DNA of 53,247 nt from Roseibacillus sp. (GTDB lineage Bacteria > Verrucomicrobiota > Verrucomicrobiia > Verrucomicrobiales > Akkermansiaceae), in contig JAKVCR010000021.1 in assembly GCA_022448985.1 (NCBI GenBank), forward strand, positions 1 to 53,247, read 5' to 3'. The position numbers and the translations under genes were made by a program. Positions 1 to 53,247 of the stretch are shown here, one piece after another. Under the pieces are notes generated by a model. That model ran no database searches, was not told the origin of the DNA, and saw only the letters and a list, made by a program, of their open reading frames with translations. The stretch's first letter is position 1; each line of letters starts with the position of its first letter.

Positions 1-20
1 AAGGAGAGGAAGGGGACAAC

Positions 21-425
21 TTAATTCTGTCCCCCAGCTGCTTTTCCAGTAGCCCGCCACGCCCAGACAAACAGGACGAGGAATACGATATCGAGAATAC
101 AGAACGGTTTCCAGATCCATGCCTCCAAATTTCCGGTGGTCCAATGCCACAGGATGACGCTGCAGTAGGAGACCTTGAGCAGGATGCCATAGGGAATGAG
201 GTTACGGTTCCGGACCGGGTCGCGGGCTATTGCGGCATACATCAGGGCGAAGATAAGAAGTAGTGCCGCGGGGAACTGGATATAGCCGTCATGATTAGGC
301 TTTGCGATTTCCGGCATGAATTTCTCAAAAACAAAATTGCCGGCAAAGAGGAAAGCTAGGCCCAGGACCGCGTCATAGAGTGCGGCGACCCGATATAATG
401 GTTTGATCATTTTATGTGTGTTCAT
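21..425 (-). CDS. Small four-helix membrane protein of unknown function
   Basis: The 134-residue product is almost entirely membrane: four hydrophobic stretches are visible, around LYRVAALYDAVLGLAFLFAG, FPAALLLIFALMYAAIA, LIPYGILLKVSYCSVILWHW and FCILDIVFLVLFVWAW, joined by short loops. The loop ARDPVRNRNLIPYG between helices two and three is basic and probably cytosolic. I chose the ATG at 425; an in-frame TTG at 470 would overlap the stop codon of the gene upstream. It lies directly downstream of the deiodinase-like selenoprotein and is very probably cotranscribed with it, so it may be its membrane partner, but that rests on position alone. I do not recognise a characterised family. A DoxX-like fold is possible from size and topology only. 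Confidence 0.8.
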   Translation of the reverse strand: MNTHKMIKPLYRVAALYDAVLGLAFLFAGNFVFEKFMPEIAKPNHDGYIQFPAALLLIFALMYAAIARDPVRNRNLIPYGILLKVSYCSVILWHWTTGNLEAWIWKPFCILDIVFLVLFVWAWRATGKAAGGQN

Positions 426-466
426 GGAATTTCTCTGATGAGATGGACTAAGAATTGTATCCGGAT

Positions 467-1885
467 TCAATTACCGGGTTCAGGCTCTTGAGGGCGCGAT
501 GGGCTTTCGGAGTTGCCCCTGCGTTCAAGGCGTTTCTTCAACTCCTCCCTGCTGACGGTGCCATCCCCATCGGCATCCATCAGTTTGAAACGATCGACCA
601 TCGGGCCACGGGCCTCATCGCGGGAGATGACGCCGTCCCCGTTGGCATCCATCCGTTTCAGTAACTCCTCCGCGTCGGGTTTGCGGCGTTGTCCGAATCC
701 GCCCCGTCCACCAGGTCGAGGGCGCCTGTCAAAACCCCTGCCTCCTCCGGCGGAACGCACCGTGCCGGCATCCCGGTCACGCCTGAGTTCAATCTCGTAG
801 CGATGGGTGACCGCCCGGCACCAGCCCTCTTCGTCATCACAGGCGAAATAGGAAACCTCCAATCCGAGGGGTTGCTCGATTCGTCCAACGCTGGAATCGA
901 CCTCAATCAGGAACTCGCGTGGATCAATGTCAGAGGGGGCCTTGACTTTCGGAGCGGCCCCTTTGCTGGTGCTCAACTTGATCCCCTTGGGAGGCTTGAA
1001 CTCAAAATGAAGGGGATCTGCGAGGTTGTTCCAATGCACCGTATGGACAGGATCGAGGTGGAATCCGATATGCAGCTTTCCCTTTCCGTGGTCCATCAGA
1101 CCCCGGTCTGCCTCGGCGCGGAGCTTTACGTAAAAGGTCTCTTTCGCATGGTCCTTATCACCCTTTGTCACCATGGGACGGACAATCACCGCAGTCGCGC
1201 CCTCGGGTTTTTCCGTCCGGGGGACGATACCGCTGGCAATCTTGCTTTTCGGAGGGGCTTGGGGCTTGCGATCAAGATCAGAGGGCGAGGTTACGGTCTT
1301 TGTCTTCCCGATGAACTTTTCCAGGTCAGCTCTCAGGATCTCAGGTTCACTCCAGCTGCGGGAGACGAGAATCCGGCCTTCCGGGGAAACAATGAATTCT
1401 GAATTTGGGCGGTCGCCAAACGCATGCTTGAGATCGTTGACCATGGTGTCGGCAAGCCAAGGGATTCTCGTGTCGAGTTGCCTGCGGGCGGCAGAAACGT
1501 GTTTCAGTCTCTCCTCGATTGTTATGGGCTGGACGAACCGGTCCCGTTCCGGATGAGCAAGGGATTTGTAGATGTAGTAGAAGGCCAGTTCTTCCTTCTT
1601 CTCCCGGTAGTCATGATGGATTGCCTCCAGACTGGAGACATTACGCAGGAAGGGTGGTCAGGTCAGGCAACCGAAGACGATCACCGTATGCCGACCCTTG
1701 AGTTTCTCCCGAAGAGCGAAGCTGCGCCCCTCGGCGTCGAACACGCTGATATCGGGAATGAGGCTGCCTACCTTGGGCATGTTCTCGCCACCACCTCCAC
1801 GTCGGCGCCCACGGTCCTGTCCCAGGACCACAGATTGCAGGACACAGGTTATTATCAGCAGGAAAATTGTAATTTGGAATCGCAT
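467..1885 (-). CDS. Secreted deiodinase-like selenoprotein with nDsbD-like and EF-hand domains (in-frame TGA = Sec76)
   Basis: Reading through the TGA at 1660-1658 gives one continuous 472-residue protein. Residues 1-22 form a signal peptide (MRFQITIFLLIITCVLQSVV). Residues about 30-195 are a thioredoxin-fold domain with the motif FGCLT-Sec-PPF, matching the FGSCT-Sec-PPF active site of iodothyronine deiodinases. Other deiodinase features follow: FYYIYKSLAHPER (compare YI-x-EAHP), a helix with RLKHVSAARRQL, and WLADTMVNDL before a FIVSPEGRI strand. Residues about 230-370 resemble the N-terminal domain of DsbD, with cysteines 349 and 356 in CDDEEGWC. A Gly/Arg-rich linker leads to two EF-hand loops (413-424 and 437-448). 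The second ATG of an ATGATG pair was chosen because GGAG lies six bases upstream. Likely a periplasmic thiol or selenol oxidoreductase; the natural substrate is unknown. A disabled pseudogene is unlikely because the frame stays open and conserved on both sides of the TGA. Confidence 0.9.
1623..1639 (-). promoter_or_regulatory. Putative bacterial SECIS hairpin for the deiodinase-like gene
   Basis: On the coding strand GTCTCC (1639-1634) can pair with GGAGGC (1628-1623) across the loop AGTCT (1633-1629). That is six pairs, one of them G-U. The stem begins 18 bases after the TGA and the loop begins 24 bases after it. This fits the known bacterial SECIS form: a short coding-region hairpin with a G in the first two loop positions, about 16-37 bases after the UGA. 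It would bind SelB to recode the TGA. Confidence 0.7.
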
Positions 1886-2087
1886 CATTATCTCCAGTAG
1901 GAAGTAATAGATAATCTGCCCCGGCAACGAGGCTTCAAGGTGTAACTTATGTTTAGCATGTACTCCTGTAAACAAGCTATTCGAATCTTTGCGTGTGATC
2001 CGGCACGCTTTTACGAAAACCCTGATTCCTCCTGGGATGTGCTTATTTCAAGTTTTTCTGTTAGTTCAGCCCGGGCCTGCCCTGAGG

Positions 2088-2093
2088 TATAAT
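2088..2093 (+). promoter_or_regulatory. Candidate -10 element of the GH9 gene
   Basis: A perfect TATAAT lies 15 bases before the chosen ATG at 2109. Transcription would begin near 2100, leaving a leader of under ten bases. That fits the absence of a Shine-Dalgarno sequence. The -35 region is poor. Confidence 0.4.
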
Positions 2094-2108
2094 CGAAATT
2101 GTCGTATC

Positions 2109-4334
2109 ATGAGATTAATCACGGTGTGTCTTTTGGTCCTGAGTTTGAAAGCCGCTGCGGAGGAGACTGGGGGATATGGCTTTGGGAGAACCCTCACTCT
2201 CGGGCCACATGATAAGCTGGTAATGAATGAGTCCCTCCGGGTGCTCAGTGCAGATACCGTGGGTTTTGTCTATTACCAGCAGGGAAGGAAGTTGAGCGGT
2301 CCTCTGGATAACCCCGAAGCCTTCATGATCATGGAAAATGGACGGGCGCTTTCCGGTCACCGGGTGCTGGGTCGCTTTGTCAAGCTGCACCACATGGGGC
2401 ATGTTCCCGAGCCCTATCTGCCGGCGACCCTTGTGGGGGTCATTTACATCCAGCTTCCGCGGCCGATGGCCGAAGGTAAAAGCTACACTTTCAGGTCCAA
2501 GGGAGTTGGCGTCGACGATACTGACGTCAGTTTCACCTGGTCCTCAAGGACGGTCCTATCTCATGCGATCAAGGTGAATCAGGTTGGCTACATGCCTGAT
2601 TCCAGGATCCGCATGGCCTACCTGGGCAAGTGGATGGGAACCGGTGGGGCACTTGGGCTGAAGGCGAAGGAGTTTTCCGTCATCGACCTGGCTACCGGAA
2701 GAACGGCCTTCCGGGGAACGGCAAAGTTGCGTCACCGGGCCGGGGAGAAAAGCGAAGGCGCCTACAAGCAGGATTTTTCCGGGGAGAACGTCTACGGTCT
2801 GGATTTCGCAGGTCTGAAGAAACCGGGTGCCTATTGCATCAGTATCCCTGGGGTCGGGCGCTCGTATTCCTTTCGTATTGGTGCAGCCGTGATGGCAGAG
2901 CCACTTTTTACCAGTATCCGGGTTCTCTACCATGCCCGTTGCGGAATCGCCCTGGAGAAGGAATGCACTCCCTGGGTCCGTCATAGATGTCGCCAGCACG
3001 TTAAGATTGGAGTGTATCCCGAGTATGGGCGCCCTCTTGACTTCAAGGGAATCGCCGAGTTCATAAGGAAGGGCAAGGCAGACGGGTCCCTTGAGTACCG
3101 GGAGGTTCAGGGTGGGTATCATGATGCCGCTGACTATGACCGGAGACCCATTCATATTCCCATCGCCCGCGAACTCTGCCGGGTTTATGAAATGAACCCC
3201 GAAGCCTTCATCGACCAGCAGTTCATCATCCCTGAATCTGGAAATGGGCTGCCTGATATTCTCGATGAAGCATCTTTTCTGCTGAGCTATTATCTGGAGA
3301 CCCAGTGGCCAGATGGAGGCATTTCCGGGGGTAGTGAGGGAACCGGGCACCCTTTCACTGATGCGCATCCGGGAAACGCCTGGCGTAGTAATACCGAGAA
3401 CGAAAGTGTTGAATACATCATGCGCCCGGTGAGCGGCTACAGCTGTTTTGCCTTCGCCGCTTCCGCGGCTCAACTGGGGCGTGTCCTGCAAGGCTTTCCT
3501 CGGGGAAAGAAGCATGGTGACCGTCTTGTCAGTGCCGCGAAGCGGGCGTTCGCTTGCGGGATAAGCAAATTTCCCCCGGCAAAGATTTCGGAGGAAATCA
3601 CTGTTGCCGAGGCGGCGGCCGAACTCCTTCACGCGACCGGGGATGCCCGCTATGCCGGGGTCATTGACCGGTTACCGACGATCAAGACCGCGAAGATCGA
3701 CTACCTCAGCAATATCAGCCTTGCCTATACCTTCAACACCCTGCCGTCCGGTCTTCCCGGTATTGACCGGGACTTCCAGGGCAGGCTCAGGAAGGGGTGC
3801 ATGGATGCGGTTGGGTGGGCGGTGGAGGCCTTCACCCTCAAGAAGGGGTATATTCATTTCAAGCACCCCTGGGCCCCGATTGGAAACGGCACGGCATCCA
3901 CGGCACAGGCCTGGTGGATGGCGCTCATGTGGAAGATGACCGGGGATCGCAAATATTATGACGTGCTTTGTGCCTCCGCCGACGTGGCCCTTGGAGCCAA
4001 TCCGATGGGGCAGGTTCAGTGTTCGGGACTGGGTCAGAGGCATGTTCTGCATCCGGAATATCTAGAGTCGATGAACGATGAACTTGAGGACTACCTTCCG
4101 GGGATCTGGGTCTACGGCCCTGCAAGCGGCAGGAGTTGGATTACCGGGATCTATCCGCCGACTCCGTCCGTTGATACGGTTCCGCTCCTGTATTCCTTCT
4201 ACGATGTGGACCAGTGGCCGGGCCAGACGGAGTTCACGGTGAGCGAAACGATTACGCCCGCGGTCGTGATGTTCGGGGCGCTGGCTCCGAAGAATCCCCG
4301 GCCTTATACCGCGCCGTTGCCGGATCCCCGTTGA
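2109..4334 (+). CDS. Secreted glycoside hydrolase family 9 enzyme
   Basis: The 741-residue protein starts with a signal peptide (MRLITVCLLVLSLKAAAEE). Residues about 152-258 are the immunoglobulin-like CelD_N domain that precedes many GH9 catalytic modules (KVNQVGYMPDSRIRMAYLG). Residues about 260-735 form the (alpha/alpha)6 barrel. GGYHDAADYDR supplies the catalytic base pair Asp339/Asp342, and Glu713 in FTVSETITPA fits the general acid. Other family signatures are ESGNGLPDILDEASFLL, QWPDGGI and LGANPMGQVQ. GH9 enzymes invert beta-1,4-glucan or related linkages; cellulase, exoglucanase and glucosaminidase are all possible here. The ATG at 2109 is preferred over an upstream in-frame GTG because it starts the signal peptide. 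It lies divergent from the selenoprotein gene. Confidence 0.9.
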   Translation: MRLITVCLLVLSLKAAAEETGGYGFGRTLTLGPHDKLVMNESLRVLSADTVGFVYYQQGRKLSGPLDNPEAFMIMENGRALSGHRVLGRFVKLHHMGHVPEPYLPATLVGVIYIQLPRPMAEGKSYTFRSKGVGVDDTDVSFTWSSRTVLSHAIKVNQVGYMPDSRIRMAYLGKWMGTGGALGLKAKEFSVIDLATGRTAFRGTAKLRHRAGEKSEGAYKQDFSGENVYGLDFAGLKKPGAYCISIPGVGRSYSFRIGAAVMAEPLFTSIRVLYHARCGIALEKECTPWVRHRCRQHVKIGVYPEYGRPLDFKGIAEFIRKGKADGSLEYREVQGGYHDAADYDRRPIHIPIARELCRVYEMNPEAFIDQQFIIPESGNGLPDILDEASFLLSYYLETQWPDGGISGGSEGTGHPFTDAHPGNAWRSNTENESVEYIMRPVSGYSCFAFAASAAQLGRVLQGFPRGKKHGDRLVSAAKRAFACGISKFPPAKISEEITVAEAAAELLHATGDARYAGVIDRLPTIKTAKIDYLSNISLAYTFNTLPSGLPGIDRDFQGRLRKGCMDAVGWAVEAFTLKKGYIHFKHPWAPIGNGTASTAQAWWMALMWKMTGDRKYYDVLCASADVALGANPMGQVQCSGLGQRHVLHPEYLESMNDELEDYLPGIWVYGPASGRSWITGIYPPTPSVDTVPLLYSFYDVDQWPGQTEFTVSETITPAVVMFGALAPKNPRPYTAPLPDPR

Positions 4335-4608
4335 TTCTATGTGCAGGCGGGGATCAGAGTTCACGGATCCTCAGGCAAAAAGCGTTTTCAACCTGTGGAC
4401 AGGAAATCGCTTTTCCGAAGCGGGTTGCAGGATAAAGGCCTTCCCTCATCGCACGGACCCTTCGGCGAAGTTGTGAAACACCCGTTTGAGATGTCAGTCG
4501 GCACGTGGATGGAACCAGGGATCGGGATCATGAAGCGAGGACGTAGTGCCGACCCACAGGTTGAGCAGGATCTTGGCACCGTCGGGTATTTGCGATAGGG
4601 GTGTGGGC
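4335..4608 (+). other. Intergenic stretch with several possible hairpins
   Basis: No convincing gene lies between the GH9 and leucine-rich repeat genes. Bases 4389-4427 can fold into a compact unit: CAACC (4389-4393) pairs with GGTTG (4423-4427) around CGCTT/AAGCG (4408-4422), while CCTG/CAGG is an alternative inner pairing. GTCGGCAC (4497-4504) is also an exact inverted match to GTGCCGAC (4546-4553). This could be a terminator region, a leader or chance; I recognise no RNA family. Confidence 0.3.
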
Positions 4609-6054
4609 ATGAAAATGCTGGTTTCCCGGATTGCCATGTCCGCCTTCATTACGGCCCTGGGAGTTCTTCGACTTCATGCCGCTGACGTGAACGATCTGGT
4701 TTATGAAGTCAGGGGTGATGCCGTCACCATTATCAGTTGCGACAGGACGGCTTCAGGCGAGCTGGTCATTCCTCCTCAAATCGAAGGGAAGCCGGTGACG
4801 GCCATTTTTTTTGAAGCTTTCATGCATTGCGGCTCCCTGACAGAGGTGGTTATTCCCCAGGGGGTCAGCAGTATCAGCAAGGGAACCTTCGCGCATTGCA
4901 GTAACCTGCTCAGGGTAGACATCCCCGAGAGTGTCACTTCCATCCGGGAGGGGGCGTTCGCTTATTGCGGTGCCCTGGTGAACGTGGATCTTCCGGAGAA
5001 CCTGCGTAATCTCGGCCGCGATGTATTCTTATGGTGCACGAGCCTGACAAGCATGAGGATTCCCGACCGAGTGCCCTATCTCAGCCCGGGAGTCTTCGCC
5101 CACTGCCACAGCCTTGTGAATGTTGTCCTGCCGGAGCGTCTGACCCGTATCGGGGATAACGCCTTCTATGAATGCCTGGCTCTGCCGGAGATCAACATCC
5201 CGATCAATGTTGAATCATTAGGATTGGAGAGCTTCATGCACTGCGAGGGCCTGGCAAGTGTGAGAATTCCCGAGTCGGTTACCGGTCTTGGGAATGGTTG
5301 CTTTGCCTTTTGCAGGAACCTGGGGAGCGTGATGTTTGAGGGGGATGCCCCGGATCTCGGACTTAGCGTATTCTTTGGGCTGCTTGCCGGAGCGACGGTG
5401 ACTCATGCAGCGGGTGCGGCGGGATTTCATGGGGACTTTTTTGGAGGACTTGCCACCGTGGAAGGGGAAGTGCCTGACCTGAATCCCTCCATGGCCAGGG
5501 TGATGGTGACGGTCAACCCGGACCGGAACGGGTCAGAAACGACGTGGGAGCTCACTGATGAGAGTGGTCGGATCCATGGATCCGGCGGACCCTATTCTGA
5601 TTTTTCCTTCAATCCGGAGATCTTCAGGTTTCTTGTTCCCTATAACAGGGGACTCAGGATCACGGTTCATGATGCCCGGGGCGACGGCATGGGGCATTTG
5701 ACCGGGCCTCATCTGGGAACCTGGAGTTTGAGTTATGGTGCCACCCAGCTGGCTTCCGGAGGCGGGAACTTTGGATTTGAGGAAACGGTTACGGTAACCA
5801 TCCCGGGTCCGGCGGAATTAGCCATCATCAGCGTGGCCGGGGAAGAGACCTCCGGGGAACTGACCTCCTTCAAGATCACCTTTGCCTCCAACATGGGCTG
5901 GACCTACGCCGTTGACCGTTCGCGGGACCTGGCGAGCTGGGAACAGATCTCCTCCACTATTACCGGCGAGGAAGATGTCACCGTATTCGCCGATAATGTC
6001 CCGATCCTTGATGGCAGCGGAGTATTCTACCGGGTGCGGGAGGTGAGTGACTAG
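4609..6054 (+). CDS. Secreted BspA-type leucine-rich repeat protein
   Basis: This 481-residue protein has a signal peptide (MKMLVSRIAMSAFITALGVL). Residues about 40-290 hold roughly nine LRR_5/BspA repeats of about 23 residues, each with the pattern CxSLxxVxIPxxVxxIxxxxFxxC (for example VDIPESVTSIREGAFAYCGAL). Such repeats bind surfaces, other proteins or glycans. Residues about 300-400 are a beta-rich domain (VNPDRNGSETTWELTDESG). The last 80 residues (WTYAVDRSRDLASWEQI ... VFYRV) look like the C-terminal Ig-like module common on exported verrucomicrobial proteins. The ATG at 4609 has AGGGG about seven bases upstream and starts the signal peptide, so it is preferred over earlier in-frame starts. 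It follows the GH9 gene and may help bind the same polymer, which is inference. Confidence 0.85.
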   Translation: MKMLVSRIAMSAFITALGVLRLHAADVNDLVYEVRGDAVTIISCDRTASGELVIPPQIEGKPVTAIFFEAFMHCGSLTEVVIPQGVSSISKGTFAHCSNLLRVDIPESVTSIREGAFAYCGALVNVDLPENLRNLGRDVFLWCTSLTSMRIPDRVPYLSPGVFAHCHSLVNVVLPERLTRIGDNAFYECLALPEINIPINVESLGLESFMHCEGLASVRIPESVTGLGNGCFAFCRNLGSVMFEGDAPDLGLSVFFGLLAGATVTHAAGAAGFHGDFFGGLATVEGEVPDLNPSMARVMVTVNPDRNGSETTWELTDESGRIHGSGGPYSDFSFNPEIFRFLVPYNRGLRITVHDARGDGMGHLTGPHLGTWSLSYGATQLASGGGNFGFEETVTVTIPGPAELAIISVAGEETSGELTSFKITFASNMGWTYAVDRSRDLASWEQISSTITGEEDVTVFADNVPILDGSGVFYRVREVSD

Positions 6055-6159
6055 AGGCAGGAAACCAGAAAAGGTGGAGCTGATGCGCGTCCTGCAGTTC
6101 ACGTATCGGCAAGCCTTCGCGTTCGGACAGCGGCATTCACCCTGTCTTCCCCCACATAC

Positions 6160-6906
6160 TCAGATTTGCAGAGCTTGAACCTCGTTTCTAGCCACCTTGA
6201 TAAATACCTCATCTAGGTCCTTGCCGGCAAACCGCTCCTTGATTTCCTCCGCGGTACCCTCTGCGAGGATCCGGCCTTCGTGGAGGAAGAGGATGCGGTC
6301 ACAGACTTCCTCGATGTCGCGCATGTTGTGCGAGGTGTAGAGGATGGCGGGGGAGCGTTCGCGCTGCAGGCGGCGGACAAGTTTCCGGACCTTGTCAGCT
6401 ATATCGGGGTCAAGGGAGGCAGTCGGTTCGTCGAGAAGGAGAAGTTCGGGGTCGTTGAGAAGGGCCTTGGCGAGGTTGACCCGGGTGCCTTCTCCGGCGG
6501 AGAGGCGCCCGGTGATGCTCTCGCGCAGATGGGAGATGCCAAGCATCTCGAGAAGTTCGTCGATCTTGTCCGCTGAATTCTTCACCCCGTAGAGGCCAGC
6601 GAAGACACGCAGGTTCTGCCAGACCTTGAGATTGGAGGGGAGGTTGGCATAGGTGGTACAGAAATTGGTCCGCTTGAGGATTTCAATACGGTGTTTCTGA
6701 AGGTCCTTGCCAAAAACGGTGATGGTGCCCTCGTTCGGAATGGTAAGCCCGAGGATCATGTTCATCACGGTGGTCTTGCCCGCGCCATTCACGCCCAGGA
6801 GTCCGATGACTTCACCGGCCCGGACTTCGAGGTCCAAGCCGTCGACCGCCACGAGTTTGTCGAAGCGCTTGGTGAGATTCCGGACCTGGAGGAGGGATTC
6901 CGCCAT
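6160..6906 (-). CDS. ABC transporter ATP-binding protein (NatA/CcmA-type)
   Basis: The 248-residue protein is a single nucleotide-binding domain. It has Walker A (GVNGAGKTT, near residue 38), an ABC signature in the variant form LSAGE, Walker B with catalytic Glu (LLLLDEPTASLD) and a switch His (YTSHNMRDIEE). The order and the ILAEGTAEEIKERF tail resemble the gliding, Na+-efflux and ABC-2 export family of ATPases. Its membrane partner is not in the window: it is the last gene of the aroC-gatB unit and the next gene faces it. It starts 35 bases after gatB ends. The substrate cannot be told from sequence. Confidence 0.9.
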   Translation of the reverse strand: MAESLLQVRNLTKRFDKLVAVDGLDLEVRAGEVIGLLGVNGAGKTTVMNMILGLTIPNEGTITVFGKDLQKHRIEILKRTNFCTTYANLPSNLKVWQNLRVFAGLYGVKNSADKIDELLEMLGISHLRESITGRLSAGEGTRVNLAKALLNDPELLLLDEPTASLDPDIADKVRKLVRRLQRERSPAILYTSHNMRDIEEVCDRILFLHEGRILAEGTAEEIKERFAGKDLDEVFIKVARNEVQALQI

Positions 6907-6941
6907 CTGAAGGAGGATTCGGTGGAGAGCGTTGCTACTGG

Positions 6942-8405
6942 TTAAGAGAGGAGTTTGGACCGGATCGAATCAGTCACCTGCTTCGGATTCGCCTTTCCGC
7001 TTGAAGCTTTCATTACCTGGCCGGTAAGCCAGTTGACCAGTTTTTCGTTACCCCCCTGGATCTCTGCGACCTTGTCCGGGTTGGCGGTAATGGCTTCGTC
7101 GATGAGGGCATCAACTGTCCCGGTATCGGCTGGTTCAAAGCCCATTTCCCTGGCGATGTCGGCGGGTTCACGGGCAGGTGCATTCCAAAGAGCCTCGAAG
7201 ATTTCCTTGGCCTGGTTATTGGAAACCGTGCCTGCCTCGATGAGGTCGACCGTAGCGGCCAGGCGTCCGGGGGAGACGGGCGATTCGGAAGGGCTGAGGT
7301 TATTTTCGTTGAGGTGCCTGAGAAGTGTGTTGATGACCCAGTTCGCCATCTTCTTTGGCTTCGCCTGCGATGACTGGGCGGCAGCTTCAAAGTAGTCGGC
7401 GAGGGCACGATCGGAAGCAAGGACGTAGGCGTCGTAATCGGTGACTTCATAATCGTGTTCGAAGCGATGGGCCTTTTCAGCGGGCAGTTCGGGCACGTGT
7501 GGACGCATACGATCGACAATGTCACCGGAGCGCACGGGAAGGAGATCGGGGTCGGGGAAGTAACGGTAGTCGTGGGCGTCTTCCTTTCCGCGCATGAATT
7601 CAGTGACGCCAGCATCGTCATTCCATCGCCAGGTGGCCTGGTCGTGCGTTCCGCCTTCTTCCAGGACATCGATCTGTCGCTCGATCTCGTGATGCAGGGC
7701 ACGGCGCACGGCTGAAATCGAGTTCATGTTCTTGAGCTCGATCTTGGTGCCCAGTTTGTCGGTGCCTTTCTTCCGGACGGAGACATTGACGTCGCAGCGG
7801 AGTTGTCCCTTCTCCATGTCAGCATCGGAAATGCCGCCGTAGATAAGGATCTGCTGGAGGGTCTTGAGATAGGCGAAAGCCTCTTCGGGGGTCTCGATTT
7901 CCGGTTCCGAGACAATTTCCATGAGAGGGGTGCCGGCCCGGTTGAAATCGATCACGCTGGCATTGGCCAGATGAGTGGATTTCGCCACGTCCTCCTCGAG
8001 GTGGATTCGGGTGAGGCCGATCTTCTTGCCCGGATTGGCGATGTTCTTCTGGTAGTCCCTGGGGTAGCTGTGGTCGGAGAGCGGAACTGTGCCACCAAGA
8101 CAGAGTGGTAGATCAAACTGCGAGATCTGGTAGTTCTTGGGCATGTCGGGATAGAAGTAGTTCTTCCGGTCCCACTTGGAGATCTCCGGTGTTCTGCATT
8201 CGAGGAGCAGGCCGGCGAGGATGGTCTGTTCGATGGCGGACTTGTTGAGGACGGGCAGGGCACCGGGCAGGCCAAGGCAGGTAGGGCATACGTTGGTGTT
8301 GGGCTCCTCCCCGAAGCTGGTGCGGCACGCGCAGAACATCTTGCTCTCGGTGCTGACCTGGCAGTGAACCTCAAGGCCGATGGTGGCAATGTAATCCTCG
8401 TGCAT
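6942..8405 (-). CDS. gatB: Aspartyl/glutamyl-tRNA(Asn/Gln) amidotransferase subunit B
   Basis: GatB phosphorylates and transamidates misacylated Glu-tRNA(Gln) or Asp-tRNA(Asn) together with GatA and GatC. The 487-residue length is normal. The N-terminus YIATIGLEVHCQVSTESKMF, the zinc-site cysteines (FCAC and CPTCLGLPGALP) and LMEIVSEPEIETPEEAFAYL are family hallmarks. The last about 150 residues form the helical and YqeY-like tail (LVNWLTGQVMKASSGKANP) that grips the tRNA. The start at 8405 matches where the family begins. gatA and gatC are not next to it, so the operon is split. It sits between a CvpA-like gene and an ABC ATPase gene on the same strand. Confidence 0.96.
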   Translation of the reverse strand: MHEDYIATIGLEVHCQVSTESKMFCACRTSFGEEPNTNVCPTCLGLPGALPVLNKSAIEQTILAGLLLECRTPEISKWDRKNYFYPDMPKNYQISQFDLPLCLGGTVPLSDHSYPRDYQKNIANPGKKIGLTRIHLEEDVAKSTHLANASVIDFNRAGTPLMEIVSEPEIETPEEAFAYLKTLQQILIYGGISDADMEKGQLRCDVNVSVRKKGTDKLGTKIELKNMNSISAVRRALHHEIERQIDVLEEGGTHDQATWRWNDDAGVTEFMRGKEDAHDYRYFPDPDLLPVRSGDIVDRMRPHVPELPAEKAHRFEHDYEVTDYDAYVLASDRALADYFEAAAQSSQAKPKKMANWVINTLLRHLNENNLSPSESPVSPGRLAATVDLIEAGTVSNNQAKEIFEALWNAPAREPADIAREMGFEPADTGTVDALIDEAITANPDKVAEIQGGNEKLVNWLTGQVMKASSGKANPKQVTDSIRSKLLS

Positions 8406-8475
8406 CAGGAGCAATGATGAGTGGTCCGGGCGCGCCACATAAGAAAGCAATGGCAGAAGGCCGGGGGACGGGAAG

Positions 8476-9357
8476 TTATTCGTTCGCCTTCCCGGCGGGG
8501 ATGAGTCCGATCGCTTCCTCGATATCGAGTTCTGCAAATCGGGACTGGTCCTCCTCGCTCCTGCAGGCCTCCTTGATGAATTCTGAGTGGAGGAGCTGCG
8601 AATACTGGCCCTCTTCATAAAATGCCTTGAGCTTGGCATTCTGCTGTTCGAGCAGGGAATTGATCTTAGCCTGCTTGGTTGCTTCGCGGACATCCTTCTT
8701 CAGGTTCGCGCGCGTCCAGGCCTGCTCGTGGTCACGCAGGATGGTGAGTTTGGAGAGGTTGGCCTGGGAACGATTGTTGAGGAAATCCAGCTGCTTCTCG
8801 TGGAACTGGCCGACAGCGCTGGTGTCGAGGCCTCGTTTCAGCTTCGAGAAGATTGGCTGGGAGGGGCGTTTGGCGGCCTGTTCCTCGGGGGTGGTGGCAC
8901 TGATCCACTCCTTGTTGTTGACAGCCGTACGCACCCAGTCGAGCTCGGAGAGCGTGCCGTTGTAGCGGATCCCCGCCAGACAGTACCACACGAAGGCTGC
9001 TCCCATGACAAAACCGAGCATGCCTCCGAGGGGGGCGATTTTCCTGGCCTTTCCTTCCTTGGAGCGCACCGGTTTGAGCAGGACCCCGAAGAGGGCCCGC
9101 GCCACGAAGAAAATAGCGAGTCCAAGGATGACTCCCACGGCAGCAGACATCCAGGGATCGGGATTCTCGATGAGGGTGCCGGAAATGGAGGCCCCGTTCT
9201 TGAAGCCCCAGAGGCTCGCCAGGATACCGGCTGCGAGGGCGACCAGTCCGAAGCTCATGCGGACGAAGCCTTTGAGAAGGCCGATGAAAACAAAGGCGAT
9301 TATGATGATGCCGATGACGCCGAAGATCGTGATATCGGATAGTGTGATCGCTAGCAT
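8476..9357 (-). CDS. CvpA-like inner-membrane protein with a charged C-terminal half
   Basis: The 293-residue protein has an N-terminal half with four hydrophobic segments and Gly-rich turns: ITIFGVIGIIIIAFVFIGLL, MSFGLVALAAGILASLWGF, AAVGVILGLAIFFVARALF and LGGMLGFVMGAAFVWYCLAG. The pattern, including LLKGFVRM after helix one, matches the CvpA/colicin-V-production fold. The C-terminal 150 residues are soluble, charged and partly helical (REATKQAKINSLLEQQNAKL), longer than in CvpA. The start at 9357 puts the first helix at the N-terminus. It lies 19 bases after aroC. E. coli CvpA is linked to envelope integrity; the role here is unproven. Confidence 0.75.
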   Translation of the reverse strand: MLAITLSDITIFGVIGIIIIAFVFIGLLKGFVRMSFGLVALAAGILASLWGFKNGASISGTLIENPDPWMSAAVGVILGLAIFFVARALFGVLLKPVRSKEGKARKIAPLGGMLGFVMGAAFVWYCLAGIRYNGTLSELDWVRTAVNNKEWISATTPEEQAAKRPSQPIFSKLKRGLDTSAVGQFHEKQLDFLNNRSQANLSKLTILRDHEQAWTRANLKKDVREATKQAKINSLLEQQNAKLKAFYEEGQYSQLLHSEFIKEACRSEEDQSRFAELDIEEAIGLIPAGKANE

Positions 9358-9376
9358 GTCAGGGAAATGAAACCGG

Positions 9377-10480
9377 TTATTGATGTGGAGAGGATTCCAG
9401 CCCGCATTGGGCTCTCTGGCGAAGCAGGTGGTCGCAGATGACAAGGGTGGACATGGCCTCAACCATCGGAACGGCACGGGGAAGCACGCAGGGGTCATGC
9501 CTGCCACGTCCCTTGAGCTCGGTATCCGAGCCTGTATTGCTGACGGTTGGCTGCTCGGTCATAATGGTGGCGGTGGGCTTGAAGGCAACCCGAAAGACGA
9601 TGGACTCCCCGTTGGATATGCCTCCCTGGATTCCACCCGAGCGATTGGTGTGAGTACGGACCCGGCCCTGATCCATGTAAAAATGATCGTTATGCTCCTT
9701 GCCTGTAAGGTGGGTGCCCGCGAAACCGGAGCCGATCTCGAATCCCTTGGTGGCAGGCAGGCTCATCATCGCCTTCGCCAGCTCGGCTTCCAGCTTGTCG
9801 AACACAGGAGCGCCGAGTCCCGGCGGACAGCCGCGGATGACAGCCTCGATTGTTCCGCCCAGGGAGTTGCCCTCGGCCCGGGCCTCCTTGATGAGTTCGA
9901 TCATCTCCTCGACCTTGGCAGGGTCGCCGGTGCGGACGATATTTTCCTCGATCTGCCCGGGGGTCACCGTGTCGGGATCAACGTCGGTCCGGAGATCACG
10001 AATAGTGGAAACCCAGGCCAGGATCTCGATTCCGGGCGCAAGGGTATCGAGGACCTGACGGGCAATAGCGGCGGCTGCAACCCGGCCAATGGTCTCCCGG
10101 GCGGAGGCTCTCCCGCCTCCCTGCCAGTTTCGGATTCCGTACTTTGCATCGTAGGTGTAGTCGGCGTGGGAGGGCCGGTATTTGGTAGCCATTTCCTCGT
10201 AGGCCTCGGGGCGGGCATCCTTGTTGTGGACCAGAACAGCTATGGGTGAGCCGAGGGTCTGCCCTTCAAAGACGCCGGAGAGAATTTCACATTGGTCGGC
10301 TTCGTCACGGGGGGTGACGATCTCACTCTGGCCAGGCCGTCGCCGGTCGAGTTCTCTCTGGATCTGCTCTTCGGAGAGAGGAATACGGGGCGGACAACCA
10401 TCAACCACGACTCCCACGCCGCCACCGTGGGACTCACCCCAGGTTGCGATTTGAAAGCAGCGGCCGAGGAAACTGGACAT
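9377..10480 (-). CDS. aroC: Chorismate synthase
   Basis: AroC makes chorismate from 5-enolpyruvylshikimate-3-phosphate using reduced FMN, the last step of the shikimate pathway. The 367-residue length is typical. Signatures include the N-terminus [20 protein letters not shown], the basic segment [40 protein letters not shown] and, near the C-terminus, [19 protein letters not shown]. The ATG at 10480 is preferred over the GTG one codon earlier because homologues start M-S-x-F. It is the first gene of a minus-strand unit with the CvpA-like, gatB and ABC genes. The promoter probably lies in the 300-base gap to the divergent HNH gene. Confidence 0.97.
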
Positions 10481-10503
10481 CACTGGCAGTCTAGGTGGTC
10501 TGG

Positions 10504-10509
10504 ATTATC
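10504..10509 (-). promoter_or_regulatory. Candidate -10 element for aroC
   Basis: On the minus strand the hexamer GATAAT (five of six consensus bases) lies 24 bases before the aroC ATG. It would give a leader of about 17 bases. No good -35 element is seen. Confidence 0.3.
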
Positions 10510-10760
10510 AAGGCAATCCCTGCGTCAGGATGACCAGTAAACCGTCCATGGCTCAGGCAATCGTGCCGGAATTGGATCTCAGGGGGATCGGGGATAGACT
10601 TCGATCAGTCTTGGCAAGGGATTGTGATTTGGATTCGGGGCGGTGGCCTGGAAGGAACTCGTCCGGATAAGGGAGGGAGAAAAGTTTTCGCGCGGATAGC
10701 GGGGGTGGTGAGGTTACGGGACTTGAGATTTCAAGGCAGCTTTACCTTGTGGGGTGGGAT

Positions 10761-10789
10761 TTGCTTGTTAGCGTGACACGCAGTATATC
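10761..10789 (+). promoter_or_regulatory. Candidate promoter of the HNH gene
   Basis: TTGCTT (10761-10766) and TATATC (10784-10789) are 17 bases apart. Transcription would begin near 10796, within a few bases of the ATG at 10801, suggesting a leaderless or near-leaderless mRNA. Confidence 0.35.
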
Positions 10790-10800
10790 CAGTGGTGGTG

Positions 10801-11412
10801 ATGGAAGTCTCCCTCGATTGTCCAGTCCTCGTCCTGAATCGGCTTTGGCAGCCGATTCATACATGTTCGGTCAAGCGGGCATTGAGACTGGTCTGCCTGG
10901 GGCACGCTCAAATCGTGCAGACGGACGGAGAGTCCCGCTACCAGACGCATGACTTGATTTCATGGGTGGAGCATTCTGCCGACCACCTCGCCGGGGAACT
11001 GATCCGGACGGTGCGGCATGCCTTCCGCATTCCCAGGATCATCGTGCTGGCTCTCTATGATCGCATTCCGCGTAAGGAGGTGAAATTCACGCGGCACAAC
11101 ATTTTCCTGCGTGACAAGTTTACCTGCCAGTATTGCGGCAACAATTTTCCAGAGCGCGATCTGAATCTCGATCACGTGGTTCCCCGGGACAAGGGAGGCA
11201 AGACGACCTGGGAGAATATCGCAACTTCCTGTATCCGCTGCAACACCCGCAAGGCGAACAAGTTGGCTCACGAAGTGGGGATGCGTTTGTTGTGTAAACC
11301 GCGTACTCCCCGGTGGCGCCCGCTCTTCGGGATGCGTCTGGAGACGCCTGCCGATGAGAGTTGGACGCAGTTTCTGCATCCGGACCGGGAGAAAGTCTGT
11401 GTGAGCGGATGA
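10801..11412 (+). CDS. HNH endonuclease family protein
   Basis: The 203-residue protein carries a zinc-stabilised HNH nuclease fold between residues about 100 and 165. Two cysteine pairs (CQYCGNNF and CIRCN) bracket the motif LNLDHVVPRDKGGKTTWENI, giving the His-Asn-His metal centre. The N-terminal 90 residues (VLVLNRLWQPIHTCSVKRAL) match the conserved front half of the stand-alone HNH proteins common in PVC and other bacteria. Their substrate is generally unknown. Three in-frame GTG codons at 10792-10798 precede the ATG I chose. There is no methylase or other restriction gene beside it, so a restriction role is not supported. Confidence 0.9.
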   Translation: MEVSLDCPVLVLNRLWQPIHTCSVKRALRLVCLGHAQIVQTDGESRYQTHDLISWVEHSADHLAGELIRTVRHAFRIPRIIVLALYDRIPRKEVKFTRHNIFLRDKFTCQYCGNNFPERDLNLDHVVPRDKGGKTTWENIATSCIRCNTRKANKLAHEVGMRLLCKPRTPRWRPLFGMRLETPADESWTQFLHPDREKVCVSG

Positions 11413-11439
11413 ACGGAGGGTCTGGAAAGGTCCCGGCTG

Positions 11440-12924
11440 TTATCCGCCCATGACCCAGAGAATCGGGTTGGGCCAGAAGCCGAAGAGAATGGTGAGGAGG
11501 GTGAGGCCTACAATGGCAAGTCGACTGATCCGGGGGATCGGGATCGCGCGGTTGTTCTGTGCTGCGCGCCAGTAAATGGCGCGGACGACCTTGAGATAGT
11601 AATAGAAGGAGGCGGCTACCCCGATGAATCCCAGGCCAACGCCCAGCCAGAGGGTCTTGTTGCTGGCGGCTGAACTGATGGCCAACTGAAAGGCAAAAAG
11701 CTTGCCGATGAAGCCGGCGGTGAGGGGCAGGCCGGCCAGGGCCGAGAGAAGGACCGTAGTGCAGAAGGCAAGGAGCGGATTTCGTTGGCCGAGTCCTTCA
11801 AAGGCCGAAATGTCGTCGCTGCCTTCGGAGTTCCGAATGACCACCAGGACGAAGAAGGCGCCGAGGGTAATGATGAGGTAGGTGGCGAGGTAGAGCGAGA
11901 CGACTTGCGGAGTGCTGAGGGAATTCTCGCCACCGGGGCTCCAGGCTGCGATAGCGAGGAGAATGAACCCGGCATGGGCAATGGAAGAGTAGGCAAGGAG
12001 ACGCTTGAAGTTCTTCTGTGGGATGGCGGCCAGGTTCCCTACGAGCAGAGTCAGGCTGGCGAGAACAAGGACAATCAAGGTGGCCTGGTGGCGCGTGATG
12101 TCAGAGGTGAAGAATGGCTCGAGGATGCGCAGGGCCACGATGAAGCCCGCGGCCTTGGATCCGACCGAAAGGAAGGCGGTGGTGGGGGTAGGCGCGCCCT
12201 GGTAGACATCGGGAATCCAGAGGTGCATGGGTACGGCGCCCACCTTGAAGGCCAGGGCGAGGAGAATGAGGGCGAGCCCGAAGAGAAGGGGAGCGGGATT
12301 GGATGCGAGGTCGGACTGGGTGTTGGAAAGCACGATGGCGATCTCGGCGAGATTGGTGGTCTTGGTCGTCCCGTAGATCCAGGCGATCCCGTAGACAAGG
12401 AAGCCGGTGGAGAGAGCGCCGAGGATGAGATACTTTACGCCAGCCTCAAGGGAGCCGACCTGGCGGCGCATGAAAGCAACAAGGATATAGAAGGTGATGG
12501 TGACCAGTTCGAGGGCTACGAAAATGGAGACAAGGTCGCGGGCGGAGGCCATCCACATCATGCCCGCGCAGGCAAAGACGGGGAGGGCGTAGTATTCACC
12601 GGTGCCATGATCAGAGCCGGGATCCTCGGTGAACTGGTTCAGGACCTTCCGATAGTCGTAGGCCATGAAAAGGACGAGAATGGTGGAGAGAAGGGCGAGG
12701 AGCTTGAAAAAGATGGCCCAGTTATCGTAGATGTAGAAGCGGTTGAGTTCGGCGTTATCAGCGGAGGGGGCGACCGCAAAGTAAAAGGGAACCAGCACGA
12801 AGATGAGCCCGCCGATGGCGACTCTCCTGATCAGTTCCTTGCTTGACGACTTGCCGAAGGCCTCCATGAGAAGAAGGAGGAGGCCGAGGGCGACCACGGT
12901 GGCTTCTAACCAATAGGCAGGCAT
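11440..12924 (-). CDS. nuoN: NADH-quinone oxidoreductase subunit N
   Basis: NuoN is one of three antiporter-like membrane subunits that pump protons in complex I. The 494-residue protein is hydrophobic throughout. It carries the buried Lys/Glu residues of the family (FVALELVTITFYILVAFMRR, LALAFKVGAVPMHLWIPDVY, KRLLAYSSIAHAGFILLAIA). Length is normal. It is the last gene of the unit, eight bases after nuoM, and its end faces the HNH gene with a 27-base gap. Confidence 0.97.
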   Translation of the reverse strand: MPAYWLEATVVALGLLLLLMEAFGKSSSKELIRRVAIGGLIFVLVPFYFAVAPSADNAELNRFYIYDNWAIFFKLLALLSTILVLFMAYDYRKVLNQFTEDPGSDHGTGEYYALPVFACAGMMWMASARDLVSIFVALELVTITFYILVAFMRRQVGSLEAGVKYLILGALSTGFLVYGIAWIYGTTKTTNLAEIAIVLSNTQSDLASNPAPLLFGLALILLALAFKVGAVPMHLWIPDVYQGAPTPTTAFLSVGSKAAGFIVALRILEPFFTSDITRHQATLIVLVLASLTLLVGNLAAIPQKNFKRLLAYSSIAHAGFILLAIAAWSPGGENSLSTPQVVSLYLATYLIITLGAFFVLVVIRNSEGSDDISAFEGLGQRNPLLAFCTTVLLSALAGLPLTAGFIGKLFAFQLAISSAASNKTLWLGVGLGFIGVAASFYYYLKVVRAIYWRAAQNNRAIPIPRISRLAIVGLTLLTILFGFWPNPILWVMGG

Positions 12925-12932
12925 GGTGGTTG

Positions 12933-14480
12933 TCAGTTGCCGGTTGTGGGCTGCCGGTTGTGCAGGCCAGTGGTGGCCGGTTCAATCGAGGAGGTTATGG
13001 TCTTGAGGTCGATGACTTCTTCATCTTCCGGCTTGTCGACGAGGCCGAGGAGCAGGTTGGGGAAGAGTCCGACTGCAAGAAGGACGAAAGCGAGGAAAAT
13101 GGCGGGAGGTCTCTCGCCCATGGTGAGGTCGTCAGCGTCCCTCGTAGCCCGGGCCTCCGGTCCCTGGAAGATGCTGCGGTAGGCCCGCAGCATGTAGACT
13201 GCGCTGATGACGAGTCCCCAGAGGGCAATGATGGTGGCAATTTGGACCCACCCGAAGAAGTCGCCGGGATGCCAGCCCCTGAAGCCGGCGATAAAAACCA
13301 TCACCTCGCCTGCAAAATTTGCGAGACCAGGCAGTCCGATGGAGGCCATGGCAGCGAGACCAAAAAGGAAGGCAAGGCCTGGTGCCTTGCTGGCGAGGCC
13401 TCCCAGGTCACGCAATTCCAGGGTGCCGGTCTTGCGCTCAATGCGGTCGGCGAGGCCAAAGAGCATGGCAATGGTGACGCCGTGGCCGAACATGAGGAGG
13501 ACGGCGGCGGGCTTGGCGATGGGATTGGCCAGTTCCGATCCGGCCTCTATGAGGGCGGCGAAGGCCAGGAAGATATAGCCCATGTGCATCACGCTGGAGT
13601 TGCCCAGCATGGTATCGAGGCGCTTCTGGTTGATGGTGACAAAGCCGACCCAGAGGATGTTGGCGATGAGAAGGACAATGAGAATATCGAGCCAGTAGCG
13701 CATGCCCTCCGGAACCAACGGGTGGAGACGCAGCAGGCCGTAAAGCCCGAACTTTTTCAGCACGCCTGCATGAAGCATGGAGATGGGAGCGGGGGCGCTG
13801 GCGTAGGCTGGCGCAGCCCACGAGTGGAAGGGGAAGAGGGAGACGAGGGTGCCGAACCCAACAATGAGGAAGAGGGAAATGCCACGTTGGGCTTCGACCG
13901 GGATGGAGGTCTGAAGTAGTTCGTCAAAGCCGAGGCCCGAGGACCCGCTGGCGGAGACGAGCCAGAGGAGACCGGCAAGGAGGACAATCGATCCGAAGGC
14001 CAGGTAGATGGTGACCTTCCAGGCAATCTGCCTGCGTTCGCCACGGCCCAGGATGCCTATCATAAGGAAAGTGGGTACGAGAGCGAGTTCGTGGAAGGCG
14101 TAGAAGAAAAAGAGGTCGGTGGAAATGAAGGCGCCTAGCGCACCCGCTGCGATAAGGAGGATGGAAATGTTCCAGAGGCGGGAATGGCGGTCTTCGTAGT
14201 CACCGCTGCGTGAGGCAGCGAAAGCAACGATGACGGAGAGGAGCATCATGATGACACTCATGCCATCGTAGAGGTCGAGACCGAGACGGATTTCGGGTTT
14301 GGCCAGGACTACCGGAGCAATGGACAGGCCGTCCCGAATATCCATGGCCCAGAGCGCCGCCAGGAAGATCCCTGCCAGCAACATGAGGGCGGTTGTGATC
14401 CTCGTAGTGCGCCGGGGATTGTAGCCCATGAGGATGAGTACAACGGCCAGAAGGGGCAGGAGGACAAGACAGGCAGTCAT
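12933..14480 (-). CDS. nuoM: NADH-quinone oxidoreductase subunit M
   Basis: NuoM is the middle antiporter-like proton-pumping subunit of complex I. The 515-residue protein has the conserved FYAFHELALVPTFLMIGILG helix with its key Glu, the LFPFHSWAAPAYASAPAPIS segment with Lys-channel neighbours, and MLGNSSVMHMGYIFLAFAAL. The C-terminal 30 residues are hydrophilic and low in conservation (EDEEVIDLKTITSSIEPATT), a small extension. Six bases separate it from nuoL upstream and eight from nuoN downstream, so all three are cotranscribed. Confidence 0.97.
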   Translation of the reverse strand: MTACLVLLPLLAVVLILMGYNPRRTTRITTALMLLAGIFLAALWAMDIRDGLSIAPVVLAKPEIRLGLDLYDGMSVIMMLLSVIVAFAASRSGDYEDRHSRLWNISILLIAAGALGAFISTDLFFFYAFHELALVPTFLMIGILGRGERRQIAWKVTIYLAFGSIVLLAGLLWLVSASGSSGLGFDELLQTSIPVEAQRGISLFLIVGFGTLVSLFPFHSWAAPAYASAPAPISMLHAGVLKKFGLYGLLRLHPLVPEGMRYWLDILIVLLIANILWVGFVTINQKRLDTMLGNSSVMHMGYIFLAFAALIEAGSELANPIAKPAAVLLMFGHGVTIAMLFGLADRIERKTGTLELRDLGGLASKAPGLAFLFGLAAMASIGLPGLANFAGEVMVFIAGFRGWHPGDFFGWVQIATIIALWGLVISAVYMLRAYRSIFQGPEARATRDADDLTMGERPPAIFLAFVLLAVGLFPNLLLGLVDKPEDEEVIDLKTITSSIEPATTGLHNRQPTTGN

Positions 14481-14486
14481 CGGTTC

Positions 14487-16325
14487 TTAACGGGCGAAAA
14501 CGGTGAGATAGATGATGAGGATAATGCCGACACCAAAGAGGATGGCGTAGCCCTGCAGGTTGCCGCTCTGGAGACGTCTGAATACATTGCCAAGGCCGGT
14601 CGCGCTGCGGGCGAGTCCGCCTACGATGAGGTCACCGATAAGAAACTCGTCGAAGAAGTGAATGACTGCCGCAACAGTATCCTGGCAGAATTTTACGAGG
14701 ATGAGATAGAGTTCATCGAGGTAGAACTTGTTCCGAAAGAGCTTGAAGACACGGTTGTGAGCGAGGGGATCGGAGTCGCGGCCCCTGTAGAGGAGAATGC
14801 CGGCTGCAATCCCGATCCCAAGAGCGGCCAGCGAGATCAGGAAAATCGGATTCGCCGGATTGAAGGTATGTTCCGGGTGATGGAAGGCAGGGGCTAACTT
14901 GCCCGCAATGGGCGAAAACCCGGCGATTACCGACATAGCGGCAAGGATGAAGAGGGGGTAGAGCATGATCCCGGGCACTTCCCTGGCTTCTTTCGCGCCG
15001 TGGGTCCGTCCCCGGCCGAGGAAGGCCACAATGAAGAGCCGGGTCATATAAAATGGAGTGAGGGCAGCTACCACGATGGAGAGCCAGAACAGGGCTGGAT
15101 TTTCGTGGTGGGCTGTTTCCAGAATCTGCTCTTTGGACCAGAAACCGGAGAGAGGATAGATTGCCATCAGCGCAGCGGTGCCAATGGCAAAGGTGACTGC
15201 AGTTTTTCTCATGCGCCCGAGGAGGCCGCCCATCTTCCAGATGTCCTGTTCATGGTGGCAGGCGTAGATGATCGCGCCTGAACCAAGGAAGAGAAGAGCC
15301 TTGAACCAGGCATGGGTGTAGAGGTGGAACATGCCAGCCTCGCCTCCGTGCCCGCCGGCCAGGCCCACGGCCATGACCATGTAGCCGAGCTGGGAGAGGG
15401 TGGAGTAGGCGAGGATCCTCTTGATATCGTCCTGCTGGGTTGCCATCAGGGCAGCGAGAAGAGAGGTGATTCCCCCAATCCAGGCGATGGTGGTTCCGGC
15501 AAAGCCTTCAAAGAGCGAAGCGCCAGCGGAAACTTGGAGGCGGAAGAGCATGTAGACACCAGCCGCAACCATGGTGGCGGCATGGATGAGAGCGGAGACC
15601 GGGGTAGGCCCCTCCATGGCATCGGGGAGCCAGACATGGAGGGGGAACTGAGCAGACTTGCCCACCGCCCCGCAGAAGATGAGGAGAACGGCGATACCGG
15701 TGATGGTTTCGCTGTTCGCAGCCATGGCCCTGGCGCCCTCTTCCATTTCTGAAAAGGCGAAGGTGCCGAACAAGCCCCAGAGCATGAGGATGCCAATCAT
15801 GAAGCCGAAGTCTCCGATGCGATTGACGAGGAAGGCCTTTTTGGCAGCCTCGGCAGCGGAGTTCTTCTGGAACCAGTGCCCGATGAGAAGGTAGGAGCTG
15901 AAGCCCACCAGTTCCCAGAAGATGAACATCATGATGAAGTTACTGGCGAGTACGATGCCCGTCATCGAGAACATGAAGATGGAGAGTCCCCCAAAGTAGC
16001 GGGCCTTGGCCCCATCGTCCTTCATATAGCCCAGCGAGAAGAGATGTACGAGCAGGCCGACGCCGGTAACCACGAGCATCATGCCCTTGGAGAGGTTGTC
16101 GATGATGAGGCCAATCTCGATATGAAAACTGCCTGCGCTGGCCCACTTGATCGCGGCGCTGGTGTCCTTGCCGCCGAGAAGAATCAGGGCGAGAAGGAAG
16201 GTTGTCACCGCGGAGAATACCGACATCTTGACTGCGGTGCCGGGCATCTCTTTCAGCCACAGCTGGATCGCCGCGGCAGAAAACAGCGGGAGCAGCAGAA
16301 GAAGCCAGGCAAGGAGTTCTAGCAT
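14487..16325 (-). CDS. nuoL: NADH-quinone oxidoreductase subunit L
   Basis: NuoL is the distal proton-pumping subunit and carries the long lateral helix of the membrane arm. The 612-residue length matches the family. It shows MMFIFWELVGFSSYLLIGHW with the key Glu, SAQFPLHVWLPDAMEGPTPV with the key Lys/His region, and KRILAYSTLSQLGYMVMAVG. The C-terminal region (FKLFRNKFYLDELYLILVKF) precedes the last transmembrane helix. It follows nuoK after a 112-base gap, one of the longer spacers in the unit. Confidence 0.97.
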   Translation of the reverse strand: MLELLAWLLLLLPLFSAAAIQLWLKEMPGTAVKMSVFSAVTTFLLALILLGGKDTSAAIKWASAGSFHIEIGLIIDNLSKGMMLVVTGVGLLVHLFSLGYMKDDGAKARYFGGLSIFMFSMTGIVLASNFIMMFIFWELVGFSSYLLIGHWFQKNSAAEAAKKAFLVNRIGDFGFMIGILMLWGLFGTFAFSEMEEGARAMAANSETITGIAVLLIFCGAVGKSAQFPLHVWLPDAMEGPTPVSALIHAATMVAAGVYMLFRLQVSAGASLFEGFAGTTIAWIGGITSLLAALMATQQDDIKRILAYSTLSQLGYMVMAVGLAGGHGGEAGMFHLYTHAWFKALLFLGSGAIIYACHHEQDIWKMGGLLGRMRKTAVTFAIGTAALMAIYPLSGFWSKEQILETAHHENPALFWLSIVVAALTPFYMTRLFIVAFLGRGRTHGAKEAREVPGIMLYPLFILAAMSVIAGFSPIAGKLAPAFHHPEHTFNPANPIFLISLAALGIGIAAGILLYRGRDSDPLAHNRVFKLFRNKFYLDELYLILVKFCQDTVAAVIHFFDEFLIGDLIVGGLARSATGLGNVFRRLQSGNLQGYAILFGVGIILIIYLTVFAR

Positions 16326-16437
16326 GCCTAATTGAAGAGTCTAAGCGTTGGGGAGAGGTTGGATGCGTTTTTGCACCGGACTCCAGACGGAGGTCGCCCT
16401 CCGTTGTGGTTCCCGGGATTTGGTTGAAGCGCAGTAT

Positions 16438-16758
16438 TCATCCTCTCATGGATGTGAGGTCCTCGACGTCCACAGTCTGGCGGGCACGGTAAAGAGCCAC
16501 GATAATGGCGAGACCGACAGCAACCTCGGCGGCTGCCACCGTGATAATGAAGAAAACAAGGACTTGTCCATTGTAGTCGGGCAGTCCGTTCGTGTCTGTG
16601 TTGAAGCGGGAGAAGGCCACCAGGGTGAGGTTGGCTGCGCTCAACATCAGTTCAAGGCACATGAAGATGATGATGATGTTGCGGCGTACAAGAACCCCGG
16701 CCAGACCGATCGCAAAGAGAAGTCCGGAGATGAAGAGGTATTCCTGGAGAGAGGCCAT
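16438..16758 (-). CDS. nuoK: NADH-quinone oxidoreductase subunit K
   Basis: This 106-residue, three-helix subunit has the two buried glutamates needed for proton transfer: one in [14 protein letters not shown] and one in [18 protein letters not shown]. The N-terminus ([20 protein letters not shown]) is typical. It lies ten bases after nuoJ. Confidence 0.97.
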
Positions 16759-16768
16759 GCTTCTATGC

Positions 16769-17401
16769 TCAGGGTTCAGTGTCCTTGGAAAGGGAGTCCT
16801 TCTTCTTCAGGGAGAGCGCTACAACGCCTACGGTTGCGACCAGCAAGAGGACCCCGATGATCTGCAACGGGAAGTTGTAGCCGGGAGTCTTGATGGTGGG
16901 ATTGTCACCCTTGTGACCGAACATGGTGAGTCCTATGAGATGGACGTCAGGGAGGGCGCCGTTCTTGAGGCTCCTATAGATCTCGGACTGCTCGTCGGGC
17001 TTCCTGTCCGGATCGTAGAAAGAGCTGGCCGCTTCCTTGAGAGCGAGACGCTCGGGATCCTTGTTGGGGACTTGGGGCAGAATGGCGCAGAGTTGGACGA
17101 TGAAGGCGAGAGGAATGACCACTCCGCTGACCCAAAAGAGAGGCTTGATGCGCTGCGGTCGCGCTCCCGCCTTCAGGTCAAGCAGCATGATGATAAAGAG
17201 GAAGAGGACCATGATGGCGCCGGCATAGACCAGGATCTGAATGATCCCTACGAAATAGGCGTTAAGGCCGATGAATAGTGCGGCGAGACCTACGAAAGAG
17301 GCCACCATCGACATGGCGGAGCTCACTGGATTGCGAAAACAGATGAGAGAGATCGCGCCGATAACGGCGAGAGCGGCGAAAGAGTAGAAGAAAAACGGCA
17401 T
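16769..17401 (-). CDS. nuoJ: NADH-quinone oxidoreductase subunit J
   Basis: NuoJ links the quinone site to the pumping subunits. The 210-residue protein has the hallmark [20 protein letters not shown], where helix three carries the pi-bulge, preceded by [14 protein letters not shown]. Between the fourth and fifth helices lies a hydrophilic loop of about 75 residues, longer than in E. coli. It follows nuoI after 85 bases. Confidence 0.95.
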
Positions 17402-17486
17402 CCTTACCTGGGTTTGACAGATGACATTTTCCCGCTTCGTGTGAATCCGGAAGCACTCTGAGAACGGGTCATTCTTTCCGGGGTAT

Positions 17487-18053
17487 TCATTTCAGCTCGT
17501 TCCACTTGTTGACCAGTCCCTCGCGTACTCCACCGATCTCATAAAGACGACCCTTGTCGTTTACCATCTCCTCGCGGCTGCTCCCGGTCATGGCGTAGTC
17601 CTGCCGTAGGAAGATGGCCTGCTCGGGGCAGACCTCCTCGCACATGCCGCAGTAGATACATCGGATCATGTCGATATCAAATTCCCGAGGAGCCTTCTCG
17701 ACCTTGGCCCACGGGTCGTCGGACTGCAGTTCGCCGGGGAGGATGGTAATGGCCCTGGGCGGGCAGATGAATTCGCAGAGCTGGCAGGAGACGCATCGTT
17801 CACGGCCCTGCTCGTCTGTGACGAGGGCGGGGACACCACGGTAATACTCAGGTAACTGATTGTCCCACTTCTGCTCGGGATATTGCATGGTTACCCCCAG
17901 TCCAGAGGAGGCCATGTTCTCTGCACCCGGCGCCTTTCCCCGCAGGGTTTTGATAGCGTGCTTGAGAGTGATGCCCAGTCCCTTGAAAATGGCAGGCAGG
18001 TAGAGGTGCTCGTACCAGCGTAGCTTCGGGCGTTTGACTTTGACGATGGCCAT
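17487..18053 (-). CDS. nuoI: NADH-quinone oxidoreductase subunit I (two 4Fe-4S clusters)
   Basis: NuoI carries clusters N6a and N6b, passing electrons toward NuoB. The 188-residue protein has two ferredoxin motifs, CVSCQLCEFICPPRA and CIYCGMCEEVCPEQA, each CxxCxxCxxxCP. An amphipathic N-terminal segment (LYLPAIFKGLGITLKHAI) attaches it to the membrane. It lies 63 bases after nuoH. Confidence 0.97.
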   Translation of the reverse strand: MAIVKVKRPKLRWYEHLYLPAIFKGLGITLKHAIKTLRGKAPGAENMASSGLGVTMQYPEQKWDNQLPEYYRGVPALVTDEQGRERCVSCQLCEFICPPRAITILPGELQSDDPWAKVEKAPREFDIDMIRCIYCGMCEEVCPEQAIFLRQDYAMTGSSREEMVNDKGRLYEIGGVREGLVNKWNELK

Positions 18054-18116
18054 TGGGGAAAATTGAAAGCGCTTCGGGGGATGCCTTTGGATTCGAGGAG
18101 TGTTAGTCGGTTCCGA

Positions 18117-19394
18117 TCAGGTGATCTTGACGTTACGCTTGCCTTCGGCCGCCTTGGTGATGAAGAACATGAGGGCAGCGATGACGATGAGGGAGGGGAA
18201 GCCAAAGAGCATGGTTTTGAGGAGGCCGATGTGGGGAGCGGCGATAATGAGTGCGGCGAGGAAAATGTTGAAGAGGGCGAGCTCGAAGAATACCACCCAC
18301 CCGAGTTTCATGAGTTGGTCGTAGCGGAAGCGTGGGACGGTCCAGCGCACCCAGATGAAGAAAAGAATAAAGGCAATCGTCTTGACCAGGAAGGCGCCCA
18401 GATGAATGAAGCCGGCATACCATTTCCAGTCACCGCCATTGGTTTGCAGCAGTGCAGTATCCAGTCCAAAGCCGAGTGACCACCCACCGAAGAAGATGGT
18501 CACAATAAGGGCGGAGCCCACAATCATGGCGGCGTATTCGCCCATGAAGAAGAGTGCGAACTTCATGGAGGAGTACTCGGTATGATAGCCTCCCACCAAT
18601 TCGGTTTCGCATTCCGGGAGGTCAAAGGGCATGCGGTTGGTCTCAGCGAATATAGAGGTGGTGAATACGAAGAAGGAGATGCCCATGGGCAGGAGCAGCA
18701 ACCATTGTTGGGCGCTGCTCTGCCAGTAACCTTCGTGAATTACCGTCCCGTTTTCGTTCCAGAGGGGAAGAAGGAGCCAGCCGTTGGTAGCCTGGTGGGT
18801 TACAATATCGGTGAGATTGAGTTTTCCGAAGAACAGGAGGATGGGAATGAGGGAGAGGCCGAGGGAAATTTCGTAGGAGATCATCTGCGCGCAGGAACGC
18901 ACGCCGCCGAAGAAGGGGTATTTCGAGTTCGAGGCCCATCCAGCGAGGGTGATCCCATAGACGCTCAGAGAGGCAATGGCGAAGATGAAAAGCGGGCCCA
19001 CCCCGATGTCGGCAATAACCATCTGGATCTCGTGTCCGAAGAGAGTTACCGCACTTCCAAAAGGAATGACGCAAAGGGTGACAAATGCCGGCGCAGCAGT
19101 GAAGGCAGGTGCCATCCAGTAGAAGGCCTTGCGCACGTGGGCGGGAGTGAGGTCCTCCTTGAAGAGTCCTTTTAAGCCATCGGCCAGGGGTTGGATGAGA
19201 CCGAAGAACGTCAAGTCCTTCTTGAAACCGAAAAGGGTGGCCGGAATGCCTACCCGGTTGGGACCCACCCGGTCCTGGATGATGGCGCACACTCGGCGTT
19301 CGGCATAGGTTGAGTAGGCAACCAACGGCAAGATCACCAGGAAGGTGAATCCGAAGATCTTGAGAGCCGAGACAATGAGGAAGACTGCGTCCAC
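18117..19394 (-). CDS. nuoH: NADH-quinone oxidoreductase subunit H
   Basis: NuoH forms most of the quinone-binding chamber. The 425-residue protein has AYSTYAERRVCAIIQDRVGP, the amphipathic IQPLADGLKGLFKED, MISYEISLGLSLIPILLFFG and the acidic loop AETNRMPFDLPECETELVGGYHTEYSS (given in part: the Glu-rich segment is at residues about 262-290). It is about 100 residues longer than the E. coli protein. The extra residues sit mainly in loops, such as LPLWNENGTVIHEGYWQSSA and the GFGLDTALLQTNGGDWKW segment. It is 105 bases downstream of nuoG. Confidence 0.95.
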   Translation of the reverse strand: MDAVFLIVSALKIFGFTFLVILPLVAYSTYAERRVCAIIQDRVGPNRVGIPATLFGFKKDLTFFGLIQPLADGLKGLFKEDLTPAHVRKAFYWMAPAFTAAPAFVTLCVIPFGSAVTLFGHEIQMVIADIGVGPLFIFAIASLSVYGITLAGWASNSKYPFFGGVRSCAQMISYEISLGLSLIPILLFFGKLNLTDIVTHQATNGWLLLPLWNENGTVIHEGYWQSSAQQWLLLLPMGISFFVFTTSIFAETNRMPFDLPECETELVGGYHTEYSSMKFALFFMGEYAAMIVGSALIVTIFFGGWSLGFGLDTALLQTNGGDWKWYAGFIHLGAFLVKTIAFILFFIWVRWTVPRFRYDQLMKLGWVVFFELALFNIFLAALIIAAPHIGLLKTMLFGFPSLIVIAALMFFITKAAEGKRNVKIT

Positions 19395-19499
19395 GGGAGG
19401 AAGGTTATTGGTTTTGGGCAGTCGTTTCCCGGGAGAGGGGGTTTACGGTTACTCGGGAGGGAATCTCGGAGGATGTGCTCATCAGATAACTTGCAGTGT

Positions 19500-21254
19500 T
19501 TAGCCAATAATCTCACCCGTCGCGATGCGGGCCTGCTCAATCTCCAGGAGAGGAATGCTCTCGCCCGTTTCGGTGATCTGCAATCCGAGGTCGCCAATCT
19601 TCGAGAGCGTGAGTTCCTCGAATTCCTCCACCTCGTCCACGATTTCCCGAAACACTTCTTCAAGCATGTTACGATCGGGTTCGTTTGGATCGAGGGCCTT
19701 GATCAGATCACGGAGAATCTCCCAGTCATCCATGGCTCCCGCCGGGGGAAGAATGGCTTGGTTGAGGCGCTGAAGGCGGCCAGTGATATTAACCAAGGAG
19801 CCGCGTTTTTCGGCAAAGCCGGCCCCTGGCAGGACCACGTGGCTGGCTTTGGCGGTAGCGTTGGTGAGGATGTTGTTGGAGATCAGGAGGTCGAGGTTCT
19901 CCAGGTCATCAGCTTGGAAGCGGGCCTCGGCGAGAAGGTCTTCGTAGAACACCACCAGGGCCTTGATTTTACCTTCAGCCACCCCTGTCCGGATGGCGTT
20001 AAGCTTGGCATACGGGTCTTTGGTCGCCCAGATGAGTTGTGCTCCGGTGGTGTTGGGATTGCGGTCGGCCGCGATCAGTTTGCCGTCGGATTGTTCAAAG
20101 CGGGGAACGAGGGTAAGGAGGTCGGTTTCCAGTGTATCAGCCAGTTGCTTAAGGAGGTAGAGTTCCTCGTTGGTCATGCGCCCCGAGCCGATGACGGCCA
20201 CTTCATCACGGTGATAACCCTTTAGGTCCTGGGAGGCCTTCGCGATAGCTGCGAACCAATCGGCCATCTCATGCCTGCCGTTCGTTTTCACGAAGGGTTC
20301 GGTGAGGCGTGTCTCGGAGTGGAGGTAGTGGAAGTTGAGCCGATGGCTGTCTGGTATCCAGCACGAGTTGACCTCGTTGTTTTCGCGCGGAGTGACACGA
20401 AAGATCTCGTTGCCACGTGTCCAGATCACGGTATTACAGCCGGTGCCGCAATTGACATCGATACTTTTGGTTTCCTTCAAAAACCAGACGCGCATCTGGA
20501 AGCGAAAGTCGTTGGAGGTCAGGGCTCCTACCGGGCAGATATCCGCGGTGTTCAGTGAATAGTTGCTGTCGAGCCGGCGTCCCGGATGGACGGTGAGAGT
20601 GGTATGAGTTCCGCGGTCAATGAATCCCAGGACAGAATCGTCGGCTACCTCCTCCATGAATCGAATACACCGGCTGCACATGATACAGCGCTCGTCGTCG
20701 AGCCTGATGCGGGGACCGATTTCCACATTTTTCGGTTTCTTGACCTTCATCTCCTCGAACCGGGAAAAGCCGCGTCCGTGTTCGACGGAAAATTCCTGCA
20801 GGCTGCATTCGCCAGCCTGATCGCAGATCGGGCAGTCGAGTGGGTGGTTGATGAGGAGAAACTCCATCACCCCGTTCCGGCACTCTTCCACGAGGTCGCC
20901 ATCCGTGCGGATTCCCATGTTCTCCGCAACCGTGTTGGCGCAGGCGATGACCGGCCGCGGCATCCAGCCGATCTCCTGGTAGCCGTCGTCTCCGTAGGTG
21001 GGAGCCTGGCCCGGGGCGGGACGGGGTGGCATACCCATCTGGACGAGACACATGCGACAATTTCCCGGAGAGGAGAGCTTGGGATGATAGCAGTAGTGGG
21101 GAACCTCCTTCTCGGCTATCTTGCACGCTTCGATCATACGTGTGCCAACCGGCACCTGAATCCATGCGTCGTCAATCTGGACGTTGACCATCCCCTTTTC
21201 GGAGGCGAGGTCCTTAGGGAGTTTGCCAGCGGTCGCAGGTAAGGAGTCTGCCAT
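19500..21254 (-). CDS. nuoG: NADH-quinone oxidoreductase subunit G
   Basis: NuoG carries the N1b, N4 and N5 clusters in the peripheral arm. In the 584-residue protein the N-terminal 250 residues show the 2Fe-2S ligands (CYHP, CRMCLVQMG, CAN), the His-Cys3 site (HPLDCPICDQAGECSLQ) and a 4Fe-4S set (CIMCSRCIRF and CPVGAL). The C-terminal molybdopterin-oxidoreductase-like domain lacks cofactor ligands, as usual, and is short, so the protein is smaller than the 700-900 residues common elsewhere. It has its own 163-base upstream region with a CRP-type palindrome and a promoter-like pair. Confidence 0.95.
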   Translation of the reverse strand: MADSLPATAGKLPKDLASEKGMVNVQIDDAWIQVPVGTRMIEACKIAEKEVPHYCYHPKLSSPGNCRMCLVQMGMPPRPAPGQAPTYGDDGYQEIGWMPRPVIACANTVAENMGIRTDGDLVEECRNGVMEFLLINHPLDCPICDQAGECSLQEFSVEHGRGFSRFEEMKVKKPKNVEIGPRIRLDDERCIMCSRCIRFMEEVADDSVLGFIDRGTHTTLTVHPGRRLDSNYSLNTADICPVGALTSNDFRFQMRVWFLKETKSIDVNCGTGCNTVIWTRGNEIFRVTPRENNEVNSCWIPDSHRLNFHYLHSETRLTEPFVKTNGRHEMADWFAAIAKASQDLKGYHRDEVAVIGSGRMTNEELYLLKQLADTLETDLLTLVPRFEQSDGKLIAADRNPNTTGAQLIWATKDPYAKLNAIRTGVAEGKIKALVVFYEDLLAEARFQADDLENLDLLISNNILTNATAKASHVVLPGAGFAEKRGSLVNITGRLQRLNQAILPPAGAMDDWEILRDLIKALDPNEPDRNMLEEVFREIVDEVEEFEELTLSKIGDLGLQITETGESIPLLEIEQARIATGEIIG

Positions 21255-21293
21255 AAATCAGCTTCGAGCGAGGCCTCCCATGGGGTTCTGTAT

Positions 21294-21324
21294 AGAATAT
21301 GAATGCAGGACGCGGAAGGGACAA
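21294..21324 (-). promoter_or_regulatory. Candidate internal promoter of nuoG
   Basis: On the minus strand TTGTCC (21324-21319) and TATTCT (21299-21294) are 19 bases apart. The same layout (palindrome, TTG element, 19-base spacer, -10) occurs before nuoD. Confidence 0.4.
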
Positions 21325-21331
21325 GCGCACT

Positions 21332-21349
21332 TTGTGAAATTTTTCACAA
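21332..21349 (-). promoter_or_regulatory. CRP/FNR-type operator upstream of nuoG
   Basis: The palindrome TTGTGAAATTTTTCACAA contains TGTGA-N6-TCACA, the exact CRP consensus spacing. Its centre lies about 86 bases before the nuoG ATG and about 53 bases before the predicted transcription start. Confidence 0.6.
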
Positions 21350-21417
21350 GCGTTCGAAATGCCTGATTCCCAGTAGATTTCATCTTTTTCATCCGGTGCT
21401 GTCAGTAGCCGGGGGCA

Positions 21418-22848
21418 TCAGGGGCTTCCGGCTTTAGCAATGGTGTCGTGCAGGTAGCGACGCTGGGCTTCCTCCTCGGCGTTGTGAGCGACCGAGGAGT
21501 CATTTTCCACGGTTTCGGACAGGAGTTCGTCGCGGAACCTGTCGATCATTGATTCGACTGGCCAGGCGCAGGCTTCCCCGAAGGCACAGATGGTCCGACC
21601 GTCGATCTGGTAGGCCACCGACTCAAGAGTATCCAGATCGGCCGGACTGGCCCTGCCAGCAACAAGACGATCGGTGATCTTCTTCATCCAGGTCGACCCT
21701 TCGCGGCAGGGAGTACACTGGCCACAACTCTCGTGGGCATAGAATTCGTTGATGTTGTTGAGAACCCACGACATCCGTCGTGAGTCGTCCATCACGATCA
21801 CACCTCCCGATCCTGCCATTGATCCACAGGCCGCCATGGTGTCGAAATCAAGGGGGATCTCCTCAAAGTCGATCTCGCGCTTCTCCGATTCAGGAGGACA
21901 GGCTACGTTGAACTTGTCAGCGCAACGCAGGATCTTGGCAGAGGAGCCACCGGGAATAACGGCCTTGAACTTTCGTCCCTTCAAGGGTCCTCCGCACACA
22001 TCATTGAGGAGTTCGCCCATCGTCATCCTGCCGACCTCAATCTCGTAGTAGCCCGGTTTCTGCACGTCGCCGGATACGCACAGGATGCGTGTGCCGGTAT
22101 TACGGGGCATTCCGATTCTGGCGTATTCCTCCCCACCCATCGCGATTATGTGTTTCACATGGCAGAGCGTCTCCACGTTGTTTACGATGGTGGGGCACAT
22201 GTAGAGCCCCATAGCTGCAGGGAAGTAAGGAGGTTTGATGCGGGGATAGGGGCGCTTTCCTTCCAGTGACTCGATCAGTCCGGTTTCTTCTCCGCAGATG
22301 TAGGCCCCGGCTCCGCGATGGACGTAGAATTCGCAACTGAACTTGGTACCGCATATGTTCTGTCCGAGAAAACCTTCCTTCCGGGCTTCCGCGATGGCGT
22401 TCTCCACGATTCTAGCGGCTTCCGGAAACTCTTCGCGGATATAGATGTAGGCCACCTTTGCCCCCACCGCGAAACAGGAGATCACCATGCCCTCGATGAG
22501 TTGGTGCGGATCCTGGTGGACGATGTAACGGTCCTTGAAGGTGCCCGGTTCAGATTCATCGCAATTACAGATGAGGTAGACCGGCTTTTTGTTGCCAGGC
22601 GGAATAAATCCCCATTTCACCCCGGTGGGGAAACCTGCTCCCCCCCGTCCACGCAGGCCCGACTTCTTCACCTCCTCGGTGATCTTGCCGGGCTTCGACC
22701 GGAGCGCTTTCCGGAGTTCCTTGTAACCGCCGTCCGCGAGGTACTTCCTGATGGAGGGATTCCATCCCTTCCGATCGATATTGCGGAAGATCAACCGCCG
22801 CTCCCGTTCGTGGGGTTCCTTACCCTTGATGTAAGTAACTTTGGCCAT
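21418..22848 (-). CDS. nuoF: NADH-quinone oxidoreductase subunit F (NADH- and FMN-binding)
   Basis: NuoF binds FMN, NADH and cluster N3 and takes electrons from NADH. The 476-residue protein has the nucleotide site (LRGRGGAGFPTGVKWGF), the flavin region (CNCDESEPGTFKDR), GAGAYICGEETGLIESLEGK and the N3 ligands CGQCTPCREG with the later Cys in TICAFGEACAWP. The C-terminal tail (VAHNAEEEAQRRYLHDTIAK) is a little long. It lies nine bases after nuoE. Confidence 0.97.
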   Translation of the reverse strand: MAKVTYIKGKEPHERERRLIFRNIDRKGWNPSIRKYLADGGYKELRKALRSKPGKITEEVKKSGLRGRGGAGFPTGVKWGFIPPGNKKPVYLICNCDESEPGTFKDRYIVHQDPHQLIEGMVISCFAVGAKVAYIYIREEFPEAARIVENAIAEARKEGFLGQNICGTKFSCEFYVHRGAGAYICGEETGLIESLEGKRPYPRIKPPYFPAAMGLYMCPTIVNNVETLCHVKHIIAMGGEEYARIGMPRNTGTRILCVSGDVQKPGYYEIEVGRMTMGELLNDVCGGPLKGRKFKAVIPGGSSAKILRCADKFNVACPPESEKREIDFEEIPLDFDTMAACGSMAGSGGVIVMDDSRRMSWVLNNINEFYAHESCGQCTPCREGSTWMKKITDRLVAGRASPADLDTLESVAYQIDGRTICAFGEACAWPVESMIDRFRDELLSETVENDSSVAHNAEEEAQRRYLHDTIAKAGSP

Positions 22849-22857
22849 GGCGTTGCG

Positions 22858-23424
22858 CTACTTGTAATCCTTGAGAAGTTCAGCGGCTTTTGCGGCGGGT
22901 AGATCTTCGTGGAAGTCGTTGTTGACGAGGCAGACCGGAGCCGTTCCGCAGGAAGCCAGGCACTCGGCGAATTCCACTGACCACGTTCCACAGGGTGAAA
23001 TCGCGATGGGATTATGATGTGAGGTCTGTGACCGGTCGATTCCGGCCAGTTCGCAGATCTTATCCATCAGCTCGTAGCTCCCGCCCATTGCGCAGCTGAG
23101 GGTCCGGCAGATCCGGATATGATACTTTCCCGGGGCGTGCTGTCGCAGCCCGGGGTAGAAGGTGACTACTTCCTCGACCTTGATTGGCTCCAGATCGAGC
23201 TTGGTAGCGACCCATTCGATGGCTTCTGGAGAGATGAAACCAAACTCGGATTGCACGATGTGCAGAAGGGGCAGAACCGCCGAGCGCTTCTGGTCTTCGG
23301 GATACTGACCGATACGGAGTTCTGCCTCCTGCTCAATCTTCTCGGTGATCTCAAACGGAGAATGGTGTTGTGTCCCGTCCGTCTGGTGGGAAGCGACTTG
23401 ATCATTGAGAATGGACTGGGGCAT
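22858..23424 (-). CDS. nuoE: NADH-quinone oxidoreductase subunit E (2Fe-2S)
   Basis: NuoE carries the N1a cluster. The 188-residue protein has the thioredoxin-like 2Fe-2S motif: CRTLSCAMGG and, about 50 residues later, CLASCGTAPVCLVN. The helical N-terminal half (YPEDQKRSAVLPLLHIVQSE) is typical. The ATG at 23424 is preferred over an in-frame TTG at 23442. The gap to nuoD is 27 bases. Confidence 0.96.
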   Translation of the reverse strand: MPQSILNDQVASHQTDGTQHHSPFEITEKIEQEAELRIGQYPEDQKRSAVLPLLHIVQSEFGFISPEAIEWVATKLDLEPIKVEEVVTFYPGLRQHAPGKYHIRICRTLSCAMGGSYELMDKICELAGIDRSQTSHHNPIAISPCGTWSVEFAECLASCGTAPVCLVNNDFHEDLPAAKAAELLKDYK

Positions 23425-23451
23425 GGTATCTGGTCGCCGCAAATTAGGGGG

Positions 23452-24717
23452 TCAGCGGTCGCACTCTCCCATGACGAAGTCGAGGGAGCCGAGGATCGTG
23501 GGGATATCGGAGACCATGTGGTCGACCAGGAGTTCGGAGAGGATGGAGAGATTGACGAAGGAGGGTGCGCGAATCTTGAGGCGGTGGGGAACACCTCCAC
23601 CCCTTGAATTAATGTAGAAGCCGAGTTCCCCCTTGGGGTTCTCGGCCCCGAAATAGACCTCGCCCTCAGGGGTCTCGATGCCCTGTGTGGCTACGATGAA
23701 GTGGTGAATGAGTTCCTCCATCTTCATGAGGACCTGTTCCTTTTCTGGCAGCGAACTTTTGGTATCCATCACGTTGATTGGGCCACCCGGAAGGGTATCA
23801 AGCACCTGACGGACGATGTGGATGGACTGCCGGAGTTCTTCCATGCGGACGAGATAGCGATCGTAGCAGTCACCAACTTCCCCGACCGGGATGTCAAACT
23901 CGTACTGTTCATAGCCAAGATAGGGACGGTCCTTGCGCAGGTCACGGCTCGGTCCGGAGGCCCGCAGGTTGGGTCCGGTCAAGCCATAGGAGATTGCCGT
24001 TTCAGCCGAGATAATTCCTACGTCCTTGGTGCGGATGAGAAAGATCTTGTTGCGGGTCAGGAGCTTGTCGACTTCCTCAACGGTATTCTCACACTCGTCC
24101 AGGAAGGAGCGCACGTTCTCAACGAATCCCCCGGGCAGGTCGCGAATTTGCCCGCCCACGCGGGTATAGGAAGTAGTGAAGCGGGCACCGGTAAGCTGTT
24201 CGCAGAGGTTGTAGATCTTTTCCCGCTCGGTAAAGGTGTAGAGAAAGACCGTCATGGCCCCCACGTCCATGGCGAAGACGCCGATGCCGAGGAAGTGAGA
24301 AGAGATCCGTGCGAGTTCGCAGGCAAGGACGCGAATGGCCTGACCGCGGGGGGGCAGTTCCCAGCCCATCAGTTTCTCCACCGCACAGGCATAGGCCACA
24401 TTGTTGGCAAGCGGTGCCAGGTAGTCCAACCGGTCGGTGTAGGGCACAAACTGGTTGTAGTGCATGTTCTCCGCGATCTTTTCGTCACCGCGATGGAGAA
24501 AGCCTACGTCGGGTTCAGCTTTGGTGACGACCTCGCCATCAAGTTCCAGAATGAGGCGGAGCACCCCATGCGTGGCAGGGTGGGACGGCCCCATGTTGAG
24601 AACCATCTTCTCTCCGAGGAGATCTTTTGTTCCGGCTTGGTAGTCCGCGGCTGCCTGGGCCGCGGTGGCGGCAGCATCGGGAGCCTCGTAAATCGTTGTG
24701 GCGGAGGGCTCGCTCAT
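23452..24717 (-). CDS. nuoD: NADH-quinone oxidoreductase subunit D
   Basis: NuoD is the hydrogenase-like 49-kDa subunit that forms the quinone pocket with NuoB. The 421-residue protein carries LNMGPSHPATHGVLRLILEL, the RGDEKIAENMHYNQFVPYTD quinone region, YTFTEREKIYNLCEQLTGAR and, at the end, LSILSELLVDHMVSDIPTIL. The ATG at 24717 fits the family start; the open frame continues upstream without homology. It is the first gene of the complex I unit here. nuoA, nuoB and nuoC are absent on this side, and the divergent neighbour is unrelated. Confidence 0.97.
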   Translation of the reverse strand: MSEPSATTIYEAPDAAATAAQAAADYQAGTKDLLGEKMVLNMGPSHPATHGVLRLILELDGEVVTKAEPDVGFLHRGDEKIAENMHYNQFVPYTDRLDYLAPLANNVAYACAVEKLMGWELPPRGQAIRVLACELARISSHFLGIGVFAMDVGAMTVFLYTFTEREKIYNLCEQLTGARFTTSYTRVGGQIRDLPGGFVENVRSFLDECENTVEEVDKLLTRNKIFLIRTKDVGIISAETAISYGLTGPNLRASGPSRDLRKDRPYLGYEQYEFDIPVGEVGDCYDRYLVRMEELRQSIHIVRQVLDTLPGGPINVMDTKSSLPEKEQVLMKMEELIHHFIVATQGIETPEGEVYFGAENPKGELGFYINSRGGGVPHRLKIRAPSFVNLSILSELLVDHMVSDIPTILGSLDFVMGECDR

Positions 24718-24733
24718 CGGTGGAAAACCACGG

Positions 24734-24764
24734 GAATAAGGCCTGAAAGGGGGTGCTCTCGCAA
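24734..24764 (-). promoter_or_regulatory. Candidate promoter of the nuoD-nuoF(-nuoN) unit
   Basis: On the minus strand TTGCGA (24764-24759) and TTATTC (24739-24734) are 19 bases apart, just below the palindrome at 24766-24791. The pair is weak by consensus but mirrors the nuoG promoter region. Confidence 0.4.
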
Positions 24765-24765
24765 G

Positions 24766-24791
24766 GACTTTGTGAAATTTTTCACAAAGTC
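24766..24791 (-). promoter_or_regulatory. CRP/FNR-type operator upstream of nuoD
   Basis: A perfect inverted repeat with 12-base arms (GACTTTGTGAAA and TTTCACAAAGTC) and a 2-base centre contains TGTGA-N6-TCACA. Its centre is about 61 bases before the nuoD ATG and about 52 bases before the predicted start of transcription. The core is identical to the one before nuoG. A weaker TGAAA...TTTCA pair lies at 24833-24853. Confidence 0.65.
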
Positions 24792-24934
24792 GGGAGAGCT
24801 TCCTGACCGACTTCCGATTTGTTGTCTTCAAGATGAAATTAGCCGAATTTTTCACCTGAGGTCATTATTTAAGAGATCCTAAGTATTGCCACGGCATCGT
24901 CCCTTTGCGAGAATGACCGCAAGTCCTCAGCTGT

Positions 24935-25867
24935 ATGGGTTACTCGATGCGTTGCTTTTACTCGCCGGAGTTCTATCTGGATCTTCCGATGGATCACCCC
25001 TACCCGATGCAAAAATTCCGCATTTCGAAGGAAATGCTTCTGGAGAGGGGAACGGTTAGGCCGGAAGACATCGTCGAGGTACGGGCTGCGGCGACCCACG
25101 TCCTGGAGCGGGCCCACACCCCGGCTTATTTACAGAAAATTTATCGCGGCCAACTTGATCGCAAGGAGCAGATCCAGCTGGGGTTCCCCCTTACTCCGCA
25201 ACTCTACACGCGGAGTGCGATCGAGGTGGAAGCGACGCGCCTGGCGTGCGAAGCGGCTATGCAGGATGGTGCTGCAGTGGTCCTTGCGGGTGGGACACAC
25301 CATGCCTTTCGTGAGCATGGAGAGGGTTACTGCGTATTCAACGACATTGCGGTTGCGATTCGCAGTCTGCAGATAAAGAACCCGGGCATCAAGGTGATGG
25401 TGGTGGATACCGATGCGCATCAGGGGAACGGAACCAACAGCTTGCTCGACAACGACCCCAATGTATTCACCTACTCGATTCATGTTGGACGTAACTACCC
25501 TGTGCGCAAGGTGAAGGGTTCAATGGATGTTGAGACCGTGCGCTACGTGGAAGGAGAGATGTACCTGAATCAGTTATTTACCACCCTTGCGGCAGCCCTT
25601 GACGTCTTTGCGCCTGACCTGGTGATCTGGATCGCGGGAGCGGACAATCATCGCAATGACCGGTTTGGCCAGATGATGCTCACCGTGAAGGATCTCCAGC
25701 GGAGGGACGAGGTCATCCTGAGTGCGATGTTGCGAAATCGTATCCCGATGGCCCTGCTCTACGGTGGTGGCTATAACCGTCAGGCGGACTACACCGCAAA
25801 ACTGCACCGTAACACGGTGGTGACGGCTAAGCGCATCCTGGGCGAAGTTCGGGGTCTTGTATCCTGA
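24935..25867 (+). CDS. Histone deacetylase superfamily protein
   Basis: The 310-residue protein has the arginase/deacetylase fold of the HDAC/AcuC/acetylpolyamine amidohydrolase superfamily. Visible active-site elements are GGTHHAFREHGEGYCVFND (the His-His pair and the loop before the channel), VVDTDAHQGNGTNSLL (zinc ligands Asp and His) and, near the end, LLYGGGYNRQ. The third zinc ligand should be in IAGADNHRNDR. It probably removes acyl groups from a lysine or a small amine. Starts at 24935 and 24947 are both possible. The downstream gene overlaps or nearly touches it. Confidence 0.9.
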   Translation: MGYSMRCFYSPEFYLDLPMDHPYPMQKFRISKEMLLERGTVRPEDIVEVRAAATHVLERAHTPAYLQKIYRGQLDRKEQIQLGFPLTPQLYTRSAIEVEATRLACEAAMQDGAAVVLAGGTHHAFREHGEGYCVFNDIAVAIRSLQIKNPGIKVMVVDTDAHQGNGTNSLLDNDPNVFTYSIHVGRNYPVRKVKGSMDVETVRYVEGEMYLNQLFTTLAAALDVFAPDLVIWIAGADNHRNDRFGQMMLTVKDLQRRDEVILSAMLRNRIPMALLYGGGYNRQADYTAKLHRNTVVTAKRILGEVRGLVS

Positions 25868-25871
25868 AGTC

Positions 25872-26789
25872 GTGCGCCGGATCGCGATTGTTGGAGCGGG
25901 GGCGATAGGTGGTTATTATGGCGGGCGACTTGCGGTGGCGGGTGAAGAGGTCTCATTTCTAGTGCATTCCGGCCTTGCTAACCTCCGCAACGAAGGATTT
26001 TCGGTGGTGAGTCCAGAGGGCGATTTCCATTTGGAAGGGCCCCAAGTCTTTGGCAGTTCGGAGGAGATCGGACCGGTTGACCTCGTGATAGTGGCCTGGA
26101 AGGCCACCGCCAACGAGTCCTATAAGGAGGTTATCAGCCCTTTGTTGCACGGATCTACCGCTATCCTGACGCTGCAGAATGGACTTGGGAATACCGAGCG
26201 TCTGGCCGAACTATTCGGTGCTTGCCGGGTTCTCGGGGGGCTCTGCTTCGTCTGTGTCAATCGCCTGACTCCGACCTGCATTCATCACCTCGCCGAGGGG
26301 TTGGTTACCATTGGAGAATTCGAGGGAGGAGAGACCGCGCGCCTGCGGGATCTGGTAGCCCGTTTTCAATCAGCGGGAATAGAATGCCAGGGGGTTGAGG
26401 ATCTCATGCATGCCCAGTGGACAAAACTCGTATGGAATGTCCCTTTCAACGGGCTCTGTATTGCGGAGGGAGGGATCACGACGGCAGATCTTCTTTCGCA
26501 GCCGGGCGGGGAGGAGCAGGTGCGGCTGCTCATGGAGGAGGTTATCGCTGGAGCAGCTGCTCTCGGCAGAGAGGTAGCGCCGGGCCTGATCGAGCAGCAG
26601 ATCAGCTCCACTCGCGAGATGGGAGACTATCGTCCGTCGAGTATGATCGATTATCTGGAGGGTCGCGGGGTGGAAGTGGAGGCCATCTGGGAGGAACCCC
26701 TGCGGCGGGCGCAGATGGCGGGAGCCCAATTGCCTCGTTGGGAAAGGTTGCTGGAAGAGATCAGGAGGCGTCTTGCGGCGCGGGACTGA
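25872..26789 (+). CDS. panE: 2-dehydropantoate 2-reductase family protein
   Basis: PanE-family enzymes reduce ketopantoate to pantoate with NADPH in the pantothenate pathway, though paralogues act on other 2-oxo acids. The 305-residue protein has the N-terminal Rossmann motif IAIVGAGAIGGYYGGRLA, ILTLQNGLGNTERLAELFG, the catalytic-Lys region WTKLVWNVPFNGLCIAEGG and a C-terminal helical domain with YRPSSMIDYLEGRGVEVEAI. The GTG at 25872 starts just before the Rossmann fold; a TTG at 25857 would overlap the upstream gene by 11 bases. The two are probably cotranscribed. Its end overlaps the convergent Minf_1886 gene by 29 bases. Confidence 0.87.
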   Translation: MRRIAIVGAGAIGGYYGGRLAVAGEEVSFLVHSGLANLRNEGFSVVSPEGDFHLEGPQVFGSSEEIGPVDLVIVAWKATANESYKEVISPLLHGSTAILTLQNGLGNTERLAELFGACRVLGGLCFVCVNRLTPTCIHHLAEGLVTIGEFEGGETARLRDLVARFQSAGIECQGVEDLMHAQWTKLVWNVPFNGLCIAEGGITTADLLSQPGGEEQVRLLMEEVIAGAAALGREVAPGLIEQQISSTREMGDYRPSSMIDYLEGRGVEVEAIWEEPLRRAQMAGAQLPRWERLLEEIRRRLAARD

Positions 26790-27240
26790 CCGAAGATTCA
26801 AGGCCTCCATCGGGTTCCGGATCCTCGGGGTCACTTGTCCGTACGCTCTCAAGTGAAACTCCATCCGGAAGATAGGGAAGGAGAAAAGCCTCGGCGAAAT
26901 CGTAGTGGTCGGCGAAGTCCTCGCGAGTGTCGGAGTCCTGCTTGCCGAACATCCCCTCTTCGATCAACTCGAAGACCATGTCCCCGACATCCGAGCAGGA
27001 ATGAACACCCCATTCCCGCAGCAGGGTGAAAGCCATGGGGCCAAACTCCTGGAGGGCATGATCACGGAATCCATGGATTAATTCCTCTCCGCTTACGTGG
27101 CGTTCTTCTCCCCCTTCTTCACGAGTGCGTTTCAGAGTGAAGTCGAGTGCGTCCTTGAGGAGGAAGTAAGCCCCTGCTTCGAACCGTTTTTCGCGTTCGA
27201 GAATATTTTCGACAGAAGAGTCAAACCGCAAGGCCTGCAT
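26761..27240 (-). CDS. Minf_1886 family protein, function unknown
   Basis: The 159-residue protein matches the Minf_1886 family, small proteins found mainly in Verrucomicrobiota and Planctomycetota. Typical features are an N-terminal helix with AGAYFLLKDALDFTLKRTRE, ERHVSGEELIHGFRDHALQE, FGPMAFTLLREWGVHSCSDV and GKQDSDTREDFADHYDFAEA. There is no signal peptide or membrane segment. The acidic C-terminal tail is not conserved and overlaps the convergent gene. It follows the PBP1A-like gene by 45 bases and may be cotranscribed with it. No biochemical role is known to me. Confidence 0.85.
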   Translation of the reverse strand: MQALRFDSSVENILEREKRFEAGAYFLLKDALDFTLKRTREEGGEERHVSGEELIHGFRDHALQEFGPMAFTLLREWGVHSCSDVGDMVFELIEEGMFGKQDSDTREDFADHYDFAEAFLLPYLPDGVSLESVRTSDPEDPEPDGGLESSVSPAPQDAS

Positions 27241-27285
27241 TGCTGGAAGGGTAGGAGGAATGGAGAAGTTGCAAAGCTGAAAACC

Positions 27286-29094
27286 TCAGGGCATGAGGCT
27301 CAGAGTGATGCGATGCATCGTTTTTTGCACTTCCTTGTGGATTACTTCCATGCCGTCAAGGCGGCTGGGTTTATCATGCCCCACCCAGAGGCAGATCGCG
27401 TGCAGGGAACCGAAGGAGACACCCCAGACATCTGTTTGTGCGGGATTGGTGCCAACCATGAGGCGAGGTTCGCCATCAGGGAACTGCATGGCCAGGGCTG
27501 CCCTGGTTGCGCGTGTTTCGAACATTGACTTGCTTGATGGCTCGATGGAGAGAATACGGTTCAACTCGGAGTCGCGTAAATCCCGGAGGAAATGGGTGCG
27601 GGGACGTTGCCCGTCCCCCGTGAGAGTGGCCGCCGCAGTCACTACTTCAAGGGGAGTGGCGCTCACCCCTCCCCGGAACAGGTCGTCATCCTGGAGGAAG
27701 GGGCCTTCGAATCCGAATCGCCTTGCAAGGCGAACCAGGTCTTCGCTTCCAATATCCCGGCCGGTCCGCAGCGGCTGCTTGGATGTGGGATCCAGTCCTC
27801 GTTCGGCAGCAGCGGCGTAGATGAAAGGGATGAAAAGGTCTCCGAGGTCGCGCCGGGCATCAAGGGCGCGGTTGAACGAGGTGTTCCCGATTGTGCGTCC
27901 TCCCACGATTCCACGAATGCCTCCCGTTTGTGTGTTGATGCAGATAACAGCCACCTGTGGTGCTTCCGGGATCCGTTTGAGAAGGCGGGCGGTTTCGGCC
28001 TCGAGGAGTTTCTGGATATCGGAGTGGATTGTAGAGCGAAGGCGCAGACCTCCATCACGAATTTCCCGGTTATCGACGAGTTCTTCAAAGTGGCGCCGCA
28101 CTGCCTGCAGGGCGGGGTTGCCTCCGGGAGCTCCCTGCCGGGAGCGAAGTCCCAGCTCATTATTCCTGATCTCTTCTGCTTCAGCATCGGTTAAATCGCC
28201 CTCCTGCACCATCCGGGCGAGGACCTCATCTCGCTGGTATGCTGCTTTTTCAGGAGCGCGCAGGGGAGAGAAGGCGTGCGGGGCACGGATGATGCCAACT
28301 AGAAGGGCACATTGGTTTTCGCTGAGATCAGAAGCGCTCATGCCGAAGTAGCGGCGGGAAGCCTCTTCCAGTCCATGACAACCGGAGCCGAAGTAGATCC
28401 GGTTGACGTAGGCGGTGAGAATGTCTTCCTTGGAATAGGAAGCCTCGATTCGTAGGGAGATGGCGATTTCGAGGAGCTTGCGGTGCAGGCTTTTTTCGCG
28501 GAGGTCGAAGCTGTTCCGCGCGAGTTGCATGGTCAGGGTGGAGGCGCCCTGAGTAAACGACCAGTCGCTGGCATTGACCATGGTCGCCCGGATCAGGCCC
28601 ATGATATCCACGCCGTGGTGGCTGAAGAAACGTTTGTCCTCACGAGCCTGCAGGGCTTTTACAAAGAAATCCGGTATTTCCTCACGGGCGATAAGACGGC
28701 GATTTTCGCCGTGCAGGGTGGCTAGTTCCCGCCCCTGCATGTCGAAGATGACCGAACGCTCGGGCATCTCCCGGATCTCCTCAATGTTGTAGCGCAGGGA
28801 GAGTATGAAGTAGGACAGGGATATTAGAAACAGGAGGAGGAATGCAATGCCCCCGCAACGGAAACCGAGGCGAATCACATGCTGCAGCCAGCGAGGAATC
28901 CAATTGGGGTAACGCGAGGTGCGCTTGGCTGGTTTCCAATTGGGATCGTCCCCATATTCCCTGCCAGCCTTGACGTCCGGGGTTCCCTCTTCCGTGAGGA
29001 GGTTGGTTTCGGGTTCCTGGTCCCGTCCGGAGGGATCCGGTGGAGTCCACTTGCCAATGCGGCGGTTCCTCCGGGTTGGTGAATGGCGTGGCAC
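27286..29094 (-). CDS. PBP1A-like glycosyltransferase with a degenerate transpeptidase domain
   Basis: The 602-residue protein has a charged cytosolic N-terminus, one membrane helix (residues about 80-100) and an intact GT51 domain (about 115-290): AREDKRFFSHHGVD with catalytic Glu152, TQGASTLTMQLARNSF and ILTAYVNRIYFGSGCHGLEE. It should polymerise lipid II into glycan strands. The C-terminal transpeptidase fold is present but its active site is gone: Ser and Lys of SxxK are Asp419 and Ile422 (RRDLGDLFIPF, against RQVGSVFKPF in the neighbour). No SxN motif is visible, and KTG is replaced in RLMVGTNPAQTD. It starts with GTG, 53 bases after the intact PBP1A gene, from which it may derive by old duplication. 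Confidence 0.9.
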   Translation of the reverse strand: MPRHSPTRRNRRIGKWTPPDPSGRDQEPETNLLTEEGTPDVKAGREYGDDPNWKPAKRTSRYPNWIPRWLQHVIRLGFRCGGIAFLLLFLISLSYFILSLRYNIEEIREMPERSVIFDMQGRELATLHGENRRLIAREEIPDFFVKALQAREDKRFFSHHGVDIMGLIRATMVNASDWSFTQGASTLTMQLARNSFDLREKSLHRKLLEIAISLRIEASYSKEDILTAYVNRIYFGSGCHGLEEASRRYFGMSASDLSENQCALLVGIIRAPHAFSPLRAPEKAAYQRDEVLARMVQEGDLTDAEAEEIRNNELGLRSRQGAPGGNPALQAVRRHFEELVDNREIRDGGLRLRSTIHSDIQKLLEAETARLLKRIPEAPQVAVICINTQTGGIRGIVGGRTIGNTSFNRALDARRDLGDLFIPFIYAAAAERGLDPTSKQPLRTGRDIGSEDLVRLARRFGFEGPFLQDDDLFRGGVSATPLEVVTAAATLTGDGQRPRTHFLRDLRDSELNRILSIEPSSKSMFETRATRAALAMQFPDGEPRLMVGTNPAQTDVWGVSFGSLHAICLWVGHDKPSRLDGMEVIHKEVQKTMHRITLSLMP

Positions 29095-29147
29095 GGGAGA
29101 TGGATGGAGGGCTGAGAGCGAGCGGTTTACGGCACTACCACTCCTGA

Positions 29148-31478
29148 TTATTCGACCGGAATGGCGCGACCGGCAGGGCGGCCTTCGACCGGAAGGGCCT
29201 GCAGCGGATGCTGAGGGCAGAAATCGTTGTCGGCGGGAGTGAGATCGATTGGGGTAGGATCATTGTAGGCCATTTTGGCTCGCTCGCATCCTGGAGTGGC
29301 ACGTTTGCCGGATGAACGGCAGAGGCGGCACTGCTTGATGGTCACAGGGGGTTTGATCTCGTCGAATTCGTAGCGCCCAAGACGATCGGCAGTTTTCATG
29401 ACTCGAACCCACACCGGGAGGGCGATGTCCGCACCGTATCCGCCGGGGACGATGGGTTGTGGTTGATCGAGGCCCACCCAGACCGCGCAGGTGAGACCGG
29501 AAGAATATCCCACGAACCAGGCGTCCAGATATTCATCGGTGGTCCCTGTCTTTCCGCCGGCAGGGCGGAGGAATCCCAGTTGGCGGCGCATGCTGGAAGC
29601 GGTTCCGGAACGGGTGGTGCTCTCCAGGATGGTGGAAGTAGTCCAAGCCGATCCCTTCTTGTCGACTGCCAGGTAGCCGATGGGCTTGTGTGCCCATAGT
29701 TCCTTGTCATTGCGGTCGAGAATCCTGCTGACGAAGTGCGGACCGTAGCGGGTGCCACCGTTGGGAAAGATGGTGTAAGCGCTGGCCACTTGCTCGGGGG
29801 TTGCCTCCCAGGCGCCAAGGTAGGAGGACGCCTTGCCTGGGATCTGCATGGCAAAGGACTGGTGGGCCACGGAGCGAACGTTCTCCATGCCTGCATAATT
29901 TCCGATGCGGACCGAAGACGTGTTGCGCGAGTTCATGAGCGCCTGCTTTGCGCTGACACTCTGAAAGTAGTTCCCGTCCGAGTTCCTCGGATCCCAGTCT
30001 CCGGGGGCATGCTTGATTTGTCCCGGCTTGATCCGCGAGTCGTCGATAGAGGATTCCGGGCGCATTCCCCGGTCGAAGGCGGCCAGGTAGACGAAGGGCT
30101 TGAATACGGACCCTACCTGGCGTCTGGCATGAATGGCCCGGTTGAACTTGGATTCGTCGGCATCACGACCACCCACGACACAGCGAATGGCTCCGCTCTG
30201 GTTCTCCACTACCACGACCGCTCCCTGAAGATAGTCGGGGGCTTCCCGCTGCATGGCAGGCGTTGCCTGCCAGCGCGTTCGGGTGTTGTGGCGATAGCCC
30301 GGGCGGCGTTCGATTTCGCTGAGTTTGGAATTGAGGTGGCGCTCAGCGGCTTCCTGGAGGTCCTTGTCGATGGTGGTGATGATCTTCAGACCTCCCTGTT
30401 TGATGTATTTGCGGTCGAGGTGACGCTCGATGTCCCGTCGGATTGCATCCATGGCGTAGCTTCCTTCGATGATGCGGCGGTTCTTGGGGCGAATATGCAG
30501 GGGTTCCGACTTCGCCGCCTTCGCTTCCGCTTCAGTGATGAACTTGTGCTTCACCATCGAATTGAGGGTGGAATCCCGTTCAGCCCGGGTGCCGGTGAGA
30601 TCATCGAATGGTGAAAAGGCGTTTGGCGCACGGATGATTCCTGCCAGCATGGCCGATTCGGAGAGCGTCAGGTCCCGGGCAGACTTTTCGAGGTAGGCAC
30701 GGGAGGCCGCTTCCACGCCGTGAATGGATCCTCCCCAGAAGATGAGATTCATGTAGTGCTGCATGATCTCGTCTTTTCCGTAGTTGGCTTCGATGCGGAA
30801 GGCCAATGCGATCTCAAGGAACTTACGGTCGAGAAGTTTCAACTTCGGGCCGTGGGTGGGGAGGCGATAGGCGTTGCGCGCCAACTGCATGGTGAGGGTG
30901 GAAGCGCCCTGAGCAAAGTGACCACGCTTGATGTTCTCTACTACTGAGCGGGCCACGCCGCGCGGGTCGACCCCCCGGTGCTTGCGAAAACTCTTGTCCT
31001 CCCGCGCGAGGAGAGCCAAGCGGAAGTGAGGGGAAACCTCCTCCAGGTCGACCACGTAGCGGTGGGCGCCGTGCAGGCGTCCCAACTCCTTCATGTTCCG
31101 GTCATAGATGATGGACCGCTCGGGCATTTCAGCCACCTTGTTCATGTCGTAGCGCAGGGATCGGATGAAATAAAAAGCCGCTCCGAGGAAGACGAGGGCC
31201 GCCACCGCGCAGGCGGTGTAACCCACGAACTGAAAGGGGATCCGGAGGAAGGCGGGCCAGTTTCCTGCGATTCTGTTGATCAGCAGAAAGGGCCAGAAAC
31301 AGAATACGAAGAGCGGGCTATGCTTTTTGCGGCCTGCTTTCTTGCGTTTGGAGCTGGAACTCCGGGACGTGCCTGTCCGGCGTGCCTGTTTCCGCGCCCG
31401 CTTACGGGCTGTTCCCCGCCGGGACGAGGAGGATCGTCGGCGTTGGGTGGATTTCTTTCTTGGTCTGCGGCTGGCCAT
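29148..31478 (-). CDS. mrcA: Class A penicillin-binding protein 1A
   Basis: This 776-residue bifunctional enzyme polymerises glycan strands and crosslinks peptides. The first 55 residues are extremely basic (RRPRKKSTQRRR), a cytosolic tail. A membrane helix (VGYTACAVAALVFLGAAFYF) precedes the GT51 domain with REDKSFRKHRGVDPRG and FAQGASTLTMQLARNAYR. The transpeptidase has all three motifs: RQVGSVFKPF (SxxK), SRNTSSVRIGN (SxN) and GGKTGTTDEYLDAW (KTG). The C-terminus has a CRLCRSSGKRATPGC tail. It is the first gene of a probable unit with the degenerate paralogue and the Minf_1886 protein, and it diverges from the PDZ protease. Confidence 0.95.
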   Translation of the reverse strand: MASRRPRKKSTQRRRSSSSRRGTARKRARKQARRTGTSRSSSSKRKKAGRKKHSPLFVFCFWPFLLINRIAGNWPAFLRIPFQFVGYTACAVAALVFLGAAFYFIRSLRYDMNKVAEMPERSIIYDRNMKELGRLHGAHRYVVDLEEVSPHFRLALLAREDKSFRKHRGVDPRGVARSVVENIKRGHFAQGASTLTMQLARNAYRLPTHGPKLKLLDRKFLEIALAFRIEANYGKDEIMQHYMNLIFWGGSIHGVEAASRAYLEKSARDLTLSESAMLAGIIRAPNAFSPFDDLTGTRAERDSTLNSMVKHKFITEAEAKAAKSEPLHIRPKNRRIIEGSYAMDAIRRDIERHLDRKYIKQGGLKIITTIDKDLQEAAERHLNSKLSEIERRPGYRHNTRTRWQATPAMQREAPDYLQGAVVVVENQSGAIRCVVGGRDADESKFNRAIHARRQVGSVFKPFVYLAAFDRGMRPESSIDDSRIKPGQIKHAPGDWDPRNSDGNYFQSVSAKQALMNSRNTSSVRIGNYAGMENVRSVAHQSFAMQIPGKASSYLGAWEATPEQVASAYTIFPNGGTRYGPHFVSRILDRNDKELWAHKPIGYLAVDKKGSAWTTSTILESTTRSGTASSMRRQLGFLRPAGGKTGTTDEYLDAWFVGYSSGLTCAVWVGLDQPQPIVPGGYGADIALPVWVRVMKTADRLGRYEFDEIKPPVTIKQCRLCRSSGKRATPGCERAKMAYNDPTPIDLTPADNDFCPQHPLQALPVEGRPAGRAIPVE

Positions 31479-31589
31479 CCCGGAAACGAACGGGGCCTGA
31501 GGTTAGGTGATGATAATCTAAACGTTGTATTCGGACGAAAAAATGCAGCATCTTTCGCCAGACGAAAACCACGGACATTGACGCTTGGT

Positions 31590-32624
31590 ATGAAAGAAGC
31601 ATATTTCACCGTGATGAGAGTAGCAAGTGTTCGACCTGCAATTGCTGGATTTCTCACCCTTGTAGCTATCCTTGCGAATGGAGTTCTGGCTGAGACGCCG
31701 GTTCAGAATCTCGTTCAGCTCAAGGAACTGCAAAGCAAGGTCGAGCAGATAACCGGCAAGGGACTTCCTGCAACGGTTTCGCTCTTTTCCGAGAAAAGCG
31801 AATCTTCCGGAAGCGGCGTAATAATCTCGAGGGAAGGATTGATCCTGACGGCGGGTCACGTTGTGGACGGGTTGGAGGAGGTCACAGTGGTCTTTCCAGA
31901 TGGCAAGCAGGCACGCGGCAAGGTCCTGGGATCCAATCGTTCCAAGGACGCAGCGATGGTGAAACTTCAGCCAGAGGGAGGGGCGGAATGGCCTTTTGTG
32001 GAACTGGGCGATTCCAAGTCCGTCAAGGTAGGCGATTTTGTGGTCTCTCTTGGCCATGCCGGGGGATACGATGCTCTCCGCACGCCGCCGGTGCGCTTCG
32101 GACGGGTGGTAGCGCTCAATCCTCTTGGATTCATTGGAACCGATTGTGCCCTCATCGGAGGGGATTCGGGCGGCCCGCTTTTTGACCTGGAGGGTAAGGT
32201 GATCGGTATTCACTCCTCTATCGGGGCCAGCCTGATGTCGAATAACCACACCGGCGTGCAGAATTTCATGGCGGACTGGGCACGGCTTGAGAAAGGAGAG
32301 ACCTGGGGACGACTGACCATGAACCCGCTGATGAATCCCGATCGGCCGGTAATTGGATTCAACGTGGCCGGGGCGGTTTCTGGCGGAGTGCAACTGGCAG
32401 AGGTCTACCCCGACTCACCCGCTGATGTTGCAGGAATGCGGCGTGGCGATGTGGTAGTCAGTATTGACGGTCAGCAGGTCCGGAGCCTGCGGGAGTTACA
32501 GGGGATTCTCTCCGGACACGAACCCGGGAACGAAGTGGAACTGGCCTTTACCCGGCGGGGGGAGAGCATGACCAGCAAGGTGAAACTGGCTCGCCTTGCC
32601 GATGTGATGCCTGAACAGAAGTAA
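31590..32624 (+). CDS. Secreted trypsin-like serine protease with one PDZ domain (DegP/HtrA-like)
   Basis: The protein is 344 residues with a signal peptide (RPAIAGFLTLVAILANGVLA). The S1C catalytic triad is visible: His90 in LILTAGHVVDG, Asp120 in SKDAAMVKL and Ser193 in GGDSGGPLFDLEGKVIGIHS. One PDZ domain follows (about 265-335, VYPDSPADVAGMRRGDVVVS). It should cleave misfolded or specific envelope proteins. ATG codons at 31590 and 31614 are both plausible starts. The paralogue downstream begins 23 bases after its end, so the two are very likely cotranscribed. Confidence 0.9.
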   Translation: MKEAYFTVMRVASVRPAIAGFLTLVAILANGVLAETPVQNLVQLKELQSKVEQITGKGLPATVSLFSEKSESSGSGVIISREGLILTAGHVVDGLEEVTVVFPDGKQARGKVLGSNRSKDAAMVKLQPEGGAEWPFVELGDSKSVKVGDFVVSLGHAGGYDALRTPPVRFGRVVALNPLGFIGTDCALIGGDSGGPLFDLEGKVIGIHSSIGASLMSNNHTGVQNFMADWARLEKGETWGRLTMNPLMNPDRPVIGFNVAGAVSGGVQLAEVYPDSPADVAGMRRGDVVVSIDGQQVRSLRELQGILSGHEPGNEVELAFTRRGESMTSKVKLARLADVMPEQK

Positions 32625-32647
32625 ACACCAATCTCAACGCCCTCATC

Positions 32648-33805
32648 ATGAAAGTCCCCGTTTCTTCATTGGTCTTTTCTCTGGCTATCCTGCCGGGGGC
32701 CTCTGCGCAGTTGTCTGAGGCGCCGCCGGAGGACCGCGCCCTGCTCCTCCAACAGGCCGGGGATCTGTTCAAGGCTCTCGTGCCCGCGGTGGAGAACGTC
32801 TCCTCCGGTGCGGTGGAGGTGCGGGTCTGGCGCAAGCGGGTAGGATTTGGAACTGTCGTTGCCGCTGGAAAAGTTTTGACCAAGTGGAGCGAAGTGCGTC
32901 GCGATGTGCGGAGCTTGAGTTGCCGGACGGGTGACGGGAAGTGGTTGCCTGCAGTAGTGAGTGGAGTCTATCCGGATGCCGACCTCGCCGTGATGGAAGT
33001 AGAAGGTCTGAAGGCGGGCCCGGTGAAATTTGCAGACGAAAGGACGCTGAAGCTAGGAAGCTTCCTGGCCCTTTCGCGGCCTGATGGGGAAGCTGCGGCG
33101 ATGGGTGTAGTGAGTGTATTGTCGCGCAGTCTGCGTAGTTCCGACCGGGCATTTCTCGGGGTCGTGATGGATCTGGAGTTTGAGGGGCCTGGTGTCCTCG
33201 TGCGGCGGGTGGAACCGAAAACCGGGGCCTCTTCTTCAGGGCTAAGGGCGGGGGATGTCATTATGCGTGTGATGGATCAGGAAGTGAACGGTAGTTTTGA
33301 ATTGGGGACCCTCCTGCAGCGACTGGAACCGGGACAGAAGGTTGAGATCTCCTTTAAGCGTGGGGAAAAGCAGGAAGTGGTGGACGTCGAGTTGGGTGGT
33401 CGACCGCGGACACCGCGGATCCCCTACAGTCGGATGGAGCAGATGAATAGCATGGGCGGACACCGCTATAATGATGTGAAGGATGGTTTCCGGAATGTGA
33501 TCCAGTCCGACATGCAACTTGATCCGGAGGACTGTGGTGCTCCCGTGGTTGACCTGGACGGCCGTGCTATCGGAATTGCGATCGCCCGTGCGGGGCGCAT
33601 CAAGTCCTTCATTGTCCCAGCCTCAGAGATTAAAAGTCTTCTCGCCATCGAGCCGGTTGAGCCGCAGCTGCAGCCGAGGAATTCCGCTGCGCGGATGCGG
33701 GAGCGCGAATTCGAAGAGGGGGACGAGAATCCCTTTGAAGTAATGCGTCGCAAGATGGAAGAAATGCGACGGCTCATGGAGGAGATTGAGGGAAAGGGGA
33801 AGTGA
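32648..33805 (+). CDS. Trypsin-like pseudoprotease with an inserted PDZ domain
   Basis: The 385-residue protein has a signal peptide (VSSLVFSLAILPGASAQ). The first beta-barrel half aligns with the upstream protease, but the catalytic His is replaced (VLTKWSEV, Trp80, against LTAGHVV). Asp112 in DADLAVMEV is kept. A PDZ domain (about 167-250) then interrupts the fold. The second half resumes afterwards with DPEDCGAPVVDLDGRAIGIA, where the nucleophile Ser of GDSGGP is Cys296. The tail is charged and helical (EEMRRLMEEIEGKG). With no His it should not be an ordinary serine protease; a binding or regulatory role in the envelope is more likely. It sits between the active-looking protease and the DUF3179 selenoprotein. 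Confidence 0.85.
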   Translation: MKVPVSSLVFSLAILPGASAQLSEAPPEDRALLLQQAGDLFKALVPAVENVSSGAVEVRVWRKRVGFGTVVAAGKVLTKWSEVRRDVRSLSCRTGDGKWLPAVVSGVYPDADLAVMEVEGLKAGPVKFADERTLKLGSFLALSRPDGEAAAMGVVSVLSRSLRSSDRAFLGVVMDLEFEGPGVLVRRVEPKTGASSSGLRAGDVIMRVMDQEVNGSFELGTLLQRLEPGQKVEISFKRGEKQEVVDVELGGRPRTPRIPYSRMEQMNSMGGHRYNDVKDGFRNVIQSDMQLDPEDCGAPVVDLDGRAIGIAIARAGRIKSFIVPASEIKSLLAIEPVEPQLQPRNSAARMREREFEEGDENPFEVMRRKMEEMRRLMEEIEGKGK

Positions 33806-33870
33806 GTCCTCTTCAGGACACGGTAATTGGTGATTGAGTCATTGAGAAATTAGGATCTTTCTTGCGAGTC

Positions 33871-34857
33871 ATGGAATTCGATCGCCGCTTGCTGTATTTG
33901 CCACGCACGAAGAGTAAACTTGCACTGCCCTTTCTTTTACTTGGAGCCTTCCTCGTCCCGATCTCTGCTGATGAGTTCAGACCGCGCAAGGTGGTAAACG
34001 CCTTCCCTGCCATTACGAAACCCAAGATCGTGACAGTCGATGAGGCCAAGCGATTCGTGGAGGCAAATGAACTGGTGCTTGGCGTCGTAATCGGTGATGA
34101 GGCTCGAGCCTACCCCATCAATATGCTTACCAATCCAACCCGGGAGATCATCAACGACAGGCTGGGGGGGCGTGCCATTGCGGCAACCTGGTGACATCTC
34201 TGTTTCAACGGCATAGTGTATGCCCGGACGATCAAGGATCGAGAACTGAACTTCCAGGTCTCCGGGTTGCTCTGGAACCGGAGCCTTGTCATGCGCGATG
34301 TGGAGACTAATTCGCTCTGGAGTCACCTCCTTGGAAAAGCCATGCGGGGGGAGTTCAAGGGGATTGAGCTCAAGATTCTTCCTGGCGTAATGACCACCTG
34401 GTCTGAATGGTGCCTGCGCCATCCCCGGACAACTTTACTTGGCATGTCGCGAACGACACGGAGTTATCGGGAGGCGCTCTGGAAGAAACCCAGGCAGTTT
34501 GTCTATGGTGTCCATCTTGGCGCGGACCGTCCCTCGCCTGCAGTAGCTCTGAAGCGATTGCAGGAGGAACCTGTGTTCAATTTCGAGTCCGCCGGGCATT
34601 TGGTGCTGGTCACCGCTGGCGAGAAGGGGACGCGGGCCCGGGCCTTTAACCGGAAGCTAAAGGGTGGAGTGAGTAGTTTCTCAGCGGCGGGGCAGGGAGT
34701 TATGACCGATGACCGGACGTTCTCCCGCTGGGATGTGGCGACCGGTGAATGTCTGGAAGGGAAGCTGAAGGGTACGGTGTTGACCATTCTTCCCGGGACG
34801 CTCTCCTTTCGTTCCGCTTGGCAGGAGTTTTTCCCGGAGGGCAGGATCTTTGAGTAG
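33871..34857 (+). CDS. Secreted DUF3179 family selenoprotein (in-frame TGA = Sec108)
   Basis: Reading through the TGA at 34192-34194 joins two halves of one 328-residue DUF3179 protein. Before it stand a signal peptide (LALPFLLLGAFLVPISA), VTVDEAKRFVEANELVLGVV and EARAYPINMLTNPTREIIND. The motif across the TGA is ATW-Sec-HLCFNGIVY, where the family has TYCPLC or TWCPLC, so Sec replaces the first Cys of the CxxC pair. The core continues with LNFQVSGLLWNRSLVMRD, TNSLWSHLLGKAMRG and TTWSEWCLRHPRT. The ATG at 33871 is used; a TTG at 33862 with AGGA upstream is an alternative. The family is exported and of unknown function, and a redox role fits the Sec-x-x-Cys site. It follows the two protease-like genes on the same strand. 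Confidence 0.88.
34210..34224 (+). promoter_or_regulatory. Putative bacterial SECIS hairpin for the DUF3179 gene
   Basis: GGCATA (34210-34215) pairs perfectly with TATGCC (34219-34224) across the loop GTG. The stem starts 15 bases after the TGA and the loop 21 bases after it, with G as the first loop base. This matches bacterial SECIS rules. Confidence 0.75.
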
Positions 34858-34892
34858 ATAATGGATGACAGCCTCTTCTCCATTGTCACCTG

Positions 34893-34934
34893 TAGTGCCA
34901 GTCTGCTGTTGGCCAGCAGTGTCCCGCCGCACTA
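34893..34934. terminator. Nested hairpin between convergent genes
   Basis: TAGTGC (34893-34898) pairs with GCACTA (34929-34934). Inside it CTGCTG (34903-34908) pairs with CAGCAG (34914-34919). The structure lies between the convergent ends of the DUF3179 and coiled-coil genes. There is no T run, so termination is only suggested. Confidence 0.35.
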
Positions 34935-34972
34935 AATCTGCATGAGGGAGGGTGGAGTTATTATCCCGGGAA

Positions 34973-35653
34973 CTATTGCCCAGACTTTTCAGGTTGCGGG
35001 TCCGGTTCCTTGCCGGGGTTGTCGGATCCGCCTTTGCTGATTTTTTCGTTAAGCTGGGCGACCTGCGAACGCAGGGTGTCCCGTTCTTGGAGGACGGCTT
35101 CCATCTGGGCGGCAGTAGGGGCGCCCGCGAACTGTTGCTGGAGGGACTGGAGTTGGCTCTCGGCGGCGCTGGCTCGCGAGAGGGCGGCATTGAGTTGCTG
35201 CTTGAGAGCAGTGTTGTCGGCAGCGTTGCCGGTCTTGGTGGCGAGTTGGCCGCTGAGGGTCTGGACAGTGGTCTGTGACATCTTGAGATCGCTCTGGACC
35301 TTGCTCAACATTGTCTGGAGCTGGGTGACCAGGGTCGCCAGCCTGGTGGAATCCGCAGAGAGGCGACGTGCAAGCTCCTGCGGACTCTCTCCACTAGAAA
35401 TCCCCGGAGTATTTTCCGATCTCATGGCATTCTTCCGGTCCTGCAGTTGCTGGCGGAGCTCTGCAATTTCCGGGTCGTCTCCCCCGAAGCCGTCGCTGGT
35501 CATCTGGAGGATGAGAAGAAAGAGGAGGAGCACTACTGCACCCAGGATGAGCCCTACGATAAGATTCTGGTTGCCCGTGGCGGTGGGCGCGGAGGAGGGC
35601 TCCGGAGTAGCCGGGGTTTTCGTGGAGGGGCTAATGGGAGGGTCGTCGCTCAT
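34973..35653 (-). CDS. Single-helix membrane protein with a coiled coil, function unknown
   Basis: The 226-residue protein has a Pro/Ser/Thr-rich N-terminus, one membrane helix (residues about 30-50, LIVGLILGAVVLLLFLLILQ) and a long heptad-rich region (ELRQQLQDRKNAMRS, LKQQLNAALSRASAAESQLQ, VLQERDTLRSQVAQLNEKIS). It ends in a short charged tail. The layout suggests an inner-membrane protein with a periplasmic coiled coil, but the orientation is not certain. I recognise no family. The ATG at 35653 is preferred to an upstream in-frame start because it precedes the first ordered segment. It is the last gene after the HAD phosphatase gene. Confidence 0.75.
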   Translation of the reverse strand: MSDDPPISPSTKTPATPEPSSAPTATGNQNLIVGLILGAVVLLLFLLILQMTSDGFGGDDPEIAELRQQLQDRKNAMRSENTPGISSGESPQELARRLSADSTRLATLVTQLQTMLSKVQSDLKMSQTTVQTLSGQLATKTGNAADNTALKQQLNAALSRASAAESQLQSLQQQFAGAPTAAQMEAVLQERDTLRSQVAQLNEKISKGGSDNPGKEPDPQPEKSGQ

Positions 35654-35766
35654 TCGAATTGTGGGTGGGATTGCTTCCGGGCCTGCTCGCGAGTGGGGGA
35701 AGGGACTTTCTAGCCCCGAATGTGAATAAGTGCAAGTGTGCGAGAACGCCTTAGAGTGTCGAGGCA

Positions 35767-36426
35767 TTAAACCACGTCCAGCAATTCACGGGGATGCTCG
35801 ACGAGGAAGGAGGGACCCTCCCGGGCCAGTGATTCACGTGAATTGAAACCCCAGGTGACGGCCACGGCCTTCACCCGGGCTTTGCGGGCAGCGCGGAGGT
35901 CACGAATCTCGTCGCCAACGTAGAGGATCTCGCGGGGATTGAGGGAGAAGGTGCGGGCTATGGCGCGCAGGTGCCTGGCCTTACCGCTGAGTTTCCTAAT
36001 GCTGCTTATGAAAGTGAACTCTTCCCGGATGCCGTGGGCATTGAGAAAAGCCTCGATATTTTCCGTTACATTGGAACTGAGGATACCCATGTGCTCCGAT
36101 CGCTCCCGCAGGGCGGGGAGGACCTCCCGGACTCCTTTGATGAGAGAGAGTTTCCCGATTCTTCCGCGGAGGCGCCGCATGGCGGTGGCGAGATGGAAAG
36201 CCACTTTGCGCTTGGGAATACCGAGGTGTTTCAGGAGGCGCTTGGTATCGAGGTTGCGCAGGTTCTCTACATCTTCCGGGTCGATCACGGTATAGCCGTT
36301 TTCCCGGGCGAGATCGTTGTAGATGTTTAACCCTTCGCCGAGGGTATCAGCCAGGGTGCCGTCAAAGTCGAATACGAGGCACCGGTTCAAGGGATGATTC
36401 CTTTCGCTATCACGGTCACTTCGCAC
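35767..36426 (-). CDS. HAD-superfamily phosphatase (phosphoglycolate-phosphatase-like)
   Basis: The 219-residue protein has all HAD motifs: I in VFDFDGTLADT (nucleophile and acid Asp), II in GILSSNVTEN, III Lys in SIRKLSGKARHL and IV in YVGDEIRDLRAARKA. A helical cap lies between motifs I and II. It hydrolyses a small phosphate ester. Phosphoglycolate is the usual guess for this branch, but the substrate cannot be told. The GTG at 36426 overlaps the end of tsaD by 11 bases; a TTG at 36390 with AGGA upstream would begin right at the first motif. Confidence 0.88.
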   Translation of the reverse strand: MRSDRDSERNHPLNRCLVFDFDGTLADTLGEGLNIYNDLARENGYTVIDPEDVENLRNLDTKRLLKHLGIPKRKVAFHLATAMRRLRGRIGKLSLIKGVREVLPALRERSEHMGILSSNVTENIEAFLNAHGIREEFTFISSIRKLSGKARHLRAIARTFSLNPREILYVGDEIRDLRAARKARVKAVAVTWGFNSRESLAREGPSFLVEHPRELLDVV

Positions 36427-37495
36427 ACAGGGGTAAATTGGGATCTATGTCTTCACTGAAGTTACCATGTCGACCCGCCTGGAGGTTCATCAGACCAGCG
36501 AAGGCGATCATGGCGGCATTGTCGGTGGAGAAGCATGGAGGACAGGCAAGAAACTCAAACCCGTTTTCCCCGCAGGCCGTGGCCAGACCGGAGCGGAGGG
36601 CGCTGTTGCAGCTCACTCCTCCGGAGAGCGTGATCAGGTTGCACCCAGTTTCATGGGCGGCGCGCAGGGACTTGTCGACGAGAACATCAATGACAGCCTG
36701 CTGGAAGGAGGCGCAGAGATGAGGAAGTTCGTCCTTGAGATTCTCGACCTTGGGCAGGGTGTAGCGCACTGCGGTCTTGAGCCCGGAGAAAGAGAAGTCG
36801 AGTTCCCGGGGCATGGAACGCGGAAATTGATAGGCCCTGGGGTTGCCACCCCTTGCGTGGTTCTCGATTTCGGGGCCTCCGGGATAAGAAAGGCCGAGAA
36901 GGCGGGCCACTTTGTCAAAGGCTTCGCCTGCGGCATCATCGATGGTACGGCCGATGAGCTGGTAGTCGCCCATGGCCCGGACATGAACGAGCATGGTGTG
37001 ACCACCCGAGGCAATGAGGGAGAGGTGAGAAGGGATTTTAGGATTGGGATTCTCGATTGGCGATTGCGGATCATTGAGAAATGGCGAGAGGAGGTGGCCC
37101 TCCATGTGATTGATTGAGAGGAAGGGTTTTCCCGAGGCTGCCGCGAGGGCTTTTGCCATGCTGTGTCCAACAAGAAGGGAGGAGGCCAGGCCAGGGCCAC
37201 GGGTTGCGACGAAGGCATCAATGTCGAGGGGTCGTAGACCGGTCTCCTCAAGGGCCTGCTCAACGAGGGGACGCAGCACGAGGACGTGGTTTCGGGAGGC
37301 TACTTCCGGGACGACTCCCCCGTAGGCACGATGCAGGTCGGCCTGGGAAGAGACGAGAGAGACCAGGATTTCCACCCCGGCATCCGTTCCATGTCGCAGG
37401 ATGGCCACCGCGCTCTCATCGCAGGATGTTTCGAGGGCCAGAAGAGTGAGCGCTCGATCCTTGATTCCTGATCGGGAATGTTCGTGTCCGGACAT
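36416..37495 (-). CDS. tsaD: tRNA N6-adenosine threonylcarbamoyltransferase
   Basis: TsaD transfers the threonylcarbamoyl group to A37 of ANN-decoding tRNAs, with TsaB, TsaC and TsaE. The 359-residue protein has the ASKHA-fold signatures LLALETSCDESAVAIL, YGGVVPEVASRNHV, SINHMEGHLLSPF (metal His pair) and LIASGGHTMLVHV. The C-terminal half has ITLSGGVSCNSALRSGL. The ATG at 37495 is used; a TTG at 37504 has AGGAG four bases upstream and is a real alternative. It lies directly after the processing protease gene and overlaps the HAD gene. Confidence 0.96.
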   Translation of the reverse strand: MSGHEHSRSGIKDRALTLLALETSCDESAVAILRHGTDAGVEILVSLVSSQADLHRAYGGVVPEVASRNHVLVLRPLVEQALEETGLRPLDIDAFVATRGPGLASSLLVGHSMAKALAAASGKPFLSINHMEGHLLSPFLNDPQSPIENPNPKIPSHLSLIASGGHTMLVHVRAMGDYQLIGRTIDDAAGEAFDKVARLLGLSYPGGPEIENHARGGNPRAYQFPRSMPRELDFSFSGLKTAVRYTLPKVENLKDELPHLCASFQQAVIDVLVDKSLRAAHETGCNLITLSGGVSCNSALRSGLATACGENGFEFLACPPCFSTDNAAMIAFAGLMNLQAGRHGNFSEDIDPNLPLCAK

Positions 37496-37511
37496 CACTG
37501 ACAATTCGCTC

Positions 37512-38765
37512 CTATTTCGCCAGAGCCTCCAGTGCCGCGATAATCACCGGGTCCTTCCAGGCCCTGAGGGTCTCGGCTTCTTCCGGGGAGAGAGAGTCGC
37601 GCCGGCGGAAGGAATCGAGATTGGCGCGGTCCTCGTCTGTAATCGCCACGGAGATATCTGGAGTGATGCCCACTTCGTGAGGCGTGCGACCCGAGGGGGT
37701 GTGGTAGGTTGCGATGGTGAGGCGAAGGGCGGTTTCGTCGAGGGGCATGATACGCTGGACCGATCCCTTGCCGTAGCTGGTTTCGCCCACGATGGTAGCA
37801 CGGTTGAGATCCTGCAGGGTGCCAGCCACGAGTTCGGAGGCGCTTGCCGAGTCACGGTCGATGAGGACGGCGACGGGATAGCTGCGTTTCTTACGCTTGC
37901 GTTCGGGGGTTTTCATGGGAGGAGAGTTGTGCTCGGGATGGCGTCCGCGGGTGAATACCACCTCGGTAGCAGGAGGCACAAACTCTCCCAGGATGGCAAC
38001 CGAGATGTTGAGGAGTCCACCGGGATTGCCCCGCAAGTCGAGGAGCAGGGCACCCATACCCCTGTCTTCCAGGTCATCGAGAGCGGCTTCCACTTCACGG
38101 TGGGAAGGCGCAGTAAATTCAGCGAGGTGGAGGTATCCCGCCTTTAGCCTGGAGGCCTCCGGATTCTCAAGGAGCATCACATCCGGAACTGCGATTTTCC
38201 TGCTGACGCTGCGCAGGAGAGAGGCTTGGTACTCCTTGCGGTCGACCTTGCGCCGGAGGGTGATTTTCACCGTTTCGCCAGGACGTCCTGCCAAGCGGTT
38301 GAGGGCAGCAGTCAGGGCCAGTTCGGATGTATCCTGGTCACCGATCTTCAGGATTCGATCGCCAGCGGCGATCCCTGCACGGGCAGCGGCGGAACCGGAA
38401 CGCACAGCGGTCACGCTCAGGAAGTCGTTGCTCTTCCCAAGAGTGAGTCCCAGTCCCGGCAGGATGGGAGGGCGCTTTTCCTCGCTGATGAAGGTGTAGG
38501 TTTCAGGATGGTAGAAGCCTGAGAAGTTGTCGAGGGAGTCGAGCATACCCTCGAGGGCATGATTGACGAGGCGCTCGTAGCTGAGGCGGTTGCCGTCTGG
38601 ATGGTGAGCCCGCACCTGCTCAAGTACCTGAATGAACCGCTCGACGTGTTCGTAGCCTTCACCCTCGTCAGGGAGGGGAGCAGGGCCGGGAGGAGCTTCT
38701 TTCTGGGTGAAGGCAAAGGACGGGAGGAAGGCGATCGTGATCGCGAGAATCATGCGCGAGGCCAT
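37512..38765 (-). CDS. C-terminal processing peptidase (S41 family, CtpA/Prc-like) with PDZ domain
   Basis: The 417-residue protein has a signal peptide (MILAITIAFLPSFAFTQ), a helical N-terminal part, a PDZ domain (about 105-180, GSAAARAGIAAGDRILKIGD) and an S41 catalytic domain. The Ser-Lys dyad is visible: Ser in DRDSASASELVAGTLQD and Lys in TSYGKGSVQRIMP. LLLDLRGNPGGLLNISVAIL is the family strand. It would trim C-termini of periplasmic proteins. The ATG at 38765 is preferred to a TTG two codons earlier. It lies 58 bases after clpX and 16 bases before tsaD. Confidence 0.93.
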   Translation of the reverse strand: MASRMILAITIAFLPSFAFTQKEAPPGPAPLPDEGEGYEHVERFIQVLEQVRAHHPDGNRLSYERLVNHALEGMLDSLDNFSGFYHPETYTFISEEKRPPILPGLGLTLGKSNDFLSVTAVRSGSAAARAGIAAGDRILKIGDQDTSELALTAALNRLAGRPGETVKITLRRKVDRKEYQASLLRSVSRKIAVPDVMLLENPEASRLKAGYLHLAEFTAPSHREVEAALDDLEDRGMGALLLDLRGNPGGLLNISVAILGEFVPPATEVVFTRGRHPEHNSPPMKTPERKRKKRSYPVAVLIDRDSASASELVAGTLQDLNRATIVGETSYGKGSVQRIMPLDETALRLTIATYHTPSGRTPHEVGITPDISVAITDEDRANLDSFRRRDSLSPEEAETLRAWKDPVIIAALEALAK

Positions 38766-38823
38766 GCCCAAAGCTTAGGGGCGCATTACGGAAAGGGAAG
38801 CGAGTTTGCGTGGTTCGCTGCGA

Positions 38824-40140
38824 CTAGGCCGCATCTGCGCGCTTCTTCCGGATCGTGGGTGACTTGGTGCCTTTGACCACACCGCGGTTGATGGAGACCG
38901 ACTCAATGTCATCGCGCGATGGAATGTCGTACATGATATCGAGTATAATAGCCTCGAAGATAGACCGCAGGGCACGTGCGCCGGTTCCTCTGTTCACCGC
39001 TTCCTCTGCCATCGCACGCAGGGCGTCGCGGGAGACCTTGAGCTTCACGCCATTGAGAGAGAGTTGTTTCTGGTACTGCTTGACCAGAGCATTGCGCGGT
39101 TCCGTGAGGATGCGGATGAGTTCGTCCTCATTGAGTCGCATAAGAGAGGAGTGCACCGGCAGGCGACCGATGAATTCGGGAATGAGGCCGAAGTGGAGCA
39201 GATCCTCGGGTTGCACCTTCTCCATGAGATCCTCGTGAGCTTCGGCCTCCCGGGCGGTTTCCTCGGCAGCAGCAAATCCGAGTGCATTGCGGCCCAGGCG
39301 TCGGCGTACGATGTCCTCCATGCCGACGAAAGCACCTCCACATACGAAGAGAATACGCTCGGTGTTGACCTGGATATACTCCTGCTGCGGATGCTTGCGA
39401 CCGCCTTGAGGAGGAACATTGCAGACGGTGCCTTCCAGAATCTTGAGGAGTGCCTGCTGGACTCCCTCACCTGAGACATCCCGTGTAATACTGACGTTCT
39501 CGGTCTTGCGCCCGATTTTATCGATCTCGTCAACGTAGATGATTCCCTGCTCGGCCTTCTCGACATCGAAGTCGGAGGCCTGCAGCAGGCGAAGGATGAT
39601 ATTCTCGACATCTTCGCCCACGTAACCGGCTTCCGTCAGGGTGGTCGCGTCCACGATACAGAAGGGAACATCCAGCACGCGTGCAAGGGTACGGGCCAGA
39701 AGAGTCTTGCCTGATCCGGTAGGCCCCAGCAGGAGGATATTCGATTTTTCTATTTCGACATCGGCGAGTTCCTCGGGAGCACTGGAGGCATCCTGATGAA
39801 GACGCTGGTAGTGATTGTAGACAGCTACGGCGAGGACCTTCTTGGCCTGGTCCTGTCCAATGACGTACTCGTCCAGTCGCTGCCGGATCTCCACCGGGGT
39901 TGGAGTAGAGATGCCTTCGGCAAAGGCCGTGCCAAGGTCCGACTGGCCCTCTTCGGCAAATTCCTTTTCGAGGATGGTGGAGCACACCTCGATGCATTCG
40001 TTGCAAATATAGACCCCAGGTCCCGCAATAAGCTTTTTCACCTCCGAGTGGCTTTTGCCACAGAAGGAACACATCGTAAGGTTGGATGCGCGAGCCATTA
40101 CTTTTGTGAAGGGCTGGAGAGCAATGCTCTTGGCGAACAT
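38824..40140 (-). CDS. clpX: ATP-dependent Clp protease ATP-binding subunit ClpX
   Basis: ClpX unfolds substrates and feeds them to ClpP. The 438-residue protein has the N-terminal zinc domain ([14 protein letters not shown] and [10 protein letters not shown]), Walker A ([17 protein letters not shown]), Walker B ([12 protein letters not shown]), the pore and sensor regions ([18 protein letters not shown]) and a C-terminal small domain. The start at 40140 has a strong GGGAGG five bases upstream; this adds 14 residues to the usual N-terminus, where a second ATG at 40098 has no such site. It follows clpP after 65 bases. Confidence 0.97.
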
Positions 40141-40171
40141 ACACCCTCCCTGCTTTGAAGATTAGCAGAGA

Positions 40172-40195
40172 GGCGGGGGTTCCGCCCCCTTTTTT
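40172..40195 (+). terminator. Terminator-like hairpin in the clpP-clpX gap, on the strand opposite the genes
   Basis: GGGGG (40175-40179) pairs with CCCCC (40185-40189) and six T follow at once (40190-40195). An alternative pairing is GGCGG/CCGCC. On the plus strand this is a textbook intrinsic terminator. On the minus strand, where clpP and clpX are read, the T run precedes the hairpin as A residues, so it should not stop the operon. Confidence 0.45.
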
Positions 40196-40205
40196 ATCAG
40201 GAATC

Positions 40206-40862
40206 TCAGGATTCTTCCTCGTCCCCAAGCTCTTTGCGATTTTCGAGGACGCGGTCGACGAGGCCGTAATCAGCAGCTTCCTGGGCGGACATGTAATTGT
40301 CGCGGTCGGCGTCCCGGTCGACAGTCTTCAGATCCTTGCCGGTGTGCTTGGAGAGAATGCCGTTCAGACGCTTCTTGAGCTCAAACATGAATTCGACCGT
40401 GCGCTCCACGTCCGAGGCGGTGCCCTGTGCTCCACCGGAGACCTGGTGAATCATGACGTGGGAGTTCGGGAGGCAGAAGCGTTTGCCCTCGGTGCCGGCC
40501 GTGAGGAGGACCGCGCCCATGGAGGCGGCGATTCCGATGCAGTAGGTATTTACGTCGCAAGTGACGAACTGCATGGTGTCGTAAATCGCAAGACCGGCGG
40601 TTACGCTCCCACCGGGTGAATTAATGTAGATGTGGATGTCCTTCTTTGGATCGGCCATTTGCAGGAAGAGCATCTGGGCAATCACCGAGTTGGCCACAAA
40701 GTCATCGATGGGCGTGCCGATAAAGATGATGCGGTCCTTCAGGAGCCGCGAGTAGATGTCAAAGGCTCGTTCGCCGCGACCATCCTGCTCGATGACGGTC
40801 GGGACGAGGTAGGTGTTGCGGGGTGATTCAGGGGCGGTTGAGATCGGTTCGAACTTACTCAT
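40206..40862 (-). CDS. clpP: ATP-dependent Clp protease proteolytic subunit
   Basis: ClpP is the barrel-shaped serine protease partner of ClpX. The 218-residue protein has the catalytic Ser in [19 protein letters not shown], His in [20 protein letters not shown] and Asp in the [15 protein letters not shown] region. The front half shows [11 protein letters not shown] and [20 protein letters not shown]. It overlaps the end of tig by eight bases, showing translational coupling. The acidic tail ([12 protein letters not shown]) is not conserved. Confidence 0.97.
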
Positions 40863-42297
40863 CTTCGTTTGCGGATTCTTCTTCGGTTACATCGGGAGTG
40901 GACTCTTGAGAGGACGGGTTTTCAGGATCGGCCTCGACTTCGGACCCGGTGTCAGGATCTTCGTGTTCAACTGTCTCCCCGGCGGCATGTTCAATGTCGT
41001 CGACCTTCGCGTGCTCCAGAAGGAAGTCAATGGTCTTGCTCAGGAGCATAGAATGCTGGAGGCCGCGCAGGCGACCACTCTTCTGAAGTTCCTCGGCGAA
41101 GGCCTTGATCGGCTTCTTTGCCTGGTTGGCCATGCTTGCCACCCGGTTGGCGAGCTCTTCCTGGGAAAGTTGGATCTCCTCCTCCTCTGCGATGCGTTGG
41201 AGGAGAAAGTCCGTTTTCAGGTTCACCTGGGCCCTCTGGGTAGCGGCAGCAAAGATTTCGTCCTGTCGCCCTTCGATCTCGTCTTCCGACATGCCGGATC
41301 CAAGGCCACGTTCCACCATTTCGTCGGCCTGGCCCTGGGTCTCGGCGTTAAGCAGTTCCGGGGGCAGATCAAACTGCACCATGGTTGTCAGCTTGTCGAG
41401 AAGCTGACTGACCTTGAATTCCTCAATCTGTTGGTTGAGCTGGTGTTCAAGATTTCCCCGGATGGCCTCGGTAAGCCCGTTCACATCGGAGCCGGGGAGA
41501 ATCTCGGCGGCGAGTTCATCGGTCAAGTCGGGAAGTTTCTGTTCCTTGATGCCCTTCAGGGTCACGTGAAAATCAATTTCAAGTCCGCGGAGCTCCTCGA
41601 TTGCGAATTCTTCCGGTACTGTACATTTGAAATCACGTTCCTCGTTCAGGGCGGCACCCTCAAGGGCCTTGGAAAAACCGGGCAGGATGGAGTCGTCTTC
41701 CATCTTGAGCCAGTAATCCTCCCCTCCGCCGAGGTAGCCCACTGATTGCCCCACCGCTTCCTCAGTCGGTTTGCCGTCCAACTGGGACCCATAGTCGATC
41801 ACGGCGAAGTCACCTGCCTGTACGGAGCGGTCGGTGATATCAGAATAGTCAGCATAGCGGGTCAGCACGTTCTGGAGCTCGTTCTCGATATCCTCGTCGG
41901 TGATAGCACGATCCGGAATCTCAAGGACGATGCCCTTGTAGTCGGGAAGTCCGAACTCCGGCGCAATGGTGAGGGCAGACGAAAAGGTCAGGACGCCATC
42001 AGGGTGATGGGCAGTATCCTCAGGGGGCTTGGCATCGATGATTCGGAGGCCTTCCTTCTCCGTAGCCTCATTCAGGGCATTCTGCATCATGCGTTGCTCC
42101 AATTCAGCCGTGATCTGCTCGCCAAAGCGCTTCTCAATAACGGTTCGCGGGATCTTGCCGGGGCGGAATCCCTGGATCCGTGCCTGACTACTGAAGGCCC
42201 GAATAATTTTCTGGCGCTCGCCCTTGAGCTGGTCGGGGGGTATTTCGACACTGAGCTTGGCCGCGCAGTTTGCCTGCCGTTCGACGGTGATTTTCAT
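40855..42297 (-). CDS. tig: Trigger factor
   Basis: Trigger factor is the ribosome-bound chaperone and prolyl isomerase for nascent chains. The 480-residue protein has the N-terminal ribosome-binding domain with [16 protein letters not shown], the FKBP-like domain ([19 protein letters not shown]) and a helical C-terminal domain. The last 45 residues form a very acidic tail ([20 protein letters not shown]), longer than in E. coli. The ATG at 42297 begins the family ([15 protein letters not shown]). tig-clpP-clpX order is widely conserved. Confidence 0.96.
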
Positions 42298-42558
42298 CGT
42301 TTTTTGCCGGAATCCGTCCGGTCGCGGGGGCGGAACGCTAGAGGGAGGAAGGAGAGTGGTCAAGGACGCCGCCCACGATCGTTCCCGTAGGAATCTGAGA
42401 GTCAGTGCCGTAGCTCTCTCCAAGAATTGGAGGGGGAGGAGGCAGGAGCCCCCCGTGTACACAAATGGGAATAATGTTTATGTTCATTGACCTTGACGGG
42501 ATGATAGCTAAACGGACTGAATGACCCGCGCAGGCAACAGCCTGAGACTTCCACTGTC
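42298..42558. other. Divergent intergenic region between tig and bamA
   Basis: These 261 bases should hold outward promoters for tig and bamA. On the plus strand overlapping TTGACC (42487-42492) and TTGACG (42493-42498) are possible -35 elements for bamA, without a convincing -10. The palindrome GTGTACAC is at 42453-42460. No gene is supported. Confidence 0.4.
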
Positions 42559-44916
42559 ATGACAATTTTTATGGGTTGGATTTACCGTGCTTCACGTCGT
42601 GTGCCCGCATTCCTGCTGCTCGCACTTCTGGTCACTCCCTGGGGGCTACGAGGGCAGGATGAGGAGGCCCCTGCCGGACCATTGGACCTTGAGCAGCGGA
42701 CCATCGTTTCGATCACGTTCCGCTATGGGGGCCCGAAGACGGTGGATGAATCACGGCTGCGTGATCACATGTCGGTGAGAGTTGGACAGAAGTATAATCC
42801 CGAGATTCTCGATAAGGATGCAGCCAGTCTCTACGAGAGCGGATTGGTGGAGGACGTTAGCTTCCTTGGCGATCCCCGGGGAGATGAGTCCCTCGCCCTC
42901 ATTGTGGAGGTGGTCACCCGTGGGCAGATCGTGGAGATCGGTTTCGTGGGAAATGCCATTTTCAGTGACCGCAAACTGGCCACCGTGGCCGAGGTCAAAG
43001 CTGGAGTGATCAGCGATAGCGCTATCCTGGAGGCCCGTCGAAAGATCGAGAAACAGTACAAGGACTATGGGTACCCCGACGTTCTTGTTTCGCACCGCCT
43101 GCGGGAAACGGATCGCGCTGGTCAATTCCAGCTCGTATTTGTCGTTGAGGAAGGGGCAAAGAGTGAAGTGCGCAAAATTCTCTTCGAGGGGAACAAGGCT
43201 TTTTCGCGGGTGGAGCTCAAGCGGGAGATGCAGACCAAGCAGAAGGGTCTCCTTTCCTTTATCAACAAGAGTGGTCGTATCGATGCGGAGAAACTGCAAC
43301 TGGACCTTCTTCATTTGGAAGACTTCTACCGCAACCACGGGTATCGCATGGTGCGTATCGACAGTGCCCGGCGGGAAGCCGCGGAGAACGGCAGGGTTGA
43401 TCTGGTGATCCCCATCTATGAGGGTCCGAAATACACGGTGGAGAGTGTCTCCTTCGGTAAAATGACGGTATTCAAGTCGGAGGAACTCATGCCCGCACTG
43501 AGTCTGGTCGGTGGACAGGAGTTCTCTAACAAAAAGGTACGTGACGATGTACGCATGATTCGCAGCTACTATGGATCGCGCGGATATGCGGATGCGGTGG
43601 TCATTCCTGAGATGCGTGATGTATCCCCCGGAGTGGTGGCGATCACCTACAAGATCACGGAGGGCACGCTCTATCGTGTGGGCAAGGTAAACATCCAGGG
43701 GAACATCCTCACCAAGGACAAGGTGATCCGCCGGGTGATTCCAATGCGCCCCGGGGCCTACTATAACTCCGTAGATGAGGAGACGACCAAGCGGCGTCTC
43801 CAGAACCTGCGCTACTTCAAGGAGGTGCAGGTTTCCGGTTCGCCCAGCACGCAGCCAGGATACCGGGATGTTAATATTCTTCTAAGCGAGGCCAAGACCG
43901 GCCAGGTGAGCTTTGGGGCGGGTTTCAGTTCGATCGACAGCATAGTTGGCTATCTGCACCTTGAGCAGACCAACTTTGATATTGGCAACCCCAAGAACTT
44001 CTTTCGTGGGGGCGGACAGCGCTTCAGCACGCGGCTGCAACTCGGTAATGAACGCCGGGATGTGCGGATTTCCCTGATCGAGCCCTGGTTCATGGGCCGC
44101 AAGCTTTCCCTGGGAGGCGAGGTTTTCTACCGCGACCTTCTTTTCCTGAGCGATGAATACGACCAGAGTAATGCTGGTGGAGCGATATTCATCCGGCGAC
44201 CTCTGGGGCGTAAGGGTTACATCAAGGCGGAGTATCGTCTTGAGAAGGTTGGAATTGATGTGGAGGCATCAGTGCCACCTGGCTCGGCTTTTCTTGAGGA
44301 GGACGGTGATTTCCTGCGGAGCGCATTATCAGTGAATTACGTCTATGACAGCCGGGACAGTAATATGCTGCCGCGCCGCGGGCACCGCTTCAACCTTGGG
44401 GCCAGCTGGGCTGGGGGGATTCTCGGAGGTGATGTCGAGACTTACTCTCTCAGTGCGTTGGGTTCCAAGCACTGGAACCTGCCTTGGGACATCATTTTCA
44501 ACCTCAATGGATCCGTGACGGTGGTGGATGCCATCAGCGGGCGGGTTCCGATCTTCGACCGGCAGATGCTCGGGGGTGCACGTAACCTCCGGGGTTTCGA
44601 CACCCGGGATGTCGGACCTCGAGACAGTGTGACGGGTTCGGTGCTGGGAGGCAACACTGCGGCCTATGGCACTGCGGAGGCAACCTTCCCGATCTTCGGT
44701 CAGGTGCGTGGGGCAGTCTTTGGTGATATCGGTTTCGTCAACGCAGGCTCGTTTGAATTTAGCCCCGATGAAATCCATAGTGACGTGGGTATCGGGGTGC
44801 GGGCTACCATTCCCTATTTCGGTCCGATGGCCCTTGACTATGCCTTCCCGCTGCAGGGAGCGGATGCTGCCGACGACGGTCCGCGGCTCCAAGTCTACGT
44901 TAATTACCAGTATTAG
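42559..44916 (+). CDS. bamA: Outer membrane protein assembly factor BamA
   Basis: BamA folds beta-barrels into the outer membrane, so this organism has two membranes. The 785-residue protein has a signal peptide (VPAFLLLALLVTPWGLRGQ), about five POTRA repeats (residues about 45-430, for example YTVESVSFGKMTVFKSEELM and YRVGKVNIQGNILTKDKVIR) and a C-terminal 16-strand Omp85 barrel. The barrel has the conserved RRPLGRKGYIKAEYRLEKVG, QMLGGARNLRGFDTRDVGPR and FGDIGFVNAGSFEF segments and ends in an aromatic residue. The start at 42559 has an alternative ATG four codons later. It diverges from tig. Confidence 0.96.
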   Translation: MTIFMGWIYRASRRVPAFLLLALLVTPWGLRGQDEEAPAGPLDLEQRTIVSITFRYGGPKTVDESRLRDHMSVRVGQKYNPEILDKDAASLYESGLVEDVSFLGDPRGDESLALIVEVVTRGQIVEIGFVGNAIFSDRKLATVAEVKAGVISDSAILEARRKIEKQYKDYGYPDVLVSHRLRETDRAGQFQLVFVVEEGAKSEVRKILFEGNKAFSRVELKREMQTKQKGLLSFINKSGRIDAEKLQLDLLHLEDFYRNHGYRMVRIDSARREAAENGRVDLVIPIYEGPKYTVESVSFGKMTVFKSEELMPALSLVGGQEFSNKKVRDDVRMIRSYYGSRGYADAVVIPEMRDVSPGVVAITYKITEGTLYRVGKVNIQGNILTKDKVIRRVIPMRPGAYYNSVDEETTKRRLQNLRYFKEVQVSGSPSTQPGYRDVNILLSEAKTGQVSFGAGFSSIDSIVGYLHLEQTNFDIGNPKNFFRGGGQRFSTRLQLGNERRDVRISLIEPWFMGRKLSLGGEVFYRDLLFLSDEYDQSNAGGAIFIRRPLGRKGYIKAEYRLEKVGIDVEASVPPGSAFLEEDGDFLRSALSVNYVYDSRDSNMLPRRGHRFNLGASWAGGILGGDVETYSLSALGSKHWNLPWDIIFNLNGSVTVVDAISGRVPIFDRQMLGGARNLRGFDTRDVGPRDSVTGSVLGGNTAAYGTAEATFPIFGQVRGAVFGDIGFVNAGSFEFSPDEIHSDVGIGVRATIPYFGPMALDYAFPLQGADAADDGPRLQVYVNYQY

Positions 44917-44932
44917 GGAGAGGGAAGCCTCA

Positions 44933-44952
44933 GAACCCGTTACGGAGGGTTC
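44933..44952. terminator. Short hairpin between convergent bamA and ygfZ
   Basis: GAACCC (44933-44938) and GGGTTC (44947-44952) form a six-pair stem around an eight-base loop, 17 bases after the bamA stop. No T run follows, so this is a weak candidate. Confidence 0.3.
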
Positions 44953-45015
44953 AAGATCCGGTCGTGATTCCGCCTTGGAAGGGAGCACTTGCCCTGCTGG
45001 GTTGGCTATCAGGCG

Positions 45016-45906
45016 TTATGGTTTGGATTCGTCGTCGTTCCGGATCCTTGCCGCCCGGGAGAGCCAAGAGCCATTACCGGCGGGCAGGTCAAACACGTTG
45101 ATTTCGTTGAATTTTCGGCGGCGGAAGCCGAGGGCGTAGGCATGGGCTTCCCCTTCGGAGGGATTCGGGATTACGGTTGTGACTTCACCTGCCTCCGCAC
45201 CCTCGTGGTAGAGGGGACAAGGTGGGGTGGTATCAGCCGGGACGAAAAGTTTGACCAGATGTCGGTTTACCTTCCCTGCATGCTTTATGCGGGAAATGAC
45301 CTCTTGCCCAACATAACAGCCCTTTGTGTAGGAAATGGCATCCTTCTCAAGCCCTGCCTCCGGGGGGAGCAGGCCGACGGTGAGCTCCGCTCCCCACTTT
45401 GGGATACCCTGTAGAGTGCGGGCCATCTCATAGGACTCAAGGGTGGTTTCCTTTACGTCTTCCATAGAGAAAGCTGAGCGTGAGAAGAGATCAAACCCTG
45501 TAGATGCAAGCCGCTTCGTGGTCCAGAAGAGGGCATCATGACAACCTGGCGGATTGCTACAGAGAAGGTGGGATACGACCCACTTGTCCGACTCGTCGGT
45601 GAGTTCGACGTCGTCTGCGATAATATAACGGTCCAAGCGGGCCTGAAGGGACTCTCTCAGTTCGATGGGAGCATCGATGAGATAACTGTCCCCGTGTTCG
45701 CGAATGTGGCACACTGCATCGAGTTGTCCTTTCGCATTGAGGATGCAGCTGTAGACGGCCTGCCCTCTGCTTGCAAGATGCACATCCTGGGTGACCTGAC
45801 CATTCAGGAATCGGAGGCGGTCCGGTCCGCTCAGGCACAGGACTGTCCGTGGCGAGATATTGACGAAGTGGGGTTCAAGGTTCCCCGGAACGAGATCTTT
45901 CATCAT
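45016..45906 (-). CDS. ygfZ: YgfZ/GcvT-family folate-binding protein
   Basis: The 296-residue protein belongs to the YgfZ branch of the aminomethyltransferase fold, which uses tetrahydrofolate to support iron-sulfur enzyme assembly. The family signature K-G-C-Y-x-G-Q-E is present (YTKGCYVGQEVISRIKHAGK), as are LCLSGPDRLRFLNGQVTQDV near the N-terminus and the C-terminal beta domain (YHEGAEAGEVTTVIPNPSEG). The ATG at 45906 overlaps the stop of the upstream dehydrogenase gene (ATGATGA), so the two are translationally coupled. Its presence fits the heavy iron-sulfur demand of complex I, though that link is only inference. Confidence 0.88.
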   Translation of the reverse strand: MMKDLVPGNLEPHFVNISPRTVLCLSGPDRLRFLNGQVTQDVHLASRGQAVYSCILNAKGQLDAVCHIREHGDSYLIDAPIELRESLQARLDRYIIADDVELTDESDKWVVSHLLCSNPPGCHDALFWTTKRLASTGFDLFSRSAFSMEDVKETTLESYEMARTLQGIPKWGAELTVGLLPPEAGLEKDAISYTKGCYVGQEVISRIKHAGKVNRHLVKLFVPADTTPPCPLYHEGAEAGEVTTVIPNPSEGEAHAYALGFRRRKFNEINVFDLPAGNGSWLSRAARIRNDDESKP

Positions 45907-46757
45907 GACTCTTCGAATTGTTTGAAGAGAATCGAAAAGTCGCACTCGCCTTCACCCAAGTCATTGCGTTTCTGCATCTGGTTGGCAGTGTTTGCAATTC
46001 CCGGAGTCTCGAGGCCAGCTCGTTGCGCGAGGTCGATCATGTAGCGTGAGTCCTTGAGCATGTTGGAAAGTGAAAAGTGCGGGTCAAAATCACCTTCCGC
46101 CATGCTAGGCACCTTCATATTGGCGAGCGCTGATGCGCAGGCATTGGGCTTGATCGATTCCAGATAGGTCTCGGCTGAAATGCCATAGGCGAGGCTGATC
46201 TTCAGTCCCTCTGCCAGAGCTTGGACGGTAGAGGCTGTAATCAGATTTGTGGTGAGCTTGAGGATGGTAGCGGCCAGAGGAGAGTCCACTTCCATGACTT
46301 GAGAGGAGGTTGCCTCCAGAAAAGGGCGGAGGCGTTCCAATACTCCCGCATTACCACCTGCATAGTAAACAAGGGCGGCATTACTGGCCGCCACCTTGCT
46401 ACCAGTGAAGGGAGCGTTCAGGAACCCACATTGAAGACGAGCACACTCAGTCACCAGATAGTCAGTAGTGTCATGATCGATGGTAGCGTGATTGACGAAG
46501 GTTTTACCCGGACCAAGAGAATCCCGCACTTTCTCGAAAACGTCCCGTACCGCTGGAACGTCCTTGAGATAGCAGACAAGGATCTGGGCATTACCTGCTG
46601 CGGTTGCTGGATCGGCTTCAAAGTCCATGCGCTCACGGGGGGAACGGCTCCAGGTAGTCACTGGATACCCGGCTGCGGCAATGTGATCGGCGGCCCGTGA
46701 ACCGATGATGCCGAGTCCGAAGACGGCGACGGAGGGAAGAGAAGAAGGGTCGCTCAT
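45903..46757 (-). CDS. NAD(P)-dependent dehydrogenase of the 3-hydroxyisobutyrate dehydrogenase family
   Basis: The 284-residue protein has an N-terminal Rossmann fold (VAVFGLGIIGSRAADHIAAA), the substrate-binding region NAPFTGSKVAASNAALVYYA (family: DAPVSGG) and the catalytic Lys helix LKLTTNLITASTVQALAEGL. The C-terminal all-helical domain continues with MLKDSRYMIDLAQRAGLETP. The family oxidises beta-hydroxyacids or reduces aldehydes such as succinic semialdehyde and glyoxylate; TGSK instead of SGG is nearer to glyoxylate-reductase-like and cytokine-like members. The exact substrate is open. It is the first gene of a two-gene unit with ygfZ. Confidence 0.88.
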   Translation of the reverse strand: MSDPSSLPSVAVFGLGIIGSRAADHIAAAGYPVTTWSRSPRERMDFEADPATAAGNAQILVCYLKDVPAVRDVFEKVRDSLGPGKTFVNHATIDHDTTDYLVTECARLQCGFLNAPFTGSKVAASNAALVYYAGGNAGVLERLRPFLEATSSQVMEVDSPLAATILKLTTNLITASTVQALAEGLKISLAYGISAETYLESIKPNACASALANMKVPSMAEGDFDPHFSLSNMLKDSRYMIDLAQRAGLETPGIANTANQMQKRNDLGEGECDFSILFKQFEES

Positions 46758-46987
46758 GGGGACGATCTACGGTCCGTATTCCGACCCTGCAAGCCTGACT
46801 CCCATGCGAATGGACCTTTCTCTTCAGTAATAGATTCGAGCCCTGAGAATAAAAACGCTAACAGTGTGAATAAGCTGGAAAAACTTGACTTTGAGAGGGG
46901 CATCCTGCACTCCAAGGGTTGAGGTCTGGTATTCGCTTGGCTCCCTTTTCCTGCTCTTGATCCCAACACGGACTTCTCATAAGTAAT
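46758..46987. other. Divergent intergenic region before the GT2 gene
   Basis: These 230 bases separate the dehydrogenase gene (minus) from the GT2 gene (plus). TTGACT (46885-46890) is a possible plus-strand -35 element, without a clear -10. I see no gene or repeat. Confidence 0.35.
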
Positions 46988-48481
46988 ATGGAATTCCTCA
47001 AATGGAGTTGGTACGTGGCTTACGTTCTCGTCCTTCTGGGTCTCTCGGGCTACGGATGCCATCGGTTGTGCATCGTCTATCTTTACCTTCGCCACTCCTG
47101 GCGCCGGCCTCAGGTGAAGCAGAAGTTTGCCGACCTTCCGGTGGTCACGGTGCAGCTTCCGGTGTTCAATGAGATGCACGTGGTGGAGCGCCTGCTCACT
47201 TCGGTGTCCAAGCTCGACTATCCCATAGAGAAGCTGCAGATCCAGTTGCTGGATGACTCGACCGACGAGACCACTGAGATTGCGCGGAAGGAGATCGAGA
47301 AGCTCCAGTCGCAGGGATTCGACGCGGAGATGATTCACCGGGAGGACCGGACGGGCTTCAAGGCGGGTGCGTTGGAGAACGGACTTATTACTGCGAAGGG
47401 GGATTACGTCTTTATTCTTGATGCGGATTTTGTTCCAAATCCTGATGTCCTGCGCGAAACCATCCACTATTTCACGGACGATGGGATCGGCTTGATCCAG
47501 ACGCGCTGGGGACACCTCAACCGGAACTACAACCTGCTTACCCGGATACAGGCCATGTTTCTTGACGGCCATCTGGAACTGGAACAGACAGCACGCAACC
47601 GTAGCGGTCGATTTTTCACCTTTAATGGAACGGGTGGAATCTGGCGTAAGGAATGCATCGCCGATGCCGGGGGATGGGAGCATGACACCCTTACCGAGGA
47701 TATGGATCTCAGCTACCGTGCCCAGTTGCGTAACTGGCGGTTCATCTTCCTTAACGAGGTTGAAACGCCGGCTGAGCTACCGGTGGACATGGATGGCTTC
47801 AAAAGCCAGCAACATCGGTGGACCAAGGGCTCGATTCAGTGCTGCAAGAAAGTGCTGCCTGCCATCTGGCGCAGCAAGTTTCCCCTCCACGTGAAGCTGG
47901 AAGCAACGGCTCACCTCACCTCGAACTTTGCCTGGCTCCTCCTCATGGTGTTGTGTTTCCTGATCTTCCCCAACACCAAGTACCAGCCGGAAATGAGTGT
48001 TTGGGTGAAGGCTCTTATCCATATCCCGATCTTCATTTTTGCTTCTGGTGCGGTTATCTTCTTCTATGTCATGGCGCAGAAGGCCCTGCATCCGAAGGGG
48101 TGGTGGAAGGAGGTCGTCTATCTTCCCTGTCTCCTGGCCCTTGGTATCGGGATGTCCATCAATAACGCTCGTGCGGTGATGGAAGCGCTCCTGAACATGC
48201 AGTCCGGATTCGTGCGGACGCCGAAGTATGGGGTTGGGAAGCAAAAGACGGAAAAATCCACCGCGGTTAAAAAGAACCGCTACAAGGCCATCCGTTCTGT
48301 CACGCCCTTGTTAGAGTTTCTCTTCGGAGTGTTCTTCCTCTTTGTTCTTCTCGACGCGCTCCTGAATGGAAATACAGTTTCATTTATTTTCCTCCTTCCC
48401 TTTCCGATAGGCTTCTTCTATACTTCCATTTCATCATTCGTGATATCTTGGAATGCCGCCGGCAATCGGCAGACCGAGTAG
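46988..48481 (+). CDS. Membrane glycosyltransferase family 2 (processive synthase type)
   Basis: The 497-residue protein has an N-terminal helix (YVAYVLVLLGLSGYGC), a cytosolic GT-A domain and four or five C-terminal helices. Catalytic motifs of processive GT2 enzymes are all present: LLDDSTDETTEIA, VFILDADFVPNP (DxD), TLTEDMDLSYRAQL (TED) and SQQHRWTKGSIQ (QxxRW). The closest relatives by motif are cellulose-synthase-like CslA/mannan synthases and ceramide-type glucosyltransferases. It probably makes a beta-linked polymer or glycolipid at the inner membrane. No PilZ or BcsB partner is seen. It overlaps in sequence with an upstream in-frame extension of the next gene. Confidence 0.9.
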   Translation: MEFLKWSWYVAYVLVLLGLSGYGCHRLCIVYLYLRHSWRRPQVKQKFADLPVVTVQLPVFNEMHVVERLLTSVSKLDYPIEKLQIQLLDDSTDETTEIARKEIEKLQSQGFDAEMIHREDRTGFKAGALENGLITAKGDYVFILDADFVPNPDVLRETIHYFTDDGIGLIQTRWGHLNRNYNLLTRIQAMFLDGHLELEQTARNRSGRFFTFNGTGGIWRKECIADAGGWEHDTLTEDMDLSYRAQLRNWRFIFLNEVETPAELPVDMDGFKSQQHRWTKGSIQCCKKVLPAIWRSKFPLHVKLEATAHLTSNFAWLLLMVLCFLIFPNTKYQPEMSVWVKALIHIPIFIFASGAVIFFYVMAQKALHPKGWWKEVVYLPCLLALGIGMSINNARAVMEALLNMQSGFVRTPKYGVGKQKTEKSTAVKKNRYKAIRSVTPLLEFLFGVFFLFVLLDALLNGNTVSFIFLLPFPIGFFYTSISSFVISWNAAGNRQTE

Positions 48482-48515
48482 TTCCGTAAATGGAAGTATC
48501 CCGTCCCACCTGTCG

Positions 48516-49166
48516 ATGATTCCCAATCTGCTGAACCGTTCCCCGCTTTTTACGGTCGTCAGCCTTTCGGCTCTTTTTCTCAGCAGCTGTGCTCAGGTGG
48601 ATATACATAACAAGGTTCTTGTGAGTGTTCGCGATCAAAAGATGATGATCGTGAAGGAGGGCGTGCCAGTGAAGAGCTACTCCGTCTCGACTTCCAAGTT
48701 TGGTCTAGGGGACAGGCCTGGCAGTAAGTACACGCCTCTTGGAACCATGCGCATCGCCCGCAAGATAGGGGACGGTGCCCCCTCCGGAGCTGTCTTCAAG
48801 AGTCGTCGCCGGACGGGAGAAGTCCTTCGCCCAAATTCTCCGGGTCGAGATCCCATCGTCTCGCGTATCATCTGGCTGAAGGGGATGGAGTATAAGAATC
48901 GGAATGCCTATCGACGCTACATCTACATCCACGGGACACCCGAGGAGTGGAGTATTGGAAGGCCCGCCAGCTACGGATGCATCCGGATGAGGTCCCGCGA
49001 TATCATCGATCTTTATCGACGGGTGGGAGTGGGGGCCGAAGTGAAGGTGATCCGGGGATCGCTCTTCCGCACCCCAGTTGCTCCGCCTCAGGGCGAATAC
49101 GCCCGGCAAGAGACGGATCGGGTGCGGCAGGATCGTAAGCAGCTTCGTGCCGGCCCCTCGATTTGA
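48516..49166 (+). CDS. L,D-transpeptidase lipoprotein (YkuD domain)
   Basis: The 216-residue protein begins with a lipoprotein signal (SLSALFLSSC, lipobox LSSC at residues 23-26), so it is anchored in a membrane. The YkuD domain carries the catalytic set IYIHGTPEEWSIGRPASYGC and IRM, with His in HGT and nucleophile Cys in SYGCIRM. Such enzymes make 3-3 peptidoglycan crosslinks or attach proteins to it. The ATG at 48516 is chosen because it begins the signal; earlier in-frame starts run into the GT2 gene. It sits right after the GT2 gene and may be cotranscribed, a pairing that suggests an envelope function. Confidence 0.9.
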   Translation: MIPNLLNRSPLFTVVSLSALFLSSCAQVDIHNKVLVSVRDQKMMIVKEGVPVKSYSVSTSKFGLGDRPGSKYTPLGTMRIARKIGDGAPSGAVFKSRRRTGEVLRPNSPGRDPIVSRIIWLKGMEYKNRNAYRRYIYIHGTPEEWSIGRPASYGCIRMRSRDIIDLYRRVGVGAEVKVIRGSLFRTPVAPPQGEYARQETDRVRQDRKQLRAGPSI

Positions 49167-49212
49167 TCCTGCCAGCTTTAGCCCGGGATTATGGGATTTC
49201 GGTTGCGTGTGC

Positions 49213-49240
49213 TTGACAGCAGCCCCGCCTTGCCTAGGTT
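49213..49240 (+). promoter_or_regulatory. Promoter of rpsT
   Basis: A perfect TTGACA (49213-49218) is followed after 16 bases by TAGGTT (49235-49240). Transcription would start near 49247, about 20 bases before the rpsT ATG. Confidence 0.55.
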
Positions 49241-49245
49241 CGTCG

Positions 49246-49257
49246 CCCCTTCGGGGA
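49246..49257 (+). promoter_or_regulatory. Hairpin in the rpsT leader
   Basis: CCCC and GGGG enclose TTC, giving a C(UUCG)G-like stable hairpin in the short leader just before the start codon. It would cover most of the leader; a role in translation control is possible. Confidence 0.35.
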
Positions 49258-49266
49258 TATCTTCAT

Positions 49267-49536
49267 ATGGCCAACTCAAAATCTGCCCTTAAGCGGGTCC
49301 GGCAAATCGAGCGTCGGACCGATCGCAACAAGGTTCTTCGCACCAAGGTGAAATCCCTGCGGAAGAAGACGCTGGAGGCCGCCCAGGCTGGTAATGCTGA
49401 AGAAGCACAAAACAATATGAAGCAACTGGCCTCGGCCGTGGATCAGGCTCATCAGAAAGGCATTTTCCACAGGAACAAGGCCGCCAACCTCAAGAGCAAG
49501 ATGGTCAAGGCCATCAAGAGTGCCGGAGGCTCTTAG
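49267..49536 (+). CDS. rpsT: 30S ribosomal protein S20
   Basis: S20 binds 16S rRNA early in 30S assembly. The 89-residue product begins MANSKSALKRVRQIERRTDR, typical for the family, and is a three-helix basic protein with LASAVDQAHQKGIFHRNKAA near the end. It is preceded by its own promoter and short leader, so it is probably transcribed alone or with the zinc-ribbon gene downstream. Confidence 0.97.
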   Translation: MANSKSALKRVRQIERRTDRNKVLRTKVKSLRKKTLEAAQAGNAEEAQNNMKQLASAVDQAHQKGIFHRNKAANLKSKMVKAIKSAGGS

Positions 49537-49602
49537 GGTTTTGTGTCCTGTGGGATACAGGCGTAGCCAGGTGCATTTTTCCCAGCTTGCTTTGCTTTTA
49601 CT

Positions 49603-49830
49603 GTGGAACCTCTACCAAGTGAACGGTTTGCCAAGGCGCGGGAGATCGCGTCCAATCCGGGCGAATACCAGGTCTGCGAGGGTTGCGAATCAATCGTAGG
49701 GCTTGAGACCATTGTCTGCCCCAATTGTCACAGCTACCGTTTCGATGGGGATCCCATCCGCGTGGTTGATCAGGCTATTTTACTGGGGTCCCGCGAAAAG
49801 CGCTCAGTGACCGCCGAGGACCTGGCGTAA
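49603..49830 (+). CDS. Small zinc-ribbon protein, function unknown
   Basis: The 75-residue protein has two CxxC pairs, CEGCESIVGL and CPNCHSYRFDG, which form a zinc ribbon. An N-terminal helix (LPSERFAKAREIASNPGEYQ) precedes them. It starts with GTG. I do not know its function; the pattern looks conserved rather than random and resembles short verrucomicrobial proteins with a TIVCPNCHSYRF-type core. It follows rpsT by 66 bases and faces pheT. Confidence 0.75.
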   Translation: MEPLPSERFAKAREIASNPGEYQVCEGCESIVGLETIVCPNCHSYRFDGDPIRVVDQAILLGSREKRSVTAEDLA

Positions 49831-49844
49831 CTATCGTCAGGATG

Positions 49845-49860
49845 CTGGTTCGCCAGTTTC
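49845..49860. terminator. Small hairpin between convergent genes
   Basis: CTGG (49845-49848) and CCAG (49853-49856) enclose the tetraloop TTCG and are followed by TTTC. It lies between the zinc-ribbon gene and pheT and could stop plus-strand transcription. The stem is short. Confidence 0.35.
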
Positions 49861-49861
49861 T

Positions 49862-52246
49862 CTAACGGTAACTGATCGGGAGCGCATTCTCCAGGTGCTG
49901 GAGTACCTTCTGGTGCGCGGCGTCAACTTCGTCGCTCTTCAGGGTCCGGTCGGCGGCACGGTAGTTGAAGCTGTAGGCAACTGACTTGCGGTCGGCAGTG
50001 AGTTTTTGTCCGGAAGAATCACGGAAAACATCAAAGCAGCCAAAGGAAACGAGGAGTGGTTCGTTGAGCTTCCGGATAGATTTTTCGATCTCAGCGTTCG
50101 CGAGGTCCACGGGAACCTCCATGGACGCGTCACGGGAAGAACCGGGGAACTGCGGCAGTTCTACCACGCGAGATCCTCCACCCCGCAGGTCGCACACGCG
50201 GGTGAGATCAAGTTCGGCTAAATAGACGGGGAACTCCAGGTCGAGTTCACGACCGCGAGAGGGAGAGAGTTGCGCGAAGGATCCGATGGTCTTGCCATTT
50301 GCCAGCACCTGGGCGGCTTGGAGGAAGTTGCCCGGTTGGGTTGATACAAGTTGGACCTGCGCGTCGGGCAGGATTGTTTCGATCACTCCCTTCAGGGTGA
50401 AGGCATCGCTCGCAGTGTCTTGCAGGCTCTCCCAGAAGTCCGGTTGGCTGCTGCCACCAAGGAGAATCCCGAGCGCGTCCATTTCGAGGTCAGGGGCCTT
50501 CCCTCCACCGGCATTGCGGAAACAACGTCCAGTCTCGAAGAAGCGCACCGCCTTGGCACCCTGCCGGACGTTACGACTGGCGGTGGAGAGGAGGGAGGGG
50601 GCAAGGCTCGGTCGCATCACGCTGTGATCCTCGCTGAGAGGCAGACTGACGCGGATGATATCCCCCTCATGGAGAGGACGGAGGGGCAGAGCGTCCCGGA
50701 GCTGGTTCTCGGCTATGAGCTTAATGGTCTGGGTTTCGTAGAACCCGAGGGCCGCAAGCTGCTTCTTCAGATCAAGTTCGAGATCGTAACGGGCATCGAC
50801 CGTAGTTGGAATAGCGGTGCTTGAGAGGTTCCGGGCCGGGATGGAATCCAGACCCGCCACCCGTACGACCTCCTCGGCGAGATCAATGTGGCGCTGCAGG
50901 TCGAGGCGATAGCTAGGAACCTGCCACTGATCGTCTCCACACGGGGTGAGGCCGAGTCGTTTGAGAGATTGATTGGCGTCCTCCATGGAGACAGCGCCGC
51001 CTACCAGTTGCTGCAGGCGGGCGGGGTCAAGAGTGACGGTGCCAGCAAGGGTGGGGGCTTCCCCGGCACAAAGAGTGGGCTCTTCGGTGGTGCCACCGGT
51101 CAATTCGGCAATGAGCTTGGCAGCAAGGGCGGAGGCCTTGAGGACTCCCTGCGGATCTACTCCCCGTTCAAAGCGGTAGGAGGAGTCGGAGTGGAGATTG
51201 AGACGTCGTGCAGTACGGCGAATACTGGGGGGGTCGAACCAAGCCGATTCCAGGATGACATCGCGGGTAGATTCAGTCACCCCGGATTCTTCCCCTCCCA
51301 TCACTCCCCCAAGGGCGAGGGCACTTCCGGATTGGTCGGAGATCACGCAGTCTGTTGCAGTCAGCGTGTAGGTTTCCTCATCAAGGGCTGAGAACTCTTC
51401 TCCCTCCCCGGCGTAACGCACACGGATTCCACCATTGACCTTGGAGGCATCGAAGGCGTGCAGCGGTTGACCCAGTTCGTGCAGGACGAAGTTGGTGAGA
51501 TCCACGACGTTGTTGATAGGGCGCAGGCCGATAGCCTCCAGCCTGCTCTTCAGCCAATCCGGACTCTCACCTACGGTCACATTCTTGATATGTACCGCGG
51601 TGTAAAAAGGACAGGTCTCCTGATCCTCCAGGTTCAGGGACGCACCAGCCGGGGCCAGCTTGGCAGAAGGAATCTCGGGGGTCTTGAGGTTGCGACCAGT
51701 GAGGGCGGCCACTTCCCGGGCCATCCCGTGATGGCTGAGGAGGTCGGGGCGGTTTGGAGTGACCTCGATTTCGAAGATGGTGTCATTCTCAACGAATTGG
51801 TGGAGTGGCTTGCCGGTCTCCCATTCGGAGGGAAGGATCATGAGGCCGCTGTGATCTGTGCCCAGTCCCAGTTCGACTGCAGAGCAGAGCATGCCCCTGG
51901 ACTCGACCTTACGCATCACGGTTTCACCGATTGTGAAGCCGCCAGGCAATTCGGCACCCGGGAGTGCACAGGGCACCTTGTCACCCACCTTGTAGTTCTT
52001 GGCGCCGCAGACGATTTGCCGCAGTTCTCCTTCTCCCGCATCGACCTGGGTCACACTAAGGCGGTCGGCATTGGGGTGCTGTTCGGTTTGTACGATCCGG
52101 GCGACTACCACCGAGTCGGTGGAAACACCCTGTTCCGAGATGCCTTCGACCTCCACCCCGGCGAAGGTGAGGATATCATCGAACTCGGAGTTGCTGAGAC
52201 CGCTCAGGTCGAGATGGTCGGCAAGCCAGTTTCTGGAAACTAACAT
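49862..52246 (-). CDS. pheT: Phenylalanyl-tRNA synthetase beta subunit
   Basis: PheT pairs with PheS to charge tRNA(Phe). The 794-residue length is normal. Domains in order are the EMAP-like tRNA-binding domain (VVVARIVQTEQHPNADRLSV), the B3/B4 editing domain (residues about 205-375, with LGQPLHAFDASKVNGGIRVR), B5 (about 400-470), the class II-like core and the C-terminal anticodon-binding ferredoxin fold (FPGSSRDASMEVPVDLANAE). It starts 64 bases after pheS ends. Confidence 0.96.
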   Translation of the reverse strand: MLVSRNWLADHLDLSGLSNSEFDDILTFAGVEVEGISEQGVSTDSVVVARIVQTEQHPNADRLSVTQVDAGEGELRQIVCGAKNYKVGDKVPCALPGAELPGGFTIGETVMRKVESRGMLCSAVELGLGTDHSGLMILPSEWETGKPLHQFVENDTIFEIEVTPNRPDLLSHHGMAREVAALTGRNLKTPEIPSAKLAPAGASLNLEDQETCPFYTAVHIKNVTVGESPDWLKSRLEAIGLRPINNVVDLTNFVLHELGQPLHAFDASKVNGGIRVRYAGEGEEFSALDEETYTLTATDCVISDQSGSALALGGVMGGEESGVTESTRDVILESAWFDPPSIRRTARRLNLHSDSSYRFERGVDPQGVLKASALAAKLIAELTGGTTEEPTLCAGEAPTLAGTVTLDPARLQQLVGGAVSMEDANQSLKRLGLTPCGDDQWQVPSYRLDLQRHIDLAEEVVRVAGLDSIPARNLSSTAIPTTVDARYDLELDLKKQLAALGFYETQTIKLIAENQLRDALPLRPLHEGDIIRVSLPLSEDHSVMRPSLAPSLLSTASRNVRQGAKAVRFFETGRCFRNAGGGKAPDLEMDALGILLGGSSQPDFWESLQDTASDAFTLKGVIETILPDAQVQLVSTQPGNFLQAAQVLANGKTIGSFAQLSPSRGRELDLEFPVYLAELDLTRVCDLRGGGSRVVELPQFPGSSRDASMEVPVDLANAEIEKSIRKLNEPLLVSFGCFDVFRDSSGQKLTADRKSVAYSFNYRAADRTLKSDEVDAAHQKVLQHLENALPISYR

Positions 52247-52310
52247 CGTGGGAAGTCTGGAAGATGAGAGGGGAGTCGGATCATTCGTTTTGAAGGGTCA
52301 TGCGCAGTAT

Positions 52311-53247
52311 TCAGGCAAATTGGGTCAGGAACCTCGCATCATTCTCAATGAGCAGTCGGATGTCCTTGATGCCCCACTTGATCATGGCAAGGCGGTCCAG
52401 TCCCATGCCGAAGGCGTATCCAGTGACCTTGTCAGGGTGGTAAAGATCGTCGCCACGGGATTTGCAGATTTCCTCAAAAACGGCGGGGTCCACCATTCCG
52501 CAACCAGCGACCTCGATCCATTCCGGATCGTGGCCTTCCAGCTGGAGACGAGCATCTATTTCGAAACTTGGCTCGGTGAAGGGGAAAAAATGCGGGCGAA
52601 AGCGCACTTCGGTATCTTCCCCGAACATGGACCGATAGAAGAACTCCAAGGCGCCCTTGAGGTCTCCGACCTGCACGTCAGTGTCGACATAAAGACCTTC
52701 AAGCTGGTTGAAAGCTGGCAGGTGAGTTTTATCCACTTCGTCGCGGCGGTAGCAGGAGCCAGGTGCGATGACGCGTACGGGAGGGGCTTCTGTTTCCATG
52801 GTGCGGATCTGAACCGTGGATGTGTGAGTGCGCAGGAGTTTTCCGGTGTCAAAGTAAAAGGTATCCTTTTCGTTACGGGCTGGGTGTTCGGGAGGTGTGT
52901 TGAGGGCATCGAAACAGTGGAACTCGGTTTCGATTTCAGGGCCCTCTGCCAGCGCGAAACCGAGGCGGCGCAGGATGCTGATGGCACGGTCCTTGAGCTG
53001 GGTCAGGGGATGGAGGTTGCCCGGGTGGAGCGGGCGTCCCGGAAGGGTGAGGTCGAGACCTTCCAGGGAGGTGCGATCTGCTTCGTCCTGCAGGGCATTA
53101 CCCTTGCCCTCGAGGGCTTGCGTAATCGCGTTGCGGGCGGAATTGAGGAGTTGCCCCACCACGGGTTTCTCTTCCTTGGAAAGGTCCTTCATGCCCGCGG
53201 AAGCTGCCGTAAGGCGGCCTTTTTTGCCGAGAAAGGCAATACGGGCC
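52311..53247 (-). CDS. pheS: Phenylalanyl-tRNA synthetase alpha subunit (partial, 5' end outside the window)
   Basis: PheS is the catalytic subunit. The visible 311 residues contain the class II motifs: GPEIETEFHCFDALNTPPEH (motif 1 region), LLRTHTSTVQIRTME, CYRRDEVDKTHLPAFNQLEG (motif 2) and GMGLDRLAMIKWGIKDIR (motif 3). An internal ATG at 53192 could be taken as the start, but the frame stays open to the window edge and reads ARIAFLGKKGRLTAASAG before it, which is the normal N-terminal coiled-coil region. About 30-40 residues are missing. Confidence 0.95.
   Translation of the reverse strand, partial: ARIAFLGKKGRLTAASAGMKDLSKEEKPVVGQLLNSARNAITQALEGKGNALQDEADRTSLEGLDLTLPGRPLHPGNLHPLTQLKDRAISILRRLGFALAEGPEIETEFHCFDALNTPPEHPARNEKDTFYFDTGKLLRTHTSTVQIRTMETEAPPVRVIAPGSCYRRDEVDKTHLPAFNQLEGLYVDTDVQVGDLKGALEFFYRSMFGEDTEVRFRPHFFPFTEPSFEIDARLQLEGHDPEWIEVAGCGMVDPAVFEEICKSRGDDLYHPDKVTGYAFGMGLDRLAMIKWGIKDIRLLIENDARFLTQFA

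Follow-up and report, generated by a model that had tools for sequence, protein, structure and literature searches.

A probable DUF3179 selenoprotein of the UxxC type in an Akkermansiaceae genome

The window, meaning the whole stretch of 53,247 nucleotides analysed here, carries a DUF3179 gene on the forward strand at positions 33871..34857. The frame runs from an ATG at 33871 to a TAG at 34855-34857 and contains an in-frame TGA at 34192-34194. Reading through gives a product of 328 residues, in which the TGA would encode Sec108, the first position of a U-H-L-C motif, and the codon at 34201..34203 encodes Cys111, the proposed resolving residue. A bSECIS-like hairpin is located at 34209..34225, 17 to 33 bases past the T of the TGA, on the same strand. 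Two genes for HtrA-like proteins precede the DUF3179 gene, also on the forward strand. The first encodes an HtrA/DegP-like protein with Trypsin_2 and PDZ domains and intact H, D and S residues (31398..32624, with the true start lying inside this stretch), and the second, directly upstream of DUF3179, encodes a Trypsin_2/PDZ protein that is probably a pseudoprotease (32648..33805). The gene following DUF3179 in the window occupies 34973-35767.

The read-through product matches the DUF3179 family (Pfam ID PF11376) at 2.8e-55 with 188.3 bits, the gathering score being 27. In the genome scan, one DUF3179 match segment spans the TGA and a second lies after it. The NCBIfam models and the phage records searched with the product yielded no match, and a PDB profile search returned a single match with an E value of 0.4. 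Nothing but weak matches, 52 in all with a best E value of 0.0083, came from searching the PDB by sequence; nearly all of them were WD-repeat proteins aligned at residues 278-301, together with a few CTP synthases, and we took them as chance. The N-terminus of the protein shows basic residues, a hydrophobic segment and then an SA-D junction; by eye it looks like a signal peptide, and the protein is probably exported.

An in-frame TGA alone is little proof of selenocysteine, since such codons are common by chance in the window, where 42 TGAs are flanked by at least 80 open codons on both sides. The same abundance, and the role of TGA as a stop in the host code, would suit the explanation that the codon is a true stop and that the DUF3179 gene is split or decaying. 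As long frames around one TGA are not rare, the selenoprotein call rests on the homologs. We found 14 orthologs, the window's own and 13 more with identities of 40-83%, each having one in-frame TGA. The first-pass annotation had placed the TGA on the first Cys of the conserved CxxC motif, and the alignment bears this out: the TGA falls on that Cys column in 14/14 orthologs and in all 19 of the 19 TGA-bearing homologs. The frame stays open after the TGA in all 14 orthologs, down to the farthest at about 40% identity. This conservation of both the codon and the open frame beyond it contradicts a true stop, as does the presence of the Sec machinery in the genome, and we regard a split or decaying gene as highly improbable. 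Judged by these comparisons, the DUF3179 gene with a TGA at the Cys column very probably encodes a genuine UxxC-type selenoprotein.

The window genome is a draft of 4.6 Mb in 290 contigs, 97% complete and 5.6% contaminated. The selenocysteine machinery whose absence would have spoken against the first-pass annotation is there, with a tRNA-Sec (anticodon UCA) on a contig other than the window's, SelB (303 bits), SelA (490 bits) and SelD. A tRNA scan and an Rfam scan of the window itself found nothing. SelD is present in two copies (C163:1960-2883 and C249:10781-11704) with an internal TGA in each; as the draft is 5.6% contaminated, they could be strain duplicates. SelA is found in 13/14 ortholog genomes versus 70/260 genomes of the family overall (hypergeometric 1.8e-7, relatedness uncorrected), and in 17/19 TGA-bearing genomes versus 3/7 with the Cys form (Fisher 0.028, again uncorrected for relatedness). 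The two TGA-bearing genomes without a SelA match are G551 (70% complete) and G590 (86% complete).

The hairpin after the TGA has GGCAU-CGUGU-AUGCC as its commonest form, which is exact in 6/14 orthologs, and its distance from the TGA is suitable for a bSECIS. Over the 14 orthologs, 76/84 pairs are kept (a summed count, uncorrected for relatedness), compared with 55.6 (sd 3.1, maximum 64) in 1000 draws of a synonymous-codon null. In 11/14 orthologs the stretch after the TGA gives a better fold than its null at P<0.05, and 0/12 Cys homologs do so at the same place, an imperfect control as these are not close orthologs. Tested ortholog by ortholog, the pair count exceeds the null at P<0.05 in 3/14 only. 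The outermost pair is broken in 7/14 orthologs, and in 4/14 (L046, L047, L049 and L051) the 48-base stretch has a different structure as its lowest-energy fold. Covariation is slight, two related sequences having G-C instead of A-U at one inner pair; the number of pairs changed on both sides is matched by 129/500 shuffles and the covariation score by 5/500. By these counts, the hairpin is conserved more than codon constraint requires in the ortholog clade, and this candidate bSECIS-like element would probably help the UGA to be read as Sec. In a second Sec clade described below such an element is not evident, as 0/5 sequences beat the null when a wider stretch was folded.

Matches to the DUF3179 protein occur in 26/260 genomes of the same family, Akkermansiaceae, and the exchange count at the first motif column stands at 19 Sec (TGA) and 7 Cys. 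Besides the 14 orthologs there are 12 more distant family homologs, 5 with a TGA in the same column (VYUTLCG) and 7 with Cys, of which 5 were placed by alignment and L144 and L145 by eye. In a tree of 42 homolog rows with both motif columns masked, made by a quick method and containing several long branches, the Sec forms fall into two separate clades, giving at least two changes, and the second Sec clade (5 genomes) is nested within Cys forms with SH-aLRT values of 85-99. There are thus two independent Cys/Sec exchanges in one DUF3179 column, and the orthologous clade consists of Sec forms only, among the genomes searched. The tree omits L033-L035 (all Cys), L036, L144, L145 (Cys by eye) and also L103-L107, in which the motif column is uncovered or the sequences are fragmentary. 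Rows L038-L042 were dropped as duplicates of L044, L046, L045, L048 and L049. L103, L104 and L105 form a divergent DUF3179-like subgroup whose match starts after the CxxC region in the alignment.

Across the 42 rows, the first motif column holds 21 C, 19 U and 2 S, and the second holds 38 C and 4 S. Two rows, L029 and L030, have SxxS in place of CxxC, with no thiol at the site, and these members are probably redox-dead. An alignment of 27 out of 33 rows, made without L031, L033, L034, L035, L060 and L062 (all Cys), shows a nearly invariant C108 column and the invariant residues R79, Y81, P82, E92, L110, S131, G132, L134, D143, G160 and W317. The family is patchy at higher ranks, being found in 14/387 genomes of the phylum and in 16/384 of the class (overlapping samples).

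The gene neighbourhood was compared over the same 14 orthologs. The HtrA-like pair precedes DUF3179 in 7/14; in an eighth ortholog the contig breaks off in the second gene of the pair. The surroundings differ in 6/14 orthologs, three of which are on contigs shorter than 11 kb, and the 20 neighbouring proteins annotated for these six include no neighbour common to all. A HAD-like gene adjoins DUF3179 in L110 and L111, a sulfatase is near in L110 and L121, and a TonB-dependent receptor gene adjoins in L123. The first HtrA-like protein keeps the H/D/S triad in 15/15 aligned copies, including the window's. The second lacks the catalytic His in 15/15 aligned copies and has a Ser-like motif, DCGAP, in 16/16 copies, including the window's; by eye, this motif sits after the PDZ domain. 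From these residues, the second Trypsin_2/PDZ protein is likely a pseudoprotease with a conserved Cys.

The recurring gene order, the conserved Cys of DCGAP and a PDZ protein gene downstream of DUF3179 in L122, an ortholog outside the HtrA group, could suggest that the DUF3179 protein serves the two upstream HtrA-like proteins as a redox partner or in quality control. The second HtrA-like gene is found in 15/15 genomes of the genus searched, however, and 8/15 of them keep the pair and the DCGAP Cys without DUF3179. In these eight genomes the counterpart of the gene at 34973-35767 adjoins the pair, and no DUF3179 remnant was found at an E value of 1e-3. Within the genus, DUF3179 is thus present in some genomes and absent from others at one constant location, and these comparisons do not show a tight functional tie to the HtrA-like pair. 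With 6/14 orthologs located elsewhere as well, we consider a partnership with the HtrA-like proteins quite improbable.

Our preferred reading, to which we give a probability of about 0.6, is that this DUF3179 selenoprotein is an exported thiol/selenol oxidoreductase. The UGA at codon 108 would be read as selenocysteine, probably aided by the downstream hairpin, the protein would be exported, Sec108 would act as the attacking, redox-active residue, and Cys111 would serve as the resolving thiol of the U-x-x-C motif. Selenocysteine is rarer and more reactive than cysteine. We infer the Sec insertion, the export, the catalysis and the roles of both residues from sequence comparison. The first-pass annotation had called the replaced Cys catalytic and redox active. 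The near-invariance of the column, the two independent Sec lineages and the slightly weaker conservation of the second Cys are compatible with such a role. The SxxS forms L029 and L030, 2/42 rows, show that some family members lack a thiol there, which sets a limit on the oxidoreductase reading.

The same two residues could instead bind a soft metal such as copper, mercury or zinc, the protein being a metal chaperone or scavenger in which Sec raises the affinity, with no redox catalysis. The apparent export of the protein is compatible with this, as is the receptor gene adjoining DUF3179 in L123, since TonB-dependent receptors are of a type able to import metal complexes. Among 27 annotated neighbouring proteins, however, this receptor is the only one possibly handling metal, and a chelating pair is expected to be conserved jointly, whereas Ser takes the second position in 4/42 rows and 40/42 have C or U at the first, a small difference. 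The prokaryotic selenoprotein families listed in two reviews (PMC9312934 and PMC13188914) include several related to metals, such as MerT and a mercuric reductase-like protein, but the reviews also give a UxxT form for DUF3179, which speaks against a chelating pair. The higher conservation of the first column, small as the difference is, and the UxxT form incline us towards a single attacking residue rather than a chelating pair, and we consider metal binding unlikely. The two independent Cys/Sec exchanges single out the residue to test in the DUF3179 family, and the conservation pattern tells which of the two motif residues to mutate first.

The protein is internally duplicated. The first half, about residues 64-196 (34060..34458, forward strand), holds Sec108 and Cys111, and the second half, about residues 205-328 (34483..34854, forward strand), lacks the CxxC motif. 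The two halves are homologous, with a blastp value of 2e-9 and profile comparison probabilities of 98.9% for the 14 orthologs and 99.6% for the 27 rows.

The AlphaFold2 model made from the 27 aligned rows (pLDDT 89.9, pTM 0.85) consists mostly of strands with short helices. The best Foldseek match is 5bok, with a probability of 1.00, an E value of 0.0098, an rmsd of 4.8 and TM values of 0.62 for the target and 0.23 for the query. Among the best 50 of 498 PDB matches, every one at a probability of at least 0.9 is a Rieske ferredoxin, a Rieske oxygenase or a relative, some identified by title and others being proteins that we take to be Rieske-type, and no chain named thioredoxin occurs among these 50. 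A second model, for the Cys homolog L057 (pLDDT 91.8), again has 5bok first, with a probability of 0.85, an E value of 0.079, an rmsd of 7.8 and a TM of 0.50; four of its best 50 matches have a probability above 0.3, all of them Rieske-type. The alignment behind the L057 model overlaps that of the first in most rows, so the two separately predicted models are not fully independent, and neither has a structural match with E<0.001.

The Rieske [2Fe-2S] cluster is held by a C-x-H ... C-x-x-H ligand pattern. Unlike the Rieske ferredoxins and domains that are its top structural matches, the DUF3179 protein does not contain this ligand set in a pattern search, and a Pfam search of the protein gave no Rieske match. 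Sequence profiles match weakly. The first half reaches probabilities of 0.4%, 1.0% and 0.3% versus the Rieske profile, with 72/200 column-shuffled profiles scoring as high in the last comparison. The second half with all rows reaches 1.2%, then 3.6% with 0/200 shuffles as high; with the 14 orthologs, it reaches 65% versus an untrimmed Rieske alignment and 1.2% versus the Rieske core columns, with 6/200 shuffles as high. The merged halves give 6.9%, and also 1.3% with 2/200 shuffles as high. Reversed Rieske profiles score 11-15 and the real ones 12-19. Profile support for a Rieske ancestry by sequence is weak and comes from the second half only, and we rejected it; as these comparisons are weak, only a likeness of fold is claimed here. 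The models suggest a predicted all-beta, Rieske-like fold without the Rieske ligands, a statistically modest result.

The weak alignments would put UxxC on the turn before the strand leading to the first cluster loop, so that the motif would not be a leftover ligand. A possible but rather doubtful reading is that the tandem-duplicated beta fold of DUF3179 is Rieske-like, has lost its Fe-S cluster and performs redox chemistry through Cys/Sec-x-x-Cys on the hairpin before the old cluster loop. If true, a Rieske-like electron-transfer scaffold would have been converted into a selenol/thiol enzyme, and the fold link would give DUF3179 a structural ancestry. The UxxC motif and the proposed selenol attack and thiol resolution are shared with thioredoxin-like UxxC selenoproteins (Trx, DsbA-like and Prx-like), whereas the predicted DUF3179 fold, mostly strands, is not the thioredoxin-like alpha/beta fold, and the analogy is therefore one of motif only.

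The selenoprotein status of the DUF3179 family is already known. The first-pass annotation had presented the Sec replacement as a first clue to the whole family, a priority that does not stand, as the 2022 and 2026 reviews (PMC9312934 and PMC13188914, Table 1 in each) already include DUF3179 among the predicted selenoprotein families, with the motif UxxC/T. Their source for DUF3179 is Zhang and Gladyshev 2007, a paper on the Olavius symbiont. The protein described here shares the Pfam family and the motif class UxxC/T with these known members, the comparison being one of motif descriptions. It is set apart by belonging to a clade of Akkermansiaceae (Verrucomicrobiota) in which the genomes searched show Sec forms only and roughly half of the members have DUF3179 behind the HtrA-like gene pair. 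A full-text search of a partial library found no Rieske link in the available text of the literature naming DUF3179, including PMC9230427, and no literature combining "Rieske fold" with selenoprotein; the matches listed for selenoproteins in Verrucomicrobia include no title on DUF3179. Relative to this partial library, the Verrucomicrobial Sec clades, the two exchanges, the slightly lower conservation of the second Cys, the SxxS forms, the duplication and the hint at the fold are new.

DUF3179 is also found on plasmids of haloarchaea, Deinococcus, a cyanobacterium and Proteobacteria. At least five of the 20 plasmid records listed are named "DUF3179 domain-containing (seleno)protein", and one of these, L064, has Cys, not Sec, in the alignment. 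On a Thiothrix plasmid (L063), the neighbour of a Cys-form DUF3179 gene is named "GDCCVxC domain-containing (seleno)protein", and cytochrome c peroxidases and a thioredoxin-domain protein are encoded close by.
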